Of a stretch of DNA of 64,000 bases, positions 1 to 64,000 are shown piece after piece. The stretch's first letter is position 1; the number at the start of each line of letters is the position of its first letter. The translations under genes and the position numbers were made by a program. Under the pieces are notes generated by a model, which was given only the letters and a program-made list of their open reading frames with translations, was not told where the DNA came from and searched no databases. This stretch comes from Pseudoleptotrichia goodfellowii (lineage in GTDB: Bacteria; Fusobacteriota; Fusobacteriia; Fusobacteriales; Leptotrichiaceae), in the NCBI RefSeq assembly GCF_007990505.1, contig NZ_AP019822.1, positions 1,116,001 to 1,180,000 of the forward strand, read 5' to 3'.

Positions 1-110
1 TGTCTAATATTTCAAAAATAATAGATTTTTCTATTTTAATGAAGATAACGAGTATACTGATATATAAAATTAAAAAAATATAAACAATAACAAATTAGGA
101 GATGATTAAA

Positions 111-524
111 TTGAAAAAATCGTTATTAATATTATTTCTATTATTCGGTGCAGTAAGTTTGGCACGGGAAGTATGGAAAGAAAGAGATTACTGTTATGGT
201 GGTGAAAGGACAGAGTTGAGAGGAGTGAAATTCTCAAAAGACGGGAATTTTGCATTGAGAACTTATGAATATTGCTATTTAGGCGGAAAAATGTATAAAA
301 ATATTCTTGTAGATGTGGAAATTAAAGTAGGAAATCCTGATAACAGATATGTTGATAATCCTGTTTATGACAGATATCTTGTAGCAACTTCCAAAAGTGA
401 ATACAATTTTAAGGCTTGGAATGATGAAGAAATTATGGTTGTAATAAAGGGAGAAACAAACGATTTTAAAAATTTGAAATTAGCAAAAAAATGGTTTTTA
501 AACTCAAAAAAAAGATTATTTTAA
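111..524 (+). CDS. Small secreted protein of unknown function
   Basis: I do not recognise this family. The protein is about 137 residues. It has a short basic N-terminus (MKKS), a hydrophobic stretch of about 14 residues and a likely signal peptidase site near 'SLAREV', so it is probably exported. The mature part is rich in Tyr, Lys and Asp, with two Cys near the start (CYGG, EYCYLGG) that could form a disulfide. An ATG at 102 is in frame, but the AGGAG at 97-101 abuts it directly. The TTG at 111 is 9 nt from that site and is the better start. A clear terminator follows, so the gene appears monocistronic. Function is unknown; the export call rests only on the N-terminus. Confidence 0.6.
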   Translation: MKKSLLILFLLFGAVSLAREVWKERDYCYGGERTELRGVKFSKDGNFALRTYEYCYLGGKMYKNILVDVEIKVGNPDNRYVDNPVYDRYLVATSKSEYNFKAWNDEEIMVVIKGETNDFKNLKLAKKWFLNSKKRLF

Positions 525-529
525 ACTCG

Positions 530-559
530 AAAAAAGACTGGAGAAATTCCGTCTTTTTT
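530..559 (+). terminator. Rho-independent terminator
   Basis: AAAAAAGAC pairs with GTCTTTTTT, and GGA pairs with TCC around a GAAAT loop with one bulged T. The 3' arm supplies the T-run. It separates the small secreted gene from the radical SAM gene. Confidence 0.75.
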
Positions 560-599
560 AGTATAATAAATTAAAATTACAATCAAGGGGAGAAATTGT

Positions 600-1964
600 A
601 TGAAAGTGAAAATGATACTACCTGCATTGACAGAAGCCGAAAGTCCTTTTTGGAGACCGATAAAATATTCACTCTTTCCTCCGTTGGGACTTGCAACATT
701 GGCGGGATATTTTTCCGAAGATGACGAAATAGAATTACAGGATCAGCATATAGAAGAACTGAATTTGGATGACAGTCCCGACCTTGTAGTAATTCAGGTT
801 TATATTACAAATGCATACAGGTCTTATAAACTTGCTGATTATTACAGAAAAAAGGGAGTATATGTAGTTTTAGGGGGATTGCATGTTACTTCACTGCCCG
901 AAGAGGCAATAGAGCATGCAGATACAATAATGCTAGGTCCAGGAGAAGATATTTTCCCCAAGTTTCTTGAAGATTTGAGAAATAAAAAGCCTCAAAAAAT
1001 GTATATTTCTGTACACAGAAGTTTGGAAAATATTCCTGTTGTCAGAAGAGATTTAATAAAAAGAGAACGATATTTAGTGCCTAATTCTATTGTAGTAACG
1101 AGAGGATGTCCTCATCATTGCGATTTTTGCTATAAAGATGCCTTTTATCAAAACGGAAAATCATTTTATACAAGATTGGTAGATGACGCATTAAAAGAAA
1201 TTGAAAGTTTGCCGGGAAGACATTTATATTTTTTGGATGATCATTTACTTGGGAATCCTAAGTTCGCAAAAGAACTTTTTGAAGGAATGAAAGGAATGAA
1301 TCGTGTATTTCAGGGAGCAGCGACTATTGATTCGATATTGACGGGAGATACTATAGAAAAAGCTGCTGAAGCAGGACTTAGGAGTATATTTGTAGGATTT
1401 GAAACATTTTCGCCGGAAAATCTGAAACAAAGCAATAAAAGTCAGAATTTACAGAGAGATTATATAAAAGTGGTGAACAGGTTACATTCATTGGGAATTA
1501 TGATTAACGGAAGTTTTGTATTCGGACTGGATAATGATGATAAAGATGTTTTTAAAAGAACTGTGGACTGGGGAGTAAAAAATGCGATAACGACTTCGAC
1601 TTATCATATACTGACGCCTTATCCCGGCACAAGGCTCTTTAAAAGAATGGAAGAAGACGGGAGAATAACTACGAGAAATTGGAACTTGTACGATACGAGA
1701 AATGTAGTTTATAAAACGAAAAATCTGACTCCTCAGGAACTGAAAGAAGGATATAACTGGGCTTATAAAGAATTTTATACATGGAAAAATATATTTGAAG
1801 CAAGCAGTAATCATAATTTAGTCAAACATAAATTAAAACACTTTTTTTATACTGCAGGCTGGAAAAAATTTGAGCCTTTTTGGAATTTTGTTATAAAAAG
1901 CCGACATTTGAATAATATGACACCTGTATTGGAAAGTATTTTAAGCAAAGTGAAAAATCATTAA
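600..1964 (+). CDS. B12-binding-domain radical SAM protein
   Basis: This 454-residue protein has the two-domain layout of cobalamin-dependent radical SAM enzymes. The N-terminal part (about 1-135) resembles a Rossmann-like B12-binding domain, with the typical 'VVLGGLHVTSLPEEA' and 'MLGPGED' segments. The radical SAM core follows, with the cluster motif CPHHCDFC (C170, C174, C177) and the later strand 'GFETFSPENL'. The C-terminal 80 residues are rich in aromatic and basic residues, like DUF4070-type tails. Members of this broad family methylate or rearrange lipids, cofactors or natural products; the substrate here cannot be read from sequence. The ATG at 600 has an AAGGGGA site upstream. It stands alone between a terminator and a toxin-antitoxin locus, so context gives no further clue. 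Confidence 0.8.
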   Translation: MKVKMILPALTEAESPFWRPIKYSLFPPLGLATLAGYFSEDDEIELQDQHIEELNLDDSPDLVVIQVYITNAYRSYKLADYYRKKGVYVVLGGLHVTSLPEEAIEHADTIMLGPGEDIFPKFLEDLRNKKPQKMYISVHRSLENIPVVRRDLIKRERYLVPNSIVVTRGCPHHCDFCYKDAFYQNGKSFYTRLVDDALKEIESLPGRHLYFLDDHLLGNPKFAKELFEGMKGMNRVFQGAATIDSILTGDTIEKAAEAGLRSIFVGFETFSPENLKQSNKSQNLQRDYIKVVNRLHSLGIMINGSFVFGLDNDDKDVFKRTVDWGVKNAITTSTYHILTPYPGTRLFKRMEEDGRITTRNWNLYDTRNVVYKTKNLTPQELKEGYNWAYKEFYTWKNIFEASSNHNLVKHKLKHFFYTAGWKKFEPFWNFVIKSRHLNNMTPVLESILSKVKNH

Positions 1965-1997
1965 TATAAATACTTTAATGAAATTATAATTTTTGTG

Positions 1998-2026
1998 TTG
2001 AAAAAAAGATAAAAATGTTGTATAAT
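1998..2026 (+). promoter_or_regulatory. Sigma-70 promoter of the type III antitoxin RNA
   Basis: TTGAAA (1998-2003), a 17-nt spacer and a perfect TATAAT (2021-2026). The predicted start near 2033 is just upstream of the first 58-nt repeat at 2039. Confidence 0.8.
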
Positions 2027-2032
2027 AAATTT

Positions 2033-2240
2033 ACAAAAGCAAGTGTATCCTACTTTTCGGTAAAAATATACCGATAAAACGGAAACTGACAGGAGTGCAA
2101 GTGTATCCTACTTTTCGGTAAAAATATACCGATAAAACGGAAACTGACAGGAGTGCAAGTGTATCCTGCTTTTCAGTAGAAGCATACTGATAAAACGGAA
2201 ATTAAAAAACTGAAAAGGGCGATGATTTTTTTTCGCCCTG
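2033..2240 (+). ncRNA. Type III antitoxin RNA (ToxI-like), 58-nt tandem repeats
   Basis: A consensus promoter, almost three tandem 58-nt repeats, a short terminator and then a ToxN/AbiQ-family gene is the standard order of type III toxin-antitoxin loci. In these, the RNA repeats fold into pseudoknots that bind and inhibit the toxin RNase. Repeats 1 and 2 (2039-2096, 2097-2154) are identical. Repeat 3 (from 2155, about 49 nt) has diverged. Each unit carries a hairpin CGGTA...TACCG; in repeat 3 this reads CAGTA...TACTG, so one base pair changed on both sides. The unit is longer than in the characterised systems I know (ToxI 36 nt, AntiQ 35, CptI about 45). Exact RNA ends are inferred. Confidence 0.8.
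2039..2203 (+). repeat. 58-bp tandem repeat, about 2.8 copies
   Basis: Units begin with GCAAGTGTATCCT at 2039, 2097 and 2155, so the period is exactly 58. Copies 1 and 2 are identical over 58 bp. Copy 3 matches until about 2203 with substitutions concentrated in the hairpin arms and loop. Confidence 0.95.
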
Positions 2241-2244
2241 TTAT
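2217..2244 (+). terminator. Short terminator between antitoxin RNA and toxin gene
   Basis: GGGCGA (2217-2222) pairs with TCGCCC (2233-2238) around a T-rich loop. The downstream T content is modest (TGTTATTAT), so leakage is expected. In known type III loci such a terminator keeps antitoxin RNA in excess over toxin mRNA. Confidence 0.6.
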
Positions 2245-2262
2245 TATACATGGGGGATATAA

Positions 2263-2793
2263 ATGAAAAATAGATTAATATTTGTGAAAATTGATGAAAA
2301 GTATATTGAGTATTTATCAAGATATGAAAATAAGGTTGCACAAAAGAAAAATCGAATTTGGATAGGAGTTTTATTAGAGATAAATAATATAAAATATTTT
2401 GCACCTCTTTCTTCTCCTAAAGAAAAGCATATGAAAATGAATGAACAAATTGATTTTATGAAGATAGATTCGGGTAAATTAGGAGTAATTAATTTCAATA
2501 ATATGATACCGATAAGAGGTGAAAGTAATTATATAAAAGTGGTTTTTAAAAATGAAGATGAAAAGTATAAATATCTTTTACAAAATCAGTATAATTGGAT
2601 AAAAAATAATAAAACAGTAATTTTTCAGAAGGCAGAAGTACTATATACAATGATTGAGAAATTAATATTGAAAAAGAAAAGAACAAAATTCCAGAATACC
2701 CTCCTAAAAAGATGTGTAAATTTTAAAAAACTTGAAAAAATAATTGAAATCGAAGATAAAAAAATATTCACTAAAACGGATAAATTTTACTAA
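2263..2793 (+). CDS. toxN: Type III toxin, ToxN/AbiQ-family endoribonuclease
   Basis: The 176-residue protein matches the ToxN/AbiQ pattern. It has an N-terminal 'IDEKYIEYLSRYENKV', a strand 'GVLLEINNIKYFAPLSSPK', and then 'GKLGVINFNNMIPI'. The S50-S51-P52-K53 segment lies where ToxN has its active-site Thr-Ser-x-Lys. In characterised members the toxin cuts RNA in A-rich sites, including its own repeat precursor, and is held inactive in a toxin-RNA assembly; some abort phage infection. Length is close to the usual 165-180. The ATG at 2263 has GGGGGAT upstream. It is co-transcribed with the repeat RNA at 2039-2203, through the hairpin at 2217. The C-terminal 50 residues are very Lys-rich, fitting RNA binding. 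Activity is inferred from family and context. Confidence 0.85.
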   Translation: MKNRLIFVKIDEKYIEYLSRYENKVAQKKNRIWIGVLLEINNIKYFAPLSSPKEKHMKMNEQIDFMKIDSGKLGVINFNNMIPIRGESNYIKVVFKNEDEKYKYLLQNQYNWIKNNKTVIFQKAEVLYTMIEKLILKKKRTKFQNTLLKRCVNFKKLEKIIEIEDKKIFTKTDKFY

Positions 2794-2830
2794 AATAAAA
2801 AAATATTATTAAAATAAAAGTCTAATCCTA

Positions 2831-2859
2831 TTGAAAAATAGAAAAAAATTTGATATTAT
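2831..2859 (+). promoter_or_regulatory. Promoter of the pyr leader and operon
   Basis: TTGAAA (2831-2836), a 17-nt spacer and TATTAT (2854-2859), preceded by TGA as an extended -10. It overlaps the first codons of a longer in-frame ORF starting at 2850, so translation must begin downstream, at 2904. Confidence 0.7.
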
Positions 2860-2903
2860 ATTTAAAATTTGAGATAAAAAAATTTGAAATAGGAGAAATT
2901 GTG

Positions 2904-3101
2904 ATGCTTGGAATTTTTACTGAAAATAATAATTTCAAAAGAATATTCAGCAAACTGAAACAGGAAAAACCCGATTTTTCATTTCATTCAGTTTCATATT
3001 TTATTTCATATAATTTATACAAAAAAAGAAAATTTGAGATTCAGATTTCGGATTTTCTCACAATAATTGATAATAGAGAGAATAAAGATATTTTATTTTA
3101 A
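2904..3101 (+). CDS. Putative pyrBI leader peptide (PyrL-like attenuator ORF)
   Basis: A 65-codon ORF with a good AGGAG site (2891-2895) and an ATG at 2904. It resembles no protein family I know and is rich in Phe, Tyr, Ser and Lys. Its position suggests a leader peptide. It lies between a promoter at 2831-2859 and pyrB at 3152, it contains a U-rich tract (about 2972-3019), and its stop codon (TAA, 3099-3101) falls in the loop of a terminator at 3077-3124. In E. coli, pyrL works this way: low UTP makes RNA polymerase pause in U-rich sequence, the ribosome catches up, and the terminator cannot form. The mechanism here is inference by analogy; the peptide itself is probably unimportant. Confidence 0.6.
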   Translation: MLGIFTENNNFKRIFSKLKQEKPDFSFHSVSYFISYNLYKKRKFEIQISDFLTIIDNRENKDILF

Positions 3102-3124
3102 ATATTTATTATTCTCTTTTTTTA
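3077..3124 (+). terminator. Attenuator terminator upstream of pyrB
   Basis: AGAGAATAA (3077-3085) pairs with TTATTCTCT (3109-3117), and ATATTT (3088-3093) pairs with AAATAT (3100-3105). A T7 tract follows. The 5' arm is coding sequence of the leader ORF, whose stop is in the apical region. Confidence 0.8.
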
Positions 3125-3151
3125 TAAATAAAAATTTTATAGGAGGCGGTA

Positions 3152-4087
3152 ATGAAACAGAAAGACATTATTTCAATGAATGACATGAGTAAAGAAGAGA
3201 TTCTGAGTATTTTGGAGATTGCAGGGAAGATAGAGAAAACGCCTGAAAAAGAAAAATTAAAATTTTTACAAGGGAAAATAGTTTCAACACTGTTTTTTGA
3301 ACCGAGTACGAGAACGAAGATGTCCTTTGAGTCGGCAGCATTGAGATTGGGGGCTGAGATACTTCATTTTCCTCCCCTTGAACAGACATCACTGAAAAAA
3401 GGAGAGTCATTTACAGACACTATAAAAATGGTAGAATCCTACTCGGATGCCATAGTAGTAAGACATCCTTTTGACGGAGCGGCAAGACTTGCGGCAAATA
3501 CTTCTAAAAAACCCGTGCTTAATGCAGGAGACGGCTCCAATCAGCACCCGAGTCAGACGTTACTTGATTTGTATACTATTCTTGAAGAAAAAGGGACGTT
3601 GAATAACATATCCGTAGCTTTTGTAGGAGATTTGAAATACGGAAGAACTGTACATTCTCTTGTAAAAGCACTGACACATTTCAATCCGAAAATTTATTTT
3701 GTATCTCCCGAAATATTGCAAATGCCTCAATATTTGCTTGATGATTTGGATAAACATAATATTAAATATGAAGTTTTGAGAGATTTCAGAGATTGTCTGG
3801 ATAAAATAGATGTATTTTACATGACGAGAATACAGCGTGAAAGATTTCCTGATATAGAAGATTATGAAAAGGTAAAGGGAGTTTATGTGATAAATAAAGA
3901 AAATATAGCGGGGAAATGTAAAGAAGATATGATAATACTGCATCCGTTGCCAAGAGTGGATGAAATATCTACGGATTTGGATGATACAAAATATGCATTA
4001 TACTTTAAACAGGCTAAAAACGGTATTCCTGTGAGACAGGCGATGTTAATGACAGTGTTGGACGAAATAAAAAATCATATAAAATAG
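3152..4087 (+). CDS. pyrB: Aspartate carbamoyltransferase catalytic subunit
   Basis: PyrB condenses carbamoyl phosphate with aspartate to N-carbamoyl-aspartate, the committed step of pyrimidine synthesis, in the cytoplasm. The 311 residues are the normal length. The carbamoyl-phosphate loop 'FFEPSTRTKMSFE' is intact, as are 'DGSNQHPSQTLLDLYTI' and the aspartate-domain 'HPLPRVDEI'. The start at 3152 follows AGGAGGCGG. pyrI comes 10 bp later, so this is the class B, PyrI-regulated dodecamer type known from enterobacteria rather than the unregulated Bacillus trimer. The promoter, leader ORF and terminator upstream suggest transcription attenuation. Confidence 0.97.
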   Translation: MKQKDIISMNDMSKEEILSILEIAGKIEKTPEKEKLKFLQGKIVSTLFFEPSTRTKMSFESAALRLGAEILHFPPLEQTSLKKGESFTDTIKMVESYSDAIVVRHPFDGAARLAANTSKKPVLNAGDGSNQHPSQTLLDLYTILEEKGTLNNISVAFVGDLKYGRTVHSLVKALTHFNPKIYFVSPEILQMPQYLLDDLDKHNIKYEVLRDFRDCLDKIDVFYMTRIQRERFPDIEDYEKVKGVYVINKENIAGKCKEDMIILHPLPRVDEISTDLDDTKYALYFKQAKNGIPVRQAMLMTVLDEIKNHIK

Positions 4088-4097
4088 GAGGATAATA

Positions 4098-4553
4098 ATG
4101 GAATTACAAATAACGGCTTTAAAAAACGGAATAGTTATAGATCACATTCCTGCAGAAAAAACTTTTCCCATTCTGGAAATACTTCGTTTGAGAGAATACG
4201 GCGAAGTGATAACGGTAGCGTGTAATTTGAAAAGCAGCTCGTTAGGGAAAAAAGGATTAATAAAAATAGCGGACAGAAACTTGGGAGACAGAGAACTGGG
4301 AGAAATCGCGATCCTGGCACCTGATGTAACGATTAATATTATTGAAAATTTTAAAGTAGTAAAGAAAATAAAATTGTCTATACCTAATGAAATTGTCGGA
4401 TTGATAAAATGTAATAACAATAAATGTATATCAAATCATGAAAATATAGAATCAAAATTTATTAAAATCACAGACGGAGATAAAATAAAATACAAATGTT
4501 TTTATTGCGAAAGAGTTATAGCAGAACATGAAATTGAGTTAAAACCTTTATAA
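4098..4553 (+). CDS. pyrI: Aspartate carbamoyltransferase regulatory subunit
   Basis: PyrI dimers bind CTP/ATP and join PyrB trimers into the allosteric holoenzyme. The 151 residues have the N-terminal nucleotide-binding domain (about 1-100) and the C-terminal zinc domain with C105, C110, C134 and C137, the four ligands that contact PyrB. The start at 4098 has AGGAGG upstream, 10 bp after pyrB, so the two subunits are made together. With pyrB this argues for feedback inhibition of the pathway by pyrimidine nucleotides. Confidence 0.95.
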   Translation: MELQITALKNGIVIDHIPAEKTFPILEILRLREYGEVITVACNLKSSSLGKKGLIKIADRNLGDRELGEIAILAPDVTINIIENFKVVKKIKLSIPNEIVGLIKCNNNKCISNHENIESKFIKITDGDKIKYKCFYCERVIAEHEIELKPL

Positions 4554-4572
4554 ATCAAAGAGAAAAGAGGAA

Positions 4573-5331
4573 ATGAATTTGAATATTGAAGAAAAAGCAA
4601 AAAGTAAATTGATTATTGCTCTTGATTATGATGATTTGAAAGAAGCTCAAGAGTCGGTTGAAAATCTTGGAAATAACGTAGACATATATAAGGTCGGGCT
4701 AGAAATATTTCTGAATACAAACGGGAAAATCATTGATTATTTGCATGAGAAAAATAAAAAAGTGTTTTTAGACTTAAAATTTCACGATATAACGAATACC
4801 GTAAAAGCAGCCTGTGAATATGCTATAAAAAGAGATGTTTTTATGTTCAATATTCACTGTTCCAACGGAAGTAAAACGATGAGAAAGGTTGCCGAACTTG
4901 TAAAAAAACATAATTCAAACTCAATTTTAATAGGAGTTACAGTGCTTACAAATTTGTCCGAAGAAGATATTCAGGAGATGTTTAAAAGTGAGATGAATTT
5001 GAAAGAACTTGTTTTGAATATGGCGACAATAACTAAAAATAGCGGAATGAACGGTATTGTATGTTCTGCAGATGAAGCAAAATTTATAAAAGAAAAACTC
5101 GGAAATGATTTTGTTACTGTATGTCCGGGAATAAGACCGCGATTTACTTTAAATAAAGAGGACGATCAAAGCAGAATAATGACACCTTATAATGCGATAA
5201 TGAATAATGCCGATTTTCTTGTAGTCGGACGACCTGTAACAAAGTCTGAAAATCCTGTAAAAGCTGTAAAATTTATAATTGAAGAAATTTCAAAAGGACT
5301 GAACAAAAAATCAAATAAATTGGAGAAATGA
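4573..5331 (+). CDS. pyrF: Orotidine 5'-phosphate decarboxylase
   Basis: PyrF converts OMP to UMP, the last step of UMP synthesis. The 252-residue length and the sequence fit the longer 'group 2' type. The catalytic set D67, K69 and D72 lies in 'LDLKFHDITNTV', and the phosphate-binding end reads 'FLVVGRPVTKSENP'. The ATG at 4573 lies only 2 nt from an AGAGG. A TTG at 4579 has better spacing and could be the true start. pyrC overlaps its stop codon, so the genes are translationally coupled. pyrD, pyrE and carAB are not in this window. Confidence 0.95.
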   Translation: MNLNIEEKAKSKLIIALDYDDLKEAQESVENLGNNVDIYKVGLEIFLNTNGKIIDYLHEKNKKVFLDLKFHDITNTVKAACEYAIKRDVFMFNIHCSNGSKTMRKVAELVKKHNSNSILIGVTVLTNLSEEDIQEMFKSEMNLKELVLNMATITKNSGMNGIVCSADEAKFIKEKLGNDFVTVCPGIRPRFTLNKEDDQSRIMTPYNAIMNNADFLVVGRPVTKSENPVKAVKFIIEEISKGLNKKSNKLEK

Positions 5332-6593
5332 TGGAAAATAAAGGGAAAACTTTACTTTTAAAAAACGGAAAAGATATATACGGAGAAAAGATTGATATTT
5401 TAATTGTCGGAGAAAAAATCGAAAAAATATCCGAAGAAATATCAGGAAAAGATGCAGAAAATCTAAAAATTATAGATTTAAAAGGAAATCTTGTAATGCC
5501 CGGAATAATAGATATTCATACACATATGAGAGAGCCGGGAATAACTCATAAAGAAGATTTTGAATCAGGGTCAAAAGCTTGTGCCAAAGGAGGAATTACT
5601 ACGTTTTATGATATGCCGAATACAGTTCCTCCTACGGTAACTCTTGAAAATCTTATTATGAAAAAGAAAGCGGCAGCAGAAAAGTCCATTGTTAATTTCG
5701 GATTTCATTTCGGAGGAAGTAAAAATAACAATATAGAGGAAATTAGAAAAGTTTTGAAAGAAAAAGAAGCGAACACTGTAAAAATATTTATGAATGTTAC
5801 TACAGGTGAGATGCTTATAGAAGATGAAGAATTACTGAAAGAGATATTTAGAAATTCGGATTTGGTGCCGATTCATGCAGAGCATGAAATGATAGATAAG
5901 GCATTATTACTGAATAAAGAATACGGGCATGGACTTTATGTGTGTCATATTCCGTCAAAAGAGGAACTTGTGAAAGTTATAGAAGCAAAGAATAATCCTA
6001 AAATGAATAATGAAAAACATCCTGTTTACGTGGAAGTTACCCCTCATCATCTGTTTTTAAATGAAAAAATTCGGGAAAGCAGTGAAAGAAATAAAATGCT
6101 TTTGAGAATGAAGCCTGAATTGAGAACTGAACAAGATAATGAATTTTTATGGAAAGCACTGATTAACGGAGATATTGATACTGTGGGAACTGATCATGCT
6201 CCTCATTTGATAAGTGAAAAGCTTGAAAAAGTAACATTCGGAATGCCCGGAGTGGAAACATCTCTCGCTCTCATGCTTACCGAATATAATAAAGGAAAGA
6301 TAACTCTTGAGAAAATTCAGAAAGTGATGTGTGAAAATCCTGCAAAAATAATGAAAATAGAAAAAAGAGGAAAACTGAAAGAGGGATATTATGCTGATAT
6401 TATAGTGATCGACCTGAATAAAGAGTGGATAGTAAAAAATGAGGATTGCGAGTCTAAGTGTAAATGGAGTCCTTATGAAAATTGGAAATTAAAAGGGAAA
6501 AATATAATGACTGTAGTAAACGGAAATATAGTCTACGAGAATGAAAAAATTCGGGAGAATGAGGGAAAAGGAAGGAATGTGGAGGTTAAATAG
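5328..6593 (+). CDS. pyrC: Dihydroorotase
   Basis: PyrC cyclises carbamoyl-aspartate to dihydroorotate. The 421-residue protein is a class I dihydroorotase, with the binuclear metal motif 'DIHTHMREPG' (D62, H64, H66), the later histidines in 'VEVTPHHLFL', and the metal-binding Asp in 'TVGTDHAPH'. The ATG at 5328 overlaps the pyrF stop as ATGATG; a second ATG at 5331 is also possible. It ends the operon. No strong terminator lies immediately after it, but a long hairpin at 6664-6738 does. Confidence 0.95.
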   Translation: MMENKGKTLLLKNGKDIYGEKIDILIVGEKIEKISEEISGKDAENLKIIDLKGNLVMPGIIDIHTHMREPGITHKEDFESGSKACAKGGITTFYDMPNTVPPTVTLENLIMKKKAAAEKSIVNFGFHFGGSKNNNIEEIRKVLKEKEANTVKIFMNVTTGEMLIEDEELLKEIFRNSDLVPIHAEHEMIDKALLLNKEYGHGLYVCHIPSKEELVKVIEAKNNPKMNNEKHPVYVEVTPHHLFLNEKIRESSERNKMLLRMKPELRTEQDNEFLWKALINGDIDTVGTDHAPHLISEKLEKVTFGMPGVETSLALMLTEYNKGKITLEKIQKVMCENPAKIMKIEKRGKLKEGYYADIIVIDLNKEWIVKNEDCESKCKWSPYENWKLKGKNIMTVVNGNIVYENEKIRENEGKGRNVEVK

Positions 6594-6663
6594 TACCAAC
6601 AGGTAACGATAAATTCATAAGTTTTTTATAGTCAAATTTTCTCAAAATATAACCTCTTTTCAT

Positions 6664-6738
6664 AGCCATTATAGCATATTTGGCGTATATAAATCAAATG
6701 TGGCGAGAAAAATCTACGCCATATTTGATAAAATGGCT
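6664..6738. repeat. Long imperfect hairpin in the pyrC-SRP RNA gap
   Basis: Outer arms AGCCATT (6664-6670) and AATGGCT (6732-6738) are perfect. The inner arms at 6693-6705 and 6717-6729 pair over 13 bp with a single G-T wobble, around the loop AGAAAAATCTA. There is no T-run. It could be a structured 3' UTR end, a processing site, or a small dispersed element. No gene is seen in 6594-6781. Confidence 0.7.
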
Positions 6739-6781
6739 TAGATAAACTTGTAGATGGTGTGAAAGTTGTAAAATTTTTAAA

Positions 6782-6810
6782 TTGACAACAATAAGAAAAA
6801 ATGATAAAAT
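6782..6810 (+). promoter_or_regulatory. Promoter of SRP RNA
   Basis: Perfect TTGACA (6782-6787), a 17-nt spacer and TAAAAT (6805-6810). The predicted start is about 6817, exactly at the 5' end of the terminal stem of the RNA. Confidence 0.85.
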
Positions 6811-6817
6811 AATTTTT

Positions 6818-7085
6818 GTCATACTAGCCGGGGAGTTAGCGGTGCCCTGTATCTACAACCCGCTTTAGTAGAGGTGATGTCGGACTTGCGGATGATTTTA
6901 GTGTCAATGCCTTAAACTGTAAAGTGTTGAGAAAATAGTCCCGTATTGTGGAGAAGCGGTGAATCGTGTCAGGTTGGGAACGAAGCAGCACTAAATCGAT
7001 TTCTTCAGGTTTACGGGGTAGCTGTTTTTGAGCTTTCTGTTTGAGAAACAGGCGGTAAAATTTTTTCAAATGTCCGATGTATGAC
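6818..7085 (+). ncRNA. ffs: Signal recognition particle RNA, large Bacillus-like form
   Basis: This is the RNA scaffold of the SRP, which with Ffh targets membrane and secreted proteins. The S-domain core is clear: GTCAGGTTGGGAACGAAGCAGC (read as GTCAGGTTGGGAAC then GAAGCAGC, around 6967-6988) matches the universal GTCAGG...GGAA..GAAGCAGC Ffh-binding loop. The 5' part 'GGGGAGTTAGCGGTGCCCTG' is the Alu-domain signature of Gram-positive large SRP RNA. The ends pair: GTCATAC (6818-6824) with GTATGAC (7079-7085). Length is about 268 nt, against 114 nt for E. coli 4.5S. It has its own promoter and a terminator at 7120-7154. GC content is well above the neighbourhood. Confidence 0.93.
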
Positions 7086-7119
7086 TTAATAATAATAAAA
7101 AACATAAATATTTATAAAC

Positions 7120-7154
7120 AATAGCAGGAAAGTATACTTGATTGCTATTTTTTT
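7120..7154 (+). terminator. Terminator after SRP RNA
   Basis: AATAGCA (7120-7126) pairs with TGCTATT (7143-7149), followed by a T-run to 7154. Confidence 0.75.
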
Positions 7155-7173
7155 ATCATTTTAGGGGGAAATC

Positions 7174-8412
7174 GTGGATATTATAGAATGGAGTGGTAAA
7201 TCCGACAAGACCGAAATCAACAAATTAAAAAATATGGATAAAGATTTTACTTTTGTTGAAAATATCGATAAACTTTTTATACTTTACTCAGGAGATAAAA
7301 TTTACGGCTATGCAGTAATCGGATTGGAAAAAGTTGTAGAACTGAAAAAGATATTTATAATGCCGAGATTGAGAAATAACGGTTACGGTACGATTTTACT
7401 GAAATATGTGATAAACTGGCTTATAAATAATAATTATGATTCGCTCATTGTAGTAAATCATAAGCAAATGAACAATTTTCTGGAAGAACAGAGATTTGTG
7501 AAAAATGAGGAAGGATATATTTTAAATAATCTCACTCAAAATAAAAAGCAGGAAAAAAGAATGCTTTTTGTGTCGAAATTTGCCATAGGAATAAATGTAA
7601 TACTGGCATTTCTGAAAATTGTTTCGGGAACAATATTTAAAAGTACGTCTTTACTGGCTGACGGGATAAATTCATTGTCGGATTTGATTACCAATATTCT
7701 AGTAATTATCGGACTGAAAGTCGGTGCAAATCCCGAAGACAAGGATCATCCTTTCGGACACGGGAAAATAGAGTCGGTTTTCAGTGTTATAATAGGAACA
7801 TTTATAATTCTTACAGCATTTGATTTGATTCGAGAAAATATGGGAAATTTGATAAGCCCTGAAAATAAGATGATATTCGGATTTGTTCCTGTAATTGTAA
7901 CGATTGTTGCTATAATAATAAAAATATTCCAATTAATGTTTATGAAATATAAAACTAGAGATTACAGAAGTCAGCTTATAAATTCTTTGCTGAAAGACTA
8001 TAAATCGGATATAGTTATATCTTCTGCAGTGCTTTTGGGAATTATGCTTTCAAAATTCAATCCTGTATTTGACACTTTTGTGGGAATAGTCGTAGCCGTT
8101 TATATTGTCAGAGAAGGATATAAACTCATAAAAGAAAATGCTTTGATATTGCTTGATTCTCAGGATGAGGAGTTGCTTGAAAATATAAAAAAGGATATTT
8201 TTGATTTTGAAGAAATAGAGAATGCCCATGACTTCAGAATGACTACTTCGGGAAAAGATATTTATATTTTTGCGGATATTCGTGTAAATAAAGAAATGTC
8301 AGTTCATGAGGCTCACGAAGTAACGAATAGAATTTCAAAATTTATAAAGCATAAATACATAAATGTGAAAAAAGTTCTGATTCATTTGGAGCCGGTGTAT
8401 GAGAGTGAATAG
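7174..8412 (+). CDS. GNAT acetyltransferase-like domain fused to a CDF cation efflux transporter
   Basis: The 412-residue protein joins two domains. Residues 1-115 look like a GNAT N-acetyltransferase, with the acetyl-CoA motif 'MPRLRNNGYGTILLKYVI' (R67-x-x-G70-Y-G72). Residues about 128-412 form a cation diffusion facilitator: 'LLADGINSLSDLITN' (metal-site D163, D170), 'DHPFGHGKIES', several membrane segments and a cytoplasmic C-terminal domain with 'HDFRMTTSGKDIYIFADI' and 'VLIHLEP'. CDF proteins export Zn, Mn or Fe in exchange for protons. The GTG at 7174 follows GGGGGAA. The GNAT part is compact and may be regulatory. It stands alone between terminators. Metal choice cannot be read from sequence. 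Confidence 0.85.
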   Translation: MDIIEWSGKSDKTEINKLKNMDKDFTFVENIDKLFILYSGDKIYGYAVIGLEKVVELKKIFIMPRLRNNGYGTILLKYVINWLINNNYDSLIVVNHKQMNNFLEEQRFVKNEEGYILNNLTQNKKQEKRMLFVSKFAIGINVILAFLKIVSGTIFKSTSLLADGINSLSDLITNILVIIGLKVGANPEDKDHPFGHGKIESVFSVIIGTFIILTAFDLIRENMGNLISPENKMIFGFVPVIVTIVAIIIKIFQLMFMKYKTRDYRSQLINSLLKDYKSDIVISSAVLLGIMLSKFNPVFDTFVGIVVAVYIVREGYKLIKENALILLDSQDEELLENIKKDIFDFEEIENAHDFRMTTSGKDIYIFADIRVNKEMSVHEAHEVTNRISKFIKHKYINVKKVLIHLEPVYESE

Positions 8413-8525
8413 TACAGGTTTTATATAATTTGATAAAATTTAATCTTGATTTTGAAGTATGTATATGTTAATATAAATAAAAATTACTTGTGTTATATTC
8501 AGATAGTGAGAGGAGAAGTTGAAAA

Positions 8526-8882
8526 ATGGAAAATATGGAAGATGAAGTAATAGTTGAAGAATTTGAGGAAAAAGTAGGATCAAATGAAAAGAATGAATAT
8601 TTGCAGGAAGTTAAAGAAGTAAAAGTAGAAAGCGGTGAAAAAAAATATAGTAAAGTAGCATACTGTATATTAGCTTTCTTTTTAGGTGTATTTGGAATAC
8701 ATTTATTTTATGCAAAGAAAACAATGCAAGGAATAATATTTGTTGTATTTGCAATAATTGGTATTATAACGGCGGCATTTTATATAGGAGTATTTATAAT
8801 TATGATATTAAGAATAACTTCTTTTGTCCAAATGTTAATAGCTTTATTTAAAAAATCAGACGAGTTTGGAAGAATATCATAA
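8526..8882 (+). CDS. TM2-domain membrane protein
   Basis: This 118-residue protein has an acidic cytoplasmic N-terminus of about 38 residues, followed by two hydrophobic segments matching the TM2 domain ('AYCILAFFLGVFGIHLFYAK', then 'GIIFVVFAIIGIITAAFYIG'). The short turn 'GIHLFYAKK' between helices is the usual TM2 hallmark. TM2 proteins are widespread and mostly uncharacterised. The ATG at 8526 has GAGGAG upstream. A strong terminator at 8897 ends the unit, so it is monocistronic. The highly charged N-terminal extension is the only feature that stands out. Confidence 0.8.
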   Translation: MENMEDEVIVEEFEEKVGSNEKNEYLQEVKEVKVESGEKKYSKVAYCILAFFLGVFGIHLFYAKKTMQGIIFVVFAIIGIITAAFYIGVFIIMILRITSFVQMLIALFKKSDEFGRIS

Positions 8883-8896
8883 TTTTTGTAACATAT

Positions 8897-8923
8897 AAAA
8901 GAGTTTTAACAACTCTTTTTTTT
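8897..8923 (+). terminator. Rho-independent terminator
   Basis: AAAAGAGTT (8897-8905) and AACTCTTTT (8911-8919) flank a 5-nt loop, with a T-run. It ends the TM2-protein transcript. Confidence 0.9.
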
Positions 8924-8935
8924 ATTGTTTGATTA

Positions 8936-8944
8936 TGGTATAAT
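8936..8944 (+). promoter_or_regulatory. Extended -10 promoter for pcrA-lpxC
   Basis: TGGTATAAT: a TGN extension directly before a consensus TATAAT (8939-8944), about 100 nt upstream of pcrA. Confidence 0.5.
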
Positions 8945-9043
8945 ATAACAAAATAAGTTAATAAATATGATACAGGAAAAATATTTTTGAATTTTATTCT
9001 TTTAAATTTTAAAAAATAAGAAAGAGAAGGAAGGCATACAAAA

Positions 9044-11245
9044 ATGAGTATTTTAGATGAACTGAACAGCGAGCAGAAAAAAGCTGCAGAAAAAACCGAA
9101 GGACCTATCTTAATATTGGCAGGTGCAGGAAGCGGAAAAACAAGGACTGTCACATACAGAATAGCTCATATGATAAAGGAAATAGGGATTTCTCCTATGA
9201 ATATTCTTGCGTTGACATTTACAAATAAAGCCGCAAGAGAAATGAAAGAAAGAGCTGAAGCTCTTATCGGAGCCGATTCCTATAATCTTGTAGTATCTAC
9301 ATTTCACTCTTTTTCAGTAAGACTTTTGAAAACTTATGCAGATAGAATAGGTTTCGGAAGAAATTTTAATATATATGATGTGGACGATCAGAAAAGTATC
9401 ATTACCAAGATAAAAAAAGATTTGAATACAGGGAATGATGATTTGACACCGGGGAAAATTGCAGGGAAAATAAGTAAACTTAAGGAACAGGGGATAGGTA
9501 TTAATGAATTGGAAGAAGAGATTGATTTGAAATTACCTTGGAATAAACTTTTTTATGATATTTACAAACAGTATAATGAAGTTTTGAAAGCCAATAATGC
9601 TATGGATTTTTCGGATTTATTACTGAATGCGAGAAAATTGCTTGATGATCCTTATGTCCTTGAAAGGGTACAGGACAGATACAGATATATTGTTGTGGAC
9701 GAATATCAGGATACAAATGATATTCAGTACCAAATAATAAGTATAATCGCTGCGAAATATAAAAATATATGTGTTGTGGGCGATGAAGATCAGAGTATTT
9801 ATGCTTTCAGGGGAGCAAATATTAATAATATACTTAATTTTGAGAGAGATTATCCCGATGCTCTTGTAGTAAAACTGGAAAGAAACTACAGATCTACAAA
9901 AAGAATACTTGATGTTGCCAATGAAGTCATAAAAAATAACAAGAGTTCCAAAGGGAAGAAATTATGGACTGACGGTGACGAAGGAGAAAAAATAAAAATA
10001 TTCAATGCGGAAAATGTTTATGACGAAGCTGATTATATTGTAGAAAATATAAGAGCTAAACATTTACAGGGAAAAGCATACAAGGATATGACTATTTTAT
10101 ACAGAACAAACGCACAATCGAGGGTTTTGGAAGAAAAGCTTCTGGCTTCAAATATTCCTTATAAAATATACGGTGGAATGCAATTTTTCCAGAGAAAAGA
10201 AATAAAAGATATTTTGGCATATTTAAGTTTGCTCAATAATAAAAATGACAATCATAATTTTTTACGGATAATAAATGTTCCTAAACGTTCTATAGGAGAT
10301 AAAACTTTAGAGAAAATAAATAATCTGGCTCAGAAAAAAGGGCTTTCAATGTTTGACTCGCTGAAATTTATAAATGAAATTTCGGAACTTAGAGTGGGAG
10401 TCAGAGAAACACTTGCAAACTTTTATAACATGATGCAGGAAATTTATGAAAGTTTGGATGAGTTGTCAGTAAAAGAAGTATTTGATGAAGTAATGTCCAA
10501 AACAAAATATATTGATTTTATTGAAGATAATAAAGAGGATAGAGTAAAAAATATTGAAGAACTTTTAAACAGTATTACAGAAGCACAAAAACAGAATGAA
10601 GGACTTTCCTTAAGTGAATATTTGGATATGGTATCTTTGAGCACGTCGACAGACGGAATGGAAGACGAAGAAAATTTTGTAAAACTGATGACAGTACACA
10701 GTTCCAAAGGACTTGAATTTGATTATGTGTTTATCGCAGGAATGGAAGACGGACTTTTCCCTTCGTGTAATTTTGAAACGCCTGAAGAGGATATAGAAGA
10801 AGAGAGAAGACTTTGCTATGTTGCAGTAACGAGGGCAAAAAAAGAACTCTTTATTTCTCATGTTTCGGAAAGAATGGTTTGGGGACAAATGAATTTTATG
10901 ATAAAGCCTTCAAGATTTATTTATGAGATGAAACAGGATAATCTTGAATATTTATCGGAAAAATTTGCCAAATTCACCAAGAAAATGGAAAAAACTTCAG
11001 TAATAGACAGTAAGAAAAAAACGAAAATAGAAAATTTCAATCCTTTTTCCATAAAATCTGTAAGAACTTCGGAATTGAAACATAGACATGATTTGAAATA
11101 TAAAACGGGAGACATTGTAACTCATATTAAATTTGGAAAAGGAAAAATCAAAAGCATTGACAGCAAAAGTATGACAGTCGATTTTCCTGTCGGAGAGAAA
11201 AAAATAGCACTTGTTTTAGTAAAAAAAATATTAAAAGATAAATAA
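9044..11245 (+). CDS. pcrA: ATP-dependent DNA helicase PcrA/UvrD
   Basis: An SF1A helicase that unwinds DNA 3'-5' in nucleotide excision and mismatch repair and removes RecA and stalled polymerase. The 733-residue length is typical. Motifs appear in order: Walker A 'GAGSGKT' (27-33), motif Ia 'LTFTNKAAREM', motif II 'VVDEYQDTND', motif III 'GDEDQSIYAFRGA', motif IV 'LERNYRST', motif V 'TVHSSKGLEFDYVF', and motif VI 'YVAVTRAKKEL'. The C-terminal 'GDIVTHIKFGKGKI' is the PcrA-type Tudor-like fold that contacts RNA polymerase. The ATG at 9044 follows AGAAGGAAGG. lpxC starts 14 bp downstream, so the two are probably one transcript. Confidence 0.97.
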   Translation: MSILDELNSEQKKAAEKTEGPILILAGAGSGKTRTVTYRIAHMIKEIGISPMNILALTFTNKAAREMKERAEALIGADSYNLVVSTFHSFSVRLLKTYADRIGFGRNFNIYDVDDQKSIITKIKKDLNTGNDDLTPGKIAGKISKLKEQGIGINELEEEIDLKLPWNKLFYDIYKQYNEVLKANNAMDFSDLLLNARKLLDDPYVLERVQDRYRYIVVDEYQDTNDIQYQIISIIAAKYKNICVVGDEDQSIYAFRGANINNILNFERDYPDALVVKLERNYRSTKRILDVANEVIKNNKSSKGKKLWTDGDEGEKIKIFNAENVYDEADYIVENIRAKHLQGKAYKDMTILYRTNAQSRVLEEKLLASNIPYKIYGGMQFFQRKEIKDILAYLSLLNNKNDNHNFLRIINVPKRSIGDKTLEKINNLAQKKGLSMFDSLKFINEISELRVGVRETLANFYNMMQEIYESLDELSVKEVFDEVMSKTKYIDFIEDNKEDRVKNIEELLNSITEAQKQNEGLSLSEYLDMVSLSTSTDGMEDEENFVKLMTVHSSKGLEFDYVFIAGMEDGLFPSCNFETPEEDIEEERRLCYVAVTRAKKELFISHVSERMVWGQMNFMIKPSRFIYEMKQDNLEYLSEKFAKFTKKMEKTSVIDSKKKTKIENFNPFSIKSVRTSELKHRHDLKYKTGDIVTHIKFGKGKIKSIDSKSMTVDFPVGEKKIALVLVKKILKDK

Positions 11246-11259
11246 TCGGAGGTAATCCA

Positions 11260-12099
11260 ATGAAAAGAAAAACTGTTAAAAATGAAGTGGAAATAAGTGG
11301 TATAGGACTTCATAAAGGGGAGCAGATAAAACTGACTTTAAAGCCTAATACCGATAATAGTGGAATAGTATTTAAAAGAGTCGATGTTACAGATAAAAAC
11401 AATATTATAAAAGTGGATTACAGAAATCTGTTTGACTTGGAAAGAGGAACGAATATAAGAAATAAAGATGATGTAAAAGTTCATACGATAGAGCATTTTC
11501 TGTCTTCCCTTTCGGTTTTCGGAATTACCGATATATTGGTAGAAATAAGCGGTAACGAACTTCCTATTTTGGATGGAAGCTCCATACAGTTTATAGCTAA
11601 ACTGAAAGAAGCCGGAACACAGGAACTGGAAAGCGAAATAGAGCCGGTTGTAATAAAAGAGCCCGTTATTTTCAGTGATGAAAAAGCCGGAAAATATGTT
11701 TTGGCATTACCGTATGACGGTTTTAAAATTTCGTATACGATAGATTTTAACCACAGTTTTTTAAAATCCCAGTATTTTGAAATAAGTCCGAGTTTAGAAG
11801 AATATATCGAGAAAATAGCAAGATGCAGAACATTTGCTTTTGATTATGAGATAGACTTTCTGAAAAAAAATAATCTGGCATTGGGGGGCAGTCTTGAAAA
11901 TGCCATAGTAGTGGGGAAAGACGGGCTGTTAAATCCCGAAGGACTTAGATACCCTGATGAATTTGTAAGACATAAAATTTTAGATATAATAGGGGATCTT
12001 TATGTATTGGGAAGACCTTTGAAAACCCATATTATAGCAATAAAAGCAGGACATTATGTAAATGCAAAATTGACGGAATTAATTGCTCAAACTTTATAA
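11260..12099 (+). CDS. lpxC: UDP-3-O-acyl-N-acetylglucosamine deacetylase
   Basis: LpxC carries out the committed step of lipid A synthesis, removing acetate from UDP-3-O-acyl-GlcNAc using zinc. At 279 residues it is a standard single-domain LpxC. The zinc ligands are visible: H79 in 'HTIEHFLSSL', and H238 and D242 in 'VRHKILDIIGDL'. The catalytic H265 lies in 'IKAGHYVNAKL'. The start at 11260 has CGGAGG upstream. It proves a diderm, LPS-making cell. It lies just before fabZ and the other lpx genes but is separated from them by about 500 bp of repeats and a new promoter. Confidence 0.96.
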   Translation: MKRKTVKNEVEISGIGLHKGEQIKLTLKPNTDNSGIVFKRVDVTDKNNIIKVDYRNLFDLERGTNIRNKDDVKVHTIEHFLSSLSVFGITDILVEISGNELPILDGSSIQFIAKLKEAGTQELESEIEPVVIKEPVIFSDEKAGKYVLALPYDGFKISYTIDFNHSFLKSQYFEISPSLEEYIEKIARCRTFAFDYEIDFLKKNNLALGGSLENAIVVGKDGLLNPEGLRYPDEFVRHKILDIIGDLYVLGRPLKTHIIAIKAGHYVNAKLTELIAQTL

Positions 12100-12102
12100 A
12101 TT

Positions 12103-12180
12103 TTATGAGGGCTCATTGCCGCCCTCATAACTCCCGCTACCCGCGTTCTACGCGACTTCGTCGACTCCGAAAATGCGGGG
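12103..12180. other. GC-rich multi-hairpin element downstream of lpxC
   Basis: A perfect 10-bp stem TTATGAGGGC (12103-12112)/GCCCTCATAA (12121-12130) is followed by a compact GC-rich cluster: CCCGC (12133-12137)/GCGGG (12175-12179) enclosing CGCG/CGCG and CGAC-TTC-GTCG. No T-run follows. GC content far exceeds the surroundings, as in REP-like or transferred small elements. No ORF of note is present in 12100-12615. Confidence 0.7.
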
Positions 12181-12316
12181 AGAAAAACATAAAGTACAGG
12201 ATAAAATCAATTAAAAGAAAAATATTTTTATTGCTATTAATTATAGGATTTTTTTGTTATTGAATTCCTGTATTTCTAATTGTCAATTAGGATTAGAGTA
12301 TTATTCAGATTTTTAA

Positions 12317-12445
12317 TCCGACATTCAAATTTTTCCACGAAAAAAATACGGGAGTGAGTGATGAAAAATCATTGTTTGAGCGAAGCGAGTTTATGATTTT
12401 TCAAACGAAAGAAGTATTTTTGAGTGAAGAAAAATTTGAGTCGGA
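12317..12445. repeat. 129-bp imperfect palindrome
   Basis: TCCGA (12317) pairs with TCGGA (12441-12445). CAAATTTTTC (12326) pairs with GAAAAATTTG (12429). GAAAAATCAT (12363-12372) pairs exactly with ATGATTTTTC (12393-12402). The centre reads GAGCGAAGCGAG. As RNA it would form one long interrupted hairpin. Confidence 0.75.
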
Positions 12446-12525
12446 AAGTTTTTGCAAAGCTTTTTTTAAAAAGCGTAGAACTTTTGAGTCGGAAAATTTT
12501 GCCAAGCTTTTTTCAAAAAGCGTGA
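12435..12525. repeat. 48-bp tandem repeat, two copies
   Basis: TTTGAGTCGGAAA recurs at 12435 and 12483. Each copy contains a hairpin, AAGCTTTTT...AAAAAGCG, and the copies differ at several positions. Confidence 0.75.
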
Positions 12526-12533
12526 AATAAAAG

Positions 12534-12562
12534 TTGTAATTTATACAAAAATTCAATATAAT
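12534..12562 (+). promoter_or_regulatory. Promoter of the fabZ-lpxA operon
   Basis: TTGTAA (12534-12539), a 17-nt spacer and TATAAT (12557-12562), about 50 nt upstream of fabZ. Confidence 0.65.
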
Positions 12563-12615
12563 ATACATAATGAAAAATCGAAATTTTAACTAAAAAATTA
12601 GGAGGATAAAAATAT

Positions 12616-13041
12616 ATGGAACCTGTAATGAAAATAGAGGATATTATGAAAATATTGCCTCACAGATATCCGTTTTTATTAGTAGATAAAGTAATAGAAA
12701 AAAACGGGACTGAAACTTTAGTAGCAATAAAAAATGTAACTATGAATGAAGAGTTTTTTAACGGGCATTTTCCGGGGAAACCTGTAATGCCGGGAGTTTT
12801 GCAAGTGGAAGCAATGGCTCAGGCAGTGGGGCTTTTGATGTTGGAGCCGGGGAAAATACCTCTATTTATGTCGATTGATAAATGTAAATTCAGAAAAGGA
12901 GTAGTTCCGGGGGATCAGTTAAGAATTGAAGTGGAAAAAGTAAAAGTAAAAAGAAATGTTATAGTTGCCAAAGGAAAATGTACAGTAGACGGTGCAGTTA
13001 CATGTGAAGCCGACTTGATGTTTGCAATACAGGAAATATAG
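12616..13041 (+). CDS. fabZ: 3-hydroxyacyl-ACP dehydratase FabZ
   Basis: FabZ dehydrates 3-hydroxyacyl-ACP in fatty acid elongation and competes with LpxA for hydroxyacyl-ACP. The 141-residue hotdog-fold protein has 'ILPHRYPFLLVDKV' and the active-site pair H51 and E65 in 'GHFPGKPVMPGVLQVEAMAQ'. The start follows TTAGGAGG. It opens an operon with lpxA, lpxI and lpxB, a standard pairing that balances phospholipid and lipid A synthesis. Confidence 0.97.
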   Translation: MEPVMKIEDIMKILPHRYPFLLVDKVIEKNGTETLVAIKNVTMNEEFFNGHFPGKPVMPGVLQVEAMAQAVGLLMLEPGKIPLFMSIDKCKFRKGVVPGDQLRIEVEKVKVKRNVIVAKGKCTVDGAVTCEADLMFAIQEI

Positions 13042-13074
13042 TTAATACGATAAAATTATAGAAGAGGTATAATT

Positions 13075-13854
13075 ATGAGTACAAATAATATACATCCGAC
13101 GGCAATAGTAGCTGAAGAAGCTAAGCTTGGAGAGAATATAACGGTAGGACCATACTCGATTATAGGTCCCGAAGTGACAATCGGAAACGGAACAGTTGTG
13201 GAATCCCATGTAGTAATAGAAGGAGAAACAATAATAGGGGAAAATAATTATATATTTTCTTTTGCTTCTATCGGGAAAGTTCCTCAGGATTTGAAATTTA
13301 AGGGAGAAAAAACAAGAACAGTAATAGGAAATAATAATAAAATAAGAGAGTTTGTTACTATTCACAGGGGTACGGACGATAAATATGAAACAAGAATAGG
13401 AAATAACTGTCTGATAATGGCATACGTGCATATTGCTCATGACTGTATAATAGGAGATAATTGTGTCCTTGCCAATGCGGCTACATTTGCGGGACATGTG
13501 GAAGTCGAAGATTATGCCGTTGTGGGAGGACTGACTGCAATACACCAGTTCACGAGAGTAGGACGACACGCAATGATAGGAGGATGTTCTGCAGTAACTC
13601 AGGATGTAGTTCCTTATATGCTGTCTGAAGGAAATAAAGCAAGAGCAGTATATATAAATATTGTGGGGCTTCAAAGAAGGGGATTTTCCGAAGAGCAGAT
13701 AAAAACTTTAAGAGAAGTTTATAAAATTATTTTCAAGAAAAAATTGAAACTGGAAGAAGCATTGCAAATACTTGAAAGAGATTACAGTCATTTTGATGAA
13801 GCGATGAAAGTAGTAGAATTTATAAGAAAAAGTAAAAGAGGAATTACGAGATAA
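13075..13854 (+). CDS. lpxA: UDP-N-acetylglucosamine acyltransferase
   Basis: LpxA moves a 3-hydroxyacyl chain from ACP to UDP-GlcNAc, the first step of lipid A synthesis. The 259 residues form a left-handed beta-helix of hexapeptide repeats (for example '[20 protein letters not shown]'), and '[10 protein letters not shown]' carries the catalytic His. A C-terminal helical part ('[18 protein letters not shown]') is typical. The start at 13075 follows AGAGG. Its stop TAA shares one base with the lpxI start, so the two are tightly coupled. Confidence 0.97.
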
Positions 13855-14660
13855 TGGATAGAGTAGGATTAATAGCCGGAAACGGCAAACTACCTGAATT
13901 ATTTTTGAAACAGTGTCAAAAAAAGGGAATCGAATTATTTTCGGTTTACCTTTTCGACAGTGTGGAAGAAAGCATAAAAAACCACAGTAATTCGGTAAAA
14001 TATAGTGTAGCACAACCGGGAAAGATAATTTCTCATTTTAAGAGAAACGGACTTTCTCATATTATTATGCTCGGAAAAGTTGAAAAAGATCTTATTTTTT
14101 CCAACCTGAAGTTTGATTTTACAGCTACAAAAATTTTACTTTCTGCAAAAAATAAAAAAGATAAAAATATATTGAAAGCAATTATAAATTATATAGAATC
14201 CGAAGGAATAACTGTTTTACCTCAAAATTATTTAATGGATGACTATATGGTAAAACAGACTGTTTATACAAAATATTCCCCTTCAGCAGAGGAAGAAAAA
14301 ACGATAGAAATCGGAATAGAAGCCGCAAAGATGCTTACGGATATTGATGCGGGGCAAACTGTTGTAGTGAAAAATCAGTCTGTAATAGCTCTTGAAGGAA
14401 TAGAAGGTACTGATAAAGCTATTTTAAGAGGGGGAGAACTTGCAGGGAAAAACTGTATTGTTGTGAAAATGGCAAGAAAAAATCAGGATTACAGAATAGA
14501 CATTCCGACAATAGGTCTTGAAACTGTAAAAAAAGTAGCGGAAATAAAAGGAAGAGGCATAGTTGTCGAAGCAGATAAAATGCTGTTTATAGATCAGGAA
14601 GAAGTCATAAACTATGCAAATAAAAATAAAATTTTTATAAAAGGGATAAAATATGAATAA
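13854..14660 (+). CDS. lpxI: UDP-2,3-diacylglucosamine pyrophosphatase LpxI
   Basis: LpxI hydrolyses UDP-2,3-diacylglucosamine to lipid X and UMP. It replaces LpxH in many bacteria. The 268-residue protein has the DUF1009 pattern: N-terminal 'VGLIAGNGKLPELFLKQ', and C-terminal 'SVIALEGIEGTDKAILRGG' followed by 'DYRIDIPTIGLETVKKVA'. It lies between lpxA and lpxB, overlapping both (1 and 8 nt). I see no lpxH here, as expected when lpxI is used. Confidence 0.93.
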   Translation: MDRVGLIAGNGKLPELFLKQCQKKGIELFSVYLFDSVEESIKNHSNSVKYSVAQPGKIISHFKRNGLSHIIMLGKVEKDLIFSNLKFDFTATKILLSAKNKKDKNILKAIINYIESEGITVLPQNYLMDDYMVKQTVYTKYSPSAEEEKTIEIGIEAAKMLTDIDAGQTVVVKNQSVIALEGIEGTDKAILRGGELAGKNCIVVKMARKNQDYRIDIPTIGLETVKKVAEIKGRGIVVEADKMLFIDQEEVINYANKNKIFIKGIKYE

Positions 14661-15789
14661 TATCAAAAAAGTATTTGTTTCCTGTGGAGAAATGTCGGGA
14701 GATCTCCATTTATCTTATATTATAGAAGAAATAAGAAAAAAAGATCCGAATATTTCTTTTTACGGTGTAGTCGGCGATAAATCCATAGCTGTAGGGGCAA
14801 ATAAAATTACTCATATAAAAAATAATGATATAATGGGCTTTGTAGAAGCACTGAAAAAATATAAGTATTTTAAGCAAAAAGCTCTTGAATATATGGAATA
14901 TATAAAAAATAACAATATTGATACTGTTATTTTTGTAGATTTCGGAGGCTTTAATTTAAGATTTTTCAAATTATTGAAAAAAAATATTCCTTCTATAAAA
15001 ACAATTTATTATATTCCACCCAAAATATGGGCTTGGGGGAAAAAACGAATAGAAACAATTAAAAAATTTGATGATGTAATAGTTATTTTCCCTTTTGAAA
15101 AGGAATATTTTGATAAAATAGAAAAAAAATCGGGATTGAATGTGAAGTATTTCGGCAATCCTTTAGTAGATAAATACAGATTTTCTCAAAAATTGGGAAA
15201 GAAAATAATGTTGTTGCCGGGAAGCAGGAAGCAGGAAATTGGGAAATTTATTCCGGTAATAGTTGATTTAATCGGAAATGAAAAAATGAAAAATGAGAAG
15301 TTTATAATGAAATTTGCCGATAAATCGCATTTGGAATATGCTCAAAATGCAGTGAAAAATTCCAATATAAATTTGACGGAAATAAAAAATCTCGAAATAA
15401 GTTTTGATTCGATAGAAGCATTAAGAGATAAATGTAAGTACGCTGTTGCAACTTCAGGAACGGTAACTTTTGAACTGTCGCTGACAGGACTGCCTGTGAT
15501 AACTGTTTATAAAACATCGGCTGTAAATGCTTTCATTGCAAGAAAAATAGTAAAAATAAAGTATATTACATTGACTAATCTGAATGCCGATAAAGAAATA
15601 TTCCCTGAATTATTACAGGAAGATTTTAATGTCGAAAAATTATCGGAGCAATGTCAAATAATGGAAAAACAAAAAGAAAAAATAGTTGAAGAACTTAAAA
15701 AAGAACGGGAAAAACTCGGGGGAAACGGAGTTTTGGGAAAAATTTCCGATTATCTGTTGGAAAAAATAACAGACTCGGACAGAAAATAA
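14653..15789 (+). CDS. lpxB: Lipid-A-disaccharide synthase
   Basis: LpxB joins lipid X and UDP-diacylglucosamine into the lipid A disaccharide at the inner membrane. The 378-residue GT19 protein shows 'VSCGEMSGDLH', 'DFGGFNLRF', 'YIPPKIWAWGKKR', 'LLPGSRKQEI' and 'ATSGTVTFEL', all family landmarks. It begins inside the lpxI stop region (8-nt overlap). The following MATE transporter starts within about 25 bp, so the operon continues. Confidence 0.96.
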   Translation: MNNIKKVFVSCGEMSGDLHLSYIIEEIRKKDPNISFYGVVGDKSIAVGANKITHIKNNDIMGFVEALKKYKYFKQKALEYMEYIKNNNIDTVIFVDFGGFNLRFFKLLKKNIPSIKTIYYIPPKIWAWGKKRIETIKKFDDVIVIFPFEKEYFDKIEKKSGLNVKYFGNPLVDKYRFSQKLGKKIMLLPGSRKQEIGKFIPVIVDLIGNEKMKNEKFIMKFADKSHLEYAQNAVKNSNINLTEIKNLEISFDSIEALRDKCKYAVATSGTVTFELSLTGLPVITVYKTSAVNAFIARKIVKIKYITLTNLNADKEIFPELLQEDFNVEKLSEQCQIMEKQKEKIVEELKKEREKLGGNGVLGKISDYLLEKITDSDRK

Positions 15790-15813
15790 TAAATTTTGAA
15801 AAAGGAAAAATTC

Positions 15814-17274
15814 ATGGAAAAAAAACGTGATGAATTGTTGAACAGCTCTGTTTTAACATTATTTATAAAATATTTTATACCGACATTTATAGGTTCGATT
15901 GTAGTAGTTCTTTATAATATTGTAGACAGATTTTTTGTCGGGAAAATAAGTGAAAAAGCATTGGCGGGAGCCGGAGTATCTTTTTATATTGTTATGATAC
16001 TGATAGCTTTTTCCATGTTAATAGGAGTAGGAAGTGGAACTATAGTTTCTATAAGACTGGGGCAAGGGAAAGAAGACGAAGCCGAAAAAATATTGGGAAA
16101 TGCGGTAACAATTTTCGGAATATTGGGCTTGGTTCTGTTTGTACTGTTACAGATAAATCTCGACACTATATTGCTTTATTCGGGAGCAAACAGTGAAACA
16201 TTACCTTATGCGAGAACATATCTCGAAATAATACTTTATGCTATATTTCCGTTGTTCTTTTCTTACGGACTTACGAATATACTGAATGCTGCGGGAACAC
16301 CTAGAATTGCAATGTTTTCAATGATTTTAGGAGCCATTACGAATATTATTCTTGATTATGTGGCAGTCATGATAATGAAAACGGGGATAGAAGGTACTGC
16401 TTACGCTACATTAATCGGAAATGTGCTTTCTGCACTGTTTGTTATGTATTTTATAACAGTGGGAAAATTGCCTTTTAAAATAAATCTTTTCGGATACGAG
16501 CTTGAAGATACAAGTCCCATAAGATTGAGATTCGGGAATTTGAAATTGTCATCGGATATAGTGAGGGATATATTTACAATAGGAATGTCGCCGTTTCTTT
16601 TACAACTGGCGAGCTCGGGAGTAGGACTTATAACGAATAAGATTGTCGAAACAAACGGAGGAACTTACGGAGTTGCCGTTATGACAATAATAAACTCTTA
16701 TCTTCCGATAATGACAATGACGGTTTATTCGGCTGCACAGGCGATACAGCCGATAATAGGATTTAATTACGGAGCGGAAAACTACAAAAGAGTGAGAAAA
16801 TCACTTTTAACCGCTGTTTTTTCAGGATTTCTTTTATCTGCAGTATTCTGGATTATGGTAATACTGTTTCCGAAAAATCTTATACTTTTCTTTAATGAAA
16901 AAAGTACAAAAGAAGGTCTGAGAGAAGGGATAAAGGCACTTAGAATCTATTTTGCTCTTATAATACCTGCCTCTTTGGGAATTATTCTGCCTAACTATTT
17001 TCAGGCGACAGGCAGACCGAGATATTCGGTTACTTTGAATTTGTTAAGGCAGGTAGTTATATTTCTGCTTGTAGTTGTAATTTTCTCTCATATATGGAAA
17101 CTAGATGGAGTATGGTATGCACAACCGTTTACAGATTTAATGTTTGCATTGGTTTTGACAGTATTTTTATTCAGAGAATTGAGGAAACTTAAAATGAAAG
17201 AAGCGGAAACAGAAAATGGAAAAAATGTTCAAAAATCTGAGGAAACTGATAAAATAATCGAAAGGGATGTATAA
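15814..17274 (+). CDS. MATE-family efflux transporter
   Basis: A 12-helix membrane protein of about 486 residues of the multidrug and toxin extrusion family, which exports cationic compounds using Na+ or H+. It has the two-fold repeated layout: the first half includes 'YNIVDRFFVGKISEKALAG' and 'GTPRIAMFSMILGAITNIIL', the second 'QPIIGFNYGAENYKRVRK'. A TTG at 15796 is in frame, but AAAAGGA at 15800 points to the ATG at 15814. It lies in the lpx-plsY operon. The substrate is unknown; its position suggests an envelope-linked role, which is inference. Confidence 0.9.
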   Translation: MEKKRDELLNSSVLTLFIKYFIPTFIGSIVVVLYNIVDRFFVGKISEKALAGAGVSFYIVMILIAFSMLIGVGSGTIVSIRLGQGKEDEAEKILGNAVTIFGILGLVLFVLLQINLDTILLYSGANSETLPYARTYLEIILYAIFPLFFSYGLTNILNAAGTPRIAMFSMILGAITNIILDYVAVMIMKTGIEGTAYATLIGNVLSALFVMYFITVGKLPFKINLFGYELEDTSPIRLRFGNLKLSSDIVRDIFTIGMSPFLLQLASSGVGLITNKIVETNGGTYGVAVMTIINSYLPIMTMTVYSAAQAIQPIIGFNYGAENYKRVRKSLLTAVFSGFLLSAVFWIMVILFPKNLILFFNEKSTKEGLREGIKALRIYFALIIPASLGIILPNYFQATGRPRYSVTLNLLRQVVIFLLVVVIFSHIWKLDGVWYAQPFTDLMFALVLTVFLFRELRKLKMKEAETENGKNVQKSEETDKIIERDV

Positions 17275-17276
17275 AA

Positions 17277-17897
17277 ATGAAAACAGTTTTATTAGTAATA
17301 ATCGCATATTTATTGGGAAGTATTCCGAATGCTCTCTGGATAGGAAAGGTTTTTAAGGGAATAGATGTCAGAGAACACGGGAGTAAAAATACAGGTTCGA
17401 CGAATGCTGCCAGAGTATTGGGAGCAAAATTAGGAATTTTAACACTGCTGCTTGATATAGGGAAAGGAGCTTTGCCTACAGCTGCAGCATTATTTTTACA
17501 TGCGGATATGTTAGAAAAATTAACAGGAATATCCAATATTGATACAATTTTTATAGGAATATTTGCGATAATAGGACACAGTTTTTCAGTATTTATGAAA
17601 TTTAAAGGAGGAAAAGCGGTAGCAACAACTGTAGGAGTATTTACAGTAATTGTTCCTAAAGCAATACTAGTTGCAGCTATTGTGTTTTTTGTCGTATTTG
17701 CAGTTTCAAGATATGTTTCCCTTTCGTCGATAACTGCTGCAGTATCTTTACCGATAGCGATATATATTTTTTACAAAAACATTCCTCTTACTGTTTTCGG
17801 GATTGTAATAGCAGTGCTTATAATAGTAAAACATAAAAGTAATATAGAAAGAATAAAAAACGGAACAGAATCAAAATTTACGATAAATAAAAAGTAA
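17277..17897 (+). CDS. plsY: Glycerol-3-phosphate acyltransferase PlsY
   Basis: PlsY transfers an acyl group from acyl-phosphate to glycerol-3-phosphate, starting phospholipid synthesis in the inner membrane. The 206-residue multi-helix protein has the motifs 'AYLLGSIPNALWIGK', 'REHGSKNTGSTNAAR', and 'IGHSFSVFMKFKGGKAVAT'. The start is 2 bp after the MATE gene stop. It is followed by gpsA, which makes its glycerol-3-phosphate substrate: a functional pair. Confidence 0.96.
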   Translation: MKTVLLVIIAYLLGSIPNALWIGKVFKGIDVREHGSKNTGSTNAARVLGAKLGILTLLLDIGKGALPTAAALFLHADMLEKLTGISNIDTIFIGIFAIIGHSFSVFMKFKGGKAVATTVGVFTVIVPKAILVAAIVFFVVFAVSRYVSLSSITAAVSLPIAIYIFYKNIPLTVFGIVIAVLIIVKHKSNIERIKNGTESKFTINKK

Positions 17898-17924
17898 AAT
17901 CCATTGGAAGAAAGTTGGTGAATT

Positions 17925-18944
17925 ATGAAAAACATACTGGTCATGGGTGGAGGAAGTTGGGGAACATGTCTTTCCAAACTTCTTGCAGAAAATGGACACA
18001 GAGTTTATTTATGGGAACGCAGTGAAGATGTTCGTGAAGATATGAGAAAAAATCATGAAAATTCTACTTATCTTCCGGGAATAAAACTTCCTGAAGAAAT
18101 TATTCTGATAGATGATTATTGTGAAATTCTTTCAAATAAAGAAAAGTACGGAAAGATAGATGTGATTTTATCTGCAGTTCCGACACAGTTTATAAGATCG
18201 GTTTTAAAAAGATTGAAAAATTGTCTGGATTATAATATAATATTAGCAAACGTTGCAAAAGGAATTGAAGTGGCAACGAATAAAAGAATATCCGAAGTTG
18301 TAGCAGAAGAATTGGATGGAAAAGAATATAATTACGTTTTATTGGCAGGTCCTACTCACGCTGAAGAAGTGTCGAGAAAACTTCCTTCGGCTATTTTGTC
18401 CGTATCTGAAGATGAAAAATCGGCTATTGAAGTACAAAATATATTCAGTTCGCCTTATTTCAGAGTTTATACGGGAACAGATTTAACAGGTGCGGAACTT
18501 GGAGGTGCATTGAAAAACTGCCTTGCAATAGCTGCAGGAATAGCTGACGGAATGGGATACGGAGATAATTCAAAAGCGGCATTGCTGACAAGAGGACTGA
18601 ATGAAATACTGGAATTCGGAAAATACTATAATGCAGATCCGAAGACTTTTATGGGTCTTTCAGGACTTGGAGATATTATTGTAACATGTACAAGTAAACA
18701 CAGCAGAAACAGATTTGTAGGCGAAGAATTGGGAAAAGGTAAAAAAATAGATGAAATACTTTCAAATATGAAAATGGTTTCCGAAGGAGCTGCAACAATA
18801 AAGGCTATTTATTCAATTATAAAAGAGAAAAATATAAAATCGCCTATTTTTACGGCACTTTATGAAGTAATTTATCAAGGGAAACCTGTTACGGAACTGG
18901 CATCTACTTTTATGAGCAGAGATCTCAGATCCGAGTTTATATAA
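17925..18944 (+). CDS. gpsA: NAD(P)-dependent glycerol-3-phosphate dehydrogenase
   Basis: GpsA reduces dihydroxyacetone phosphate to sn-glycerol-3-phosphate for phospholipids. The 339 residues have the Rossmann motif 'MGGGSWGTCLSKLLAENGH' at the start, the substrate segment 'AGPTHAEEVSRKLPSA', and the catalytic-Lys region 'LGGALKNCLAIAAGIADG'. It sits directly after plsY in the same operon. Confidence 0.97.
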   Translation: MKNILVMGGGSWGTCLSKLLAENGHRVYLWERSEDVREDMRKNHENSTYLPGIKLPEEIILIDDYCEILSNKEKYGKIDVILSAVPTQFIRSVLKRLKNCLDYNIILANVAKGIEVATNKRISEVVAEELDGKEYNYVLLAGPTHAEEVSRKLPSAILSVSEDEKSAIEVQNIFSSPYFRVYTGTDLTGAELGGALKNCLAIAAGIADGMGYGDNSKAALLTRGLNEILEFGKYYNADPKTFMGLSGLGDIIVTCTSKHSRNRFVGEELGKGKKIDEILSNMKMVSEGAATIKAIYSIIKEKNIKSPIFTALYEVIYQGKPVTELASTFMSRDLRSEFI

Positions 18945-18983
18945 CAATTATTCTAACATAAGAACATTATAACGGAGATGATA

Positions 18984-19805
18984 ATGGAAGAGAACAACTT
19001 AAATCTAATTTCTTTGTATTTAAGTGATATTCAGAAATTTAATTTGCTGTCAAAAGAAGAAGAATATGAACTTTTAAGAAGAATTAGAGAGGAAAATGAT
19101 GAGCAGGCAAGGCAACTCTTAATTTTGTCAAATTTGAGACTGGTTATAAGTACAGCAAAAAAGCTGCTTGGTAACGGATTGCCTTTAATAGATCTTATAA
19201 GTGAAGGAAATATAGGTCTGATTAAAGCTATAAATAAATTTGATTATGAGAAAGGGCATAGATTCAGTACGTATGCTGTCTGGTGGATAAAGCAGTCTAT
19301 AAAGAAAGCTATTATTAATACGGGTAGAGATATAAGAATCCCTTCATATAAATACGAGCAGTTATCAAAAGTAAATAAAGTTATTACAGATTATGTTGCC
19401 AAATATGGAGAATCGCCTCCTACAGAATATATAGCAAAAGAAGTGGACTTGAAAGAAAGCAAAGTAATATTGCTTTTAAATGAATTTCAGGATGTAATAT
19501 CTCTTAATGAAACAATAGGAGATAATATATATCTGGAAGATATTGTCGGAAATACTGACGATGTGGAAGAAAAAATAATAAAAGAAGATCAGTTATCGGA
19601 AATGAGAGAACTTCTGGAAAATATTCTGACTGACAGAGAAAGAGAAATTCTGGAACTCAGATACGGACTTTATAACAATAAAATCCATACGTTGAAAGAA
19701 ATCGGAGCAAAGCTTAATATTACAAGGGAAAGAGTCAGACAAATCGAAAAAAAAGCGATAACAAAATTGAAAAATCATTTTAAAGAATACAAAGAGATAT
19801 TTTAA
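18984..19805 (+). CDS. Short sigma-70-family RNA polymerase sigma factor
   Basis: A 273-residue sigma factor with regions 1.2 to 4 but no region 1.1 or large non-conserved domain. Region 2 is complete ('NLRLVISTAKKLLGNGLPLI', 'FSTYAVWWIKQSIKKAI'), and region 4 has 'LTDREREILELRYGL' and the -35-binding helix 'NITRERVRQIEKKAI'. Primary sigma factors are usually 350 or more residues, so this is likely a group 2 factor, or else a reduced primary one. The ATG at 18978 abuts its CGGAG; the ATG at 18984 is better spaced. It lies between gpsA and dnaN in one operon. Which promoters it reads is unknown. Confidence 0.88.
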   Translation: MEENNLNLISLYLSDIQKFNLLSKEEEYELLRRIREENDEQARQLLILSNLRLVISTAKKLLGNGLPLIDLISEGNIGLIKAINKFDYEKGHRFSTYAVWWIKQSIKKAIINTGRDIRIPSYKYEQLSKVNKVITDYVAKYGESPPTEYIAKEVDLKESKVILLLNEFQDVISLNETIGDNIYLEDIVGNTDDVEEKIIKEDQLSEMRELLENILTDREREILELRYGLYNNKIHTLKEIGAKLNITRERVRQIEKKAITKLKNHFKEYKEIF

Positions 19806-19824
19806 AATTATAAGGAGAAATAAA

Positions 19825-20952
19825 ATGCTGAATGTTAAAGTTGACAGAAAAGAACTGTTAAAAGCTATACAGATAGTTGAAAATGCAGTAACGGAAAATA
19901 AAATAAGAGAAGTCCTTTCAGGAATATATATAGAAGCAAAAGAAAACAAAATTATCTTAAAGGGAACTGATTTGGAATTATCCATAAATACTGAAATTTC
20001 AGGAGAAATAATTTCTGAGGGAAAAATCGTAATAAAACATAAATTGATAGAAGAATTTTTAAAGCAGATTTTAGATGAAAAAATAGAATTAATAGAAGAA
20101 CAGGGAAAACTTGTTATAAAAACAGACAGTACAAATACTGAATTTTCACTATATGATGCGGAAAATTTTCCTACTCAGTCAAAAATGGAATTGGGATTGG
20201 AATATACATTTAATAAAAATAAATTATTAAGTTATATAGAAAATGTAAAAATATCGGCTTCGGCAGATCCGGAAAATCTGGCGGTGAACTGTATAAGATT
20301 TGAAATAGAAGAAAATAAACTTAAACTTGTTTCGTCCGATACATACAGATTGACTTATATTGAAGAAGAACTGGAAGAAAATGAAAAAAACAAAGAAGGT
20401 CTGAGCGTGAGTATTCCTCTAAAAACGATAGAGGGATTAATCAAAATAATGAGACTTATAGATGAAGAAAATATAATTTTCAAATCTGACGGAACGAAAG
20501 TATTTTTCAAGTTTTCCAATGTTGAAATACTTACAAGAGTTATTGAACTTCAATTTCCTGATTACAAGTCAATATTGAAAAATGCTCAGCATGATAAAAA
20601 GGTGTTATTGAATACAAAAGACTTTTTATCAGTTTTGAAAAGAACACTTATATTTGTCAGAGATAATAAAGATGCGAAAAACGGAGGAATATTCAGTTTT
20701 GAAAATAATAAACTGGTATTGACAGGAATAAATGAAAATGCGAAAATAAAAGAAGAACTGGCAACTATACAGGAGGGAGAAGATTTGAAAATCTCTCTGA
20801 ATGTTAAGTTTTTACTGGATTATATTTCTATACTTGACGGAAAAGTAACAGAACTGAAATTGATGAATTCAAAAAGTTCGGTACTTGTAAAAGACGAAGA
20901 GAGTGATGCTTCACTTTACTTTACAATGCCGTTAGCTTTAAGAGAAGGATAA
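19825..20952 (+). CDS. dnaN: DNA polymerase III beta sliding clamp
   Basis: DnaN forms the dimeric ring that tethers polymerase III to DNA. The 375 residues fold as three similar clamp domains. Landmarks are the N-terminal 'VDRKELLKAIQIVENAV', central 'SSDTYRLTYIEEE', and the C-terminal 'YFTMPLALREG' resembling the canonical 'MPMRL' peptide-binding end. The start follows AAGGAG at 19811. Usually dnaN follows dnaA; here it ends the lpx-plsY-gpsA-sigma operon and is followed by a terminator, so it has been relocated. Confidence 0.95.
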   Translation: MLNVKVDRKELLKAIQIVENAVTENKIREVLSGIYIEAKENKIILKGTDLELSINTEISGEIISEGKIVIKHKLIEEFLKQILDEKIELIEEQGKLVIKTDSTNTEFSLYDAENFPTQSKMELGLEYTFNKNKLLSYIENVKISASADPENLAVNCIRFEIEENKLKLVSSDTYRLTYIEEELEENEKNKEGLSVSIPLKTIEGLIKIMRLIDEENIIFKSDGTKVFFKFSNVEILTRVIELQFPDYKSILKNAQHDKKVLLNTKDFLSVLKRTLIFVRDNKDAKNGGIFSFENNKLVLTGINENAKIKEELATIQEGEDLKISLNVKFLLDYISILDGKVTELKLMNSKSSVLVKDEESDASLYFTMPLALREG

Positions 20953-20961
20953 AATTATATT

Positions 20962-20990
20962 TATGGGGGTTTTTGCCCTCATATTTTTTT
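20962..20990 (+). terminator. Terminator after dnaN
   Basis: ATGGGGG and CCCTCAT pair with one mismatch around TTTTTG, followed by ATTTTTTT. Confidence 0.8.
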
Positions 20991-21014
20991 GTTTTGAAAA
21001 TATGTTTATAAATT

Positions 21015-21079
21015 AAAAAAATTCGTTAGCTGCAGGAAGTTCAATTTCTATTGAAATTCCCGAGTTATCGAATTTTTTT
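21015..21079. terminator. Long A/T-flanked hairpin between convergent genes
   Basis: AAAAAAATTCG (21015-21025) pairs exactly with CGAATTTTTTT (21069-21079). An inner TTCAAT/ATTGAA stem sits at the centre. The A-run and T-run on the two sides fit a bidirectional terminator for dnaN (+) and the NlpC/P60 gene (-). Confidence 0.7.
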
Positions 21080-21131
21080 ACCCCCGCCATTTAACAAACC
21101 AAAATTAAATAAACTTACTTAATAATAAGAA

Positions 21132-21695
21132 CTAACTGAAAGGATTTATAGCCCATCTGAAAGTTCTACTGTAAAAATCACTGTCTAAACTGGATATAGT
21201 AACTCTTCTACTTCCGGAAGAAGCGTGAATAAATTGTCTACCACCCATATAAATTCCTACATGTGATATACGACCTTTTCCCGTAGTTTCAAAGAATACC
21301 AAATCACCTTTTTTCATATTCATTGATGAAATTTTTGGTCTGAATGTTGCCTGATCACTGGAAACTCTCGGCAAGTTCAAGTCAGCCGCTTTTTTAAATA
21401 CGTATCCGACAAAACCGGAACAATCGAAACTGTTGGGTCCGGTTGCTCCCCATACATAAGGTGAACCAAGCTTGTTAGACGCAAATTCAATAATTTGATC
21501 TCTTACGCCTGCTCTAGCAGTATGAGAACTTCTTTCCGATTTACTGCTGTTATCTTTTACGTTTAAAGACATAGAATCGTTTTTATAATAATTTCCTATG
21601 ATGTTTGTTAATTCATCAGAAGGGTTTTTAGGTTTACTTGTCAAAATCGTTGTTGATAATAACAGTGCACCAGCCAGTATTACTATTCTTTTCAT
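21132..21695 (-). CDS. Secreted NlpC/P60 peptidoglycan endopeptidase
   Basis: A 187-residue exported protein with an N-terminal signal peptide (about 1-20), a linker of about 40 residues and a C-terminal NlpC/P60 domain. The catalytic triad is clear: C92 in 'SFDCSGFVGYVF', H145 in 'ISHVGIYMG' and H157 in 'FIHASSG'. Such enzymes cut D-Glu-diamino acid bonds in peptidoglycan stem peptides during growth or separation. It starts after GGAGGT on the minus strand and is transcribed alone, with a TACCAA...TTGGTA palindrome between promoter and start. Confidence 0.92.
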   Translation of the reverse strand: MKRIVILAGALLLSTTILTSKPKNPSDELTNIIGNYYKNDSMSLNVKDNSSKSERSSHTARAGVRDQIIEFASNKLGSPYVWGATGPNSFDCSGFVGYVFKKAADLNLPRVSSDQATFRPKISSMNMKKGDLVFFETTGKGRISHVGIYMGGRQFIHASSGSRRVTISSLDSDFYSRTFRWAINPFS

Positions 21696-21708
21696 GTAAC
21701 CTCCAATC

Positions 21709-21725
21709 TACCAAGAATTTTGGTA
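21709..21725. promoter_or_regulatory. Small palindrome upstream of the NlpC/P60 gene
   Basis: TACCAA-GAATT-TTGGTA lies just downstream of a minus-strand TAAAAT (-10-like, 21731-21736) and upstream of the ribosome site. It could be an operator or a 5' mRNA hairpin. Confidence 0.35.
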
Positions 21726-21821
21726 ATACTATTTTATCACTAAAAACTTTGAAAAACATTAGATGTGAATTTTAGAAAAATAATTGTAAATACAATACAT
21801 TTACTAAAAATAGTGAAGTGG

Positions 21822-21850
21822 TTGAATTATAAGAGGTAATGTGATATTAT
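21822..21850 (+). promoter_or_regulatory. Promoter of thrB
   Basis: TTGAAT (21822-21827), 17-nt spacer, TGA-TATTAT (21845-21850). Confidence 0.6.
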
Positions 21851-21914
21851 ATACAAAATATAAAATAATTAATATTCATATAAAAAATATATTTTTAAAA
21901 GAAAGGTTGGAAAA

Positions 21915-22823
21915 ATGGGTTTAAAATTTAAAGTAAGAGTGCCGGGAACATCGGCAAATATAGGAGTAGGTTATGATTGTTTAGGAGTGGCTCTTGATTA
22001 TTTATTGGAGCTTGAAGTGGAAGAAAGTGATAAAATCGAATTTTTGGAAAACGGAGCTCCTTTTTCAATACCGATCGAAGAAAATCTGATTTTTGAAGCG
22101 ATAAAATATACCGAAAAACATTTGGTGAAAAATATTCCAAGTTACAAAGTAAATATTATAAAAAATGAAATTCCTATTGCAAGGGGATTGGGGAGCAGTT
22201 CAAGTGCTATTGTTGCAGGAATTATGATAGCGAATAAATTTGCGGGAAGTCCTTTGGATATTAATAAAATCGCAAAATTGGCTGTGGATATGGAAGGGCA
22301 TCCCGATAATGTAGTACCTGCAATATTCGGAGGTATGGTTTTGGCAGCCCATGACAAAGAAAAAGTTATTTACAGCACTTTACTTAATTCCGATGATTTG
22401 TATTTTTATGTTATGATACCTGATTTTCAGTTGTCTACAGAGAAAGCCAGAAGTGTCTTGCCGAAATCCTATTTAGTTTCTGATGCGATAAATAATATGT
22501 CGAAACTGGGATTACTGGTGAATGCTTTTAATAAAGGAGAATATGAAAACTTGAGATTTTTATTGGGAGATAAACTTCATCAGCCGTACAGATTTGCGTT
22601 GATAAATAATTCCGAAAAAATATTTGAAGCTTCGGAAAAATACGGAGCATTGGGAGAATACATAAGCGGTGCAGGACCTACACTTATTTCGCTTAATTAT
22701 GATAATGACGAGTTTCTGGAAAATATGGAAAAAGAATTGGAAAAATTTTCGGATAAATGGACAATAGAAAAGAAAAGAATAAACTTAAAGGGTGCAGAGA
22801 TTTTTGACGAAGAAACTGTTTAA
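21915..22823 (+). CDS. thrB: Homoserine kinase
   Basis: ThrB phosphorylates homoserine for threonine synthesis. The 302-residue GHMP-kinase has the N-terminal 'VPGTSANIGVGYDCLGVALD', the ATP loop 'IARGLGSSSSAIVAGI', and the C-terminal 'GEYISGAGPTLISL'. The start follows AAAGGTTGG. No thrA or thrC is adjacent and it has its own promoter, so it is regulated separately from any thr operon elsewhere. Confidence 0.95.
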   Translation: MGLKFKVRVPGTSANIGVGYDCLGVALDYLLELEVEESDKIEFLENGAPFSIPIEENLIFEAIKYTEKHLVKNIPSYKVNIIKNEIPIARGLGSSSSAIVAGIMIANKFAGSPLDINKIAKLAVDMEGHPDNVVPAIFGGMVLAAHDKEKVIYSTLLNSDDLYFYVMIPDFQLSTEKARSVLPKSYLVSDAINNMSKLGLLVNAFNKGEYENLRFLLGDKLHQPYRFALINNSEKIFEASEKYGALGEYISGAGPTLISLNYDNDEFLENMEKELEKFSDKWTIEKKRINLKGAEIFDEETV

Positions 22824-22920
22824 AACAAAGAATTATATATAATAGTTATGATTGTAAAATAAATCGAAAAAATATGTTAGAATACTTAAACGATAAATTT
22901 GAATAGGGAGAATTTTAACA

Positions 22921-24006
22921 ATGGAATTTCATTTGAAAAGCAATATAGGTACTTTGGAAGTAGTTACAGGAAGTATGTTTTCGGGAAAAAGTGAAGAATT
23001 AATAAGAAGATTGCGTCGGGCAAAATATGCAAAACAGAAAGTAATAGTTTTTAAACATGCTATTGATAACAGATACGGAGAAAAAGGTATTTTCTCTCAC
23101 GGGAATGACAGTTTGGAAGCCTATCCCGCAAGTTCAACAGAACAAATGGAAGAAATAATGGTTAAAAATAATGATGCCGAAGTGATAGGAATAGATGAAG
23201 TACAGTTTTTCGGACAAAGCGTAGTGGATTTTTGTAAAAAATACGTAGAATACGGGAAAAGAGTTATTGTAGCAGGGTTGGACATGAGTTTTAGAGCAGA
23301 ACCTTATCATCCTATGCCTGAATTAATGGGGATTGCAGATCAGGTAGATAAGCTTCATGCAATATGTACTGTTTGCGGTAAGCCTGCTTATGCCAGTCAA
23401 AGACTTATTGACGGAGAGCCTGCATATTATGACGATCCGCTTGTAATGGTCGGGGCTTCGGAAAATTATGAGGCCAGATGCCGAAGACATCACATTGTAA
23501 AATACAGAGAAAATAAAATGGGAAAAATCTACTTTATGGTAGGAACTGACATAGGTGTCGGGAAAAAGTCAGTCGAAAAACTGTACTCGAAAAATATACT
23601 GAAAGATAAAAAAACAAAAACGGTAGTAATAACGTCGGGAATTGAAAAGTATGAAAATAATGAAAATAAATTATCCGAGTTAAGAGAAGAAATAGAAAAG
23701 GAACTGATGAGAAATGACTTTGTTTTTGTAAGAATTGTCAGAGGTTTGTTGCTTCCTATCGAAGGAAATTACAATGTACTGGATTTTATGTGTGAATACA
23801 GAAAAAATTCAGAAATAATTCTTGTTTCACAAAATAAAAAAGGTGTATTGAATCAGGTTTTATTGACAGTAGATTTATTGAGAAAATCCGATTTGAATTT
23901 CAGAGAAATCGTTTATACGAATAAAAATGTCATAGATAAAGAAAATATAGAAATTATTGAAAAAATAAAGGAAATAACAAAATTGGATTATAGAGTAATT
24001 GATTAG
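22921..24006 (+). CDS. tdk: Thymidine kinase with a C-terminal BioD-like domain
   Basis: Residues 1-198 are a complete type II thymidine kinase: P-loop 'TGSMFSGKSEE' (G17-S24), catalytic E93 in 'IGIDEVQFF', the thymidine-binding part, and zinc ligands C149, C152, C187 and H190. Tdk phosphorylates thymidine for salvage. From residue 200 an extra 160 residues follow that resemble dethiobiotin synthetase: 'YFMVGTDIGVGKKSVEKLY' parallels the BioD P-loop 'GTDTGVGKT', then 'VRIVRGLLLPIEGNYNVLDF' and 'NQVLLTVDLLRKSDL' parallel its Mg-binding and central segments. The P-loop Thr is Lys and the acidic residue before 'RGLLLP' is gone, so this part is probably not catalytic. Ordinary Tdk is about 190-200 residues. 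The start follows AGGGAG. Confidence 0.9.
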   Translation: MEFHLKSNIGTLEVVTGSMFSGKSEELIRRLRRAKYAKQKVIVFKHAIDNRYGEKGIFSHGNDSLEAYPASSTEQMEEIMVKNNDAEVIGIDEVQFFGQSVVDFCKKYVEYGKRVIVAGLDMSFRAEPYHPMPELMGIADQVDKLHAICTVCGKPAYASQRLIDGEPAYYDDPLVMVGASENYEARCRRHHIVKYRENKMGKIYFMVGTDIGVGKKSVEKLYSKNILKDKKTKTVVITSGIEKYENNENKLSELREEIEKELMRNDFVFVRIVRGLLLPIEGNYNVLDFMCEYRKNSEIILVSQNKKGVLNQVLLTVDLLRKSDLNFREIVYTNKNVIDKENIEIIEKIKEITKLDYRVID

Positions 24007-24031
24007 ATAAAATATTATAAAGGAGACAGAT

Positions 24032-24340
24032 ATGGGAAACGAAAGTTATTTTGATGGAGAACTATTGACTTTTATAGGAGTTATTATATTAGGAGCAATA
24101 ATTACTTCAATTACTTTTGGAATTTGTTATCCCTGGGCACTTTGTTTAGTGTACGGATGGAAAATAAATCATACGGTTATTGAAGGAAGAAGGCTTAAAT
24201 TCAACGGAACTGCAATAGGATTGTTCGGGAATTGGATAAAATGGTTTTTGCTGACTGTAATAACCCTTGGAATATACGGTTTATGGTTACATATAAAATT
24301 GGAACAGTGGAAAGTAAAAAATACTTCTTTTGAAAATTAA
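24032..24340 (+). CDS. DUF898-like (YjgN-type) small membrane protein
   Basis: A 102-residue membrane protein with two hydrophobic segments. It has the DUF898/YjgN pattern in a single unit: 'SYFDGELL' at the start, 'SITFGICYPWALCLVYGWK', 'HTVIEGRRLKFNGTAIGLF', and a second 'VITLGIYGLWLHIKLEQW'. E. coli YjgN is about 400 residues with several such units; this is a minimal form. Function is unknown in all cases. The start follows AAAGGAG. It lies 25 bp after tdk. Confidence 0.7.
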   Translation: MGNESYFDGELLTFIGVIILGAIITSITFGICYPWALCLVYGWKINHTVIEGRRLKFNGTAIGLFGNWIKWFLLTVITLGIYGLWLHIKLEQWKVKNTSFEN

Positions 24341-24461
24341 AAAAATAATAAGGGATCGCTTTAAACAAATATCAAAAACTTAATTTTGTTATTATAAGCC
24401 GTCTCCTAAAATATTTTATTTACGTTTTTTAAAATTAATGCCTTTCTATTTTTGATAAAGA

Positions 24462-24836
24462 TTATAAGAAATCAATCAACACTTCCATATCTCCCGACTC
24501 TTCGACAAATAATCCTGTAACCGCAATATCAGGAAGATGTTCATGTATCATTTTGACTGACTGAATTATATATCCTTTTTGTGTTTCGTCGTCAATAGGA
24601 CAACCTGCACAATCACTGTGTCCCGCCACGAAAATATGATCGGATTTATGTTTATTAATGGAGATCAGTACAATTTTATCTTCAACCGCCTGTAAATAGT
24701 CTTCATAAACTATTTTATTTACAGGTCCTGCATCGGTTATAGTGTCAACATAGTCATATCTGTAATTATTTCTTATATAGTTATTTATTATATGAATAAA
24801 TCTGCCATCCATACAACAGATTAAAGTACAAAACAT
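24462..24836 (-). CDS. Carbonic anhydrase-like zinc protein
   Basis: A 124-residue protein with the beta-carbonic-anhydrase metal-site pattern in a much shortened form. It has C8 with D10 and R12 in 'CMDGR' (the Cys-x-Asp-x-Arg dyad), and H73 and C76 in 'AGHSDCAGCP'. True beta-CAs are about 190-220 residues; this compact group is common in anaerobes and not well characterised. CO2 hydration is possible but unproven. It starts after a GGAGGG on the minus strand and is transcribed away from the DUF896 gene. Confidence 0.75.
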   Translation of the reverse strand: MFCTLICCMDGRFIHIINNYIRNNYRYDYVDTITDAGPVNKIVYEDYLQAVEDKIVLISINKHKSDHIFVAGHSDCAGCPIDDETQKGYIIQSVKMIHEHLPDIAVTGLFVEESGDMEVLIDFL

Positions 24837-24981
24837 ATCGCCCTCCTGTTTCTTGTTATTGTAATGTTACGGAATATATGATACAATAATTTAGCAAATA
24901 AATCCAGTATATATAATATATAGTTAATATAAATTCAGTTAAAGATAATAAATATGGAAGAAAAGAAACGGAGGAACCGGG

Positions 24982-25203
24982 ATGGAAGATATAGTAAAAA
25001 AAATAAATGAATTTTCAAAAATAGCCAAGGAAAGAGAACTAACTGAAGAAGAAGCAAAAGAAAGAGAAAAATACAGAAGAATGTATATTGATAAATTTAA
25101 AGAAAGCGTGAGAGGGCATCTGGACAGTATAAAAGTCATAAGAGTAGATGACGATGGAAATCCCATAGATGAAGAAGGAAATATAATCCCTGATCAGGCT
25201 TAA
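24982..25203 (+). CDS. DUF896 family protein
   Basis: A 73-residue, highly charged protein of the DUF896 (YnzC) family. The helical hairpin 'INEFSKIAKERELTEEEAKE' is followed by 'REKYRRMYIDKFKESVRGHL' and then an acidic end with 'VDDDGNPIDEEGN'. In Bacillus the family is linked to the SOS-associated yneA operon, but its molecular role is unclear. The start at 24982 follows ACGGAGG. It lies 25 bp upstream of the HAD gene, probably in one transcript. Confidence 0.8.
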   Translation: MEDIVKKINEFSKIAKERELTEEEAKEREKYRRMYIDKFKESVRGHLDSIKVIRVDDDGNPIDEEGNIIPDQA

Positions 25204-25228
25204 TAAAAAATAAAAAGAGGAAATAATT

Positions 25229-25894
25229 ATGAAATATGATTTAGTGTTGTTTGATTTGGACGGAACACTTGTAAATACTGTTGAAGCCATTTCAAAATCT
25301 GTTAATTGTGCAATGGAAGAATTAGGTTTGAAAACTTATTCTGTGGAATATTGCTATAACTTAATCGGTCATGGAGTAGCAGGAATTATAGATAGAGTTT
25401 TTGAACTGGAAAAATATAATCCTGAAGAGCTTAATAAAGAAAAAGCAAAAGAAGTTGTAAGAAAATATTATAAAAAATATTTTGATTACAATGTATTTTT
25501 ATATCCTGAAATTGACAAACTTATGAATTTTCTTGAAAAAAATAATATTAAAAAAGGTATTGTTACCAATAAAGATCAGGAATTGGCAACAGCTACCGTG
25601 AAAAGTCATTTGGAAAAATGGAGTTATGCAGATATAATAGGGTCTGATGATAAAAATCATCCGAGAAAGCCTGATTCATACGGTGTAGATAAGATCTCGA
25701 AAGAACTTGGAATACCTAAAAATAGAATACTTTATGTAGGCGATATGGAAGTGGATGTTAAAACTGCAGAAAACTCAGGAACAGATATAGTTTACTGTAA
25801 TTGGGGCTTTGGAGAAAATAAAAAAGAAAAAAATATCCCTGAAAATATAAAAGTTTCAAGTGTAGATGAATTAATCGCTAAAATTAAAGGATAA
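25229..25894 (+). CDS. HAD-superfamily phosphatase (phosphoglycolate phosphatase-like)
   Basis: A 221-residue HAD hydrolase of the Gph/PpaX group. Motif I is 'LFDLDGTLVNT' (D9 nucleophile, D11), motif II 'KGIVTNKDQEL', motif III K with 'HPRKPDSYGV', and motif IV 'ILYVGDMEVDVKTAENSG'. The helical cap after motif I is of the C1 type. Substrates could be phosphoglycolate or other small phosphates. The start follows AGAGG. Confidence 0.88.
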   Translation: MKYDLVLFDLDGTLVNTVEAISKSVNCAMEELGLKTYSVEYCYNLIGHGVAGIIDRVFELEKYNPEELNKEKAKEVVRKYYKKYFDYNVFLYPEIDKLMNFLEKNNIKKGIVTNKDQELATATVKSHLEKWSYADIIGSDDKNHPRKPDSYGVDKISKELGIPKNRILYVGDMEVDVKTAENSGTDIVYCNWGFGENKKEKNIPENIKVSSVDELIAKIKG

Positions 25895-26047
25895 ATCCTG
25901 ATGAAAGATGTTATAACGATTGTTTTTTCTCATGCTGTTTCTTTTTTCAGTATTTTTTGATTTGAGAAACAGGCATTAATAAATATTTTGAGACATTTCT
26001 ATTTTGAGATGTTTTTTTGTAAAGAAATAACTGAATGGAGATAAATT

Positions 26048-27118
26048 ATGAAGTCTGAAAATAGTGGAAAAATTTTGATAATAAATACAGGCGGAACGAT
26101 AAGTATGGTTCATTCAGACGGAAATGACAATAAAAGTGTTTTAAAACCTTCAAAGTCATGGAAAGAAGTCATACAGAATTATCAATTTCTGGAGAGTTTG
26201 AATATAGATTATGCACAGACAAGCAAAATTATTGATTCATCGGATATGGATTATAAGATATGGCTCGAAATTGGGAAAATAATCGAGGAAAATTATGCAG
26301 CATATAAAGGATTTGTAATATTACATGGAACGGATACTATGTCATACACTGCAAGTGTACTGTCTTTTATGTTGAAAAATCTTAATAAAACAGTAATATT
26401 GACAGGAGCTCAAAGACCTATTCGGGAAATGAGAAGTGACGGGCTCCAAAATCTGCTGACTTCTATCGAAATAATTGAAAAACAGGCTGACAATCCTGAG
26501 TTTAAAAATGGCGAAGAATGTCTGCCGGTAGTTCCCGAAGTGTGTATATTTTTCAGAGATCATCTTTTTAGAGGAAATCGCTCGAGAAAACTTGATTCTA
26601 CAAATTATTTCGGATTTTCTTCACCGAATTATCTGCCTTTGGGACAGGCAGGTTCTAAGATAAAAGTTTATGAAGAAAGGCTTTTGCCTCAATCGGATAG
26701 ACAGTTTTATGTAGATTATCAAATAAGTACGGATGTTTTAATGATGGATGTTTTTCCGGGCTTTAATCCTCAAATTTTAAAGAAAATATTTGAAGATAAT
26801 AGCAATATAAAAGGACTCGTTTTGAGAACTTATGGAAGCGGGAATACTCCTCAAAATGAAGAATTTTTGGAAACAATAAGGTACATAATAAATTCCGGAG
26901 TAATAATATTGAATATAACTCAATGTACTGTGGGAAGTGTGGAAATGGGTTTATACGAATCAAATGCTGTACTTACTCAACTTGGTGTTGTGAACGGCTA
27001 TGATATGACACCTGAAGCGGCAATTACAAAATTTATGTGCCTGTTAGGAAAGTATGACGATAGAGAGAAAATAAAAGAAAGACTTGTAACAAATATTGTG
27101 GGAGAACTTACTAAATGA
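26048..27118 (+). CDS. ansA: L-asparaginase, type I (cytoplasmic)
   Basis: Hydrolyses asparagine to aspartate and ammonia. The 356-residue protein has both catalytic threonine motifs: 'IINTGGTISM' (T17) and 'HGTDTMSYTASVLSF' (T96-D97). 'LTGAQRPIREMRSDG' follows. There is no signal peptide, so it is the cytoplasmic type. A hairpin of modest quality lies in the gap before it. Its stop overlaps the next gene's start (ATGA), which couples the two. Confidence 0.93.
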   Translation: MKSENSGKILIINTGGTISMVHSDGNDNKSVLKPSKSWKEVIQNYQFLESLNIDYAQTSKIIDSSDMDYKIWLEIGKIIEENYAAYKGFVILHGTDTMSYTASVLSFMLKNLNKTVILTGAQRPIREMRSDGLQNLLTSIEIIEKQADNPEFKNGEECLPVVPEVCIFFRDHLFRGNRSRKLDSTNYFGFSSPNYLPLGQAGSKIKVYEERLLPQSDRQFYVDYQISTDVLMMDVFPGFNPQILKKIFEDNSNIKGLVLRTYGSGNTPQNEEFLETIRYIINSGVIILNITQCTVGSVEMGLYESNAVLTQLGVVNGYDMTPEAAITKFMCLLGKYDDREKIKERLVTNIVGELTK

Positions 27119-28011
27119 ATGAAGTTGATAAATTAATAAGAGGCTTTGAAAATACAAATTATTTCGGATATCTGTTTTTTGTGGAGTATGACGGAAAAAA
27201 ATTTGATTCTTTTGATGAAAATCCTGAAGGAAAAAGTCTAAAATCAGAGTTTAGAAAATTACTTGAGATGAACGGTCTAAAGATATTCAAGGGTATTCAG
27301 CAGGCGGGAAGAACTGATAAAGATGTAAGTGCAAAAGAAAATATTTTATATATAAATTCTAAAAAATATATAGAAAATTTTCATAAAGAAATTGATGGAC
27401 TGAAAATAAGAAAAATTGTCAGAACAGTGCCTTTTCTCGAATTTCCTCAAATGGTAAGCAAACGCTTTTATATTTATGAATATCCTCAAAATCTTATAGA
27501 AAATGATGAGGAGAAAATTAAATCAAACTGTGAAAAATTGTCAGGAAAAAAGAATTTTAAAAAATATACTTCAAAAAAAGGAGAAAAACTGAAAAATCAT
27601 ATTAGAGAAGTTTTTGTCAGATTTGAAAACGGGAAGTTATATTTTGAAGGAGACGGATTTTTACCTCAACAGGTGAGAATAATGAGTAATTTTATTTTAA
27701 ATAATAAAATGAAGTCTTTGCCGGGAGAATATTTGACTTTGGAAAAAGTTGAAATGTCCGAAGAACTGAAAAAACTCATTTTTAAAGAAGTTGATAAAAA
27801 TATGTTGATGAATAGTAAGGAATTTTTGTCGGAATTAGGAAATATTTCGGAGAAAATAGAGAATATTGAGAAAAATGAATATTTTTATGTGTTTTATGTG
27901 AGTAAAAAAAATAAAAGTGAAATAATCGGAAAAAATGGGAAAAATATAAAAAAAATGAGAAAATTTATAGGAAATATTGTTATTAAAGAAAAAAATTCAG
28001 ATATTATGTAA
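27115..28011 (+). CDS. TruA-like pseudouridine synthase with a C-terminal KH-like motif
   Basis: A 298-residue protein with a TruA-type fold. The catalytic Asp D68 sits in 'QQAGRTDKDVSAKEN', and 'FEGDGFLPQQVRIMSNFIL' matches the conserved 'GFL..MVR' region. The N-terminal 'YDGKKFDSF' differs from the usual 'YDGT.Y.G.Q', so it may be a divergent paralog rather than the tRNA 38-40 enzyme. The last 29 residues contain 'SEIIGKNGKNIKKM', a KH-type GxxG RNA-binding loop (G272-K-N-G275) not present in standard TruA. It starts inside the asparaginase stop. Target RNA is unknown. Confidence 0.75.
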   Translation: MNEVDKLIRGFENTNYFGYLFFVEYDGKKFDSFDENPEGKSLKSEFRKLLEMNGLKIFKGIQQAGRTDKDVSAKENILYINSKKYIENFHKEIDGLKIRKIVRTVPFLEFPQMVSKRFYIYEYPQNLIENDEEKIKSNCEKLSGKKNFKKYTSKKGEKLKNHIREVFVRFENGKLYFEGDGFLPQQVRIMSNFILNNKMKSLPGEYLTLEKVEMSEELKKLIFKEVDKNMLMNSKEFLSELGNISEKIENIEKNEYFYVFYVSKKNKSEIIGKNGKNIKKMRKFIGNIVIKEKNSDIM

Positions 28012-28023
28012 ATCTAAGGAAAA

Positions 28024-28049
28024 TAGGGTATAATTATAGGGTATAATTA
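28024..28049. repeat. 13-bp tandem duplication containing a -10 box
   Basis: TAGGGTATAATTA occurs twice without a gap (28024-28036, 28037-28049). Each copy carries TATAAT, giving two possible -10 elements upstream of the HD-domain gene. Confidence 0.8.
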
Positions 28050-28093
28050 TTAGAAATGATTTATGAGGACTTATTAAAGGAAAGTATAAAATA

Positions 28094-28516
28094 ATGATAA
28101 ATTATTTAGTGAAAAAGGGGAAAGAGTATTTTTTCCCTAAAATAAATAAAGAGTTGTCGGAAGAAGCTATGGAATATTTGACTGTTCAGGAGCGTAAAAT
28201 TTTTCAAAATATGAGTAAATACGATAAATTTCATTCGCTGGAAGTATATAAAAAACTTAAGAATACAGGATTGAAAGATGACAGACTATATTTAAAACTG
28301 GCGTTACTCCACGACTGCGGTAAAGGGAAAGTGTTATTTATAACAAGGATATTTCATAAAATCGGAATAAAAACAGGATTGAGAAATCATGCCGAAAAAG
28401 GTTCTGAAAAAATGAAAAATATTGATAAAGAACTGAGTATTTTAATCAGAAATCATCATAAAAAGAACTGTTCAAGAAAAATGAAAATTTTTCAGAAATG
28501 TGATGATGCAAGTTGA
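28094..28516 (+). CDS. HD-domain phosphohydrolase-like protein
   Basis: A 140-residue protein with an HD signature: H47 in 'KFHSLEVYKKL', the 'LALLHDCGKGK' motif and later histidines in 'RNHAEKGSEKM' and 'IRNHHKKNCS'. HD proteins hydrolyse phosphoesters such as nucleotides. Its small size and basic tail are typical of uncharacterised clostridial and fusobacterial members. It has AAAGGAAAG upstream. rluD follows 36 bp downstream. Confidence 0.75.
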   Translation: MINYLVKKGKEYFFPKINKELSEEAMEYLTVQERKIFQNMSKYDKFHSLEVYKKLKNTGLKDDRLYLKLALLHDCGKGKVLFITRIFHKIGIKTGLRNHAEKGSEKMKNIDKELSILIRNHHKKNCSRKMKIFQKCDDAS

Positions 28517-28552
28517 GTTTTTTAAAAGAAACGGAGGCTAAAAAAAGGGGAA

Positions 28553-29593
28553 ATGGGAAGAAAAAAAGAAAAAATTTCGGACAGAAAAAATACAGAAATA
28601 GAAATTGTTGAAGATTTTTCTGATGATTTTTCCGAACAAAATGAAGAAAAGGCAATGAGCGAAGAAAAAATATCAGTAACAGTTTCTACGGAGGAAACAA
28701 ATAAAAGAGTGGACAGCTTTTTGTCGGAAAAGACGGATTTGACGAGGAGCAGAATACAACAGCTGATAAAAGACGGAAATGTATCGGTAAATAATAAAAG
28801 TGTAAAGTCTTCATATAAAGTTGAGGAAAACGATAAGATAGAAATCATAATACCTGAAGCGGAAAAAGTGGAAATAATAGCTGAAAATATAGATATAAAT
28901 ATAATTTATGAAGATAAAGATATAGCCGTTATAAATAAAAAAGCGGGAATGGTAGTACATCCTGCTCACGGAAATTATTCCCGAACACTTGTAAATGCGA
29001 TTTTGTATCATATAAAAGATTTATCGGGAATTAACGGAGAAATAAGACCGGGAATAGTTCATAGACTGGATAAGGATACGAGTGGACTTATAGTAGTAGC
29101 TAAAAATGATAAGGCTCATATAAAACTGGCAGAAATGTTTCAGAAAAAGGAAGTAAAGAAAACTTATCTTGCAATATTGAAAGGTAAATTGAATCGGGAA
29201 AGCGGAAGATTGGAAACTCAAATAGGACGTGATGCCGATGACAGAAAAAAAATGTCCGTTTTGAAAGAAAATGACAAAGGAAAAAAAGCAATTACAAACT
29301 ATAATGTGATTTTGTCAAATGAATTGTTTACTCTTGTCAAAGTTTATATAGAAACAGGTAGAACACATCAGATAAGGGTTCATATGAAATATTTGGGATA
29401 TCCGATATTGGGCGATCAGGTTTACGGGAGAAAAGACAGCGAAAAAAGACAGATGCTTCATGCTTATAAACTTGAGTTTTTACATCCTGTTACAGAAAAG
29501 CCGATGAAATTTATCGGAGAAATACCCGAAGACTTTAAAAATGCGTTGAAGAATACAAAGCTCGAAGTCGATTTGAGCAGTTTAGAGGAGTAG
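28553..29593 (+). CDS. rluD: RluA/RluD-family ribosomal pseudouridine synthase
   Basis: Converts uridines in 23S rRNA to pseudouridine. The 346-residue protein has an acidic N-terminal extension of about 45 residues, an S4 RNA-binding domain ('RVDSFLSEKTDLTRSRIQQL'), and the catalytic domain with the Asp in 'HRLDKDTSGLIVVAKND'. 'ETGRTHQIRVHMKYLGYPIL' is the other family signature. The RluD-versus-RluA/C assignment is by length and S4 domain. The acidic extension is unusual. rnhB starts 1 bp after its stop. Confidence 0.88.
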   Translation: MGRKKEKISDRKNTEIEIVEDFSDDFSEQNEEKAMSEEKISVTVSTEETNKRVDSFLSEKTDLTRSRIQQLIKDGNVSVNNKSVKSSYKVEENDKIEIIIPEAEKVEIIAENIDINIIYEDKDIAVINKKAGMVVHPAHGNYSRTLVNAILYHIKDLSGINGEIRPGIVHRLDKDTSGLIVVAKNDKAHIKLAEMFQKKEVKKTYLAILKGKLNRESGRLETQIGRDADDRKKMSVLKENDKGKKAITNYNVILSNELFTLVKVYIETGRTHQIRVHMKYLGYPILGDQVYGRKDSEKRQMLHAYKLEFLHPVTEKPMKFIGEIPEDFKNALKNTKLEVDLSSLEE

Positions 29594-29594
29594 G

Positions 29595-30212
29595 ATGGGC
29601 AGTTTAGCAGAATTTGATAATAGTTATAACAAAATAATAGTAGGGGTAGATGAAGCGGGAAGAGGTCCTCTGGCAGGACCCGTAGTAGCTGCGGCGGTAA
29701 TTATAATTCAGTATTTTGAAGAACTGGATGAAATAAACGATTCAAAAAAATTGAGTGAAAAGAAGAGAGAACAGCTGTTTGAGATTATAAAAGAAAAATG
29801 TATTGTAGGAACGGGAATTGCCGATGAAAAAGAAATAGATGATATAAATATACTTAATGCAACTTTTTCGGCAATGAGAAGAGCAATAAATGAAATAAAG
29901 GAAAAATCGGATTTTGATATAGTGCTTGTGGATGGAAATCATAAGATTCGTAAATATGAAGGAGAGCAGGAAGCTGTAATTAAAGGTGATTCCAAGTCTT
30001 TGTCCATTGCAGCGGCATCTATCATAGCAAAAGTAACAAGAGATAAAATGATGAAAGACATGTCCGAAGAATTTCCTGAATACGGATTTGATAAGCATAA
30101 AGGGTATGCAACAAAATTACATAGAGAAATATTACTTGAGAAAGGTCCTTGTAAATATCACAGAAAATCTTTTTTAAGTAAAATATTGGGGGAAAAAGAA
30201 AATAAAAAATAA
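29595..30212 (+). CDS. rnhB: Ribonuclease HII
   Basis: Removes RNA from RNA-DNA hybrids, including single misincorporated ribonucleotides. The 205-residue protein carries the acidic active site in 'IVGVDEAGRGPLAGPVVAAA', the central 'DIVLVDGNHKI', and the later 'IIAKVTRDKMMKDM'. It lies immediately after rluD and before yraN, a common bacterial neighbourhood. Confidence 0.95.
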   Translation: MGSLAEFDNSYNKIIVGVDEAGRGPLAGPVVAAAVIIIQYFEELDEINDSKKLSEKKREQLFEIIKEKCIVGTGIADEKEIDDINILNATFSAMRRAINEIKEKSDFDIVLVDGNHKIRKYEGEQEAVIKGDSKSLSIAAASIIAKVTRDKMMKDMSEEFPEYGFDKHKGYATKLHREILLEKGPCKYHRKSFLSKILGEKENKK

Positions 30213-30232
30213 AAACGGGAGGTTGAGGTTAT

Positions 30233-30592
30233 TTGAGAAAAAGTAAAAGGGAAGTAGGGTTTGAGTATGAGGAAATTGCTAAAAATTATTTGGAAGAGAG
30301 AAATCTTTTATTTGTTGAAAGCAACTATTATACCAAATACGGAGAAATTGATCTGATTTTTTTGGAAAAGTCTTCGGAAACTTTGGTATTTGTAGAAGTG
30401 AAATACCGAAAGAACAATATTTACGGGGAAGCTGTAGAAGCAGTCGATAAAAGAAAACAGGAAAAAATAATACAGTCATCACAGATATATATTTCCAAAA
30501 ATAAATGGAAAAACGGTGTCAGATATGATGTTATAGGAATTATAGGGAATAAACTGAAAAATGATATTAACTGGATAAAAAATGCGTTTTGA
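30233..30592 (+). CDS. yraN: YraN/UPF0102 endonuclease-fold protein
   Basis: A 119-residue protein of the YraN family with a Holliday-junction-resolvase-like nuclease fold. The 'GFEYEEIAKNYLEERN', 'GEIDLIFLE' and 'LVFVEVKYRK' segments carry the predicted metal-binding acidic residues and Lys. It starts at a TTG (30233), 10 nt after GGGAGG. Position after rnhB is typical; a DNA-processing role linked to competence (comF nearby) is plausible but unproven. Confidence 0.88.
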   Translation: MRKSKREVGFEYEEIAKNYLEERNLLFVESNYYTKYGEIDLIFLEKSSETLVFVEVKYRKNNIYGEAVEAVDKRKQEKIIQSSQIYISKNKWKNGVRYDVIGIIGNKLKNDINWIKNAF

Positions 30593-30602
30593 GGTGATAA
30601 AG

Positions 30603-30803
30603 ATGAAAAACAACGATAAATGCCTGAAATGCGGGTCGACAAGTTGTGAAATAAAAACAACTGTTTTACCTGTGAAAAAACTCGGAGAAGCAAAAATCAC
30701 ACTTGATACATTTTATTTGAAAATATGTCAGAATTGCGGTTATACTGAAACATACTCGGCTAAAGTAATTGAAAAGGTTAAAAAACCGATTAAAAATTAC
30801 TGA
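30603..30803 (+). CDS. Small zinc-ribbon protein
   Basis: A 66-residue protein with two CxxC knuckles, 'CLKCGSTSCE' and 'CQNCGYTET', separated by about 35 residues, which together would bind one zinc ion. Such nucleic-acid-binding Zn-ribbon proteins are poorly characterised. An upstream in-frame ATG at 30582 overlaps yraN; GAGGTG at 30591 supports the ATG at 30603. Its end overlaps the start of the comF gene. Confidence 0.75.
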   Translation: MKNNDKCLKCGSTSCEIKTTVLPVKKLGEAKITLDTFYLKICQNCGYTETYSAKVIEKVKKPIKNY

Positions 30804-31497
30804 TTTAAAATCATATTTATATAAATGCATTTTCAATTTTAAAGGTCTTTTATTTAAAAATAGAGATATAATTTCGGGGGAGGAGTTAGTCGGGTATGGG
30901 ATTGTGTCGGATAAAACTGAAAACGAGCTTTTAAATTTGAAAAAATTGAGAAAATTAAATAATATATATTATATTTGGGATTATAACGAGCAGTTTAAAA
31001 AGTTGATTTTTTCGTATAAATATCATAGGAAAAAGAGTTTGGCAAAATTAATTGCCGAAATGATAAAAGCAGAATTTGAGTTTGTTTTAAAGAAAGAAAA
31101 AATAGACTATGTTGTAAGTGTTCCTGTAAACAGAAAAAGGATGAATGAAAGAGGATATAATCAGGTCGATGAGATTCTTAAATATCTCAACATCAATTAT
31201 ATTCAGCTGAAACGTGTGAAAAACACCCAAAAAATGCATAAATTGCTTGATGAAAAGCTGAGAGAACAAAATATTAAAGGAAGCTTTTATATAGGAAAAA
31301 ATACCAATTTTAAAAATAAAAAGATACTTATAATTGACGATATAATAACAACAGGAGCTACATTAAGAGAAATAAAAAAGAGTATTTTGGAAACAGTTAA
31401 GGAAGATGCGGAAATTACAAATAAGTCTAAGACGGAAATTACGGTTTTTTGCCTTGCAGCTGCAAGAGAAATCAAAATAAATAAGGGAGAAATATGA
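30769..31497 (+). CDS. comF: ComFC-like phosphoribosyltransferase-fold protein
   Basis: A 242-residue protein with the ComFC layout: a short N-terminal part, then a phosphoribosyltransferase domain with 'FSYKYHRKKSLAKLIAEMIK', 'VPVNRKRMNERGYNQVDEI' and the PRPP loop 'ILIIDDIITTGATL'. The usual N-terminal zinc finger is missing. ComFC is needed for DNA uptake in naturally competent bacteria. The TTG at 30769 lies inside the preceding gene with no good ribosome site, so translation may depend on coupling. The exact start is uncertain. Confidence 0.8.
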   Translation: MKRLKNRLKITDLKSYLYKCIFNFKGLLFKNRDIISGEELVGYGIVSDKTENELLNLKKLRKLNNIYYIWDYNEQFKKLIFSYKYHRKKSLAKLIAEMIKAEFEFVLKKEKIDYVVSVPVNRKRMNERGYNQVDEILKYLNINYIQLKRVKNTQKMHKLLDEKLREQNIKGSFYIGKNTNFKNKKILIIDDIITTGATLREIKKSILETVKEDAEITNKSKTEITVFCLAAAREIKINKGEI

Positions 31498-33938
31498 TAT
31501 TATCTAAAATGAAAAAAATAATATTGTTACTTATATTAACAAATGCGGCAGTTTTATATTCTGCAGGAAATACTGCCAATGAAAATTTGACAAAATACAG
31601 TCAAAGAGATGATAATTATATAGACACTGAATCGGTTTATCATGAAGAAAGTCCTGAATACAGAGTAGAAGAAGAGAAAAATGTCAGAATAATACTGGAA
31701 ACTAAAAATAATGATGTTTATTCGGCGGAGATTATCTACGGAGGAAAAACCGTAATGATGAGAAGTATAGGAAATTACGGCGGAAAAGAAATATTTACAG
31801 GAGAAATTCCGAATAACAGTACGGATTATTATTTCAGGCTTGTCGATAATAAAGTTAAATATTTTTACGGAAAAAACATGGTTACTTCCCAAAATGCCGT
31901 GTATAAATTTCATTATGAAAAGTCCGACAGTCTGACTAATGTACCCGACTGGTCCAAGAGTTCCGTAGGATACCAGATATATATAGATTCTTTCAGAAAC
32001 GGTAATCCTGACAACGATCCTATATTTAATGAGTTTGGTACAGATGATTTTATAGCTCCGACAGGGCAGATACGTTCGGGAACTCAAAAAAAGGACCTTG
32101 TAGCCGCACAGTGGGGAACAGGAGCCTATAATACCGAATTTACCGTAAATGACTGGAATGGAAATTATGAGACGAAAAATGTGTGGGAAGAAAATGCGTT
32201 AAATGAGGTAAAAAACTATTCCAGATATTATGGAGGAGATTTACAGGGAATAAAAGACAAACTTGATTATTTGAAAGAATTGGGAGTGGAATATTTGATT
32301 CTTTCGTCGCCTTTTTATTCTTTATCCAACCATAAATACGACACGATATATTTTAATCACGTAGATCCGTATTTTGGACATTTGGAGCAGACAGGAACTA
32401 ATAAAGGACTGGACATTAAAGGGAAAGTTCACAATAAAAACGGCGATAAAGAGCTGAATCTCCTTATATATAACAGCAAAACGGGAAAAGATTTACTGGA
32501 TGAAAATATGACGGACCCGAGTACGTGGGTGTGGACTGATTCGGATTTGGAGTTGGCAAGTTTGGTAAAAGAAGCTCATAAAAAAGGATTTAAAGTCGTA
32601 CTCGAAGTAGCTCCGGATATTACTTCCAACAGATTTTTCGCAAGAATGGATTCGAGATACAAAGACTGGTATCTTGATGAAAGTGATTTAAGACTAGATC
32701 TTTCCAATAAAAATGTGAGAGATTATATAGAAAATTCGATGAAAAAGTGGGTTTTAGGTCCTGACGGGACTTTTAAAAATTATTCCGATGATGACGGAAT
32801 TGACGGAATAAGATATGTGTATTATGACAACAAAAATAAGAAATATTTGATTAATATAACCGAATCATTGAAAAAGTATAAGCAGGATTTACTAATTTCA
32901 GGAGAATTTACCAATAAATTCGGTGAGGACATAACTGCGGGAGTTTATGACAGCGGTGCCGACTATAATATTATAAATGATTTAACAAAATATATGATAA
33001 ATACCAATTCCAATTATAAAATAGGAAGTGTGGAATTTGCTACAAAACTCAACGAAATATATAATAAATATTCCAGTGAGAGATTTAATGCAACGCAAAT
33101 TTTTGCAGACTCTCTGGATACAGACAGAATATACAGCGGAGTAATTAATCCTAACAGAGTTTTTGACAGAAATAACCAGTCAAATCAGGGATATTTGAAC
33201 ATAAGACCTGATTTGTATGACGGAAATGCAGTAAATAAATTTAAAGAAATAATATCTGTTCAGATGATGCTGCCTGCGTCGCCTGTTATTTACTACGGAG
33301 ATGAAAAAGGTATGTGGGGAGCCGATTCACCGAGAAATAGAAAACCTATGTTATGGGAAGATTATATGCCTTATGAGAATGAGACAGATGACATTAATAA
33401 GTACAAAACACGACTAAGAACATTACCTGAGAATGTACAGATAAACGAAGTAAATAAGACGATTTCTTATCCTGTAACTATAAATACGGAGATTGAAAAT
33501 CATTACAGAAATCTGCTTAAAATAAGAAAAGATTATAAAGAGCTGTTTAAAAACGGTAAATTCAAAGTTTTGGAAGTGTATAATGATCCTAAAACAAAAG
33601 GCAGAATAGATGCTGAAATAAGCAGATATTTGAGTGAAGAAAAAAGGAAGGCAAAAACTTATCAGGGAAAAGATATTAATCCTCAAACTCCTAATGTGGA
33701 CTTTATAACCTATGAAATCTCGAATAAAAAAGATTCGATAATAGTAGTTGTAAATAATAGCGGAGACTCTTATCCTTTGAGTTTATTTGTACCTAAGTTG
33801 TTCGGTTTTTACACTAATCAGCTGAATACAAGAGAAAAATATTCGATTTCGGATAAAAAAATAAATCTGATTGTAAAACCTTATGAAGTAAAAGTGTTGC
33901 ACAGTAAAGACACTAATATATTTGATTCTTTTAAATAG
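31494..33938 (+). CDS. Secreted GH13 alpha-amylase-like protein with altered catalytic residues
   Basis: An 814-residue exported protein (signal peptide about 1-25) with a CBM34-like N-terminal domain and a GH13 barrel related to neopullulanase: 'SVGYQIYIDSFRNGNPDND', 'YGGDLQGIKDKLDYLKELGV' and 'NHKYDTIYFNHVDPYFG' are clear. The catalytic regions are changed. Region II reads D437-G-I-R-Y-V442 where V442 replaces the nucleophile Asp. Region I has E371-V-A-P-D in place of the D..xNH pattern. Region IV is S-L-D542, lacking the His. The general acid E471 ('ISGEF') remains. It may bind rather than cut glucans. It overlaps comF by 4 bp. Confidence 0.85.
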   Translation: MILSKMKKIILLLILTNAAVLYSAGNTANENLTKYSQRDDNYIDTESVYHEESPEYRVEEEKNVRIILETKNNDVYSAEIIYGGKTVMMRSIGNYGGKEIFTGEIPNNSTDYYFRLVDNKVKYFYGKNMVTSQNAVYKFHYEKSDSLTNVPDWSKSSVGYQIYIDSFRNGNPDNDPIFNEFGTDDFIAPTGQIRSGTQKKDLVAAQWGTGAYNTEFTVNDWNGNYETKNVWEENALNEVKNYSRYYGGDLQGIKDKLDYLKELGVEYLILSSPFYSLSNHKYDTIYFNHVDPYFGHLEQTGTNKGLDIKGKVHNKNGDKELNLLIYNSKTGKDLLDENMTDPSTWVWTDSDLELASLVKEAHKKGFKVVLEVAPDITSNRFFARMDSRYKDWYLDESDLRLDLSNKNVRDYIENSMKKWVLGPDGTFKNYSDDDGIDGIRYVYYDNKNKKYLINITESLKKYKQDLLISGEFTNKFGEDITAGVYDSGADYNIINDLTKYMINTNSNYKIGSVEFATKLNEIYNKYSSERFNATQIFADSLDTDRIYSGVINPNRVFDRNNQSNQGYLNIRPDLYDGNAVNKFKEIISVQMMLPASPVIYYGDEKGMWGADSPRNRKPMLWEDYMPYENETDDINKYKTRLRTLPENVQINEVNKTISYPVTINTEIENHYRNLLKIRKDYKELFKNGKFKVLEVYNDPKTKGRIDAEISRYLSEEKRKAKTYQGKDINPQTPNVDFITYEISNKKDSIIVVVNNSGDSYPLSLFVPKLFGFYTNQLNTREKYSISDKKINLIVKPYEVKVLHSKDTNIFDSFK

Positions 33939-33947
33939 TTTAATAAC

Positions 33948-33996
33948 AAAAGGACTGCTTTTAACAGAGATGTTTTCTGTTTCGGCGGTTCTTTTT
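33948..33996 (+). terminator. Terminator after the amylase-like gene
   Basis: AAAAGGACTGC pairs with GCGGTTCTTTT (with G-T wobbles) and ACAGA/TCTGT inside; T5 follows. The rest of the gap to 34287 is AT-rich with nothing I can identify. Confidence 0.65.
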
Positions 33997-34287
33997 AAAT
34001 TTCCATTTTTCACTTTTAAAAATATATATTTTGTATGTGAAAATAATTAGTTATCATTTTTGTATATCTAATTCTAAAAATCTTTATATTATTGAAAAAT
34101 AACATTTTAAAAACATTAGTTTTTTGTTTTGTATTCATAAAATAGGGCTTTATATTAAATGTTAAATATGATAAAATTACAAAGATAAATAAAAAATATA
34201 AATTCGGGACTGCTTAAAAAAGGAGTTATATTTTATTTTAATGGCTTAATTTTAAATGATGGATTATAGAAAGGAAATACAAAAAAG

Positions 34288-34824
34288 ATGAAAAATAATT
34301 TGAAAAAAATTGAAAAAACTTTAAGAACATTTGCCAAAAGATGTAAAAATATCAAATATACTAAAAGTTTGTTATTAACATTTCTTTTGGTAGGGACGTT
34401 ATCTTTTTCGGATACATTGACATCGCCTGAAGTTAAGAACACGGAAAATGTGATAAATCAGACAAAAAAAGAATTAAATACGTCAATAAATGACTTGCAT
34501 ATAGCATTTAAAAAGGCAAAAAGAGAAAATAACAGATTACTGAGAAATTCAAATTTAGAATTGATTCAGTTAATGGAACAGGGAGATCACGTAGTAAAAT
34601 CTCCATGGAGCAGCTGGCAATATGGAATGAATTATTTTTATAACAGTTCGAGAGGAACATATAAGGGAAGAGGGGATAAAGCTGAAAAATATCCCTATGA
34701 AGGTGTATTTGCAAGAAGCAATAACCTTTTTGAAAGAGCAGTTTCACCTTTAAGTGTTAATTATAAAAAGTTGCCGCAATCAACAATCCTTATTCGGCAT
34801 CTTCAAGTGCAAGAAAGGGACTGA
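34288..34824 (+). pseudogene. Autotransporter fragment 1: extended signal and N-terminus
   Basis: 178 residues in frame. It holds a basic start with 'LRTFAKRCKNIKYTKSLLLT', a hydrophobic signal core ending 'LSFSDT', a coiled-coil-like stretch, and 'SPWSSWQYGMNYFYNSSRGT'. The last 14 or so residues are out of frame after the first deletion, near 34783. Confidence 0.8.
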
Positions 34825-34877
34825 ACTCGGGATACGGAATAAGGAGTACAACACAAGCTCAGGAGCCGATACTTGAA

Positions 34878-36719
34878 TTGAAAGTAGATGCATCTATCAG
34901 ACCGAAATCTGTTGAACTGGATCCGGTACCTGCACCGACAGTTAGCATAGCAACACCAAGTTTAGATCCTTTAAATATTCCTGATATGGATCCGCCTTCA
35001 TTAAATGTACCTGAGCCTGCAACACCTGATTTTGCTCTTGATTTACCGGAACCAAATACAAAACCATTTGCAGATTTTTTATTTGATCGTGGAATGGTAA
35101 ACAGTTACGGTAAGACGGCACATATAGATCCTGACGGTTATGGAGCATGGAAAAAATTTGAAACATCAAAACACAATATAGGAAGCGGTGATAATAAGCC
35201 TTCATATGTCGGTGAAGATACAAGACCTAACTATAATGACGGAGATAACCATCAATTTTGGTCAGGTTTTAAACCTGATGCAAACGACAATGAAGGAAAA
35301 AACGGAACATTGGTAAATGAATCAGGAATAGATCAAAATACAAGAGGATGGAGATACAGTGAAGGAACTTTATATAGAAACGTTCCCAGATCACTGGCAG
35401 TTCTCTATTTTAATAACTCTGCTGTAAATAATTATGTAGAAAACGGAGTTAAGAAAAATGGTTTTCAGGTTAAAAACTTTAGAGTCTATGCAGCAGGAAA
35501 TGTCGGAGGAATAGGGAAAACTAACTGGAATAAAGATGGGGTAATAGGTATTCATACAGTATGGGATGGAACTTTAAATAATATACACGGCTATTTATAT
35601 GGAAGAGCAGTTTTCCTTTCAATGGAAACATGGCACGCAGGTAAGCTGGAATTTGAAAATACGACAGCAGATATAGTTAATTTAGGAAATGCAAATGCAG
35701 TACCTAATGAAAATACGATTTTCTATATCTATCCGGCAACTTATGAAACTATAACTACCCATAACTATTGGTCAGGTTCCTCTAAACAGCGTGGAGCATT
35801 TAAAGGAACAGTTGATGCGAACATTATTTCAAATAAAAACTCTGTTTACTCAACTTATGGAGCACAAGGGTCGTTTGATATAGACAGTAAAGGAACATAT
35901 AAACTGGAAGGTTCCGGAAATCTTGTTTATTCAGGGTTAGGATATACTCCTAACTATCAAAATCTGATAGGAGAAGGTACAAGTGATGTTTCGGGAGATG
36001 ACGGAAGAATTGTAGACAGAACTTTAGAAGGAATGACACCTTCTATAAAATTGACTAAGGCACCTGAATCTTACGGAGATGAAAATGTTATTTTACTCTT
36101 TAATAACAGAATAACATTAGATCCTGTAAATACTTATGATGCACCGAGACAAATGATAGGACAGAATAACCATGGTTGGAGACCCGGAGGTTCATCAAGC
36201 ACTATCGGAAATCCTGCAACAAGAAAAGCTAATTGGCAGAAATCAGGAGTAGGAATCTATCAAGGAGAAATAAGAGCAAATGCTATTATAGGAAATAAAC
36301 TTGCTATTGATAATAATGCGACAGAGCAAACTGCTTTAGGAGATTCCAAAGGCGATAAGAAATATGTAGAAAATAATATAGGAATATTTGCCAGATCAGG
36401 ACAAAGAGTTGGGATAGTTCCAAGTGAAGATTTAGGAGCAAAAGATGAAATGGCAGGAGTAGTTTTTGATAAGGATCCTGTGCACTCTTTGCAAGTAAAT
36501 GATGTAAATATTCATTTTGGAAAATATTCTAAAAACGGTATCATGATGGTTTCTCAAAAAGGTACTGTTTTAGATGTTGCTATGCCGACAAACCTTCATA
36601 CAGAAGAAGTTTATGATATGAAGCCTGATCCTGCTCAAACTTGGAAGAATATAAAAACATTGGATCCGAATAAAAAAGATAAAACAACAGTTCCGATTAT
36701 GAAGGAGCAACACCTTTAG
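34878..36719 (+). pseudogene. Autotransporter fragment 2: proline-rich segment and passenger
   Basis: The true frame resumes at about 34786, with an in-frame 'NPYSASSSARKGLNSGYG'-like continuation if one A is restored. A Pro-rich linker (about 34910-35060) precedes passenger sequence. It ends out of frame after the second lesion, near 36690. Confidence 0.8.
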
Positions 36720-36739
36720 CAACTGCAAAATACAAAGGG

Positions 36740-38179
36740 ATGAACAATGTAACCGTAAATCTTAAAAAAGATAATGTTGTTATCAGTATAAATGATCATC
36801 ATGCTCCGGTAACTTGGACTTCGACTTCAGGAACTTCGTCGGATATTAAAGATAAAATGAAGTTGGCTGCTTTTAACACAAATGGGCATAGATATAAGAT
36901 TTATTACACTAACTCGGAATTTAATTTGGATACTGATGTAAACTTAAATTCAAACAGCACAGATGCTTTTAATAACGTGGGATTGGCAAATGAGAAGTTT
37001 ACAATTTTAAACGGAAGAACAGTAAGTTCTATTGATGGAACGGGGCTTGCAATGGGCTCTTTAGCAACAGCAACAGACAATACTACTAATCAATACATTA
37101 ACAAAGGAATTGTCAATATAACAGGAGGAAACTTTGCGACTAAAGGAAGTCCTGCACTAAGTATTGCTTACGGAACAATAAATAATGAAAATGAAATTAT
37201 AGTTGACAGCGGAATAGGAGCATACGGAATTAACGGAAGTTCTTTACATAATAATACTAACGGAAAAATAAGTATAACAACAGAAGGAGCGGGACTTGCA
37301 GCCTTTGCTTCAGCTAAAAATTCTTTGCTACCTTACGAAACTGATAAAAAAATCAATGACGGTACAATAAATGTTGCAGGAGATAAATCTATAGGAATAT
37401 ATGCAGAAACTAATGAAGTTGCTTCTCATTCAGGAGTTCCTTATCCGTTAAATTCAAGACAAGGTTTAATAAAAAATAATAATAAAATTGTTATGACAGG
37501 AGATAAGGCTGTAGGTATTTTATCAAAAGGAAATACTGTTGAATTAAACGGAACAGGAAGTTCCGATATTACAGTCGGAACAAACGGAATAGGAGTATAT
37601 GCTGAAAATTCTTCTACTACTTTGTTAAGTGATTACGGTTTTGAAGTAAAAGATAACGGAACAGGAATATTCTTAAAGAACAGTTTTCTTATTCCTTCAG
37701 GAAAAACTGTGGAAATAAAATATACAGGTTCTACTACAGGAACAGGAGTAGGGTTGTTTTATAATGCAGGAGGAACAAATACAACTGATGTAAAACTAGT
37801 TAATGCGGTAAATTCTACAGGCGGAGTTGTCGGTTTATACGCAAGTAACGGAGGAGTTTTAACTAATAATGCTTCTGTTTCAGGCGATAACGGTTACGGA
37901 ATCATTATAGAAGGAACAGATATAGTAAATAACGGAACTGTTACTTTGAATAATCCGATTCCGGGAAATAAATCAAGTGTAGGACTTTATACAAGAGGTA
38001 TAAATGATATTACAAATACCGGAGATATTACAGTTGGTGGTAAGTCAGTAGGAATTTACGGAAAAAGTAATATAAATAACACAGGAAATATAAAAGTCGG
38101 AGATTCAGGAACAGGAATTTACAGTGAAAACGGAAATGTTAATCTGACAGCCGGAAGTATTACTGTAGGAAATCAGTAG
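36740..38179 (+). pseudogene. Autotransporter fragment 3: repeat-rich passenger
   Basis: Passenger with many short 'GIY.../NNG.I.V.G' beta-helix-like units. The reading frame actually resumes at about 36704 (G-A-T-P-L-A). It terminates at an in-frame TAG (38177-38179) after 'SITVGNQ'. Confidence 0.8.
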
Positions 38180-38221
38180 GCAACAGTATTATACACAAAA
38201 GGAATCGGAAGCATAATCGAA

Positions 38222-40687
38222 TTGAATGGAACAAGCCTTGATATAGGAAACGGTTCTTACGGAATTATAAATGACGGTACAGGAAACACTGTAAATTCAA
38301 GAAATACTGCACAAACTGTTAAAAACGATACAGTGTATATGTATTCCAAAGATGCAACAGGAAATATAAATAACTACACAAAATTAACAAGTACAGGAAA
38401 TGTAAATTACGGATTATACGGAGCAGGAGAAATCAATAACTATGCAGATATTGATTTTAAAACAGGATACGGAAATGTAGGAATATACAGCAGTATTGAT
38501 ATCAATACGGCTAACACTTCCCATACAAAAGCTGTAAATCATAACGGATATAAAATAGAAGTGGGAGATTCGTATATTGATCCTAACGGACATTCAGAAA
38601 ACAATAAATATGCTTTAGGTATGGCAGCGGGATATGCTCACAGTGCACAGGATAAAATTAATTTAAACAGTTCAAACCCTGCTGTAAGAAACAGAGTGCC
38701 GAGAGAAACAGTAGGTTTTGCAGTTAATAACGGAATTATTAATGTGAACGGAGAATACAGTGTCGGTATGTATGGGGCACATGCAGGGAGCAGAGTGGAA
38801 AATCACGGAACTATTAATTTGAATAAAAGTAATACAATAGGAATGTTCTTAGACACAGGAGCCTACGGATATAACTACGGAACTATTCAAAGTAACGGAA
38901 CAGGATTGAAAAATATTGTGGGAATTGTTGTAAGAAACGGAGCAACAATAGAAAATCACGGTACTATTCAAATAAATGCTTCAAATGCCCGTGGATTTAT
39001 TTCCAAAAGAGATGAAGGCGGACAAAATCCCGGAATTATTAAAAACTACGAAAATATAATAATTACAGGTCCGGGAGCAAAAGATGATGAATATCAGGCT
39101 AAAGAAGATCTGGGGAAATCAATGGGAGGAATTAAAATTGATGCTCCTGCAGGCTCTGAAACAGCTGTAATTACAGTTACTCCTCCAACTCCGGGAGTAG
39201 TCGTACAACCTGAATTAGTATCTAAAATACAGGGAGAAAGACTACCTGAAGTGTCTACAATCGGAATGTATATAGATACAATAACTCCGACAGCACCTAT
39301 TGCAGGAATGAATAATCTTTCGGGAGTTACTAATGCTGATTTGATTATCGGTACAGAAGCCGCAGAACATACAAACAGTAAATATATATTGGTGGATCCT
39401 TCATTGCTGAAACCTTATAATGATGCAATTCTTGCAAATTCTCAAATTGAAAGATGGAATATTTATTCGGGATCATTGACATGGATGGCAAGTATAGCAC
39501 AGGATCAAAGTAATAATTCTATAAAAAATGCTTACTTAGTGAAAGTACCTTATACTCAGTGGGCAGGAAAAGAAGCAACACCTGTAGAAGTAACAGATAC
39601 GTATAACTTCCTTAACGGATTGGAACAAAGATATAATATGAATGAGCTTTCTTCAAGAGAAAAAGCATTGTTCAATAAACTGAATAAAATAGGAAATAAT
39701 GAAGAAATATTGTTATTTCAGGCGACGGATGAAATGATGGGACATCAGTATGCAACAGTCCAACAAAGAATGGTATCTACAGGAAAAGCATTGGATAAAG
39801 AGTTCACACATTTAAGAAAAGAATGGGATAATAAGTCTAAACAATCGAACAAAATAAAAGTATTCGGAATGAGAGACGAATACAAAACAGATACTGCAGG
39901 AATAATAGACTACACAAGTAATGCTTACGGAGTGGCTTATGTTCATGAATATGAAACAATAAAACTTGGAAACAGTTCAGGATGGTATGCAGGAGTAGTA
40001 AACGATACATTCAAGTTTAAAGATATAGGAAGATCGAAAGAAAATACTACTATGTTGAAACTTGGAGTGTTTAAGTCGACTGCATTTGACCATAACGGAA
40101 GTTTGAACTGGACAATATCGGGAGAAGGTTATATAGCAAGAAGCGATATGCATAGAAAGTTCTTAATAGTAGATGAAATCTTTAATGCGAAATCAAGCTA
40201 CAACAGTTATGGAGCAGCAATCAAAAATGAGATTTCTAAAGAATTCAGAACAAGCGAAAGAACAAGTATAAAACCATATGGAAGTTTAAAACTTGAATAC
40301 GGAAGATTCAATACAATAAAGGAAAAAACAGGAGAAGTAAGACTTGAAGTAAAAGGAAATGATTATTACTCTATAAAACCTGAAGTAGGAATCGAATTCA
40401 AATATAAACAACTGATGGCAGTAAGAACGACATTTACTACTACATTAGGTTTAGGATATGAAAACGAGTTTGGAAAAGTAGGAGATGTTAAGAATAAAGG
40501 AAGAGTGGCGTATACAGATGCAGACTGGTTTAATATAAGAGGGGAAAAGGATGACAGAAGAGGAAACTTTAAAGCAGACTTGAACCTTGGAATAGAGAAC
40601 CAAAGATTCGAAGTAACATTGAATGCAGGATATGACACAAAAGGTAAAAATGTAAGAGGAGGATTAGGATTTAGAGTAATTTACTAA
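38222..40687 (+). pseudogene. Autotransporter fragment 4: end of passenger and beta-barrel
   Basis: Same frame as fragment 3, continuing directly after the TAG at 38177. About 540 residues of passenger are followed by a roughly 280-residue outer-membrane barrel, with alternating hydrophobic strands and a terminal '...GLGFRVIY'. The barrel itself is undamaged. Confidence 0.85.
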
Positions 40688-40693
40688 TCATGG

Positions 40694-40727
40694 AAAACTG
40701 GTAGAAATAAAATTCTATCAGTTTTTT
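40694..40727 (+). terminator. Terminator after the autotransporter
   Basis: AAAACTGGTAGAA pairs with TTCTATCAGTTTT (one G-T wobble) around a short loop, then a T-run. Confidence 0.85.
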
Positions 40728-40757
40728 ATTTTGGGACTACGATTGAAGTTTAAAATA

Positions 40758-40766
40758 TGCTATAAT
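40758..40766 (+). promoter_or_regulatory. Extended -10 promoter of the MFS gene
   Basis: TGC-TATAAT (40758-40766). It lies inside the 5' end of the longest ORF, so it supports the shorter start at 40812. Confidence 0.6.
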
Positions 40767-40811
40767 AAAATACAAAAAATTAAAATAGAAATTGGAGAAA
40801 TTGGTAGAAAT

Positions 40812-41978
40812 ATGAAAAAGTTTAATTACAGTTATGCCCTTTTGATTTTTATAGTGGCATTTAATCTAAGATTGGGAATATCGAGTGTTCCGCCTATTCA
40901 GTTAATAATACAGGAAAGTTTGAAGCTGTCTAATTTAGAAGTAAGTTTACTGACGGGAATGCCTGTTATATGTATGGGAATATTTGCTTTTCTTGTAGGA
41001 AAAGTGCAGGAAAAATACGGAATGAGAAAAAGTATATTTGCATTACTTTTAGTGTTGGGAATAGGGACTCTTGCGAGAGGTTTTGTAAATGATTATGTAT
41101 TTTTGCTTATAACTACTTTTTGCATAGGATTTTCCATTGCAATAATAGGTCCGTTGTTATCAGGATTTATAAAAAAAGAATTTCCTGATCACGGAAGTAT
41201 TCTTATAGGAATATACTCGTCAGCTATGGGAATAGGTTCTCTTGTCGTATCAAATACTACAAAAGGAATTACCGACTTGTGGAACTGGCAATGGGGATTG
41301 GCTGTATGGGGGATTATTTCAATAGCGGCAGGGATAGTATGGATTATATTTTCTCCTGAAGAAAGTACCGAAAATACTGAAAAAATCCATGTGAAAATAG
41401 ATTTTACGGACATTAATATCTGGAAAATGATAATGTTTTTCGGAGTACAGTCGGGTATATTTTACGGCTTTTCGGCATGGCTTATACCGTTTTTAAAAGA
41501 TAGAGGAATAAAAGAAGAATACACAATTTCCTTACTTACTTTTTATGTGGCGATGCAAATGGCATTCGGATTTATTATTCCCGTGCTGATGCACAAAATA
41601 GGAAGTGCAAGAAAATGGGGAACTTTCAGTGCAGGGTCCATGGCATTGGGCTCTTTGATACCTGTTTTATTTGAAACAAATATTATAACAGCTATAATAA
41701 TAATTACTCTCATGTCCATAGGACTTGGAGGCTCCTTCCCTATTGCGATGATATTGCCTCTGGAATATTCGGAAAATTCAGAAGAAGCAGGAGTTATAAC
41801 AGGAGTAGTTCAGGCGATCGGTTATGTACTTGGAGGTATTATGCCTTTAGTATTCGGATATGTAGTAGACAAGACGAAAAATTATGATAACCTGTTTTAC
41901 CAAATGGTAATAGGAAGTGTTATTTTAGTAATTATAGGAATGAGTAAAATACACAGAAAAAATGCGGTTAATCAATAG
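40812..41978 (+). CDS. MFS transporter, CynX/NimT-like
   Basis: A membrane protein of about 388 residues with 12 predicted helices from the major facilitator superfamily. The N-terminal 'FIVAFNLRLGISSVPPIQ' and 'SLLTGMPVICMGIFAFLVGK' match the CynX/NimT (cyanate/nitroimidazole) branch. Substrates of most members are unknown. The longest ORF starts at 40731, but that overlaps a promoter; translation from 40812 ('MKKFNYSYALL') fits membrane topology and the transcription start. It is followed 27 bp later by a large helicase gene. Confidence 0.85.
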   Translation: MKKFNYSYALLIFIVAFNLRLGISSVPPIQLIIQESLKLSNLEVSLLTGMPVICMGIFAFLVGKVQEKYGMRKSIFALLLVLGIGTLARGFVNDYVFLLITTFCIGFSIAIIGPLLSGFIKKEFPDHGSILIGIYSSAMGIGSLVVSNTTKGITDLWNWQWGLAVWGIISIAAGIVWIIFSPEESTENTEKIHVKIDFTDINIWKMIMFFGVQSGIFYGFSAWLIPFLKDRGIKEEYTISLLTFYVAMQMAFGFIIPVLMHKIGSARKWGTFSAGSMALGSLIPVLFETNIITAIIIITLMSIGLGGSFPIAMILPLEYSENSEEAGVITGVVQAIGYVLGGIMPLVFGYVVDKTKNYDNLFYQMVIGSVILVIIGMSKIHRKNAVNQ

Positions 41979-42005
41979 ATGTTATTTTAAAAATATGGAG
42001 GAAAT

Positions 42006-45000
42006 ATGAACATTGATTTTTTAAATTTATTATCAGAAAAACTGAATGTGGGCTCAATGAGAAGTATCTACTTGAGTGCAATGCCCGGAAGATATAGGGC
42101 AAGAATGGATTTGTCGGAACTGGATAAAATAAACAGTAATTTTTCCAAAGTTTTTTTTGAAAATTTATTCAGCAAAGATACTTTTAATGTAAAGATTAAA
42201 TTGACCAATGATGAGAAAAATGAAACTGTTGAAAGAAAAATACAATATCTGTTCAATGAAAATATGAATATGTTCAGAGAAGAAGGGATCAGCAGTTTTG
42301 CGTTAGGTTATCCTATTCTTGTAAAGCAGAATAATAAAACAAAATCAGTGATGAAATCTCCTTTATTTATATGGAAACTCGATATAAAAAGATCAAAAAC
42401 GGATATGAATGAATTTATCATTTCAAGAGAAGAAAATTCTGAAGTTGAAATTAATAAAGTTTTGCTTATACAACTTCTTTCCGATGATAAAATAAGTCTG
42501 TCTGATGTTTATTCGGACGAAATTGAAGAAAATGAGAAATCTGTATTGACTTTTGAAGAAATAAAAAAAATAATCGAAAAAATAAATGAAAAGCTGAAAA
42601 TAGACTTTTCGGAAGAATTCAAACTGGAAAAATTTCCTGAAAAAGCCGAGGAGATTGATAAAAAAGGGATAGAAAAACCTTTTATATTTTATGGAGGAAT
42701 ATTGGGGCTTTTTAAAAGACAGAACGAGGGGATAATTCAGGATTTTAACGATTTGAGAGAAAATTTCAATAAATTCAAGTTTAATGTATCCGACAGAGAT
42801 GATTTTCAGATGACAAATAAAAACAGCTCGGTTTCAACAGATCCGAGTCAGCAGAATGTTGTGGAAACTCTTACAAATACCCAGTATAAGATAATACAGG
42901 GACCTCCGGGAACGGGAAAAAGTCAAACTTTGACTGCGATTATAACAAATGCTCTTGAAAATGGTGCAAATATACTGGTCGTATGTGAGAAAAAGACTGC
43001 CCTTGATGTTATTTACGAAAAACTGGCAGAGTTGGGACTGGGGGATTTGACAGCAATGCTCAATGATCCTGCTGCAGACAGAAAAGCTATAGTTAAAAGA
43101 GTAAGAGATTTGGAAGAAAAATTCCCTAAAACAGAGCAGTACGATGAGCAGAAATATGAATATACTGTCAACAGCTATAAAGATCTGAAAAATAAATATA
43201 ACGAACATCAGAATTTACTGAAAAAACCTTTAAAATCAGATGATTCTTCCAGTATAAACGATACCGCAATAAAATATCTGGAAGATAAAAACTATAGTGA
43301 TTATTACTATGTGGACACGACAAAGAACGACATAAACAGTATTTATAAAATTTTGGACAGAATAGATAATCTTTTGTCAAAAATAGGTAATATTTCCAAT
43401 ATTCAGAAATTTGAAAATATTTATAACGAGAAATTAGGGCAAATTTCTTCTTATGAAATATTTTTCAGTGAAACGTCGGACACTTTGGAAAATCTTAAAA
43501 AGTTGATTTCTATTGTGGAGCAGAATTTAGAAAAATACGGTGATGAATTTAAAAATTCATACGGAGCAAATAAACTTAAAGTATCTGTATTTTCTATATT
43601 CAATGCCAAAATAAGAGAAATAAAAAATGCATGGAATGATATTTATTCGGATTCACAAAAAGTCCGAAATTATAACGGAAAATATATAAATAAAAGATTT
43701 TCGGAGCATGATTACGGAGTTTATTTAAAGGAACTGAAAGAGTTTTCGGACATGCTGAATGAAATAATAAATAACAGAAAAGAATTCATAAGTTTTATAG
43801 ACGAAAAGAAAAATGACAGTATTTCCAAAGAAGATGAAGCATTTATAAATAACTTTATAAAATATTCGGAAGAAAAAGGGATAAATGATAAGCCTGAATT
43901 TTTAACAACATCTTATTATTATTCGTTATTACAGAATAGCGATTTGAAAAATCAAAGATACAAAGATTTCGGAATAAATATACCGAAATTAATCGAAAAT
44001 GATAAATATATTACTGAAAATCAAAGATACAGAATTAAAAAATACTGGAATGATATAAGAAAAAGAGCATTGAGCAATATGGGAACAGGCGAAAATATAA
44101 AAATGCTTTATAATTTGAGAAAAAATGCCAAATATGGAAAAATCAATACACTGAGAGAAATAGTGGCAACGAATGTTAATTTTTTCAAAGATATGTTTCC
44201 GATAATTATGACTGATCCGAATACATGCAGTGCTGTTTTCCCTTTACAGGAAGGAATTTTCGATCTGGTTGTTTTTGATGAAGCGAGTCAGTTGAAACTC
44301 GAAGAAGTCTTACCTTCAATGATGAGAGGAAAATATAAGATTGTTTCAGGGGATATTCATCAAATGCCGCCTTCAAATTATTTCGGGGCGGAAACGGAAC
44401 AGACCGGATTGACAGAAAATAAAGAAATAGACGAAGAAACGTTGTTTTTGTCGGATAGTAAATCTTTGCTTGATTATGTAAATAATTTAAAAGATGACGT
44501 TATTATGTCGTATTTGGATTTTCATTACAGATCAAAGCATCCTAAACTGATTAATTTTTCCAATGCTGCTTTTTATGAATCAAGACTCGTTCCGATGCCT
44601 GAAAAAAAAGAATACATTCCGATAGAATATTTTAAAGTGGACGGAATATATAAGGCAAGAAAAAATGATGACGAAGCTGATAAAATTGTAGAATATATAT
44701 TCGGAGAGAAAGTACTTATAGACGGGAAATTGCCGAGTGTAGGAATTGTTACGTTAAATCTGGAACAGAAAAATAACATAGTCAATAAAATAAACAACTA
44801 TCTGAGAAAAAATGATAATGAAGAAACGAAAAACAGATATAATCAGCTTCTTGAAAATAATATGTTTGTCAAAAATCTGGAAAATGTTCAGGGAGATGAA
44901 AGGGATATAATGCTCCTTTCGACTACTTTCGGTAAAAGTGAAGAAGGTAAATTTATTCAAAATTTCGGACCGTTGAATAATCAGAATAAAGGGTATAAAC

Positions 45001-45518
45001 TGCTGAACGTGCTTATAACAAGAGCAAAATACAGATTTTCCGTGTTTACTTCCATTCCTGATGAAAACATAAACAGTTGGGAAAATGAAGTTATTAAAAA
45101 TGGAAATAACGGAAGAGGAATATTTTACGCATATCTTGCTTATGCAAAAGCCGTTTCTGAAAATGACAGAGAAGCGGAAAGCAGAATTTTGGAAGTTTTA
45201 TCGGGAGATAAAATGAAAAATACAAATATTCTTTATGAAAAAATAGAAGATACAGATAAAAAAATTATTGAGATTATAAAAAATGAAATAAAAGTCGGAG
45301 AAAATGATGAAATAGTGAAAAACTATAAAATCGGAGGATTTACTCTGGAGTATGCAGTTAAAGATAAAAATGATGAAAAAGCAAAAATACTTATAGATTT
45401 GAACAGTGTAAATAATTTTTCAGGGAATACCGCTTATAAATCAATAATTTACAGAAAAAATATGTTTGAAAATATGGGATACGAGTATAAGTTGCTTGAT
45501 ATGGCAAGTTATATATAA
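42006..45518 (+). CDS. Large superfamily 1 (Upf1/DNA2-like) helicase
   Basis: A 1,170-residue protein with a split SF1B helicase core. Walker A is 'IIQGPPGTGKSQTLTA' (299-306) and Walker B 'VVFDEASQLKLEE' (about 758). Motif III is 'IVSGDIHQMPPSNYF', motif IV 'YLDFHYRSKHPKL', and the end motifs are 'LENVQGDERDIMLLSTTFGK' and 'NVLITRAKYRF'. Between the two RecA-like halves is a coiled-coil-rich insert of about 400 residues. The last 100 residues ('YRKNMFENMGYEYKLLDMASY') resemble the restriction-endonuclease-fold tail of DUF4011/AAA_11-type helicases, but without clear catalytic residues. Relatives act in repair or phage defence; role here is unknown. The start follows GGAGG. Confidence 0.82.
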   Translation: MNIDFLNLLSEKLNVGSMRSIYLSAMPGRYRARMDLSELDKINSNFSKVFFENLFSKDTFNVKIKLTNDEKNETVERKIQYLFNENMNMFREEGISSFALGYPILVKQNNKTKSVMKSPLFIWKLDIKRSKTDMNEFIISREENSEVEINKVLLIQLLSDDKISLSDVYSDEIEENEKSVLTFEEIKKIIEKINEKLKIDFSEEFKLEKFPEKAEEIDKKGIEKPFIFYGGILGLFKRQNEGIIQDFNDLRENFNKFKFNVSDRDDFQMTNKNSSVSTDPSQQNVVETLTNTQYKIIQGPPGTGKSQTLTAIITNALENGANILVVCEKKTALDVIYEKLAELGLGDLTAMLNDPAADRKAIVKRVRDLEEKFPKTEQYDEQKYEYTVNSYKDLKNKYNEHQNLLKKPLKSDDSSSINDTAIKYLEDKNYSDYYYVDTTKNDINSIYKILDRIDNLLSKIGNISNIQKFENIYNEKLGQISSYEIFFSETSDTLENLKKLISIVEQNLEKYGDEFKNSYGANKLKVSVFSIFNAKIREIKNAWNDIYSDSQKVRNYNGKYINKRFSEHDYGVYLKELKEFSDMLNEIINNRKEFISFIDEKKNDSISKEDEAFINNFIKYSEEKGINDKPEFLTTSYYYSLLQNSDLKNQRYKDFGINIPKLIENDKYITENQRYRIKKYWNDIRKRALSNMGTGENIKMLYNLRKNAKYGKINTLREIVATNVNFFKDMFPIIMTDPNTCSAVFPLQEGIFDLVVFDEASQLKLEEVLPSMMRGKYKIVSGDIHQMPPSNYFGAETEQTGLTENKEIDEETLFLSDSKSLLDYVNNLKDDVIMSYLDFHYRSKHPKLINFSNAAFYESRLVPMPEKKEYIPIEYFKVDGIYKARKNDDEADKIVEYIFGEKVLIDGKLPSVGIVTLNLEQKNNIVNKINNYLRKNDNEETKNRYNQLLENNMFVKNLENVQGDERDIMLLSTTFGKSEEGKFIQNFGPLNNQNKGYKLLNVLITRAKYRFSVFTSIPDENINSWENEVIKNGNNGRGIFYAYLAYAKAVSENDREAESRILEVLSGDKMKNTNILYEKIEDTDKKIIEIIKNEIKVGENDEIVKNYKIGGFTLEYAVKDKNDEKAKILIDLNSVNNFSGNTAYKSIIYRKNMFENMGYEYKLLDMASYI

Positions 45519-45533
45519 TTCGGAGGTTTTTAT

Positions 45534-46292
45534 ATGAAAAGAAATGTATTTATTACAGGAGCTTCAAGCGGAATAGGGAAAGCAATCACTTATGCTTTCG
45601 GTAAAAACGGAGATAATCTTATACTGTGTGCAAGAAGGCTTGAAAAACTTGAGGAAATCAAAAAAGATATTGAAAGTAAATACGATGTGAAAGTTGATAT
45701 TTATAAACTTGATGTTACAGTTTATGAGGAAGTTGTTTCTGTTGTGAAAGAGGCTGTAAACAGAAACATACATATTGATGTGTTGATTAATAATGCCGGA
45801 CTTGCATTGGGATTGGATAAATTTCAGGATTACAGTATAAGTGATATGGAAATAATGCTGAATACCAATGTAAAAGGGCTTTTGTATGTGACAAGAGAAA
45901 TAATACCGAATATGATTTCGCAAAATTCAGGTCATATAATAAACATAGGCTCTACTGCAGGCATGTACTCTTATGCAAACGGAGCGGTTTACTGTGCTAC
46001 AAAAGTTGCAGTGAGATTTTTAAGTGACGGAATAAGAATAGATACAATAGATAAAAATATAAAAGTAACAACAATACAGCCGGGAATTGTGGAAACTGAT
46101 TTCAGCGAAGTCAGATTTTACGGGGATAAAGAAAAAGCCGGCAATGTGTATAAAGGTGTAGAGGCATTGAAACCTGAAGATATAGCGGATATAGTACTAT
46201 ATTCGGCAAATCAGCCTAAGCATGTTCAAATATCGGACATTACCATAATGGCGACAAAACAGGCTACAGGATTTAATGTTCATAGAGAGTAG
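45534..46292 (+). CDS. Short-chain dehydrogenase/reductase (YdfG-like)
   Basis: A 252-residue NADP-dependent classical SDR: 'FITGASSGIGKAI' (G9-G15 cofactor loop), 'NNAGLALGL', catalytic Ser in 'NIGSTAGMYSY' and Tyr/Lys in 'VYCATKVAV'. C-terminal 'PGIVETDFSEVRF' and 'MATKQATGFNVHR' match the YdfG/3-hydroxy acid dehydrogenase group, which oxidises 3-hydroxy acids such as serine or hydroxypropionate. It follows the helicase by 15 bp after CGGAGG, and is closed by a terminator. Confidence 0.9.
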   Translation: MKRNVFITGASSGIGKAITYAFGKNGDNLILCARRLEKLEEIKKDIESKYDVKVDIYKLDVTVYEEVVSVVKEAVNRNIHIDVLINNAGLALGLDKFQDYSISDMEIMLNTNVKGLLYVTREIIPNMISQNSGHIINIGSTAGMYSYANGAVYCATKVAVRFLSDGIRIDTIDKNIKVTTIQPGIVETDFSEVRFYGDKEKAGNVYKGVEALKPEDIADIVLYSANQPKHVQISDITIMATKQATGFNVHRE

Positions 46293-46294
46293 AA

Positions 46295-46342
46295 AAAATG
46301 AGCATAATGTTTTAATTATATATAAAAATTATAGCTCATTTT
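46295..46342 (+). terminator. Terminator after the SDR gene
   Basis: AAAATGAGC (46295-46303) and GCTCATTTT (46334-46342) pair perfectly over 9 bp, with an AT-rich 30-nt loop. Confidence 0.7.
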
Positions 46343-46365
46343 AAAAACATATATATTTGAAATTA

Positions 46366-46394
46366 TTGACTTTTGGAATATAATAACATATAAT
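46366..46394 (+). promoter_or_regulatory. Promoter of the metNIQ leader
   Basis: TTGACT (46366-46371), exactly 17 nt, and TATAAT (46389-46394). The start would be near 46401, 36 nt before the small leader ORF. Confidence 0.8.
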
Positions 46395-46436
46395 AACCTT
46401 ATAGAAAAATTAGTAAAAATTTTGGAGGAAATAAAA

Positions 46437-46472
46437 ATGAAAAGATTTAGAGAAGCGATGTGTATGTCATAG
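46437..46472 (+). CDS. Putative 11-residue Met/Cys leader peptide of metNIQ
   Basis: A tiny ORF, M-K-R-F-R-E-A-M-C-M-S then TAG, behind a strong TTTTGGAGG site with good spacing. Three of its eleven codons are Met and one is Cys; the Met-Cys-Met cluster lies just before the stop. It lies between the promoter at 46366 and a terminator at 46564, and the genes downstream import methionine. That is the design of an attenuation leader in which ribosome stalling at Met codons alters RNA folding. The codons AAA-AGA-TTT-AG form one arm of an 11-bp long-range stem. Mechanism is inference. Confidence 0.5.
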   Translation: MKRFREAMCMS

Positions 46473-46551
46473 GTATTAAGTTTGTGCTGAAGTAACGGGT
46501 ACAGGCTTATGTTGTATTGATAAGAATTGTACCTGTGATGCTAAATCTTTT
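46440..46551 (+). ncRNA. Structured metNIQ leader RNA
   Basis: AAAAGATTTAG (46440-46450) is perfectly complementary to CTAAATCTTTT (46541-46551). Inside, GGTACA (46498-46503) pairs with TGTACC (46528-46533), and CTTAT (46506) pairs with ATAAG (46520). The nested stems form one extended fold of about 112 nt. It matches no SAM, SAH or T-box consensus I know. Confidence 0.6.
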
Positions 46552-46563
46552 GTAAATAAATAG

Positions 46564-46598
46564 AAAAAGCTCTCAGGAAAAATGAGAGCTTTTTTTCT
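46564..46598 (+). terminator. Terminator of the metNIQ leader
   Basis: AAAAAGCTCTCA (46564) pairs with TGAGAGCTTTTT (46583), followed by T's; it lies 40 nt before metN, so it must be bypassed for expression. CTTTT at 46547-46551 could pair with the A-rich 5' arm. Confidence 0.9.
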
Positions 46599-46637
46599 GA
46601 AAAAATTTAAAAGTCAAAATTATATTAAGAGGTGATC

Positions 46638-47699
46638 ATGGAAAAATTTATTACACTGAATAATTTGGTGAAAATATATAAGACGAGTGAGGGAAAAGAA
46701 TTAAAAGCCGTAGATGGAGTAAATCTTGAGATTGAAAAAGGAGATGTTTACGGGATAATGGGACTTAGCGGTGCCGGGAAGTCGACATTGATAAGACTTA
46801 TAAACAGACTGGAAGAACCTACATCTGGAGAAATACTTGTAAATCATATTGTAAAAGATAAAAAAAGCATCGAGAAGAAAGACATAATGTATTTTCAACA
46901 GGATGAACTTAGAGAATACAGAAAAAAAACGGGAATGATATTTCAGCATTTTAATCTTTTAAATTCAAGAAATGTAGCCGGAAATATTGCGTTTCCTCTG
47001 GAAATATCAGGCTGGGGAAAAAACGAGATAAATGCAAGAGTAGATGAACTATTGGAAATCGTAGGATTGACTTCAAAAAAATATAATTACCCTGAACAGT
47101 TATCAGGAGGACAGAAACAAAGGGTAGCAATAGCAAGAGCTTTGGCAAATAATCCCGAAATACTCCTTTCGGATGAGGCAACGAGTGCTTTGGATCCAAG
47201 AACTACAAATTCTATATTGGATTTACTGAAAGATATAAATAAAAAATTCGGCATAACAATAATACTTATTACACATCAAATGGAAGTAATAAGAAAAATT
47301 TGTAATAAAGCGGCTATAATGTCTGACGGCAAAATTATAGAAGAGGGAAAAACAAGAGATATATTCTTAAATCCTAAAAGTTCTTTGGCAAAAGAGTTTG
47401 TAGCGAATATATCCCACAATGACGACTTTGAAGTAGAAGAAAAAAATAGCGGAAAAGAAAAAAACGAAGGAAGAATCAAGTTAAAGCTAAAATTTACTGA
47501 AGAACAGGTTGATAAACCTTATATTGCGGAAATAATAAAAAAATACGATGCAGAAATAAGTATATTAGGCGGCTCTATTGATAAGCTGAGTGATACGGTA
47601 GTAGGTCATCTGACGGTAGAAATTATTGCAGAAAAAGAAAAAATAGACGTTATATTAAAATGGCTTGAAATGAATAATGTAGAATTGGAGGTATTATAG
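46638..47699 (+). CDS. metN: Methionine ABC transporter ATP-binding protein
   Basis: MetN powers D/L-methionine import. The roughly 353-residue protein has Walker A 'GLSGAGKSTLIRL', signature 'QLSGGQKQRVAIARAL', Walker B 'ILLSDEATSALDP' and the C-terminal NIL domain (last 80 residues or so), which senses intracellular methionine and shuts the transporter. A GTG at 46632 is in frame, but AAGAGGTGATC, an almost perfect match to the 16S 3' end, favours the ATG at 46638. The leader with the Met-rich small ORF precedes it. metI overlaps its stop by 1 nt. Confidence 0.95.
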   Translation: MEKFITLNNLVKIYKTSEGKELKAVDGVNLEIEKGDVYGIMGLSGAGKSTLIRLINRLEEPTSGEILVNHIVKDKKSIEKKDIMYFQQDELREYRKKTGMIFQHFNLLNSRNVAGNIAFPLEISGWGKNEINARVDELLEIVGLTSKKYNYPEQLSGGQKQRVAIARALANNPEILLSDEATSALDPRTTNSILDLLKDINKKFGITIILITHQMEVIRKICNKAAIMSDGKIIEEGKTRDIFLNPKSSLAKEFVANISHNDDFEVEEKNSGKEKNEGRIKLKLKFTEEQVDKPYIAEIIKKYDAEISILGGSIDKLSDTVVGHLTVEIIAEKEKIDVILKWLEMNNVELEVL

Positions 47700-48379
47700 T
47701 GAGATTTGACTGGGTAAAATTTTTACAATTTAATAATATGCTGATACCTCTTTGGGAAACAATATATATGGTTGCAATAGCGACAGCCGTATCTCTTCTA
47801 ATAGGACTTCCGATAGGAGTGCTACTCGTTGTCAGTGATTCAAAAGGTGTCAAGCCGAATAAAACTTTGCATAAAATACTTGATATGATATTGGTAAACA
47901 TTACAAGATCCATACCTTTCGTAATATTAATGGTGCTCCTTATACCGTTATCCAGAATGATAGTACATAAATCTTACGGAAGTATTGCATTTATAGTTCC
48001 TTTATCTTTGGGAGCGGCTCCTTTTGTAGCGAGAATAATAGAAGGAGCATTAAAAGAAGTGGACGAAGGTCTGATTGAAGCATCAAAATCAATGGGAGCG
48101 ACGACTTGGGAAATAATCATTAAAGTTATGATACCCGAAGCAATGCCTGCATTAATTCACGGCTTGACATTGACAATAATAAGCTTAATCGGATATTCGG
48201 CAATAGCCGGTTCGATTGGAGGAGGAGGACTAGGAAACTCTGCTGTTGTAGATGGCTATACGAGATCAAATCCTGAAATAATGTGGCAGGCAACAATAGT
48301 TATAATTATACTGGTTCAAATAATCCAGTTTATAGGAGACTTTTTTGTGAAAATTATAAATAAAAAGAGAACAAAATAA
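47699..48379 (+). CDS. metI: Methionine ABC transporter permease
   Basis: MetI is the membrane channel of the MetNIQ importer. The 226-residue protein has about five helices and the coupling-loop motif 'EGLIEASKSMGATTWEIIIK' that contacts MetN. The GTG at 47699 overlaps the metN stop, and GGAGG lies 8 nt upstream. Two metQ copies follow. Confidence 0.95.
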   Translation: MRFDWVKFLQFNNMLIPLWETIYMVAIATAVSLLIGLPIGVLLVVSDSKGVKPNKTLHKILDMILVNITRSIPFVILMVLLIPLSRMIVHKSYGSIAFIVPLSLGAAPFVARIIEGALKEVDEGLIEASKSMGATTWEIIIKVMIPEAMPALIHGLTLTIISLIGYSAIAGSIGGGGLGNSAVVDGYTRSNPEIMWQATIVIIILVQIIQFIGDFFVKIINKKRTK

Positions 48380-48399
48380 ATGAAAGGAGTCACAAAAAT

Positions 48400-49200
48400 A
48401 TGAAAAAAATAATTTTATTTTTAACAGTTGCATTGATTTTTGCAGTATCTTGCGGAGAGAAAAAAGAAAGTAAAAAATAAAATGAAAAATTGACAGTGGC
48501 GGCAACACCGATTCCGGCAGGAGAATTGGTAACACTTGTAAAAGATGATTTGAAAAAAGAGGGGATAGATCTCGAAGTAGTTATTTTCAATGACTATGTA
48601 CAGCCGAATAAAGCTCTTCAGGATAAAAGCGTGGATGCGAATCTGTTTCAGCACACACCTTACATGAATAATTTCGGGAAAAAGAATAATTTTGAAATGG
48701 CGGCGGTAGGAAAAGTGTACTTGCCGACAATGGCACTTTACTCGGATAAGGTCAAATCATTGGAAGAACTGAAAGACGGTGCTACGATATTTATTCCCAA
48801 TGATCCTACAAATTTGACAAGAGCGTTGTTATTACTTGATAAAAAAGGATTGATAAAATTAAAAGATAACACAAAACTTGACTCAAAATTATCGGATATA
48901 GTTGAAAATACGAAAAATCTTAAATTTGTAGAATTATCGGCAGAGCAGATTGCACCGAGATACAAAGAGGCGGATGCTGCTTTCATTACAGGAAGTTATG
49001 CTTTGGACAGCGGGCTTAACCCTAAAGATAACGGAATACTGTCTGAAGATAAAGATTCTCCTTATGTAAATGTACTGGCTACATTAAAAGGGAGAGAAAA
49101 CGAAGAAAAGATACAGAAACTGTTAAAAGCATTACAGTCGGAAAAAGTGAAAAAATACATAGAAGAAAAATACAAAGATGTAATAATACCGGCATTTTAA
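48400..49200 (+). pseudogene. metQ: metQ copy 1, interrupted at codon 27
   Basis: Encodes a MetQ/NlpA lipoprotein, the methionine-binding component, but with an in-frame TAA. The ATG at 48400 (AAAGGAG upstream) opens a lipoprotein signal ending at the lipobox 'FAVSCG'. After 26 codons a TAA (48478-48480) stops translation in the Lys-rich linker. The same frame then runs intact from 48481 to 49200 ('LTVAATPIPAGELVTLVKDD' onward). A single base change (for example AAA, CAA or GAA to TAA) accounts for it. The rest could only be made by re-initiation (TTG at 48490) as a protein lacking its lipid anchor, or by readthrough. Copy 2 downstream is complete, so loss would be tolerated. Confidence 0.8.
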
Positions 49201-49254
49201 TCAGGATATAAATTATTATATTATATAAATCTAAAATTACAGGAGGAAATCGAA

Positions 49255-50085
49255 ATGAAAAAACTATTATTATTGGGAGTACTGACACTGTTATTTGTGT
49301 TATCGTGCGGTGGAAAGAAAGAAGAAACGAAAGATCAGAAAGGAAGTGCCGAAGAACCTAAAAAAACTGAAAAATTAGTGGTAGGAGCTACTCCGGTACC
49401 TCATCAGGAATTACTTGAATTGGTAAAGGATGATTTGAAAAATGAAGGGATTGATTTGGAAATAGTTCAGTTTAACGACTATGTTCAACCGAATAAAGGA
49501 TTGGCAGATAAAAGTCTGGATGCAAACTTCTTCCAGCATATTCCTTATATGGAAGAATTTGCAAAGAAAAATAATATGGAACTGGTATCAGTAGGAAAAA
49601 TACATTTGGAACCTATGGCTATTTACTCGAAAAAAATCAAAAATATAAATGATTTGAAAGAAGGAGACACTATTTTAATACCTAACGATCCTACAAACGG
49701 AGGAAGAGCTTTAATATTACTTGATAAAGCAGGAGTATTAAAATTGAAAGATAATACAAAATTGGATTCTACAGTAGCGGATATAGTTGAAAATAATAAA
49801 AAAATAAAAATAGAACAGTTGGCACCTGAACAACTGGCTCCAAGACTTTCAGAAGTTACAGCAGCTATTATAAACAGTAACTTTGCTTTAGATGCTAAAC
49901 TTTCCTTTAAAGACGATACTATATTTATAGAAGATAAAGACTCTCCTTACGTAAATATCGTGACTGTATTAAAAGGAAGAGAAAATGAAGAAAAAATACA
50001 AAAACTTGTAAAAGCATTACAAAGTGAAAAAGTTAAAAAATATTTGGAAGAAAAATATTCAGGAAGTGTAATTCCTTCATTCTAA
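49255..50085 (+). CDS. metQ: Methionine-binding lipoprotein MetQ (copy 2)
   Basis: The 276-residue substrate-binding lipoprotein of the MetNI importer. The signal ends in lipobox 'FVLSCGG', then a charged linker leads to the NlpA/MetQ domain: 'LVVGATPVPHQELLELVKDD', 'FNDYVQPNKGLADKSLDANF', 'FQHIPYMEEFAKKNN', and 'TILIPNDPTNGGRALILLDK'. It is a tandem duplicate of copy 1 (near-identical C-termini, 'TVLKGRENEEKIQKLVKALQ'), preserved in full. The start follows CAGGAGG. Confidence 0.95.
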   Translation: MKKLLLLGVLTLLFVLSCGGKKEETKDQKGSAEEPKKTEKLVVGATPVPHQELLELVKDDLKNEGIDLEIVQFNDYVQPNKGLADKSLDANFFQHIPYMEEFAKKNNMELVSVGKIHLEPMAIYSKKIKNINDLKEGDTILIPNDPTNGGRALILLDKAGVLKLKDNTKLDSTVADIVENNKKIKIEQLAPEQLAPRLSEVTAAIINSNFALDAKLSFKDDTIFIEDKDSPYVNIVTVLKGRENEEKIQKLVKALQSEKVKKYLEEKYSGSVIPSF

Positions 50086-50285
50086 ATTTGAAACTTAACA
50101 ATTAATATTTTTAATGTTTTAATAAAAATCAATCTAAAATTTTATATGTCAAAAGAAAATCTTTGTTATGAGAATTTTTATATCAATAAATAAAGATGTT
50201 TCTGTGCTTTAAAATTGAAAGATTGATTTTTTTGATTGGTCAAGAGAATTGTTGGAAAATAAAAGTTAAAAAACACATTTTATTG

Positions 50286-50314
50286 TTGAAAATATTAAAA
50301 ACATATGATAAAAT
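50286..50314 (+). promoter_or_regulatory. Promoter of the tandem L,D-transpeptidase-like genes
   Basis: TTGAAA (50286-50291), 17 nt, TAAAAT (50309-50314). The rest of the 50086-50394 gap is AT-rich with no other feature I can support. Confidence 0.6.
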
Positions 50315-50394
50315 ATTTACATAATATACAAACAAATGTGCAAACGAATAAATATATATTGAAAGGTTAAGATGATTAAGGAGAGAGAAACTAT

Positions 50395-51936
50395 ATGATG
50401 AGAAAAGTAATACTATTGGTTGGATTTGTTTTGTTCTGCAATTTAAACTTATTCTCAATGGAGAAACTTCAGGTTCCGGTAGAGTTTTCTGAAAATATTA
50501 CAGTATCGGGATTTGATTCGGATATTTTTGAATATGATTTTAATAAAGATGGAATAAAAGAGAAAGTTCTTGTAAATTCTAAAAAAGGCGAGTTCAGTGT
50601 TAAAGCTGTTATTTCTGTTTATATTATGGAAGACGGTAAGTACAGATTTGCTTATCAAATTCCTTTAAAAGAAGATATTAATATTTTTTCTGTAAAAAGA
50701 GCTGAAGATATGCTGAAAAAAGTTAAAGAACATTACGAAGATTATTCTAAAGACTTGGAAAAAGGTGAAGTCAGATATGTGAGATTACTTGATGACAATA
50801 CTAATGAGCAGATTGTTTTTGATATGAAATTTGACAAACATTCTCCTAAAGACTTGGATAATTTTATATTTGTTAAAAAAACAACTGTATTTAATCAAAG
50901 CCCTCAACATCATTCGGGAGTTGCATATACAGCTCATTATAAAGACAAACCGAGAATATTGCTGGAATTTTTGTCCGAAAAAGATAATAAACACACTGCG
51001 TGGTATTTTACAGAAATGCAGGAAGGTAAAGATAAGAGTAAAGTCAAAGGATATGTTTCCGGAGTATCGGGAACTATTCAAAGAAGGGGATTTTATTGGG
51101 ATGAAATGCATTCAAAAATAGAAAAAGTAAACTATTTTATAAATAATGCGATGAAAGATAAAAGTGATTTATACATAATTACCCAATACAGACCTCTTGC
51201 CAATGATATTTACAGCGAAAAAGACAAGTTCGGAAACAGAAGAAATCAAAGTATAACAGGATATATAAATCCTGATAAAAAAGGTGAGATAATAAATATA
51301 CCGGATCAGACTATTTTTAAAATAATCGGGAAAGAAAACGATATGTTGAAAATAGAAACTCCTTTATACGGCGGTCCTTACTATATAGCTGATAATCCTG
51401 AAATAATGAAAAAATGGAACTTGGAAACACAGGTAAATAAATTTATTGCTATTGACCCTAATAATCAGACTGAAGCCGTACTTCAAAGAATTAAAGATAC
51501 AAATAATTTCTCGATAATTTCCTATTCTTTTGTAACGACAGGAAAAGATGACGGTTATTCTTCGTATGAAACACCTCACGGAGCTTTTTTAATAGCATTT
51601 ACAAGACCTTATATGCTGTTTACGGGAAGACAGAGAGAAGGAGATACGAGAAAAAGTGCAGGAAAAGAAGGATTGGTTATAGCGGGAGAAGCTCAGTATG
51701 CGGTAAGATTCAGCGGAGGGGCTTATATGCACGGAATACCGGTTTCATACGGTGCTTCAGCATCTACAAAAGCTTACACTGCCTCAAAAATAGGAACGTA
51801 TAAGGAATCCCATAAATGTGTAAGACATTATGACGATCAGATAGAATTTATAGTAAATTGGATAAACGGAAGCAGTACAACAAAAGAAAGAGATAATACA
51901 ATACCTGATGAACCTGTGATAGCAGTTGTATTATAG
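50395..51936 (+). CDS. Secreted L,D-transpeptidase-like protein (copy 1)
   Basis: A 513-residue exported protein with a signal peptide (about 1-21). The C-terminal third looks like a YkuD L,D-transpeptidase: 'SFVTTGKDDGYSSYETPHGA', 'RFSGGAYMHGIPVSYG' and the catalytic 'ESHKCVRHYDDQIEFI' with C475. The usual motif is SHGC.R; here it is SHKC.R. These enzymes cross-link peptidoglycan or attach proteins to it. The N-terminal part has 'DFNKDGIKEKVLV', similar to calcium-type or EF-hand-like loops. The equivalent of the SH3-like segment of copy 2 is poorly conserved. ATGs at 50395 and 50398 both follow AGGAGAG. Confidence 0.78.
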   Translation: MMRKVILLVGFVLFCNLNLFSMEKLQVPVEFSENITVSGFDSDIFEYDFNKDGIKEKVLVNSKKGEFSVKAVISVYIMEDGKYRFAYQIPLKEDINIFSVKRAEDMLKKVKEHYEDYSKDLEKGEVRYVRLLDDNTNEQIVFDMKFDKHSPKDLDNFIFVKKTTVFNQSPQHHSGVAYTAHYKDKPRILLEFLSEKDNKHTAWYFTEMQEGKDKSKVKGYVSGVSGTIQRRGFYWDEMHSKIEKVNYFINNAMKDKSDLYIITQYRPLANDIYSEKDKFGNRRNQSITGYINPDKKGEIINIPDQTIFKIIGKENDMLKIETPLYGGPYYIADNPEIMKKWNLETQVNKFIAIDPNNQTEAVLQRIKDTNNFSIISYSFVTTGKDDGYSSYETPHGAFLIAFTRPYMLFTGRQREGDTRKSAGKEGLVIAGEAQYAVRFSGGAYMHGIPVSYGASASTKAYTASKIGTYKESHKCVRHYDDQIEFIVNWINGSSTTKERDNTIPDEPVIAVVL

Positions 51937-51963
51937 CAAATTATAATATTTACGAGGTGAATT

Positions 51964-53691
51964 ATGAAATTAAGAAAATTACAGCTTTTAGGGATGATCA
52001 TTTTGATGTCATCTTTAATGTATGCAGCTCCTTTAGGAACAGCTCCTGTGAATACGGGAACTTTAAAAAACTGGAAAACTGTAGAAATGACACCGGATCT
52101 TGATAAAGACGGAAAGAAAGACAAACTGGTAATTGAGTATTCGGAACAGAATGATAAAATTTATACAAAATTTACTCCTTATGTCAATGATGACAGTAAT
52201 AAAGCTGTAAAAGGGCAGACTGTTGAAAAAATATTTGAAAGAGGGAATTTTCAGAAAGATTTTAATAATTTTTCCAGAGAATTTGTAAAAAATTACCCGA
52301 AAAAAATAAAAACGACTTCAAAGCCTGTTAATACAACAGTTACAAATGTGCAACCCAATACTCAGAATAAACAGCCTGTTAAAAATGATAAGCCTCTAAT
52401 TCCTCCTACTCAAAATGTAGGAAAAGAAGTAGAGGATAAGGCGACAGTTCCTCAGGATTTGAAAGAAACAGGAAAAAATCCTAAGGAAGTAATTCCTGAC
52501 GAGCAGACAGATAAGGAGATACAAAAAGTCGACGGTAAACCTGTAGACAAAAAAGAAGAATTAATAAAAGGACCTTATCCTTATGTAACTTATTATTTAA
52601 AAGAAAGACCTAAAAATTTGACTTTTGATTATAAATATGCAAAAAATTCTCCGAGAGATATGGATGAATTTATTTTTATAAAAACTGCTACAAGTATAAG
52701 AAGAGAGCCTAATGCAAATGCAGCATCCATAAAAAAAGCAAGCTACGGGCATAAATATAAAGTAGTCGGAAAAGTTAAGACAAATGCCAAAGGCGGAACA
52801 GCAGAATGGTATGAAGTTTATTTTGACGGAAAATTGGGATATGTATTAAACTCTGTCGCTGTTAAAAGAGAATTTGACTGGCAGGACATGATGAAAAAAG
52901 TCGAAAAAACTAATAAATTTGTTAATGAAGCAGTTTCAAAAGGTCAAACAATATATGTTCTTGATGATTATGTGCCTTTAGGCGGCGGTAGCGGTTCGTC
53001 CAAAGATAAGTTCGGAAACAGGGAAAATCAAAGTGAAAGAGGATATTTAGGTGCAGACTTCAAAGAGTTTATAAATCTGCCTGACAGAACTATGATGACA
53101 ATTTTGGAAGAAACCGACAAATATTTGAAAGTAAAAGTCGATGCTTATGATAACGGTACTTATTATCTGAAAAAGTCTAAAAAATCACTTTTAAAAGATA
53201 GTAAAATAACAGGAGAAATCACAAGATTTATATACGTTGACAGACATAGTCAAAATGAAATGATTATAGAGAAAAATACCAATGCAAATACTTGGAATGT
53301 AGTAACTACATCGTTTGTTACAACAGGAAAAGATGCGGGAAATTCTTATGCAACTCCTTACGGAACATTTTTGATAGCTTATTCAAAACCTGTAATGCAG
53401 TATACAGGGTCAGATAATAAAACTGTTGTAGGAGATGCCAATAACGCTGTCAGATTCAGTGGCGGTGGATATATGCACAGTATACCTTCGTTATTTGAAC
53501 CTAAAGAAACAAGAAAATCAAGAAAAGCAGTTACTGCAAGAAAAATAGGAACTTTCCCTGAATCACATAAATGTATAAGACATTATGATGATCAGATTAA
53601 ATTTATATATGACTGGCTTGGAAATTCTTCGCCGGGAAATAAATTAGGACGCAGAGTTCCTTCAGTTCCTACGGTTATGCTTGTTAAGTAA
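51964..53691 (+). CDS. Secreted L,D-transpeptidase-like protein with SH3 segment (copy 2)
   Basis: A 575-residue paralog of the previous gene, 27 bp downstream. It has a signal peptide ending near 'SLMYAAP', 'DLDKDGKKDKLVI', a Pro/Gln/Lys-rich linker (about 115-190), a bacterial SH3-like domain ('SIRREPNANAASIKKASYGH' through 'GKLGYVLNS') and a YkuD-type C-terminus with 'RFSGGGYMHSIPSLF' and 'ESHKCIRHYDDQIKFI' (C537). SH3b domains bind peptidoglycan, which fits a wall-acting enzyme. Both copies share the SHKC variation. A terminator at 53733 ends the unit. Confidence 0.8.
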   Translation: MKLRKLQLLGMIILMSSLMYAAPLGTAPVNTGTLKNWKTVEMTPDLDKDGKKDKLVIEYSEQNDKIYTKFTPYVNDDSNKAVKGQTVEKIFERGNFQKDFNNFSREFVKNYPKKIKTTSKPVNTTVTNVQPNTQNKQPVKNDKPLIPPTQNVGKEVEDKATVPQDLKETGKNPKEVIPDEQTDKEIQKVDGKPVDKKEELIKGPYPYVTYYLKERPKNLTFDYKYAKNSPRDMDEFIFIKTATSIRREPNANAASIKKASYGHKYKVVGKVKTNAKGGTAEWYEVYFDGKLGYVLNSVAVKREFDWQDMMKKVEKTNKFVNEAVSKGQTIYVLDDYVPLGGGSGSSKDKFGNRENQSERGYLGADFKEFINLPDRTMMTILEETDKYLKVKVDAYDNGTYYLKKSKKSLLKDSKITGEITRFIYVDRHSQNEMIIEKNTNANTWNVVTTSFVTTGKDAGNSYATPYGTFLIAYSKPVMQYTGSDNKTVVGDANNAVRFSGGGYMHSIPSLFEPKETRKSRKAVTARKIGTFPESHKCIRHYDDQIKFIYDWLGNSSPGNKLGRRVPSVPTVMLVK

Positions 53692-53732
53692 TTAAAAATA
53701 GTGTATTATGTAAAAAGATAAAAAATATACTG

Positions 53733-53764
53733 AAAAATAGAGTTTTAAAAGACTCTATTTTTTT
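53733..53764 (+). terminator. Terminator after the transpeptidase pair
   Basis: AAAAATAGAGT and ACTCTATTTTT pair around TTTAAAAG, followed by T's. Confidence 0.9.
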
Positions 53765-53775
53765 GATAAAAGGGG

Positions 53776-53804
53776 TTGACTTTTATTTTTGAATGCGATA
53801 TTAT
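53776..53804 (+). promoter_or_regulatory. Promoter of the type I toxin-like mRNA
   Basis: TTGACT (53776-53781), 17 nt, TATTAT (53799-53804). The predicted start at about 53811 makes the mRNA begin with GUAGAGAGGAGG, which pairs with its own 3' part. Confidence 0.75.
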
Positions 53805-53833
53805 AAGTATGTAGAGAGGAGGTGAATTACTGC

Positions 53834-53920
53834 ATGAATTTAACAGAAGTAATCGCATTGCTCGCAAACATATGCACCATAGCTATTACAGTTGATTATT
53901 TTTTGAAGACACGAAAATAA
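53834..53920 (+). CDS. 28-residue hydrophobic peptide, putative type I toxin
   Basis: Too short for routine ORF calling. The peptide starts MNLTEVIALL, has one hydrophobic helix of about 20 residues and ends YFLKTRK, the build of Fst/Ldr/TxpA-like membrane toxins. A GGAGG (53818-53822) lies 11 nt upstream. The first 9 nt of the mRNA (53811-53819), which include the ribosome site's upstream part, are perfectly complementary to CCTCTCTAC at 53943-53951, a 5'-3' fold-back that would hide the site. ACTGCATGAA spanning the start codon (53829-53838) recurs at 54082-54091, within the region copied by an antisense RNA. Toxicity is inferred from architecture, not homology. Confidence 0.65.
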   Translation: MNLTEVIALLANICTIAITVDYFLKTRK

Positions 53921-53975
53921 TCGATACGGAGGGGCTTTTCCCCCTCTCTACTAATAAATAAAGGGAAGTGATATT

Positions 53976-54053
53976 ATGTTACAATATATAAATACAGTTT
54001 TATCAGTAATTAACCTGATTTTATTATTATATATTCTTTATAAAAAAAAGTAA
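53976..54053 (+). CDS. 25-residue hydrophobic peptide in the same locus
   Basis: A second tiny ORF, starting MLQYINTVLS and ending LYILYKKK, with one membrane-spanning helix and three terminal lysines. AAGGGAAGTG lies at a good distance upstream. It could be the true toxin, a second toxin, or a partner of the first peptide. No promoter of its own is evident, so it is probably read from the 53776 promoter. Its stop codon lies at the base of the antisense RNA's terminator hairpin (54054-54077). Confidence 0.55.
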   Translation: MLQYINTVLSVINLILLLYILYKKK

Positions 54054-54097
54054 CCCCTACTCGCAAAATTTTAGGGGCTTAACTGCATGAACTTCTT
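54042..54097 (-). ncRNA. Convergent antisense RNA, putative type I antitoxin
   Basis: A minus-strand promoter at 54132-54104 would start an RNA near 54097. It would end after hairpin CCCCTA/TAGGGG (54077-54054 on this strand) and a U8 tract (54049-54042), giving about 56 nt. It overlaps the 3' part of the toxin-like mRNA. It also contains UUCAUGCAGU, complementary both to 54082-54091 and to the start-codon region of the first peptide (53829-53838). The arrangement mirrors RNA II of the Fst/par system, which pairs with toxin mRNA through direct repeats. Confidence 0.65.
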
Positions 54098-54103
54098 AAA
54101 AAT

Positions 54104-54132
54104 ATTATACACTAATCGGGTTAAGAAGTCAA
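54104..54132 (-). promoter_or_regulatory. Promoter of the antisense RNA
   Basis: On the minus strand: TTGACT (54132-54127), exactly 17 nt, TATAAT (54109-54104). This is one of the best promoters in the window, yet no ORF lies downstream of it on that strand. Confidence 0.8.
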
Positions 54133-54148
54133 GAAGGGAATTTATAAT

Positions 54149-54343
54149 ATGGAAAATAATGAAAAAAGAGGGGGGATAAGAAAGGGAGCGGGGAGAAAAC
54201 CTACAGGCAGAGAAAGAGATAAAACGATAAGTTTTAAAGTGACTGAAGATGAAAGAGAGTATATATACAAGGTACTCGATAAAATCGGAGGTAAAAGGAC
54301 AGAAAGCATACTGAAATTACTTAAAAAATATGAAAAAGAATAA
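54149..54343 (+). CDS. Small basic protein, possible ribbon-helix-helix DNA-binding protein
   Basis: A 64-residue, strongly basic protein. The Gly/Arg-rich start 'RGGIRKGAGRKPTGRERDKT' is followed by 'ISFKVTEDEREYIYKVLDKI', which resembles the strand-helix of a ribbon-helix-helix repressor. Such 'GAGRKP' proteins are common on plasmids and phages. It lies next to the type I-like locus and just beyond the antisense promoter, so it may bind there or may simply be a remnant of a mobile element. Start follows AGAAGGGA. Confidence 0.6.
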   Translation: MENNEKRGGIRKGAGRKPTGRERDKTISFKVTEDEREYIYKVLDKIGGKRTESILKLLKKYEKE

Positions 54344-54379
54344 AAGAAGTAAAAATAAGGGAATTAAAAACAAAAAAAT

Positions 54380-54408
54380 TTGACAAATAGAAAAAACCTT
54401 ATTATAAT
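54380..54408 (+). promoter_or_regulatory. Promoter of the preQ1 riboswitch and yhhQ unit
   Basis: Perfect TTGACA (54380-54385), 17 nt, perfect TATAAT (54403-54408). A hairpin (AAAGTTCT...AGAACTTT, within 54411-54474) begins the leader. Confidence 0.9.
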
Positions 54409-54484
54409 ATGAAAGTTCTAAAAAGAAAAATGAACATAAAAATATTTTGTTCAGAACTTTTAGTCAAATATATGTAAAAAAGAA

Positions 54485-54518
54485 AGATGTTTGGGAAATA
54501 CCATCTATAAAAAAAACC
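54485..54518 (+). promoter_or_regulatory. PreQ1-I riboswitch aptamer
   Basis: AGATG/CATCT forms P1 (54485-54489 with 54502-54506). The loop TTTGGGAAATAC is followed by the tail ATAAAAAAAACC. The layout matches the B. subtilis queC preQ1-I aptamer position by position, including C17 (54501), which pairs with the ligand, and the A-rich tail whose CC can pair with the loop GG to make the pseudoknot. A terminator at 54541 follows, so ligand should switch transcription off. The downstream gene encodes a preQ0/preQ1-type transporter, which fits. Confidence 0.85.
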
Positions 54519-54540
54519 TTTATAAGATAACAGAATTTTA

Positions 54541-54578
54541 AAATGTATCGTTGTCAAAAAGGGCGATACATTTTTTTT
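54541..54578 (+). terminator. Expression-platform terminator of the preQ1 riboswitch
   Basis: AAATGTATCG (54541-54550) pairs with CGATACATTT (54564-54573), followed by T's, 24 nt before yhhQ. Confidence 0.9.
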
Positions 54579-54601
54579 AAAAAATAAAAATGGAGGATAA
54601 A

Positions 54602-55324
54602 ATGTTAGAATTTTTTAGAAATTTCCAATTCGGAACAAATGAACTTTTATGGCTGGGGTACTTAATATTGAATTTTACGGCTGTTATTTTAGCTTACAGA
54701 TTTTGGGGAAAGTCGGGATTGCTTGCTATTGTTCCGCTTTCTATTGTTGTTGCCAATATTCAGGTAGGTAAAATGATGACACTGTTCGGTGTTGATACAA
54801 CTATGGGGAATATTGCATTCGGAGGAATTTATTTGGCATCGGATATACTTTCTGAAAATGAAGGAAAGAAATATGCAAAAAAAGTGGTTTCACTGGGATT
54901 TGCTTCGATGCTTTTTACGACATTTATTATGCAGATTGTTTTAAAAATTCAGGCAGCACCGAGTGATGTTATGCAAGGACCTTTATCTCAAGTATTCGGA
55001 TTTTTGCCGAGAATCGCAATAGCCAGTGTATGCGGATTTGCAGCTTCACAGGCTTTTGATATATGGTCTTATCAGGCTATAAGAAAGATTCGTCCGAGTT
55101 TTCAGGATATATGGATTAGAAATAATGCGAGTACAATGTTGAGTCAAATACTTGATAATATTGTATTTACATTTTTGGCATTTACAGGAATTTATCCGTT
55201 GGATGTTATAATCGTAATTATATTTTCCACATATTTCCTGAAAGTATTGATTGCATTACTGGACACACCTTTTGTGTATATTACGACAATGTGGAAAAAT
55301 AAAGGGAAAATAAATGAAGATTAG
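54602..55324 (+). CDS. yhhQ: Queuosine precursor transporter, YhhQ/VUT family
   Basis: A roughly 240-residue membrane protein with about six helices of the VUT (YhhQ) family, which imports preQ0/preQ1 or queuine for tRNA modification. 'FGGIYLASDILSENEGKKYA' and 'FDIWSYQAIRKI' are family signatures. The ATG at 54590 precedes GGAGGA; that site (54592) serves the ATG at 54602. The preQ1-I riboswitch and terminator upstream give direct regulatory support for the substrate class. The next gene is a small radical SAM protein 17 bp later. Confidence 0.92.
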   Translation: MLEFFRNFQFGTNELLWLGYLILNFTAVILAYRFWGKSGLLAIVPLSIVVANIQVGKMMTLFGVDTTMGNIAFGGIYLASDILSENEGKKYAKKVVSLGFASMLFTTFIMQIVLKIQAAPSDVMQGPLSQVFGFLPRIAIASVCGFAASQAFDIWSYQAIRKIRPSFQDIWIRNNASTMLSQILDNIVFTFLAFTGIYPLDVIIVIIFSTYFLKVLIALLDTPFVYITTMWKNKGKINED

Positions 55325-55341
55325 AGTTTTGAAGGAAAAAA

Positions 55342-56046
55342 ATGATAAGATATAATGTAATAAAAGAAAAAAATCCGAGAGAAATCGTGTTGCTGAAAGG
55401 TCATAGATGTGCTTACGGAAAATGTGCTTTTTGTAATTACATACTTGATAATACCGATGATGAAAATGAGATGGAAAGAGTAAATTTTGAAGCATTAAGT
55501 AATGTAACGGGAGATTTGAGGACATTGGAAGTAATAAATTCAGGATCGGTTTTTGAATTAAGTGAAAATACATTAAAAAGAATTAAAGAAATATGTGATA
55601 CCAAGAATATAAAAATACTGTATTTTGAAGCATATTTCGGATATCTGAAAAGATTGAATGAAATAAGAGAATATTTTAAAAATCAGGAAGTAAGATTTAT
55701 AATAGGAATAGAAACTTTTGATAATCATTATCGGACACAAATATTGAAGAAAAATTTTATATTAAATGAAAATGTTCTTGAGCAGTTAAAAAAGGAATAT
55801 CAGACAGCGTTGCTGCTAATTTGCACTGAAGGACAGACGAAAGAACAGATATTATCGGATATAGAGCAGGCAAGAAAAAATTTCAGAGAAACAGTAGTAA
55901 GTATATTTATAGATAACGGAACGGAAATCAGGAGAGATGAAAAACTTGTAGAATGGTTTTTAAAAGAAGTCTATCCTGAACTGAATAAAGTAAATAATGT
56001 TGAAATACTTGTAGATAACAAAGATTTTGGAGTATATGTCCAGTAA
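55342..56046 (+). CDS. Small radical SAM protein, candidate queuine-salvage enzyme
   Basis: A 234-residue protein with 'GHRCAYGKCAFCNYILDN', a C23-x4-C28-x2-C31 cluster motif instead of the usual CX3CX2C. 'YFEAYFGYLKRLNEI' and 'FIIGIETFDNHYRTQILKKN' fit a radical SAM barrel. It lies directly after a preQ1-riboswitch-controlled YhhQ transporter. A radical SAM subgroup (QueL) that makes preQ1 from queuine is known from gut anaerobes such as Clostridioides difficile, so this is a candidate member. The assignment rests on context and general fold, not on a motif I can verify. Start follows GAAGGA. Confidence 0.65.
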   Translation: MIRYNVIKEKNPREIVLLKGHRCAYGKCAFCNYILDNTDDENEMERVNFEALSNVTGDLRTLEVINSGSVFELSENTLKRIKEICDTKNIKILYFEAYFGYLKRLNEIREYFKNQEVRFIIGIETFDNHYRTQILKKNFILNENVLEQLKKEYQTALLLICTEGQTKEQILSDIEQARKNFRETVVSIFIDNGTEIRRDEKLVEWFLKEVYPELNKVNNVEILVDNKDFGVYVQ

Positions 56047-56160
56047 GCTGAAAGCAAATCAAATGGAAAATAAAGTTTTGAAAAAACGAAAAATTGAGGT
56101 ATACTATACATAATAATATAAATTATTAATATAATATAGATTTGAAGGAGATGATTCGTA

Positions 56161-57645
56161 ATGGATGTAAGGTTACAGGAAAAATATGACTTGTATATCG
56201 ACGGAAAGTGGGTGCCTGCTTCTGACGGTGCAACGTTGAAAGTTATTAATCCTGCTACGGGAAAGGAGATTGCAAATATCTCGGAAGCGACTTCGGAAGA
56301 TGTGGATAAGGCTGTAAAAGCTGCACAGAAAGCATTTGACAGCTGGAAAAACAGTTCTCTGATAGAAAGACAAAATTTATTGTTGAAAATAGCTGATATT
56401 ATTGATGAAAACAAAGAACTTTTGGCTACAGTGGAAACTATGGATAACGGTAAACCTATCCGTGAAACTATGGCTGCAGATATTCCATTAGGAGCAGATC
56501 ATTTCAGATACTTTGCGGGAGCTATTCGTGCCGAAGAAGGTACAGCAAATATGCTGGACGGAAATACAATGAATATCATTCTAAGAGAGCCTATAGGTGT
56601 TGTAGGACAAATAATCCCTTGGAATTTCCCTTTTCTTATGGCTGCATGGAAATTGGCACCGGCTTTGGCTGCAGGATGTACTGTAGTTCTTAAACCGTCA
56701 AGCCATACATCTCTTTCAGTGCTTGAATTAATGAGATTAATAGGAGATGTTGTTCCTAAAGGAGTAATTAACGTTGTAACAGGAAGCGGATCCAAATCAG
56801 GAGACTTTATGTTGAAGCATAAAGGATTTAAAAAGTTGGCATTTACAGGCTCAACAGCAGTAGGTCAGGAAGTTTATTCTGCTGCATGTTCTCATATGAT
56901 ACCGGCAACATTGGAACTTGGAGGAAAATCAGCAAATATCTTCTTTGAGGATTGCGATTGGGATATAGCAATGGAAGGCGCACAATTAGGTATTTTATTC
57001 AATCAGGGACAGGTATGCTCTGCAGGATCGCGTATATTTGTTCAGGATACGATTTATGATAAATTTGTAGATTCATTGGCAAAAATATTCGATAAAGTAA
57101 AAGTAGGAAATCCTTTGGATCCGAATACTCAAATGGGGTCTTTGATTTACGAAAGTCATTTGAAAGATGTTCTTAATTATATTGAAATAGGTAAGAAAGA
57201 AGGAGCAAGACTTGTAACAGGAGGGGTTCGTATAGAAGATGAAGAGCATAAAGACGGATTCTATCTAAGACCTACAATCTTTGCCGATGTTAAAAATGAT
57301 ATGCGTATAGCACAGGAAGAAATTTTCGGACCTGTTGTAGTAATTGAGAAATTCCATAGTGAAGAAGAAGTTATAAAAATGGCTAATGACAGTATATACG
57401 GTCTTGGAGGAGGACTTTTCACTCGTGATCTGAATCGTGCAATAAGAGTGGCAAGAGCAATAGAAACAGGACGTATGTGGGTAAATACATATAACGCATT
57501 CCCTGCGGGAGCTCCTTTCGGAGGATACAAACAGTCGGGAATAGGCCGTGAAACTCATAAAATAATACTTGAACATTACACACAAATGAAGAACATTATA
57601 ATAAACTTAAATGAAAAAACTATAGGAATGTATGAGACAAAATAA
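56161..57645 (+). CDS. NAD(P)-dependent aldehyde dehydrogenase
   Basis: A 494-residue class 1/2-type aldehyde dehydrogenase that oxidises an aldehyde to its acid. 'IIPWNFPFLMAAWKLAPALA' and 'LKPSSHTSLSVL' bind cofactor, the general base is E252 in 'ATLELGGKSAN', and the nucleophile is C286 in 'NQGQVCSAGSRIF'. The C-terminal 'PFGGYKQSGIGRE' is intact. The substrate (acetaldehyde or a longer aldehyde) cannot be assigned. Codon choice (CGT, GGA) is slightly different from neighbours, consistent with high expression. Start follows AAGGAG. A terminator follows. Confidence 0.93.
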   Translation: MDVRLQEKYDLYIDGKWVPASDGATLKVINPATGKEIANISEATSEDVDKAVKAAQKAFDSWKNSSLIERQNLLLKIADIIDENKELLATVETMDNGKPIRETMAADIPLGADHFRYFAGAIRAEEGTANMLDGNTMNIILREPIGVVGQIIPWNFPFLMAAWKLAPALAAGCTVVLKPSSHTSLSVLELMRLIGDVVPKGVINVVTGSGSKSGDFMLKHKGFKKLAFTGSTAVGQEVYSAACSHMIPATLELGGKSANIFFEDCDWDIAMEGAQLGILFNQGQVCSAGSRIFVQDTIYDKFVDSLAKIFDKVKVGNPLDPNTQMGSLIYESHLKDVLNYIEIGKKEGARLVTGGVRIEDEEHKDGFYLRPTIFADVKNDMRIAQEEIFGPVVVIEKFHSEEEVIKMANDSIYGLGGGLFTRDLNRAIRVARAIETGRMWVNTYNAFPAGAPFGGYKQSGIGRETHKIILEHYTQMKNIIINLNEKTIGMYETK

Positions 57646-57655
57646 AAATTTTTAA

Positions 57656-57682
57656 GGGATGAATTGGGTACAGGTTCATCCC
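57656..57682 (+). terminator. Terminator-like hairpin after the aldehyde dehydrogenase
   Basis: GGGATGAA (57656-57663) and TTCATCCC (57675-57682) pair perfectly; the tail is TGTTTCTGTT, a weak T-run. Confidence 0.65.
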
Positions 57683-57755
57683 TGTTTCTGTTCGGTTGTA
57701 AAAGATTCAAAAGAAAGAGTATAAGGAAAAACAGTCAGTTATCAGGAGGACGGAT

Positions 57756-58496
57756 ATGATAGACAAAAAAATAAAAGAAAAATTCAAAGCAAATATTGAT
57801 TTTCAAAAATTAGAAGAGAAAAAAGGAATTATAATATATTTGAATGACAAGTATATTTCAGGGGATAACAGAAAATATATGAAAATGTATAACAAACTTT
57901 CTGCATGGTATGATTTCGGAGAAAAGTGGATAGGTAAATTTGTATACGGTAATTCTGTTGAAAAAATGAGAAGAGATCTTATGAATCATTTGGAATGGAA
58001 AGAGGGAGCTTCAATTTTGTATGTTTCGATAGGTACAGGTAAAGACTTGAATTATATACCGAAAAATATAAATTTGAAATTGCTTGATATTACCGGAGCG
58101 GATATTTCTTTAGGTATGCTGAATAAATGTAATTCTGTCTGGAAAAATAAAACAAATATTTCTTTAGTAAATTGCTGTGCTGAAGATTTGCCGTTCAAAG
58201 ATGATACTTTTGATATTGTTTTTCATGTAGGAGGAATAAATTTTTTCAGTGATAAAGAACAGGCTGTCAGAGAAATGCTTCGTGTTGCAAAACCGGGATC
58301 CAAACTTATGATAGCAGATGAAACAGCCGATTTTATTGAAAAACAGTATAAGAAAAGTATTTTTACAAAGAAATATTATAAAAATGAAACAGTTGATTTA
58401 AGTGAAATTGAAAAATGTATTCCTGAAAGTGTAAAAGACAGAAGTACGGAATTAGTTTGGGACAAAAAATTTTACTGTATAACTTTCAGAAAATAA
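57756..58496 (+). CDS. Class I SAM-dependent methyltransferase
   Basis: A 246-residue protein of the Methyltransf_11/UbiE-like type. Motif I is 'ILYVSIGTGKDLNYIPK', followed by 'DITGADISLGMLNKC', 'AEDLPFKDDTFDIVFHVGGI' and 'AVREMLRVAKPGSKLMIADE'. The N-terminal 70 residues have 'MYNKLSAWYDFGEKWIGKF', typical of small-molecule or quinone/lipid methyltransferases. The substrate is unknown. The ATG at 57756 follows AGGAGG. It has no obvious functional partner here. Confidence 0.85.
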   Translation: MIDKKIKEKFKANIDFQKLEEKKGIIIYLNDKYISGDNRKYMKMYNKLSAWYDFGEKWIGKFVYGNSVEKMRRDLMNHLEWKEGASILYVSIGTGKDLNYIPKNINLKLLDITGADISLGMLNKCNSVWKNKTNISLVNCCAEDLPFKDDTFDIVFHVGGINFFSDKEQAVREMLRVAKPGSKLMIADETADFIEKQYKKSIFTKKYYKNETVDLSEIEKCIPESVKDRSTELVWDKKFYCITFRK

Positions 58497-58502
58497 AAAA
58501 AT

Positions 58503-58545
58503 AATCTACCCTAATTTTTAAATAGAAATCAAGGTAGATTTTTTT
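58503..58545. terminator. Bidirectional terminator between convergent genes
   Basis: AATCTACC (58503-58510) and GGTAGATT (58533-58540) pair exactly with a T-run on the + side. It serves the methyltransferase (+), and possibly the oxidoreductase (-). Confidence 0.75.
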
Positions 58546-58553
58546 AAGAAATA

Positions 58554-59081
58554 CTATATCGAATTTATAAAATCAATATACTCTCTAACACTATCTCCTA
58601 TTCTTTCTTTTGTTGCTTCAAATTCGGCACTGTAAAAGGCATAAAATCCTTTATAGTTTGCTGAGCAGTAATCAAAAGTTATTTCAAAAGGTATAAGAAT
58701 TTCTTTTAAAGAATATTTATATTTACCGTTTTTTGAATAATTTTTTTCGTCTATTCCTGCTGTTACTGTCAAAGCAATATTTCGGGCAGAAAGCTTATCT
58801 CCTCCTTTTCCGTATGCCCAACCGTCAGTAAATACTTCATCAAGCCACTTTTTCAATAGTGAAGGACAGTTAAACCAGTAAATAGGAAATTGCAAAATCA
58901 GTCCTTTATGTTTTTCAATTAATTCCTGTTCATTTTTAATATCTATTATTTCATTCGGATATGCTTCGTATAATTTATGAACAGTAAATTTATCGAGATA
59001 TTTTTCTGCCTCTTCAATCCAACGTTTATTTACTTTGGATTTTTCAAGATCGGGATGTGCAAGAATTATAAGTGTTTTCAT
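58554..59081 (-). CDS. Flavodoxin-fold NAD(P)H oxidoreductase (KefF/YwrO-like)
   Basis: A 175-residue FMN-dependent quinone-reductase-type protein. 'MKTLIILAHPDLEKSKVNK' is the N-terminal flavodoxin-like start, and 'LILQFPIYWFNCPSLLKKWL' with 'DEVFTDGWAYG' is the family signature. Such enzymes reduce quinones or electrophiles by two electrons. It diverges from an HxlR-type regulator across a shared promoter region (59082-59188), the standard arrangement for a redox- or electrophile-sensing pair. Minus-strand start follows GGAGG. Confidence 0.88.
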   Translation of the reverse strand: MKTLIILAHPDLEKSKVNKRWIEEAEKYLDKFTVHKLYEAYPNEIIDIKNEQELIEKHKGLILQFPIYWFNCPSLLKKWLDEVFTDGWAYGKGGDKLSARNIALTVTAGIDEKNYSKNGKYKYSLKEILIPFEITFDYCSANYKGFYAFYSAEFEATKERIGDSVREYIDFINSI

Positions 59082-59102
59082 AAAACCTCCTGTTTTTAGT
59101 TA

Positions 59103-59151
59103 TTGACTTTGGAAATATTATAGCGTATATTATAATTAAATGTAAGTACGC
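59103..59151. promoter_or_regulatory. Overlapping divergent promoters with inverted repeat
   Basis: On +: TTGACT (59103-59108), 17 nt, TATATT (59126-59131). On -: TTACAT and TATAAT with 17-nt spacing overlap it. GCGTA (59123-59127) and TACGC (59147-59151) form an inverted repeat across both -10 regions, a plausible HxlR operator. Confidence 0.5.
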
Positions 59152-59188
59152 ACAAAATAGTAAGATACTAACTGAAAGGAGAGTGTAA

Positions 59189-59533
59189 ATGAAAAATGGT
59201 AGTTGTGTAAAACCTGATATAAAACTTTCGACTACAGGATTCGGTTATATTTTGTCTTTAATCGGAGGTAAGTATAAAATGACAGTTATATATAAATTAT
59301 ATGAAAATGCCCCTTTTATGCGATATAACGAATTGAAAAAAAGCATAAGAATAATTTCTTTTAAAACTTTGACAAGCACATTAAAAGAACTTGAAAATGA
59401 CGATCTTATAATAAGAAAAGAGTATCCTCAAATTCCACCGAGAGTAGAATATAGCTTATCGGAAAAAGGAAAAACTTTAATTCCAATTTTAAATATGATG
59501 TGTGATTGGGGAGAAAGAAATATGAAAATATAA
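59189..59533 (+). CDS. HxlR-family transcriptional regulator
   Basis: A 114-residue winged-helix repressor of the HxlR/YodB family. 'GGKYKMTVIYKLYENAPFMR' and 'FKTLTSTLKELENDDLIIRK' form the DNA-binding region and wing. A Cys at position 6 ('NGSCVKPD') lies where YodB has its redox-sensing Cys. It diverges from an NAD(P)H oxidoreductase and probably represses it and itself until oxidants or quinones modify the Cys. Start follows AAGGAGAG. Confidence 0.9.
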   Translation: MKNGSCVKPDIKLSTTGFGYILSLIGGKYKMTVIYKLYENAPFMRYNELKKSIRIISFKTLTSTLKELENDDLIIRKEYPQIPPRVEYSLSEKGKTLIPILNMMCDWGERNMKI

Positions 59534-59610
59534 TTTTTATTTGCATTTGGAAAAACATGAGGTATAATATTGATTAGAAAAGAAACTATATGAATTTAAG
59601 GAGAAGCAAC

Positions 59611-60027
59611 ATGAAAAAAATCATTTTATTACTATTTGTTTTGTTAAATATATCAGCTTTAAGTGCTTTAAAAGACCCTTTTAAAGATGAGAAGTTTGAG
59701 TATGTATTTAAAAACGTTCCCGAAGTATTCGGAGGAGATTTCAGATGTAAATTTATAATAAAACAAGTTTTATTGAGATCTTTTCACATTGATAATCAAA
59801 ATAAGGAAATGATTGATACTTTTAATGATTCTTTGAAAACATACGGAAGAATAATACAGCTTGAGGGAGAATTTGAAAAAGAAAGCGATCCTGTAGTTGT
59901 AACCGATAAATATTATGCGAAAAATTGCTTTATACCTGAGCAGAAGTGGACAGATTATATCAATTCTCCCGCATTAAACGATTATTTTAAAATGATACAG
60001 GATTATAAAAACAGGAAAAAATCGTGA
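59611..60027 (+). CDS. Small secreted protein of unknown function
   Basis: I do not recognise the family. From the ATG at 59611 the protein has about 138 residues: 'MKKIILLLFVLLNISALSAL' is a clear signal peptide. The mature part has two Cys ('FRCKF', 'AKNCFIPEQKW') that may pair, and is rich in Asp, Lys and Phe. An ATG at 59590 is in frame, but AAGGAGAAG (59599-59607) supports 59611. It is followed by a strong terminator, so it is monocistronic. It may be periplasmic. Confidence 0.65.
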   Translation: MKKIILLLFVLLNISALSALKDPFKDEKFEYVFKNVPEVFGGDFRCKFIIKQVLLRSFHIDNQNKEMIDTFNDSLKTYGRIIQLEGEFEKESDPVVVTDKYYAKNCFIPEQKWTDYINSPALNDYFKMIQDYKNRKKS

Positions 60028-60046
60028 ATAATTTTAATAATTAAAA

Positions 60047-60083
60047 GAAAAGTCGATTTTTTTTCATTTCGACTTTTTTTTTT
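60047..60083 (+). terminator. Strong terminator
   Basis: AAAAGTCGA (60048-60056) and TCGACTTTT (60069-60077), loop T-rich, then T8 or longer. Confidence 0.9.
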
Positions 60084-60146
60084 GATGTAATTATGATACT
60101 ATTAGATGAAAATTTTAAAATTAATAGTTATAAAGGAGAGAAAATA

Positions 60147-61790
60147 GTGAATAACATAGCAGTAAATACTATAAATTATCAACAGATGGCTTTTGCATTT
60201 TTAGGCGGACTGGGATTATTTTTATTCAGTATAAAGTACATGGGTGAAGGATTGCAGATAATGGCAGGAGACAGATTGAGATATATTCTCGATAAATATA
60301 CAACTTCTCCTTTTCTGGGTGTCCTTGTAGGAATACTTGTAACGGCGTTAATTCAGTCAAGCTCGGGAACTTCGGTTATAACGATAGGGCTTGTAGGAGC
60401 GGGACTGCTTTCATTAAGACAGGCCATAGGAATCATAATGGGAGCAAATATCGGAACTACTATAACGATTTTTATAATCGGATTTAATATTACCGATTAT
60501 GCACTTCCTATTTTGTTTTTGGGAGCGGCATGTTTATTTTTTACAAAGTTGAGAGCAATAAATAACATAGGAAGAATACTGTTCGGATTTGGAGGTATAT
60601 TTTTTGCACTGACTTTAATGTCGGGAGCAATGCAGCCTTTAAAATATCTTCCGGAATTCAGACAGTTGATGATAAATTTGAGCCACAATTCAGTATTGGG
60701 AGTATTTATCGGTACTTTAGTAACGGTTCTCGTACAGGCTTCAAGTGCCACAATCAGTGTTTTACAGAATATATATCAGGAAAATCTTGTAACTTTAAGA
60801 GGAGCGTTGCCTATACTGTTCGGAGATAATATCGGAACAACAATAACGGCTATTATTGCTGTAATCGGTGCAAATACGGCTGCTAAAAGACTGGCTGCTT
60901 CCCACGTTATATTTAACGTAATCGGAACTATAATTTTCATGATATTTTTAACACCTTTTACGTTTTTTATAGAAAAAATGCAGTATATGCTCCATTTGAA
61001 TCCGAAAATGACAATAGCTTTTGCACACGGAGCATTTAATACAGCAACTACAATTTTGCTCTTTCCGTTTATAAGGGTACTTGAATTTTTAGTAGTTAAA
61101 CTTATAAAAAGCAATAAACGTGAAAAAGAATATAAGACAAAATTGGATATGGCATTATTGACAGCACCTGTAATAGCTTTAGGGCAGGTTAAAGCTGAAA
61201 TAACGGATATGACTTCGCTGGTATTGGAAAATCTTAAAGCTTCAGTTGATTTCTTCCATAACCATAATGAAAAATTGGCAGAAGAAATCGAGACAACAGA
61301 AGAAGGAATAAATAATCTCGATCAGGAAATATCCAACTATCTGACACTTCTGTCAGGAGGAAATTTTAGTGTTAAAGAAGGAGAAGAGATAGGAATTTAC
61401 CTTGATATGTGCCGTGATGTGGAAAGAATAGGAGACCATGCTTTCGGAATAGTAAAAGATGTTAATTATGAAATTAAGAAAAAAATGAAATTTTCTCATT
61501 TTGCTCATGAGGAAGTAGATCAGTTACTTGAAACTTCAACTCTAATTATAGAAAATGCTATAGAAGCATTAAAAAATTCCGATAAGGAAAAATCTATAGA
61601 AGTACTGGATTTACACAATAAATTATATGCTCAGGAGAAAAAAATAAGAAAAAATCATATAGAAAGAATGAGAAATCAGGAATGTGAACTTCGGGCAGGA
61701 TTATATTATATTGATTTGATTTCTCACTTTACAAGGGTGGGAGATCATGCAAGAAATATGGTTGAAAAAGTCATTGAAAACAGAGTTTAG
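60147..61790 (+). CDS. Na/Pi cotransporter family protein with PhoU-like domain
   Basis: A roughly 547-residue NptA-type sodium/phosphate symporter. Two inverted membrane repeats carry the QSSS-type motifs: 'ALIQSSSGTSVITIGL' with 'GANIGTTITIFIIGF', and 'VQASSATISVLQ' with 'FGDNIGTTITAI'. The C-terminal 200 residues form PhoU-like helices ('RDVERIGDHAFGIVKD', 'THFTRVGDHARNMVEK'-type ends), which may sense phosphate. An in-frame ATG at 60093 lies in the promoter-like zone; AAGGAGAG at 60133 points to the GTG at 60147. It stands alone. Confidence 0.9.
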   Translation: MNNIAVNTINYQQMAFAFLGGLGLFLFSIKYMGEGLQIMAGDRLRYILDKYTTSPFLGVLVGILVTALIQSSSGTSVITIGLVGAGLLSLRQAIGIIMGANIGTTITIFIIGFNITDYALPILFLGAACLFFTKLRAINNIGRILFGFGGIFFALTLMSGAMQPLKYLPEFRQLMINLSHNSVLGVFIGTLVTVLVQASSATISVLQNIYQENLVTLRGALPILFGDNIGTTITAIIAVIGANTAAKRLAASHVIFNVIGTIIFMIFLTPFTFFIEKMQYMLHLNPKMTIAFAHGAFNTATTILLFPFIRVLEFLVVKLIKSNKREKEYKTKLDMALLTAPVIALGQVKAEITDMTSLVLENLKASVDFFHNHNEKLAEEIETTEEGINNLDQEISNYLTLLSGGNFSVKEGEEIGIYLDMCRDVERIGDHAFGIVKDVNYEIKKKMKFSHFAHEEVDQLLETSTLIIENAIEALKNSDKEKSIEVLDLHNKLYAQEKKIRKNHIERMRNQECELRAGLYYIDLISHFTRVGDHARNMVEKVIENRV

Positions 61791-61895
61791 ATTTTGTCGG
61801 TGAGAGGAAAAAGAAAGAATTTTTATAATATTTGAGGGTATATGGATATAAAAACAGAAGATAATTAAGAGAGAATGAGAAATTAAAAAAATTCC

Positions 61896-61924
61896 TTGAA
61901 AAAATCAAAAAAGTCTGATATACT
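61896..61924 (+). promoter_or_regulatory. Promoter of the pur leader
   Basis: TTGAAA (61896-61901), 17 nt, TGA-extended TATACT (61919-61924). The start near 61931 is 23 nt before the riboswitch. Confidence 0.75.
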
Positions 61925-61953
61925 CTTTCTGTAAATAAAAAATTAAATAAGTT

Positions 61954-62018
61954 ACTTATATATTCTTTGAATAAGGCAAAGAGTTTCTACGAGCGACCGG
62001 AAATTGCTTACTATAAGT
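61954..62018 (+). promoter_or_regulatory. Purine riboswitch aptamer, guanine type
   Basis: P1 is ACTTATA (61954-61960)/TATAAGT (62012-62018). P2 is CTTTG/CAAAG, J2/3 contains AGTTTCTAC, and P3 is AGC/GCT enclosing ACCGGAAATT. The order and loops match the xpt guanine aptamer. The discriminating position in J3/1 (TAC-TAT) is C, as in guanine rather than adenine riboswitches. A perfect 10-bp terminator follows at 62031, so purine excess would stop transcription before the leader ORF and purL. Confidence 0.88.
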
Positions 62019-62030
62019 GAGAGCATAGAT

Positions 62031-62082
62031 ATCTGTTTTATTGCTTCATTTTTGGTGTGCAGTTTTAAAACAGATTTTTTAT
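62031..62082 (+). terminator. Riboswitch terminator
   Basis: ATCTGTTTTA (62031-62040) and TAAAACAGAT (62066-62075) pair over 10 bp, followed by T6. Confidence 0.88.
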
Positions 62083-62092
62083 TGGAGGAATA

Positions 62093-62227
62093 ATGAAAAA
62101 AAGTTCAGTTGTTATGTTTCAAATATTTCATTGCGGACAAATTAAATGTTTGTCTTTGTTTGATGAGTTTGGAAATTCAGCGGCTGATAGTAATAAGTAT
62201 AGATATTTTTACAATCTAAGTGTATAA
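62093..62227 (+). CDS. Putative 44-residue purL leader peptide
   Basis: A small ORF with a strong ATTGGAGG site, starting MKKSSVVMFQIFHCG and ending RYFYNLSV. I recognise no family. It lies between the riboswitch terminator and a second terminator, whose 5' arm is its last codons and whose loop contains its stop codon (TAA, 62225-62227). A ribosome finishing the ORF would prevent that hairpin, as in pyrL-type attenuation. A purine-rich stretch (about 62184-62204, GATAGTAATAAGTATAGATA) precedes the terminator and might make polymerase sensitive to purine nucleotide supply. This mechanism is inference. Confidence 0.55.
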   Translation: MKKSSVVMFQIFHCGQIKCLSLFDEFGNSAADSNKYRYFYNLSV

Positions 62228-62246
62228 ATTCGCTTAGATTTTTTAT
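62213..62246 (+). terminator. Second terminator before purL, overlapping the leader ORF end
   Basis: AATCTAAG (62213-62220) and CTTAGATT (62233-62240), loop TGTATAAATTCG, then T-run. It lies 29 nt before purL. Confidence 0.85.
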
Positions 62247-62274
62247 TTAAAATAAAATTTTAAGGAGTTGTATA

Positions 62275-64000
62275 ATGAATTATCGAATATTTGTGGAAAA
62301 AAAGAAAAATTTCAGGGTGGAAGCACAAAGTCTGTTAAATGATTTAAAAGATAATTTATCTGTTAAAAATCTTGAGAATGTCAGAATATTGAATATATAC
62401 GATATTTTCAATCTGAACAAGAAAGATCTGAAAAAGCTTGATACTTCGGTATTTTCTGAAATTAATGCCGATGATATTTATTATTATCTTGAAGATGTAT
62501 TGGAAGAGACAGGGGTAAAAAGAGAAAATGAAATATATTTTGCAACGGAATTTTTACCAGGACAATATGATCAGAGAGCGGATTCGGCAGTTCAATGTAT
62601 AAATCTCCTGTCGGACAGTGAAAATGTAGCCGTAAAAAGCGGGAAATTGATAATTTTATACGGAAAAGTTTCCGAAGAAGATATAAAAAGAATAAAGAAA
62701 TATTATATAAATGAAGTCGAAATGAAAGAAAAGGATTTGGCAATATTAATTGAAAACAGAGAAAAGGAAAACACTGAAAAAGTTCCTGTTTTTAAAAGCT
62801 TTAGAGAAAAAAGCGAAAAGGAAATGGAAGAATTTAAGAAAAATCTTGAACTTGCAATGACTGTGAAAGATTTGCTATTTATTCAGAATTATTTTAAAAA
62901 TGAAGAAAAAAGAGATCCGAGTGAAACGGAAATAAGAGTTCTCGATACTTACTGGTCGGATCATTGCAGACACACAACCTTTGAAACGATAATAGACGAT
63001 ATAAAAATAGAAAATGAAAAATATAAAGATATTATTGAAAAAACTTTGAGTGAGTATATTAAAAGCAGAGAATACGTACATGGAGAAAAAATCGATAAAA
63101 AACCTGTAACTTTAATGGATTTGGCGACTATTTTCGGGAAAGAAGCTAGAAAAAAAGGACTTCTTTCGGATTTGGAAGTTTCCGATGAAATAAATGCGTG
63201 TTCGATATATATAGACGTGCCTGTAGAGAGAATAGGTGAAAACGGTAATAAAATTGTAACTGATGAAAAATGGATATTGCAGTTTAAAAATGAAACGCAT
63301 AATCACCCTACAGAAATAGAGCCTTTTGGGGGAGCTTCCACTTGTATAGGCGGGGCAATAAGAGATCCGCTGTCAGGAAGGACTTTTGTATATCAGGCTA
63401 TGAGAATAAGCGGTTCGGGAGATCCTACCGAAAAAATAGAAAATACCATAAAAGGAAAATTGCCACAAAAAGTTATTACACAAAAGGCAGCACACGGATT
63501 TTCCTCTTACGGAAATCAAATAGGACTGACTACAACTTATGTAAACGAAATATATGATGAAGGATACAAGGCAAAGAGAATGGAGCTCGGATTGGTTGTC
63601 GGAGCCGCACCTGCCGAAAATATTATAAGAGAAAAGCCTGAAAAAGGTGATGTAGTAATACTTTTAGGAGGAAGAACGGGACGGGACGGAATAGGCGGAG
63701 CAACAGGCTCTTCCAAAGAACATACAACCGAATCTGCCGAAAAATGCGGAGCCGAAGTTCAAAAAGGAAATGCGATAATTGAAAGAAAGATACAGAGACT
63801 ATTCAGAAATAAAGATGTAACAAAATTAATAAAAAAATGTAATGATTTCGGGGCAGGAGGGGTTTCAGTAGCTATAGGAGAACTCGCCGACGGGCTGGAA
63901 ATCGACTTAAATAAAGTGAAAGTGAAGTATACAGGGCTTACAGGAACGGAACTCGCTATATCCGAATCGCAGGAAAGAATGGCAGTAGTAATAGCCAAAG
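62275..64000 (+). CDS. purL: Phosphoribosylformylglycinamidine synthase (partial, runs off the window)
   Basis: PurL converts FGAR to FGAM in purine synthesis using glutamine and ATP. The visible 575 residues are the N-terminal part of the large single-chain type (usually 1,200-1,300 residues): 'MNYRIFVEKKKNFRVEAQSL' start, linker with 'TYWSDHCRHTTF', ATP-site 'FKNETHNHPTEIEPFGGAST', 'GGRTGRDGIGGATGSSKEH' and 'NDFGAGGVSVAIGELADG'. The start follows AAGGAG. The gene continues past 64000. The riboswitch, leader ORF and two terminators upstream all point to tight control by purine supply; further pur genes probably follow. Confidence 0.95.
   Translation, partial: MNYRIFVEKKKNFRVEAQSLLNDLKDNLSVKNLENVRILNIYDIFNLNKKDLKKLDTSVFSEINADDIYYYLEDVLEETGVKRENEIYFATEFLPGQYDQRADSAVQCINLLSDSENVAVKSGKLIILYGKVSEEDIKRIKKYYINEVEMKEKDLAILIENREKENTEKVPVFKSFREKSEKEMEEFKKNLELAMTVKDLLFIQNYFKNEEKRDPSETEIRVLDTYWSDHCRHTTFETIIDDIKIENEKYKDIIEKTLSEYIKSREYVHGEKIDKKPVTLMDLATIFGKEARKKGLLSDLEVSDEINACSIYIDVPVERIGENGNKIVTDEKWILQFKNETHNHPTEIEPFGGASTCIGGAIRDPLSGRTFVYQAMRISGSGDPTEKIENTIKGKLPQKVITQKAAHGFSSYGNQIGLTTTYVNEIYDEGYKAKRMELGLVVGAAPAENIIREKPEKGDVVILLGGRTGRDGIGGATGSSKEHTTESAEKCGAEVQKGNAIIERKIQRLFRNKDVTKLIKKCNDFGAGGVSVAIGELADGLEIDLNKVKVKYTGLTGTELAISESQERMAVVIAK

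What the first reader, a model, noticed from the sequence alone, without database searches (positions are those of the whole stretch)
2831..3124. PyrL-like UTP attenuator in front of pyrBI
A promoter (2831-2859) is followed by a 65-codon ORF, a U-rich stretch and a terminator whose apical region contains the ORF stop codon, then pyrB-pyrI. E. coli pyrBI is controlled by exactly this geometry. Finding it with an unrelated leader peptide in a fusobacterium-like genome suggests independent evolution, and explains an otherwise orphan ORF.
Basis: partly seen in the sequence, partly recalled or inferred. Interest (0 to 1): 0.75.

Follow-up and report, generated by a model that had tools for sequence, protein, structure and literature searches.

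The report
Ribosome-gated pyrimidine attenuator in fusobacteria
In front of its pyrimidine-synthesis genes this fusobacterium carries a short throw-away reading frame that runs into a transcription-stop hairpin, and the same device recurs across most fusobacteria (and in Brachyspira, which took over the gene together with the switch), so the cell probably opens these genes when UTP runs low and a ribosome catches up with the stalled RNA polymerase.

Summary
In detail: promoter 2831-2859, 65-codon ORF 2904-3101, U-rich tract, terminator 3076-3123 with the ORF's TAA in its loop, then pyrB-pyrI-pyrF-pyrC.

It is no local curiosity. A comparable leader heads the pyrimidine operon in 62 of 84 pyrB-bearing Fusobacteriota genomes (18 of 24 genera). 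Where pyrB lies behind carAB, it sits before carA instead. Peptides do not align between genera; reading frame, hairpin, U-rich tract and a TGn -10 promoter persist. Shuffled leaders would give 0.3 lineages; 16 of 20 were seen. True PyrR occurs only in one genus, which lacks the leader. Brachyspira has the leader in 24 of 24, and its PyrB nests inside Fusobacteriaceae: transfer with the switch.

Best reading: pyrBI-type, UTP-sensing, ribosome-dependent attenuation without antiterminator. UTP response and TSS are untested.

Corrections: in E. coli the pyrL ORF runs through the terminator, so "exactly this geometry" is wrong; stop position varies among relatives; "independent evolution" does not follow from unrelated peptides.

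The surprise: Fusobacteria are classed as uncoupled ("runaway") transcribers, and ordinary genes here end a median 11 nt before their terminators, yet these leaders make sense only if a ribosome can reach the hairpin in time.

The parts
2831..2859 (+). promoter: -35 TTGAAA 2831-2836, 17-nt spacer, TG 2851-2852, -10 TATTAT 2854-2859
   Evidence: same layout in 20 of 21 lineages
2866..2871 (+). presumed transcription start and initially transcribed AATTTG (as at E. coli pyrBI); possible site of UTP-dependent reiterative initiation
   Evidence: inferred from -10 spacing; RTTT at +8..+11 after the -10 in 8 of 21 lineages against 0.5 expected; start site not mapped
2891..2895 (+). Shine-Dalgarno AGGAG of the leader ORF
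   Evidence: sequence
2904..3101 (+). leader ORF, 65 codons, stop TAA 3099-3101 inside the terminator loop
   Evidence: null 0.004 by shuffling; no Pfam match
2974..3018 (+). U-rich tract, presumed UTP-sensitive RNA polymerase pause region
   Evidence: T 0.48 at -80..-10 before the stem against 0.33 further up over 19 lineages, p 0.0014
3027..3058 (+). extra leader hairpin (-11.7 kcal/mol, z -2.9); possible pause hairpin; the shorter leaders of the two congeners lack this part
3076..3123 (+). intrinsic terminator: hairpin 3076-3118, T-run 3117-3123
3152..4087 (+). pyrB, aspartate carbamoyltransferase catalytic chain
   Evidence: Pfam PF02729/PF00185
4098..4553 (+). pyrI, regulatory chain
   Evidence: Pfam PF01948/PF02748
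4573..5331 (+). pyrF, OMP decarboxylase
   Evidence: Pfam PF00215
5328..6593 (+). pyrC-like dihydroorotase
   Evidence: Pfam amidohydrolase; name from context

Best explanation
It is a pyrBI-type transcription attenuator. Transcription starts near 2866, the 65-codon leader is translated, and RNA polymerase meets an intrinsic terminator at 3076-3123 before pyrB. With ample UTP, polymerase passes the U-rich tract fast, the ribosome lags, the hairpin forms and transcription ends. When UTP is short, polymerase slows in the U-rich tract, the leader ribosome catches up, and because the ORF runs into the hairpin, the ribosome covers its 5' arm as it is made; the hairpin cannot form and pyrBIFC is transcribed. 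No antiterminator RNA structure and no PyrR protein are involved. The peptide probably has no function beyond keeping the frame open and U-rich. Shown by comparison: conserved anatomy, placement at operon heads, lack of an antiterminator, lack of PyrR. Inferred: start site, translation, pausing, UTP as the signal.
For: Anatomy present at 62 of 84 pyrB-bearing Fusobacteriota genomes, 18 of 24 genera (G057, G059 and G062 judged by eye). It follows the operon head: in all 11 carAB-pyrB operons read, and 3 more of the same genus, it lies before carA; one genus carries a second one, with an unrelated peptide, before its separate carAB. Shuffle test 16 of 20 lineages against 0.29. Leader stops lie past the stem start in 57 of 65 loci against 4 of 51 ordinary gene ends, p 2.5e-19. 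U-rich tract in 17 of 19 lineages. 5' arm shows no excess pairing upstream, mean z +0.18, E. coli included. True PyrR in 3 of 98 genomes, all of genus g19, which has no such leader. E. coli pyrL is recovered by the same script; 30 Clostridiaceae pyrB loci show no comparable set-up. Stop codons close to a terminator let the ribosome suppress termination in E. coli reporters, and pausing synchronises the two at pyrBI (PMC4824070).
Against: No expression data; UTP dependence rests on analogy and on the U-rich tract. Fusobacteria are classed at phylum level as runaway transcribers (PMC13323073), which argues against routine ribosome-polymerase contact. Leptotrichia (13 of 13) lacks the leader without gaining PyrR. 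In the window itself the U-rich tract ends about 58 nt before the stem, and the 5' arm has a weak upstream partner (z -1.9). Amino-acid-level constraint within genera (N/S 0.3-0.8 of the equal-rate expectation) leaves some room for a peptide role. Loci within a genus are not independent; genus counts are the safer figures.
Confidence: 0.8

Rival explanations
1. The leader senses an amino acid (phenylalanine or other) or general translation, as in trp/phe-type attenuators: a ribosome stalled at starved codons switches the RNA between antiterminator and terminator.
For: Many leaders are rich in Phe, Ile and Tyr codons; the ORF is under some amino-acid constraint within genera.
Against: No antiterminator partner for the 5' arm (mean z +0.18). 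Phe richness follows from U richness; codons and residues differ from genus to genus. The genes are pyrimidine genes throughout, including carA heads.
Confidence: 0.06
2. Rho-dependent leader attenuation: the untranslated pyrimidine-rich leader is a Rho loading site, and translation of the ORF protects it; the hairpin is only a 3' end.
For: Genes of the window are 60% purine, while the leader's last 70 nt are 44% purine over 19 lineages; Rho in runaway species prefers pyrimidine-rich RNA (PMC13323073).
Against: A hairpin plus T-run is kept throughout, and the ORF is aimed at the hairpin rather than merely covering the U-rich part.
Confidence: 0.06
3. The ORF is an ordinary small protein gene whose terminator happens to overlap its end, and pyrB has its own promoter.
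For: One reading frame with a good Shine-Dalgarno; fusobacterial genes often end close to their terminators.
Against: Peptides do not align between genera while the place does not change; 28 nt between T-run and pyrB start leaves no room for a full promoter outside the terminator; ordinary stops lie before, not inside, the hairpin.
Confidence: 0.04
4. Control is mainly at initiation: UTP-dependent reiterative transcription at AATTTG decides pyrB expression, and the terminator is minor.
For: Window start region AATTTG; AATTT in most Brachyspira; RTTT at the same place in 8 of 21 lineages, p about 1e-8; E. coli pyrBI and carAB use this mechanism, carAB at GUUUG (PMC6245113).
Against: Thirteen lineages with the attenuator lack the U run, so it cannot be the common principle; it may be an added layer.
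Confidence: 0.04

Closest known systems
Escherichia coli pyrBI attenuator (pyrL leader)
   Same: Promoter, short translated leader, U-rich tract, intrinsic terminator, pyrB-pyrI; no antiterminator; start sequence AATTTG in the window; recovered by the same script.
   Different: E. coli ORF (44 codons) runs through the terminator and stops 6 nt before pyrB; here it stops in the hairpin loop. No evident peptide or nucleotide similarity. Hairpin long and A+T-rich. The fusobacterial device also heads carAB operons, where E. coli uses other controls (PMC6245113).
Escherichia coli pyrE attenuator (translation of rph up to the terminator; from memory, not tested)
   Same: Stop codon close to the terminator rather than past it; genus g18 places a whole arginase-like gene 8-9 nt before the terminator of pyrB.
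   Different: In the window the ORF is a short leader, not a working gene.
PyrR-dependent attenuator (Rfam RF00515, Bacillus type)
   Same: Transcription attenuation of pyr operons.
   Different: No Rfam PyrR element, no PyrR in the genome, and a leader ORF instead.
Clostridiaceae pyrB leader terminator (GCCTTCC...GGAAGGC)
   Same: Terminator shortly before pyrB.
   Different: No comparable leader ORF running into it; PyrB on a separate branch.

Membership tests
pyrBI-type (UTP/ribosome) attenuator | Short leader ORF with ribosome-binding site, starting soon after a promoter at the head of a pyr operon | tested here: met
pyrBI-type (UTP/ribosome) attenuator | Leader ORF reaches far enough that a ribosome in it overlaps the terminator hairpin | tested here: met
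   window stop in the loop; 57 of 65 fusobacterial loci past the stem start
pyrBI-type (UTP/ribosome) attenuator | Leader ORF runs right through the terminator, as in E. coli | tested here: not met
   window ORF ends in the loop; 5 of 65 fusobacterial and 18 of 24 Brachyspira loci do run past. The feature varies among orthologous leaders, so it is not treated as defining
pyrBI-type (UTP/ribosome) attenuator | U-rich tract before the terminator | tested here: met
pyrBI-type (UTP/ribosome) attenuator | No antiterminator structure | tested here: met
   over 20 lineages; window alone z -1.9, weak
pyrBI-type (UTP/ribosome) attenuator | Readthrough rises when UTP is low and needs leader translation | not testable with these tools
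   needs expression or in vitro transcription data
PyrR-regulated attenuator | PyrR protein and PyrR-binding RNA element | tested here: not met
Amino-acid leader attenuator (trp/phe type) | Alternative antiterminator hairpin and regulatory codon run | tested here: not met
   no conserved codon run

The most novel reading that the evidence does not exclude
Conditional coupling: in a phylum whose polymerases normally outrun ribosomes, UTP shortage slows polymerase inside a U-rich leader just enough to let a ribosome catch up, so that transcription-translation coupling is itself the regulatory signal. The pyrimidine operons (and perhaps the purL leader seen in the same window) would be places where coupling is switched on locally in an otherwise uncoupled cell, and the module has travelled with pyrB into Brachyspira.
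Probability: 0.35. Interest if true: 0.8.

Novelty: new member of a known kind. Interest (0 to 1): 0.6.

Why it matters
It offers a pyrimidine control for a phylum that, one genus apart, lacks PyrR, and explains dozens of orphan leader ORFs there. It sets a direct test for an open question: Fusobacteria are classed as runaway (uncoupled) transcribers, and their genes end close to their terminators, yet a ribosome-gated attenuator is kept across the phylum. Either the classification is too coarse or coupling can be switched on locally by substrate-limited polymerase. It also shows a regulatory module moving between phyla with its gene (Fusobacteriaceae to Brachyspira).

Tried and rejected
Known RNA families: Rfam gathering scan and a permissive scan of 2750-3200 gave nothing relevant. 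PyrR: absent from all but genus g19; the hits in other genomes are far below the family's cut-off, presumably other phosphoribosyltransferases. Antiterminator: none. Stop-in-loop as the conserved rule: rejected; the rule is that the ORF reaches the hairpin. Peptide conservation across genera: none seen; within genera N/S is 0.3-0.8 of an equal-rate expectation, which transition bias alone could lower, so not taken as proof of a peptide function. Conserved AATTTG start as the common principle: rejected, a U run is present in 8 of 21 lineages only. pyrE of the window genome (about 1.5 kb before the window) has no such leader. Generic promoter/terminator scan not informative here. A published F. 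nucleatum transcriptome paper (PMC11005410) does not mention pyr genes or leaders in its main text. Literature searches found no report of this in Fusobacteria; most subscription papers are not held, so absence is weak.

Full report
What is there. At 2831-2859 lies TTGAAA-17-TATTAT with an extended -10, followed by AATTTG at 2866-2871, AGGAG at 2891-2895, an ORF of 65 codons from ATG 2904 to TAA 3099-3101, a U-rich tract at about 2974-3018 and a hairpin with T-run at 3076-3123. The hairpin folds at -13.8 kcal/mol, z -4.6, and the ORF's stop codon lies in its loop. pyrB, pyrI, pyrF and pyrC follow.

Is it more than chance. Shuffling the leader while keeping the hairpin yields an ORF of at least 25 codons with a Shine-Dalgarno that ends in or beyond the hairpin in 0.4% of trials for the window. 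Over 20 lineages 0.29 successes are expected and 16 are seen under that strict rule. In 65 fusobacterial leader loci the stop lies past the stem start in 57, against 4 of 51 ordinary gene ends with compact terminators (p 2.5e-19). Loci of one genus are not independent, but 16 of 18 genera have the median past the stem start.

Relatives. PyrB was sought in 98 Fusobacteriota genomes; 84 have it. I read the 5' regions of these. A leader of this kind heads the operon in 62 of 84 genomes and 18 of 24 genera, including a genome from another family of the class (G097). Three of these (G057, G059, G062) missed the final automatic rule and were judged by eye. The exceptions are orderly. In genera g2, g9 (three of four genomes), g21, g23 and g27 pyrB lies behind carAB, and the leader is found before carA instead (11 of 11 operons read, plus three more g27 genomes). 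In g18 a full arginase-like gene ends 8-9 nt before the terminator. In g19 the only true PyrR of the phylum sits beside pyrB and there is no leader. Genera g4, g6 and g13 carry PyrB of a different branch. Leptotrichia (g3) seems simply to have lost it. In g15 a second attenuator with an unrelated peptide precedes the separate carAB operon.

What is conserved and what is not. Peptides do not align between genera. The promoter layout TTGnnn-17-TGn-TAnnnT stands 27-46 nt before the ORF in 20 of 21 lineages. T content in the 70 nt up to 10 nt before the stem is 0.48 against 0.33 further up, higher in 17 of 19 lineages. Stops fall in the loop (24), 5' arm (15), 3' arm (13), just before (8) or past (5) the hairpin in fusobacterial loci. 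So the rule that seems to be kept is that the frame reaches the hairpin, not that the stop sits in the loop.

Mechanism. The 5' arm shows no excess complementarity to the leader upstream (mean z +0.18 over 20 lineages, E. coli included), so an antiterminator of the trp or PyrR kind is unlikely. No PyrR and no Rfam element are present. What remains is occlusion of the hairpin by a ribosome translating into it, gated by how far polymerase is ahead, which the U-rich tract would make UTP-dependent. In E. coli reporters a stop codon a few nt before a terminator cuts termination from about 90% to under 10%, with full termination only beyond 27 nt (PMC4824070). Start site, translation, pausing and UTP response are inferred, not shown.

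The E. coli comparison. E. coli pyrL was fetched as a control (L096). Its ORF stops 6 nt before pyrB, beyond the terminator at -50..-30. The stage-one statement that E. coli has exactly this geometry is thus wrong in detail. The window also has AATTTG where transcription should start, as in E. coli; nearly all Brachyspira have AATTT and seven other lineages a purine followed by TTT at the same place. In E. coli such runs support UTP-dependent reiterative initiation (PMC6245113). This could be a second layer here, but most lineages lack it.

Origin. In a PyrB tree the Brachyspira sequences fall inside Fusobacteriaceae with support 100/98, and all 24 Brachyspira with this pyrB have the leader, although most of them also have PyrR elsewhere in the genome. 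The simplest account is one transfer of pyrB with its attenuator. Within Fusobacteriota the device looks ancestral to the native pyrB. Whether it shares ancestry with the proteobacterial one cannot be said: peptides diverge too fast, and the E. coli row is a long branch. 'Independent evolution' is therefore neither shown nor excluded.

The tension that makes it interesting. Fusobacteria are assigned, at phylum level, to runaway transcription in PMC13323073. The window agrees: 5 of 6 gene-end terminators start 7-13 nt after the stop codon and genes are 60% purine; over the phylum sample the median distance is 11 nt. If ribosomes never kept up, a leader that ends inside a terminator would be useless and would hardly be kept through 18 genera with changing peptides. 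The reading I favour is that polymerase outruns ribosomes by default, giving termination, and that UTP shortage in the U-rich leader restores contact. That is testable in coupled and uncoupled hosts.

Limits. All evidence is comparative. The survey uses one genome per species and simple energy rules for terminators; some leader assignments rest on one Shine-Dalgarno choice. No transcriptome of these organisms was available here, and the literature held is incomplete.

Noticed in passing
window 61936-62275: Tandem control before purL: purine riboswitch (61936-62033) with terminator, then a 44-codon leader ORF (62094-62228) whose stop lies in the loop of a second terminator (62213-62240). Relatives in g1, g8, g10, g11 and g2 have riboswitch plus leader; several Leptotrichia keep leader and terminator. 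A shared AGACAA..TTGTCTACTTTGTT / Q-x-x-x-LSTL core suggests a conserved peptide or an undescribed RNA element; not in Rfam.
   Followed up: partly
window about 2038-2793: Type III toxin-antitoxin system: ToxN-family gene 2263-2793 (PF13958, 1.2e-42) preceded by two to three direct repeats (toxI-like, by eye) and a terminator, directly upstream of the pyr leader.
   Followed up: no
genomes G000, G001, G002 (window genus), G009, G020: No carA found although pyrB is present; carbamoyl phosphate must come from another source (G001 and G020 are incomplete genomes).
   Followed up: no
Leptotrichia genomes (g3), e.g. L007, L008: Native pyrB but no leader attenuator and no PyrR; a promoter-like site lies directly before pyrB in those read. 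How pyrB is regulated there is unexplained.
   Followed up: partly
L026, L067, L069 (genus g18): An arginase-like gene ends 8-9 nt before a terminator that lies shortly before pyrB (34 nt in L026): reminiscent of the E. coli rph-pyrE arrangement.
   Followed up: partly
L098, L102-L124 (Brachyspira): pyrB with its attenuator appears to have come from Fusobacteriaceae; most of these genomes also encode PyrR elsewhere.
   Followed up: yes
window 6819-7084: Bacterial large SRP RNA just after pyrC.
   Followed up: no
window 20962, 33950, 40695, 57655, 58540: Ordinary gene-end terminators start only 7-13 nt after the stop codon, as expected for runaway transcription.
   Followed up: yes

Follow-up and report, generated by a model that had tools for sequence, protein, structure and literature searches.

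The metNIQ operon in the window, as we call the whole stretch of 64,000 nucleotides analysed here, is preceded by a leader that is very likely a ribosome-mediated (leader-peptide) transcription attenuator, a conclusion for which all evidence is computational and none experimental. The sensed signal is probably methionine, with cysteine possible, and the working of the attenuator in the cell, including read-through on amino-acid shortage, is inferred. A Shine-Dalgarno sequence, a short ORF and its stop lie upstream, and an intrinsic terminator stands before the first gene. Cognate codons are met family-wide and only weakly in the window peptide alone, with its two internal Met codons (simple count, p = 0.02), and an antiterminator whose formation depends on the ribosome is supported by duplex energies and by a codon-by-codon folding walk. 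Membership of a wider scaffold family rests on homology of regions 2, 3 and 4 and the terminator. We consider it likely that one homologous attenuator RNA serves the Fusobacteriota as a chassis, in which regions 2-3-4-terminator are kept and the leader codons rewritten. The phylum would then possess the equivalent of a T-box regulon based on leader peptides, and the window copy would have switched recently from His to Met/Cys as hisJMP was lost and the leader came to stand before metNIQ.

Architecture of the metNIQ leader

The original prediction had described a promoter, an ORF with Met-Cys-Met, an 11-bp stem around inner helices and a terminator before metN, and each of these elements was found in its predicted place, along with a Shine-Dalgarno sequence for the ORF (Table 1). 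The 5' arm of the long stem is indeed coding sequence of the ORF. Nucleotides 46400-46600 fold at -50.3 kcal/mol (z = -5.4), a stability reached by 0 of 200 shuffles, which bears out the claim of a structured leader; for 46436-46556, with the terminator excluded, the folding z is -4.2. The long stem, put forward as the switch element, is real but only one of several alternative helices. The original description lacked the decisive ones: helices 1:4, 2:3 and 3:4, together with the antiterminator, in which region 4 pairs with the terminator 5' arm. A second promoter-like site, also matching 11/12 positions, overlaps the TTGACT-17-TATAAT site, and 41 nt separate the end of the terminator from the metN ATG (46638).

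Table 1. Features of the metNIQ leader and operon (window coordinates)
Feature	Position	Strand	Remarks
Sigma-70-type promoter TTGACT-17-TATAAT	46366..46394	+	11/12 consensus positions; consensus match, start unmapped
Shine-Dalgarno sequence GGAGGA of leader ORF	46424..46429	+	
Leader peptide ORF, 11 codons, MKRFREAMCMS then stop	46437..46472	+	translation; ORF kept in homologous leaders
Met8, Cys9, Met10 codons of leader ORF	46458-46466	+	
P1 5' arm, within leader ORF	46440..46450	+	folding
P1 3' arm	46541..46551	+	perfect 11-bp stem with 46440-46450
Region 1, overlapping last ORF codons and stop	46466..46475	+	partner region 4
Region 2 (AAGTTTGTGCT), directly 3' of leader stop	46478..46488	+	partner region 3
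Region 3 (GGTACAGGCTTAT)	46498..46510	+	partner region 2 or region 4
Region 4 (ATAAGAATTGTACCTGTGATGC)	46520..46541	+	partners region 1, region 3 or terminator 5' arm
CCTGTGATGC, region 4 segment pairing with terminator 5' arm	46532-46541	+	
GCTCTCAGG, terminator 5' arm and loop	46569..46577	+	antiterminator partner of CCTGTGATGC
Intrinsic terminator	46564..46596	+	stem covaries across family
metN, first gene under control	46638..47699	+	TIGR02314 MetN E = 1.7e-105, below curated cut-off
metI	47699..48379	+	
First metQ copy	48400..49200	+	in-frame TAA at codon 27 (MKKIILFLTVALIFAVSCGEKKESKK then stop)
Intact metQ copy	49255..50085	+	

The statement that no known riboswitch is present was upheld by an Infernal/Rfam scan, in which the window leader matched no family at gathering score, no SAM or other Met riboswitch aptamer model and no T-box. 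With E raised to 5, 12 sub-threshold matches appeared, none of them a riboswitch or T-box; the best Thr_leader score was 22.5 bits against a gathering score of 55. Sub-threshold matches to MicC, GibS, trpB and Thr_leader were judged to be chance matches to the terminator. In 14 further family loci, cmscan found no T-box, and the Rfam leader and attenuator families (His_leader, Thr_leader and others) gave no gathering-level match.

Ribosome position and the predicted switch

We propose that, when methionine (or cysteine) is scarce, the ribosome would wait at Met8-Cys9-Met10 and mask region 1 together with the P1 arm. Regions 2 and 3 could then pair and leave region 4 free, which would pair with the terminator 5' arm as the antiterminator, and metNIQ would be transcribed. 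With the amino acid plentiful, the ribosome at the stop would cover region 2, 3:4 would pair, the terminator would form and transcription would end. Without translation, P1, 1:4 and 2:3 are expected to form, again leaving the terminator free.

This scheme was modelled by constrained folding, with the ribosome footprint blocked and the transcript ending at the terminator loop, for fixed ribosome states in 28 members and for every codon with three footprint sizes in the window. In the window leader, the antiterminator holds 5.7-5.9 expected pairs when Met8, Cys9 or Met10 occupies the A site, drops at Ser11 and falls to 0.0-0.1 pairs at the stop, while 3:4 rises from 0.1-0.2 pairs at Met8-Met10 to 11.8-11.9 at the stop. 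The ribosome-free transcript folds into 1:4 and 2:3. Stalls at codons 2-7 give partial antitermination too (1.0-5.9 pairs).

Across the first set of 28 members, a clear equilibrium switch, which we read as at least 5 antiterminator pairs when stalled and little at the stop, is seen in only 8. The non-switching members are mostly Fusobacteriaceae with a 14-pair 3:4 hairpin in every state. In a larger sample of 157 leaders, sequestration of the terminator 5' arm at the regulatory codons exceeds that at the stop by at least 2 pairs in 49 and falls short of it by at least 2 in 5, compared with 13 higher and 15 lower for spacer-shuffled controls (Wilcoxon p = 1e-13 for native and 0.33 for shuffled spacers). 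A change of less than 2 pairs, or a reversal, is found in 108/157, and the metN leaders with MMMM (L240, L242, L243, L245 and L247) barely change (-0.1 to +1.0 pairs). Equilibrium folding was therefore rejected as family-wide proof, given that just 8/28 switch and that the MMMM-metN leaders lack an equilibrium switch. By inference, the remaining members would need co-transcriptional order, with 2:3 forming before region 4 exists.

Conservation of the alternative helices

Absence of covariation and of the ORF in relatives would have refuted the original prediction; both the ORF and the stems are present, the latter with paired changes. Of the aligned cells, 94.5% are paired for 1:4, 96.5% for 2:3, 84.2% for 3:4 and 93.6% for the terminator, and each of these helices exceeds all 500 shuffles in cells paired and covariation score. 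Pairs changed on both sides number 5/11 for 1:4, 4/9 for 2:3, 5/11 for 3:4 and 10/10 for the terminator. Since 1:4, 2:3 and the terminator guided the fit of the alignment, it favours those; 3:4 lies outside the model.

The antiterminator was assessed without an alignment. Its native duplex is more stable than shuffled versions (p < 0.05) in 27/28 first-set members, and the mean over the 28 is -12.6 kcal/mol, as against -5.8 for shuffled partners and -5.9 for partners swapped between clades. For the window, the duplex energy is -11.3 kcal/mol (shuffle mean -4.8, p = 0.01). Several cross-clade swaps match the native antiterminator in Leptotrichiaceae (4/19 for the window) and none does in Fusobacteriaceae. 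P1 is not universal: its ORF arm favours the native spacer over shuffled ones in 20/28 members. The stop of the leader ORF lies 0-7 nt before region 2 in 27/28 first-set members and inside region 2 in the other.

A scaffold family across Fusobacteriota

The window leader, treated in the original prediction on its own, is no one-off. A first covariance model (R1), built from nine leaders, matched in 28 of 98 Fusobacteriota genomes (E <= 0.01), and a second (R2), from 28 leaders, in 60 (E <= 0.05). The third (R3), made from 56 cores that start at the leader stop and thus exclude the leader codons, matched in 66 of the 98. Leader codons for many amino acids occur on this scaffold. The window leader scores 78 bits against R3 (E = 6e-9); as it is itself a training row of that model, independent support for its homology comes from blastn, by which it is 85% identical to the leader of a same-family genome, G020 (E = 3.9e-50).

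We read 159 loci and kept 157, in 63 genomes. Two loci without a clear codon run (L217 and L265) are outside the 157 used for folding and the tree and inside the 159 used for codon and gene statistics. Before any count, L072, L073, L074, the minus-strand L049 match and L164 (terminator only) were dropped, as was L112, which occupies the same place as L070; one R2 match (G055:C28, E = 0.037) is outside the sample, and near-identical cores were removed for the 56-row core alignment. The 157 leaders are not the whole family: the loci read that R3 alone had found comprise 59 among the matches listed (to near E = 4e-4) and 6 from a family-level search. Weak blastn matches that covered only the Shine-Dalgarno sequence and ORF start, such as L005, L006, L007, L014 and L015, were taken as ordinary ORF starts and not accepted as members.

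R3 gave no match, even at E <= 0.5, in 13 genomes of one genus (g6) of the same family. A pattern scan of genome contigs returned 12 loci, 7 in Fusobacteriota and 5 elsewhere; in the 5 non-Fusobacteriota genomes, R3 found nothing at the pattern site and one unrelated match (E = 0.048). Among 299 genomes from the phylum to which a Clostridiales genome belongs, searched with strict filters, R3 made 2 matches at E <= 0.01 where chance would give about 3. Outside Fusobacteriota, only that one phylum was sampled.

Leader codons follow the downstream gene

Each leader was labelled by the most over-represented residue among its last 12, and the next genes were grouped in clusters. The mutual information between label and cluster is 2.46 bits, compared with a highest value of 0.81 in 2000 shuffles. 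Near-copies among genomes inflate this test, but the agreement is also seen across unrelated gene clusters and among R3-only members, for which the label reaches p < 0.01 in 55/62, against 7% of random peptides. Gene names derive from NCBIfam and Pfam, with several scores below curated cut-offs because the searches used N-terminal pieces only, and clusters were named from the search of one member, not all.

His labels precede 44/44 HisJ-like binding proteins and 17/17 HisZ, Trp labels 11/11 NSS transporters, Asn labels 11/11 AsnA, and Thr labels 7/7 ThrS as well as 4/4 aspartate-semialdehyde dehydrogenases, whose leaders read TTT-III. A five-member cluster of class I synthetases divides accordingly, with a Trp label for its one TrpS and Tyr for its four TyrS. 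Leaders of PutP bear a Pro label in 17/23; the remaining 6 carry V or N labels yet contain NPMVP-, NPTVP- or PIxP-like motifs, and were set to Pro by hand for the tree. All 17 Met-labelled leaders precede metN (7/7), metY (6/6), homoserine dehydrogenase (2/2) or metG (2/2). Besides the window, six metN leaders have three or four Met codons each, reading MMMMLWKGL (four), IMMMLWKGL (one) and MMMHMYT (one, from G027, of the same family as the window), and their MetN proteins are 52-55% identical to that of the window. In all, the specificities on the scaffold include His, Pro, Thr, Thr/Ile, Trp, Tyr, aromatic mixes, Asn, Met and Cys.

The AsnA leaders L223, L229, L239, L241, L252-L253, L256-L257, L261 and L274 contain up to seven Asn codons, and an Asn-run leader (L218) also lies before an ammonium transporter.

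Proposed derivation of the window leader

Searching 33 whole genomes of the same family with blastn yielded strong leader homologs in G020, G001 (two in tandem), G005 and G002, and weaker matches in G004 and G023. These homologs precede operons for amino-acid ABC transporters of HisJ/GlnH/cystine type, and homologous leaders encode MKRFREAMHHHR, MKRFSESMCHHR, MKKFGGLLLTHHHR, MKRFNGLMCYHHHHMTFVSLY and similar peptides, each closed by a stop. The gene order in G001 is SDR gene - leader - hisJ - second leader - hisM - hisP - metN - metI - metQ - metQ, in which we read hisJ as truncated; the window has SDR gene - leader - metN - metI - metQ - metQ. Given this difference, and since no HisJ ortholog is encoded in the window genome (the best match shares 25% identity), we take hisJMP to be missing there.

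Where the nearest relatives read CAT CAT AGG TAA (His His Arg stop), the window reads ATG TCA TAG; it carries one extra base before the common CATAGG, which puts the His codons out of frame. Of the Met-Cys-Met motif singled out in the original prediction, only the second Met is peculiar to the window copy. Met-Cys is inherited: it occupies the same place in 9/12 first-set leaders from Leptotrichiaceae, among them leaders of His and Cys type. The MCMS leader occurs in one genome only. In a tree of the cores, the nearest rows to the window are His-type leaders, and the nearest Met-type leaders are not its closest relatives. The tree is weak (35/147 inner branches starred, long branches) and was used only for the neighbours of the window and for a rough count, from mechanical labels, of 20 specificity changes. 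On the basis of these comparisons, we infer that the window leader may derive from a His-type leader after the loss of hisJMP.

The tandem leaders of G001 (L038, G001:C23) stand in one operon, with a His-codon leader before hisJ and MKRFRESMCSHRC, followed by a stop, before hisM. The G001 counterpart of the first metQ copy reads through, and the window copy is either a pseudogene or a sequencing error. A second scaffold copy in the window genome (L077, G000:C1:526233-526408) has Cys codons, encodes MRKFRELMCCCMKL before its stop, and precedes a DctA/GltP-like symporter, a RimK-like ATP-grasp protein and a shortened metN-like ORF.

Alternative explanations

The same attenuator might sense Cys, or Met and Cys jointly, a reading that we consider unlikely. 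Cys9 is central among the predicted control codons, and Cys-type siblings exist, with MRKFRELMCCCMKL in the window genome before its symporter and MENKINIINYNMCMCSRRV before a CysI-like protein. However, the Cys codon is not special to the window, given that His-type leaders share it; the operon is of metNIQ type, and Met runs occur in the six remaining metN leaders. With two internal Met codons only, and Met-Cys common to His-type leaders, the peptide alone does not carry the argument for Met; support comes instead from the controlled gene, from precedent within the family and from the register in which the leader switches. Quite improbable in our judgement is a decayed His attenuator which, having lost hisJMP and the frame of its His codons, now acts as a fixed or weakly regulated terminator. 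The 85% identity to a His-type leader, the out-of-frame CATAGG remnant, the lack of a HisJ ortholog and the broken first metQ speak for decay; yet every helix is intact, the walk still switches exactly at Met8-Met10, the Shine-Dalgarno sequence, start and in-register stop are retained, and the altered codons before metN are Met, not random.

The original prediction had left open a methionine attenuator or an undescribed riboswitch class. The former is strongly supported and the latter is not needed; that the leader is a new metabolite-binding riboswitch with an incidental short ORF seems very improbable. Such a class could account for the strong conservation of the core, including the apical loop of 3:4 (46510-46519; TTGTATTG in the window and TTTTGTRTTA-like elsewhere), which is conserved family-wide though unpaired in every state considered. 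The attenuation helices give no explanation for this loop, and a pausing or protein-binding role is possible. Against an aptamer stand the lack of any Rfam riboswitch match and the use of one core before genes for many amino acids, where only the codon run follows the gene. That one scaffold serves many amino acids, ahead of genes for synthetases and transporters, likewise recalls a T-box regulon, but that the leader reads uncharged tRNA directly is barely credible: up to seven in-frame cognate codons after a Shine-Dalgarno sequence and start speak for translation rather than for a single specifier codon, and cmscan detected no T-box in the window or the 14 family loci. Both readings were rejected because of the missing Rfam matches and the match between codons and genes, and a translated attenuator of metNIQ remains the preferred explanation.

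Relation to known regulatory leaders

The his attenuator of Escherichia coli and Salmonella combines tandem His codons with a series of helices that exclude one another and an intrinsic terminator. The Fusobacteriota scaffold resembles it in its leader peptide, its alternative helices, an antiterminator freed by the stalled ribosome and the intrinsic terminator. In contrast to the enteric element (His_leader), it is a different RNA without an Rfam match, it serves other amino acids too, and its ORF is itself an arm of the long-range helices P1 and 1:4. T-boxes likewise employ one scaffold for many amino acids, and bind tRNA. Like them, the scaffold controls synthetase, biosynthesis and transport genes for many amino acids; unlike them, it reads charging through the codons of a translated ORF and does not match the T-box model. 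Methionine transport and biosynthesis are controlled by premature termination in S-box (SAM-I) and other SAM riboswitches and in Met T-boxes. The window leader matches none of these and apparently senses Met via AUG codons. To our knowledge, known attenuators for different amino acids share no RNA.

Leader-peptide attenuators with His codons have been reported for hisZ and hisS* in bacilli (PMC2965389) and in the B. cereus group, Eubacteriales and Erysipelotrichales (PMC9413887). As described in the main texts of these two papers, they resemble the present scaffold in joining a His-run leader peptide to a terminator/antiterminator outside Proteobacteria; those texts report them for His genes and nowhere mention "Fusobacteri". 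The Firmicutes elements were not aligned with our scaffold. Cys leader peptides are described for cys/cbs in Actinobacteria, the mycobacterial cys leader being without a conserved terminator (PMC1262725), and as uORFC-8-2 before cysS in Rhodobacterales (PMC8632094). They are alike in their Cys codons but, as reported there, unrelated to the Fusobacteriota scaffold.

The mechanism is thus known in kind; what appears new is a shared, re-codable scaffold for about ten amino acids, in which the codons are the sole changing part. No description of the Fusobacteriota family was found in the open-access literature, and subscription papers could hold one. Leader-peptide sensing of Met and Asn also appears new, on a literature check that covered Met codons and not Asn. 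About ten specificities on one RNA imply that the codons which set specificity are separate from the sequence which makes the switch, and the origin and specificity change of attenuators become directly testable via codon swaps. In a phylum that includes oral and clinical species, the models could moreover assign unknown transporter substrates from leader codons. A Tyr-run leader (YYYYYY, L268) lies before a PF04392 ABC binding protein and a Trp leader (L224) before a PF02653 permease, and these codons suggest the substrates of the adjoining transporters.

Other structured RNAs in the window

Elsewhere in the window, Rfam models detect a large bacterial SRP RNA at 6819-7084 (RF01854, 136.1 bits) and a purine riboswitch at 61936-62033 (RF00167, 68.4 bits).
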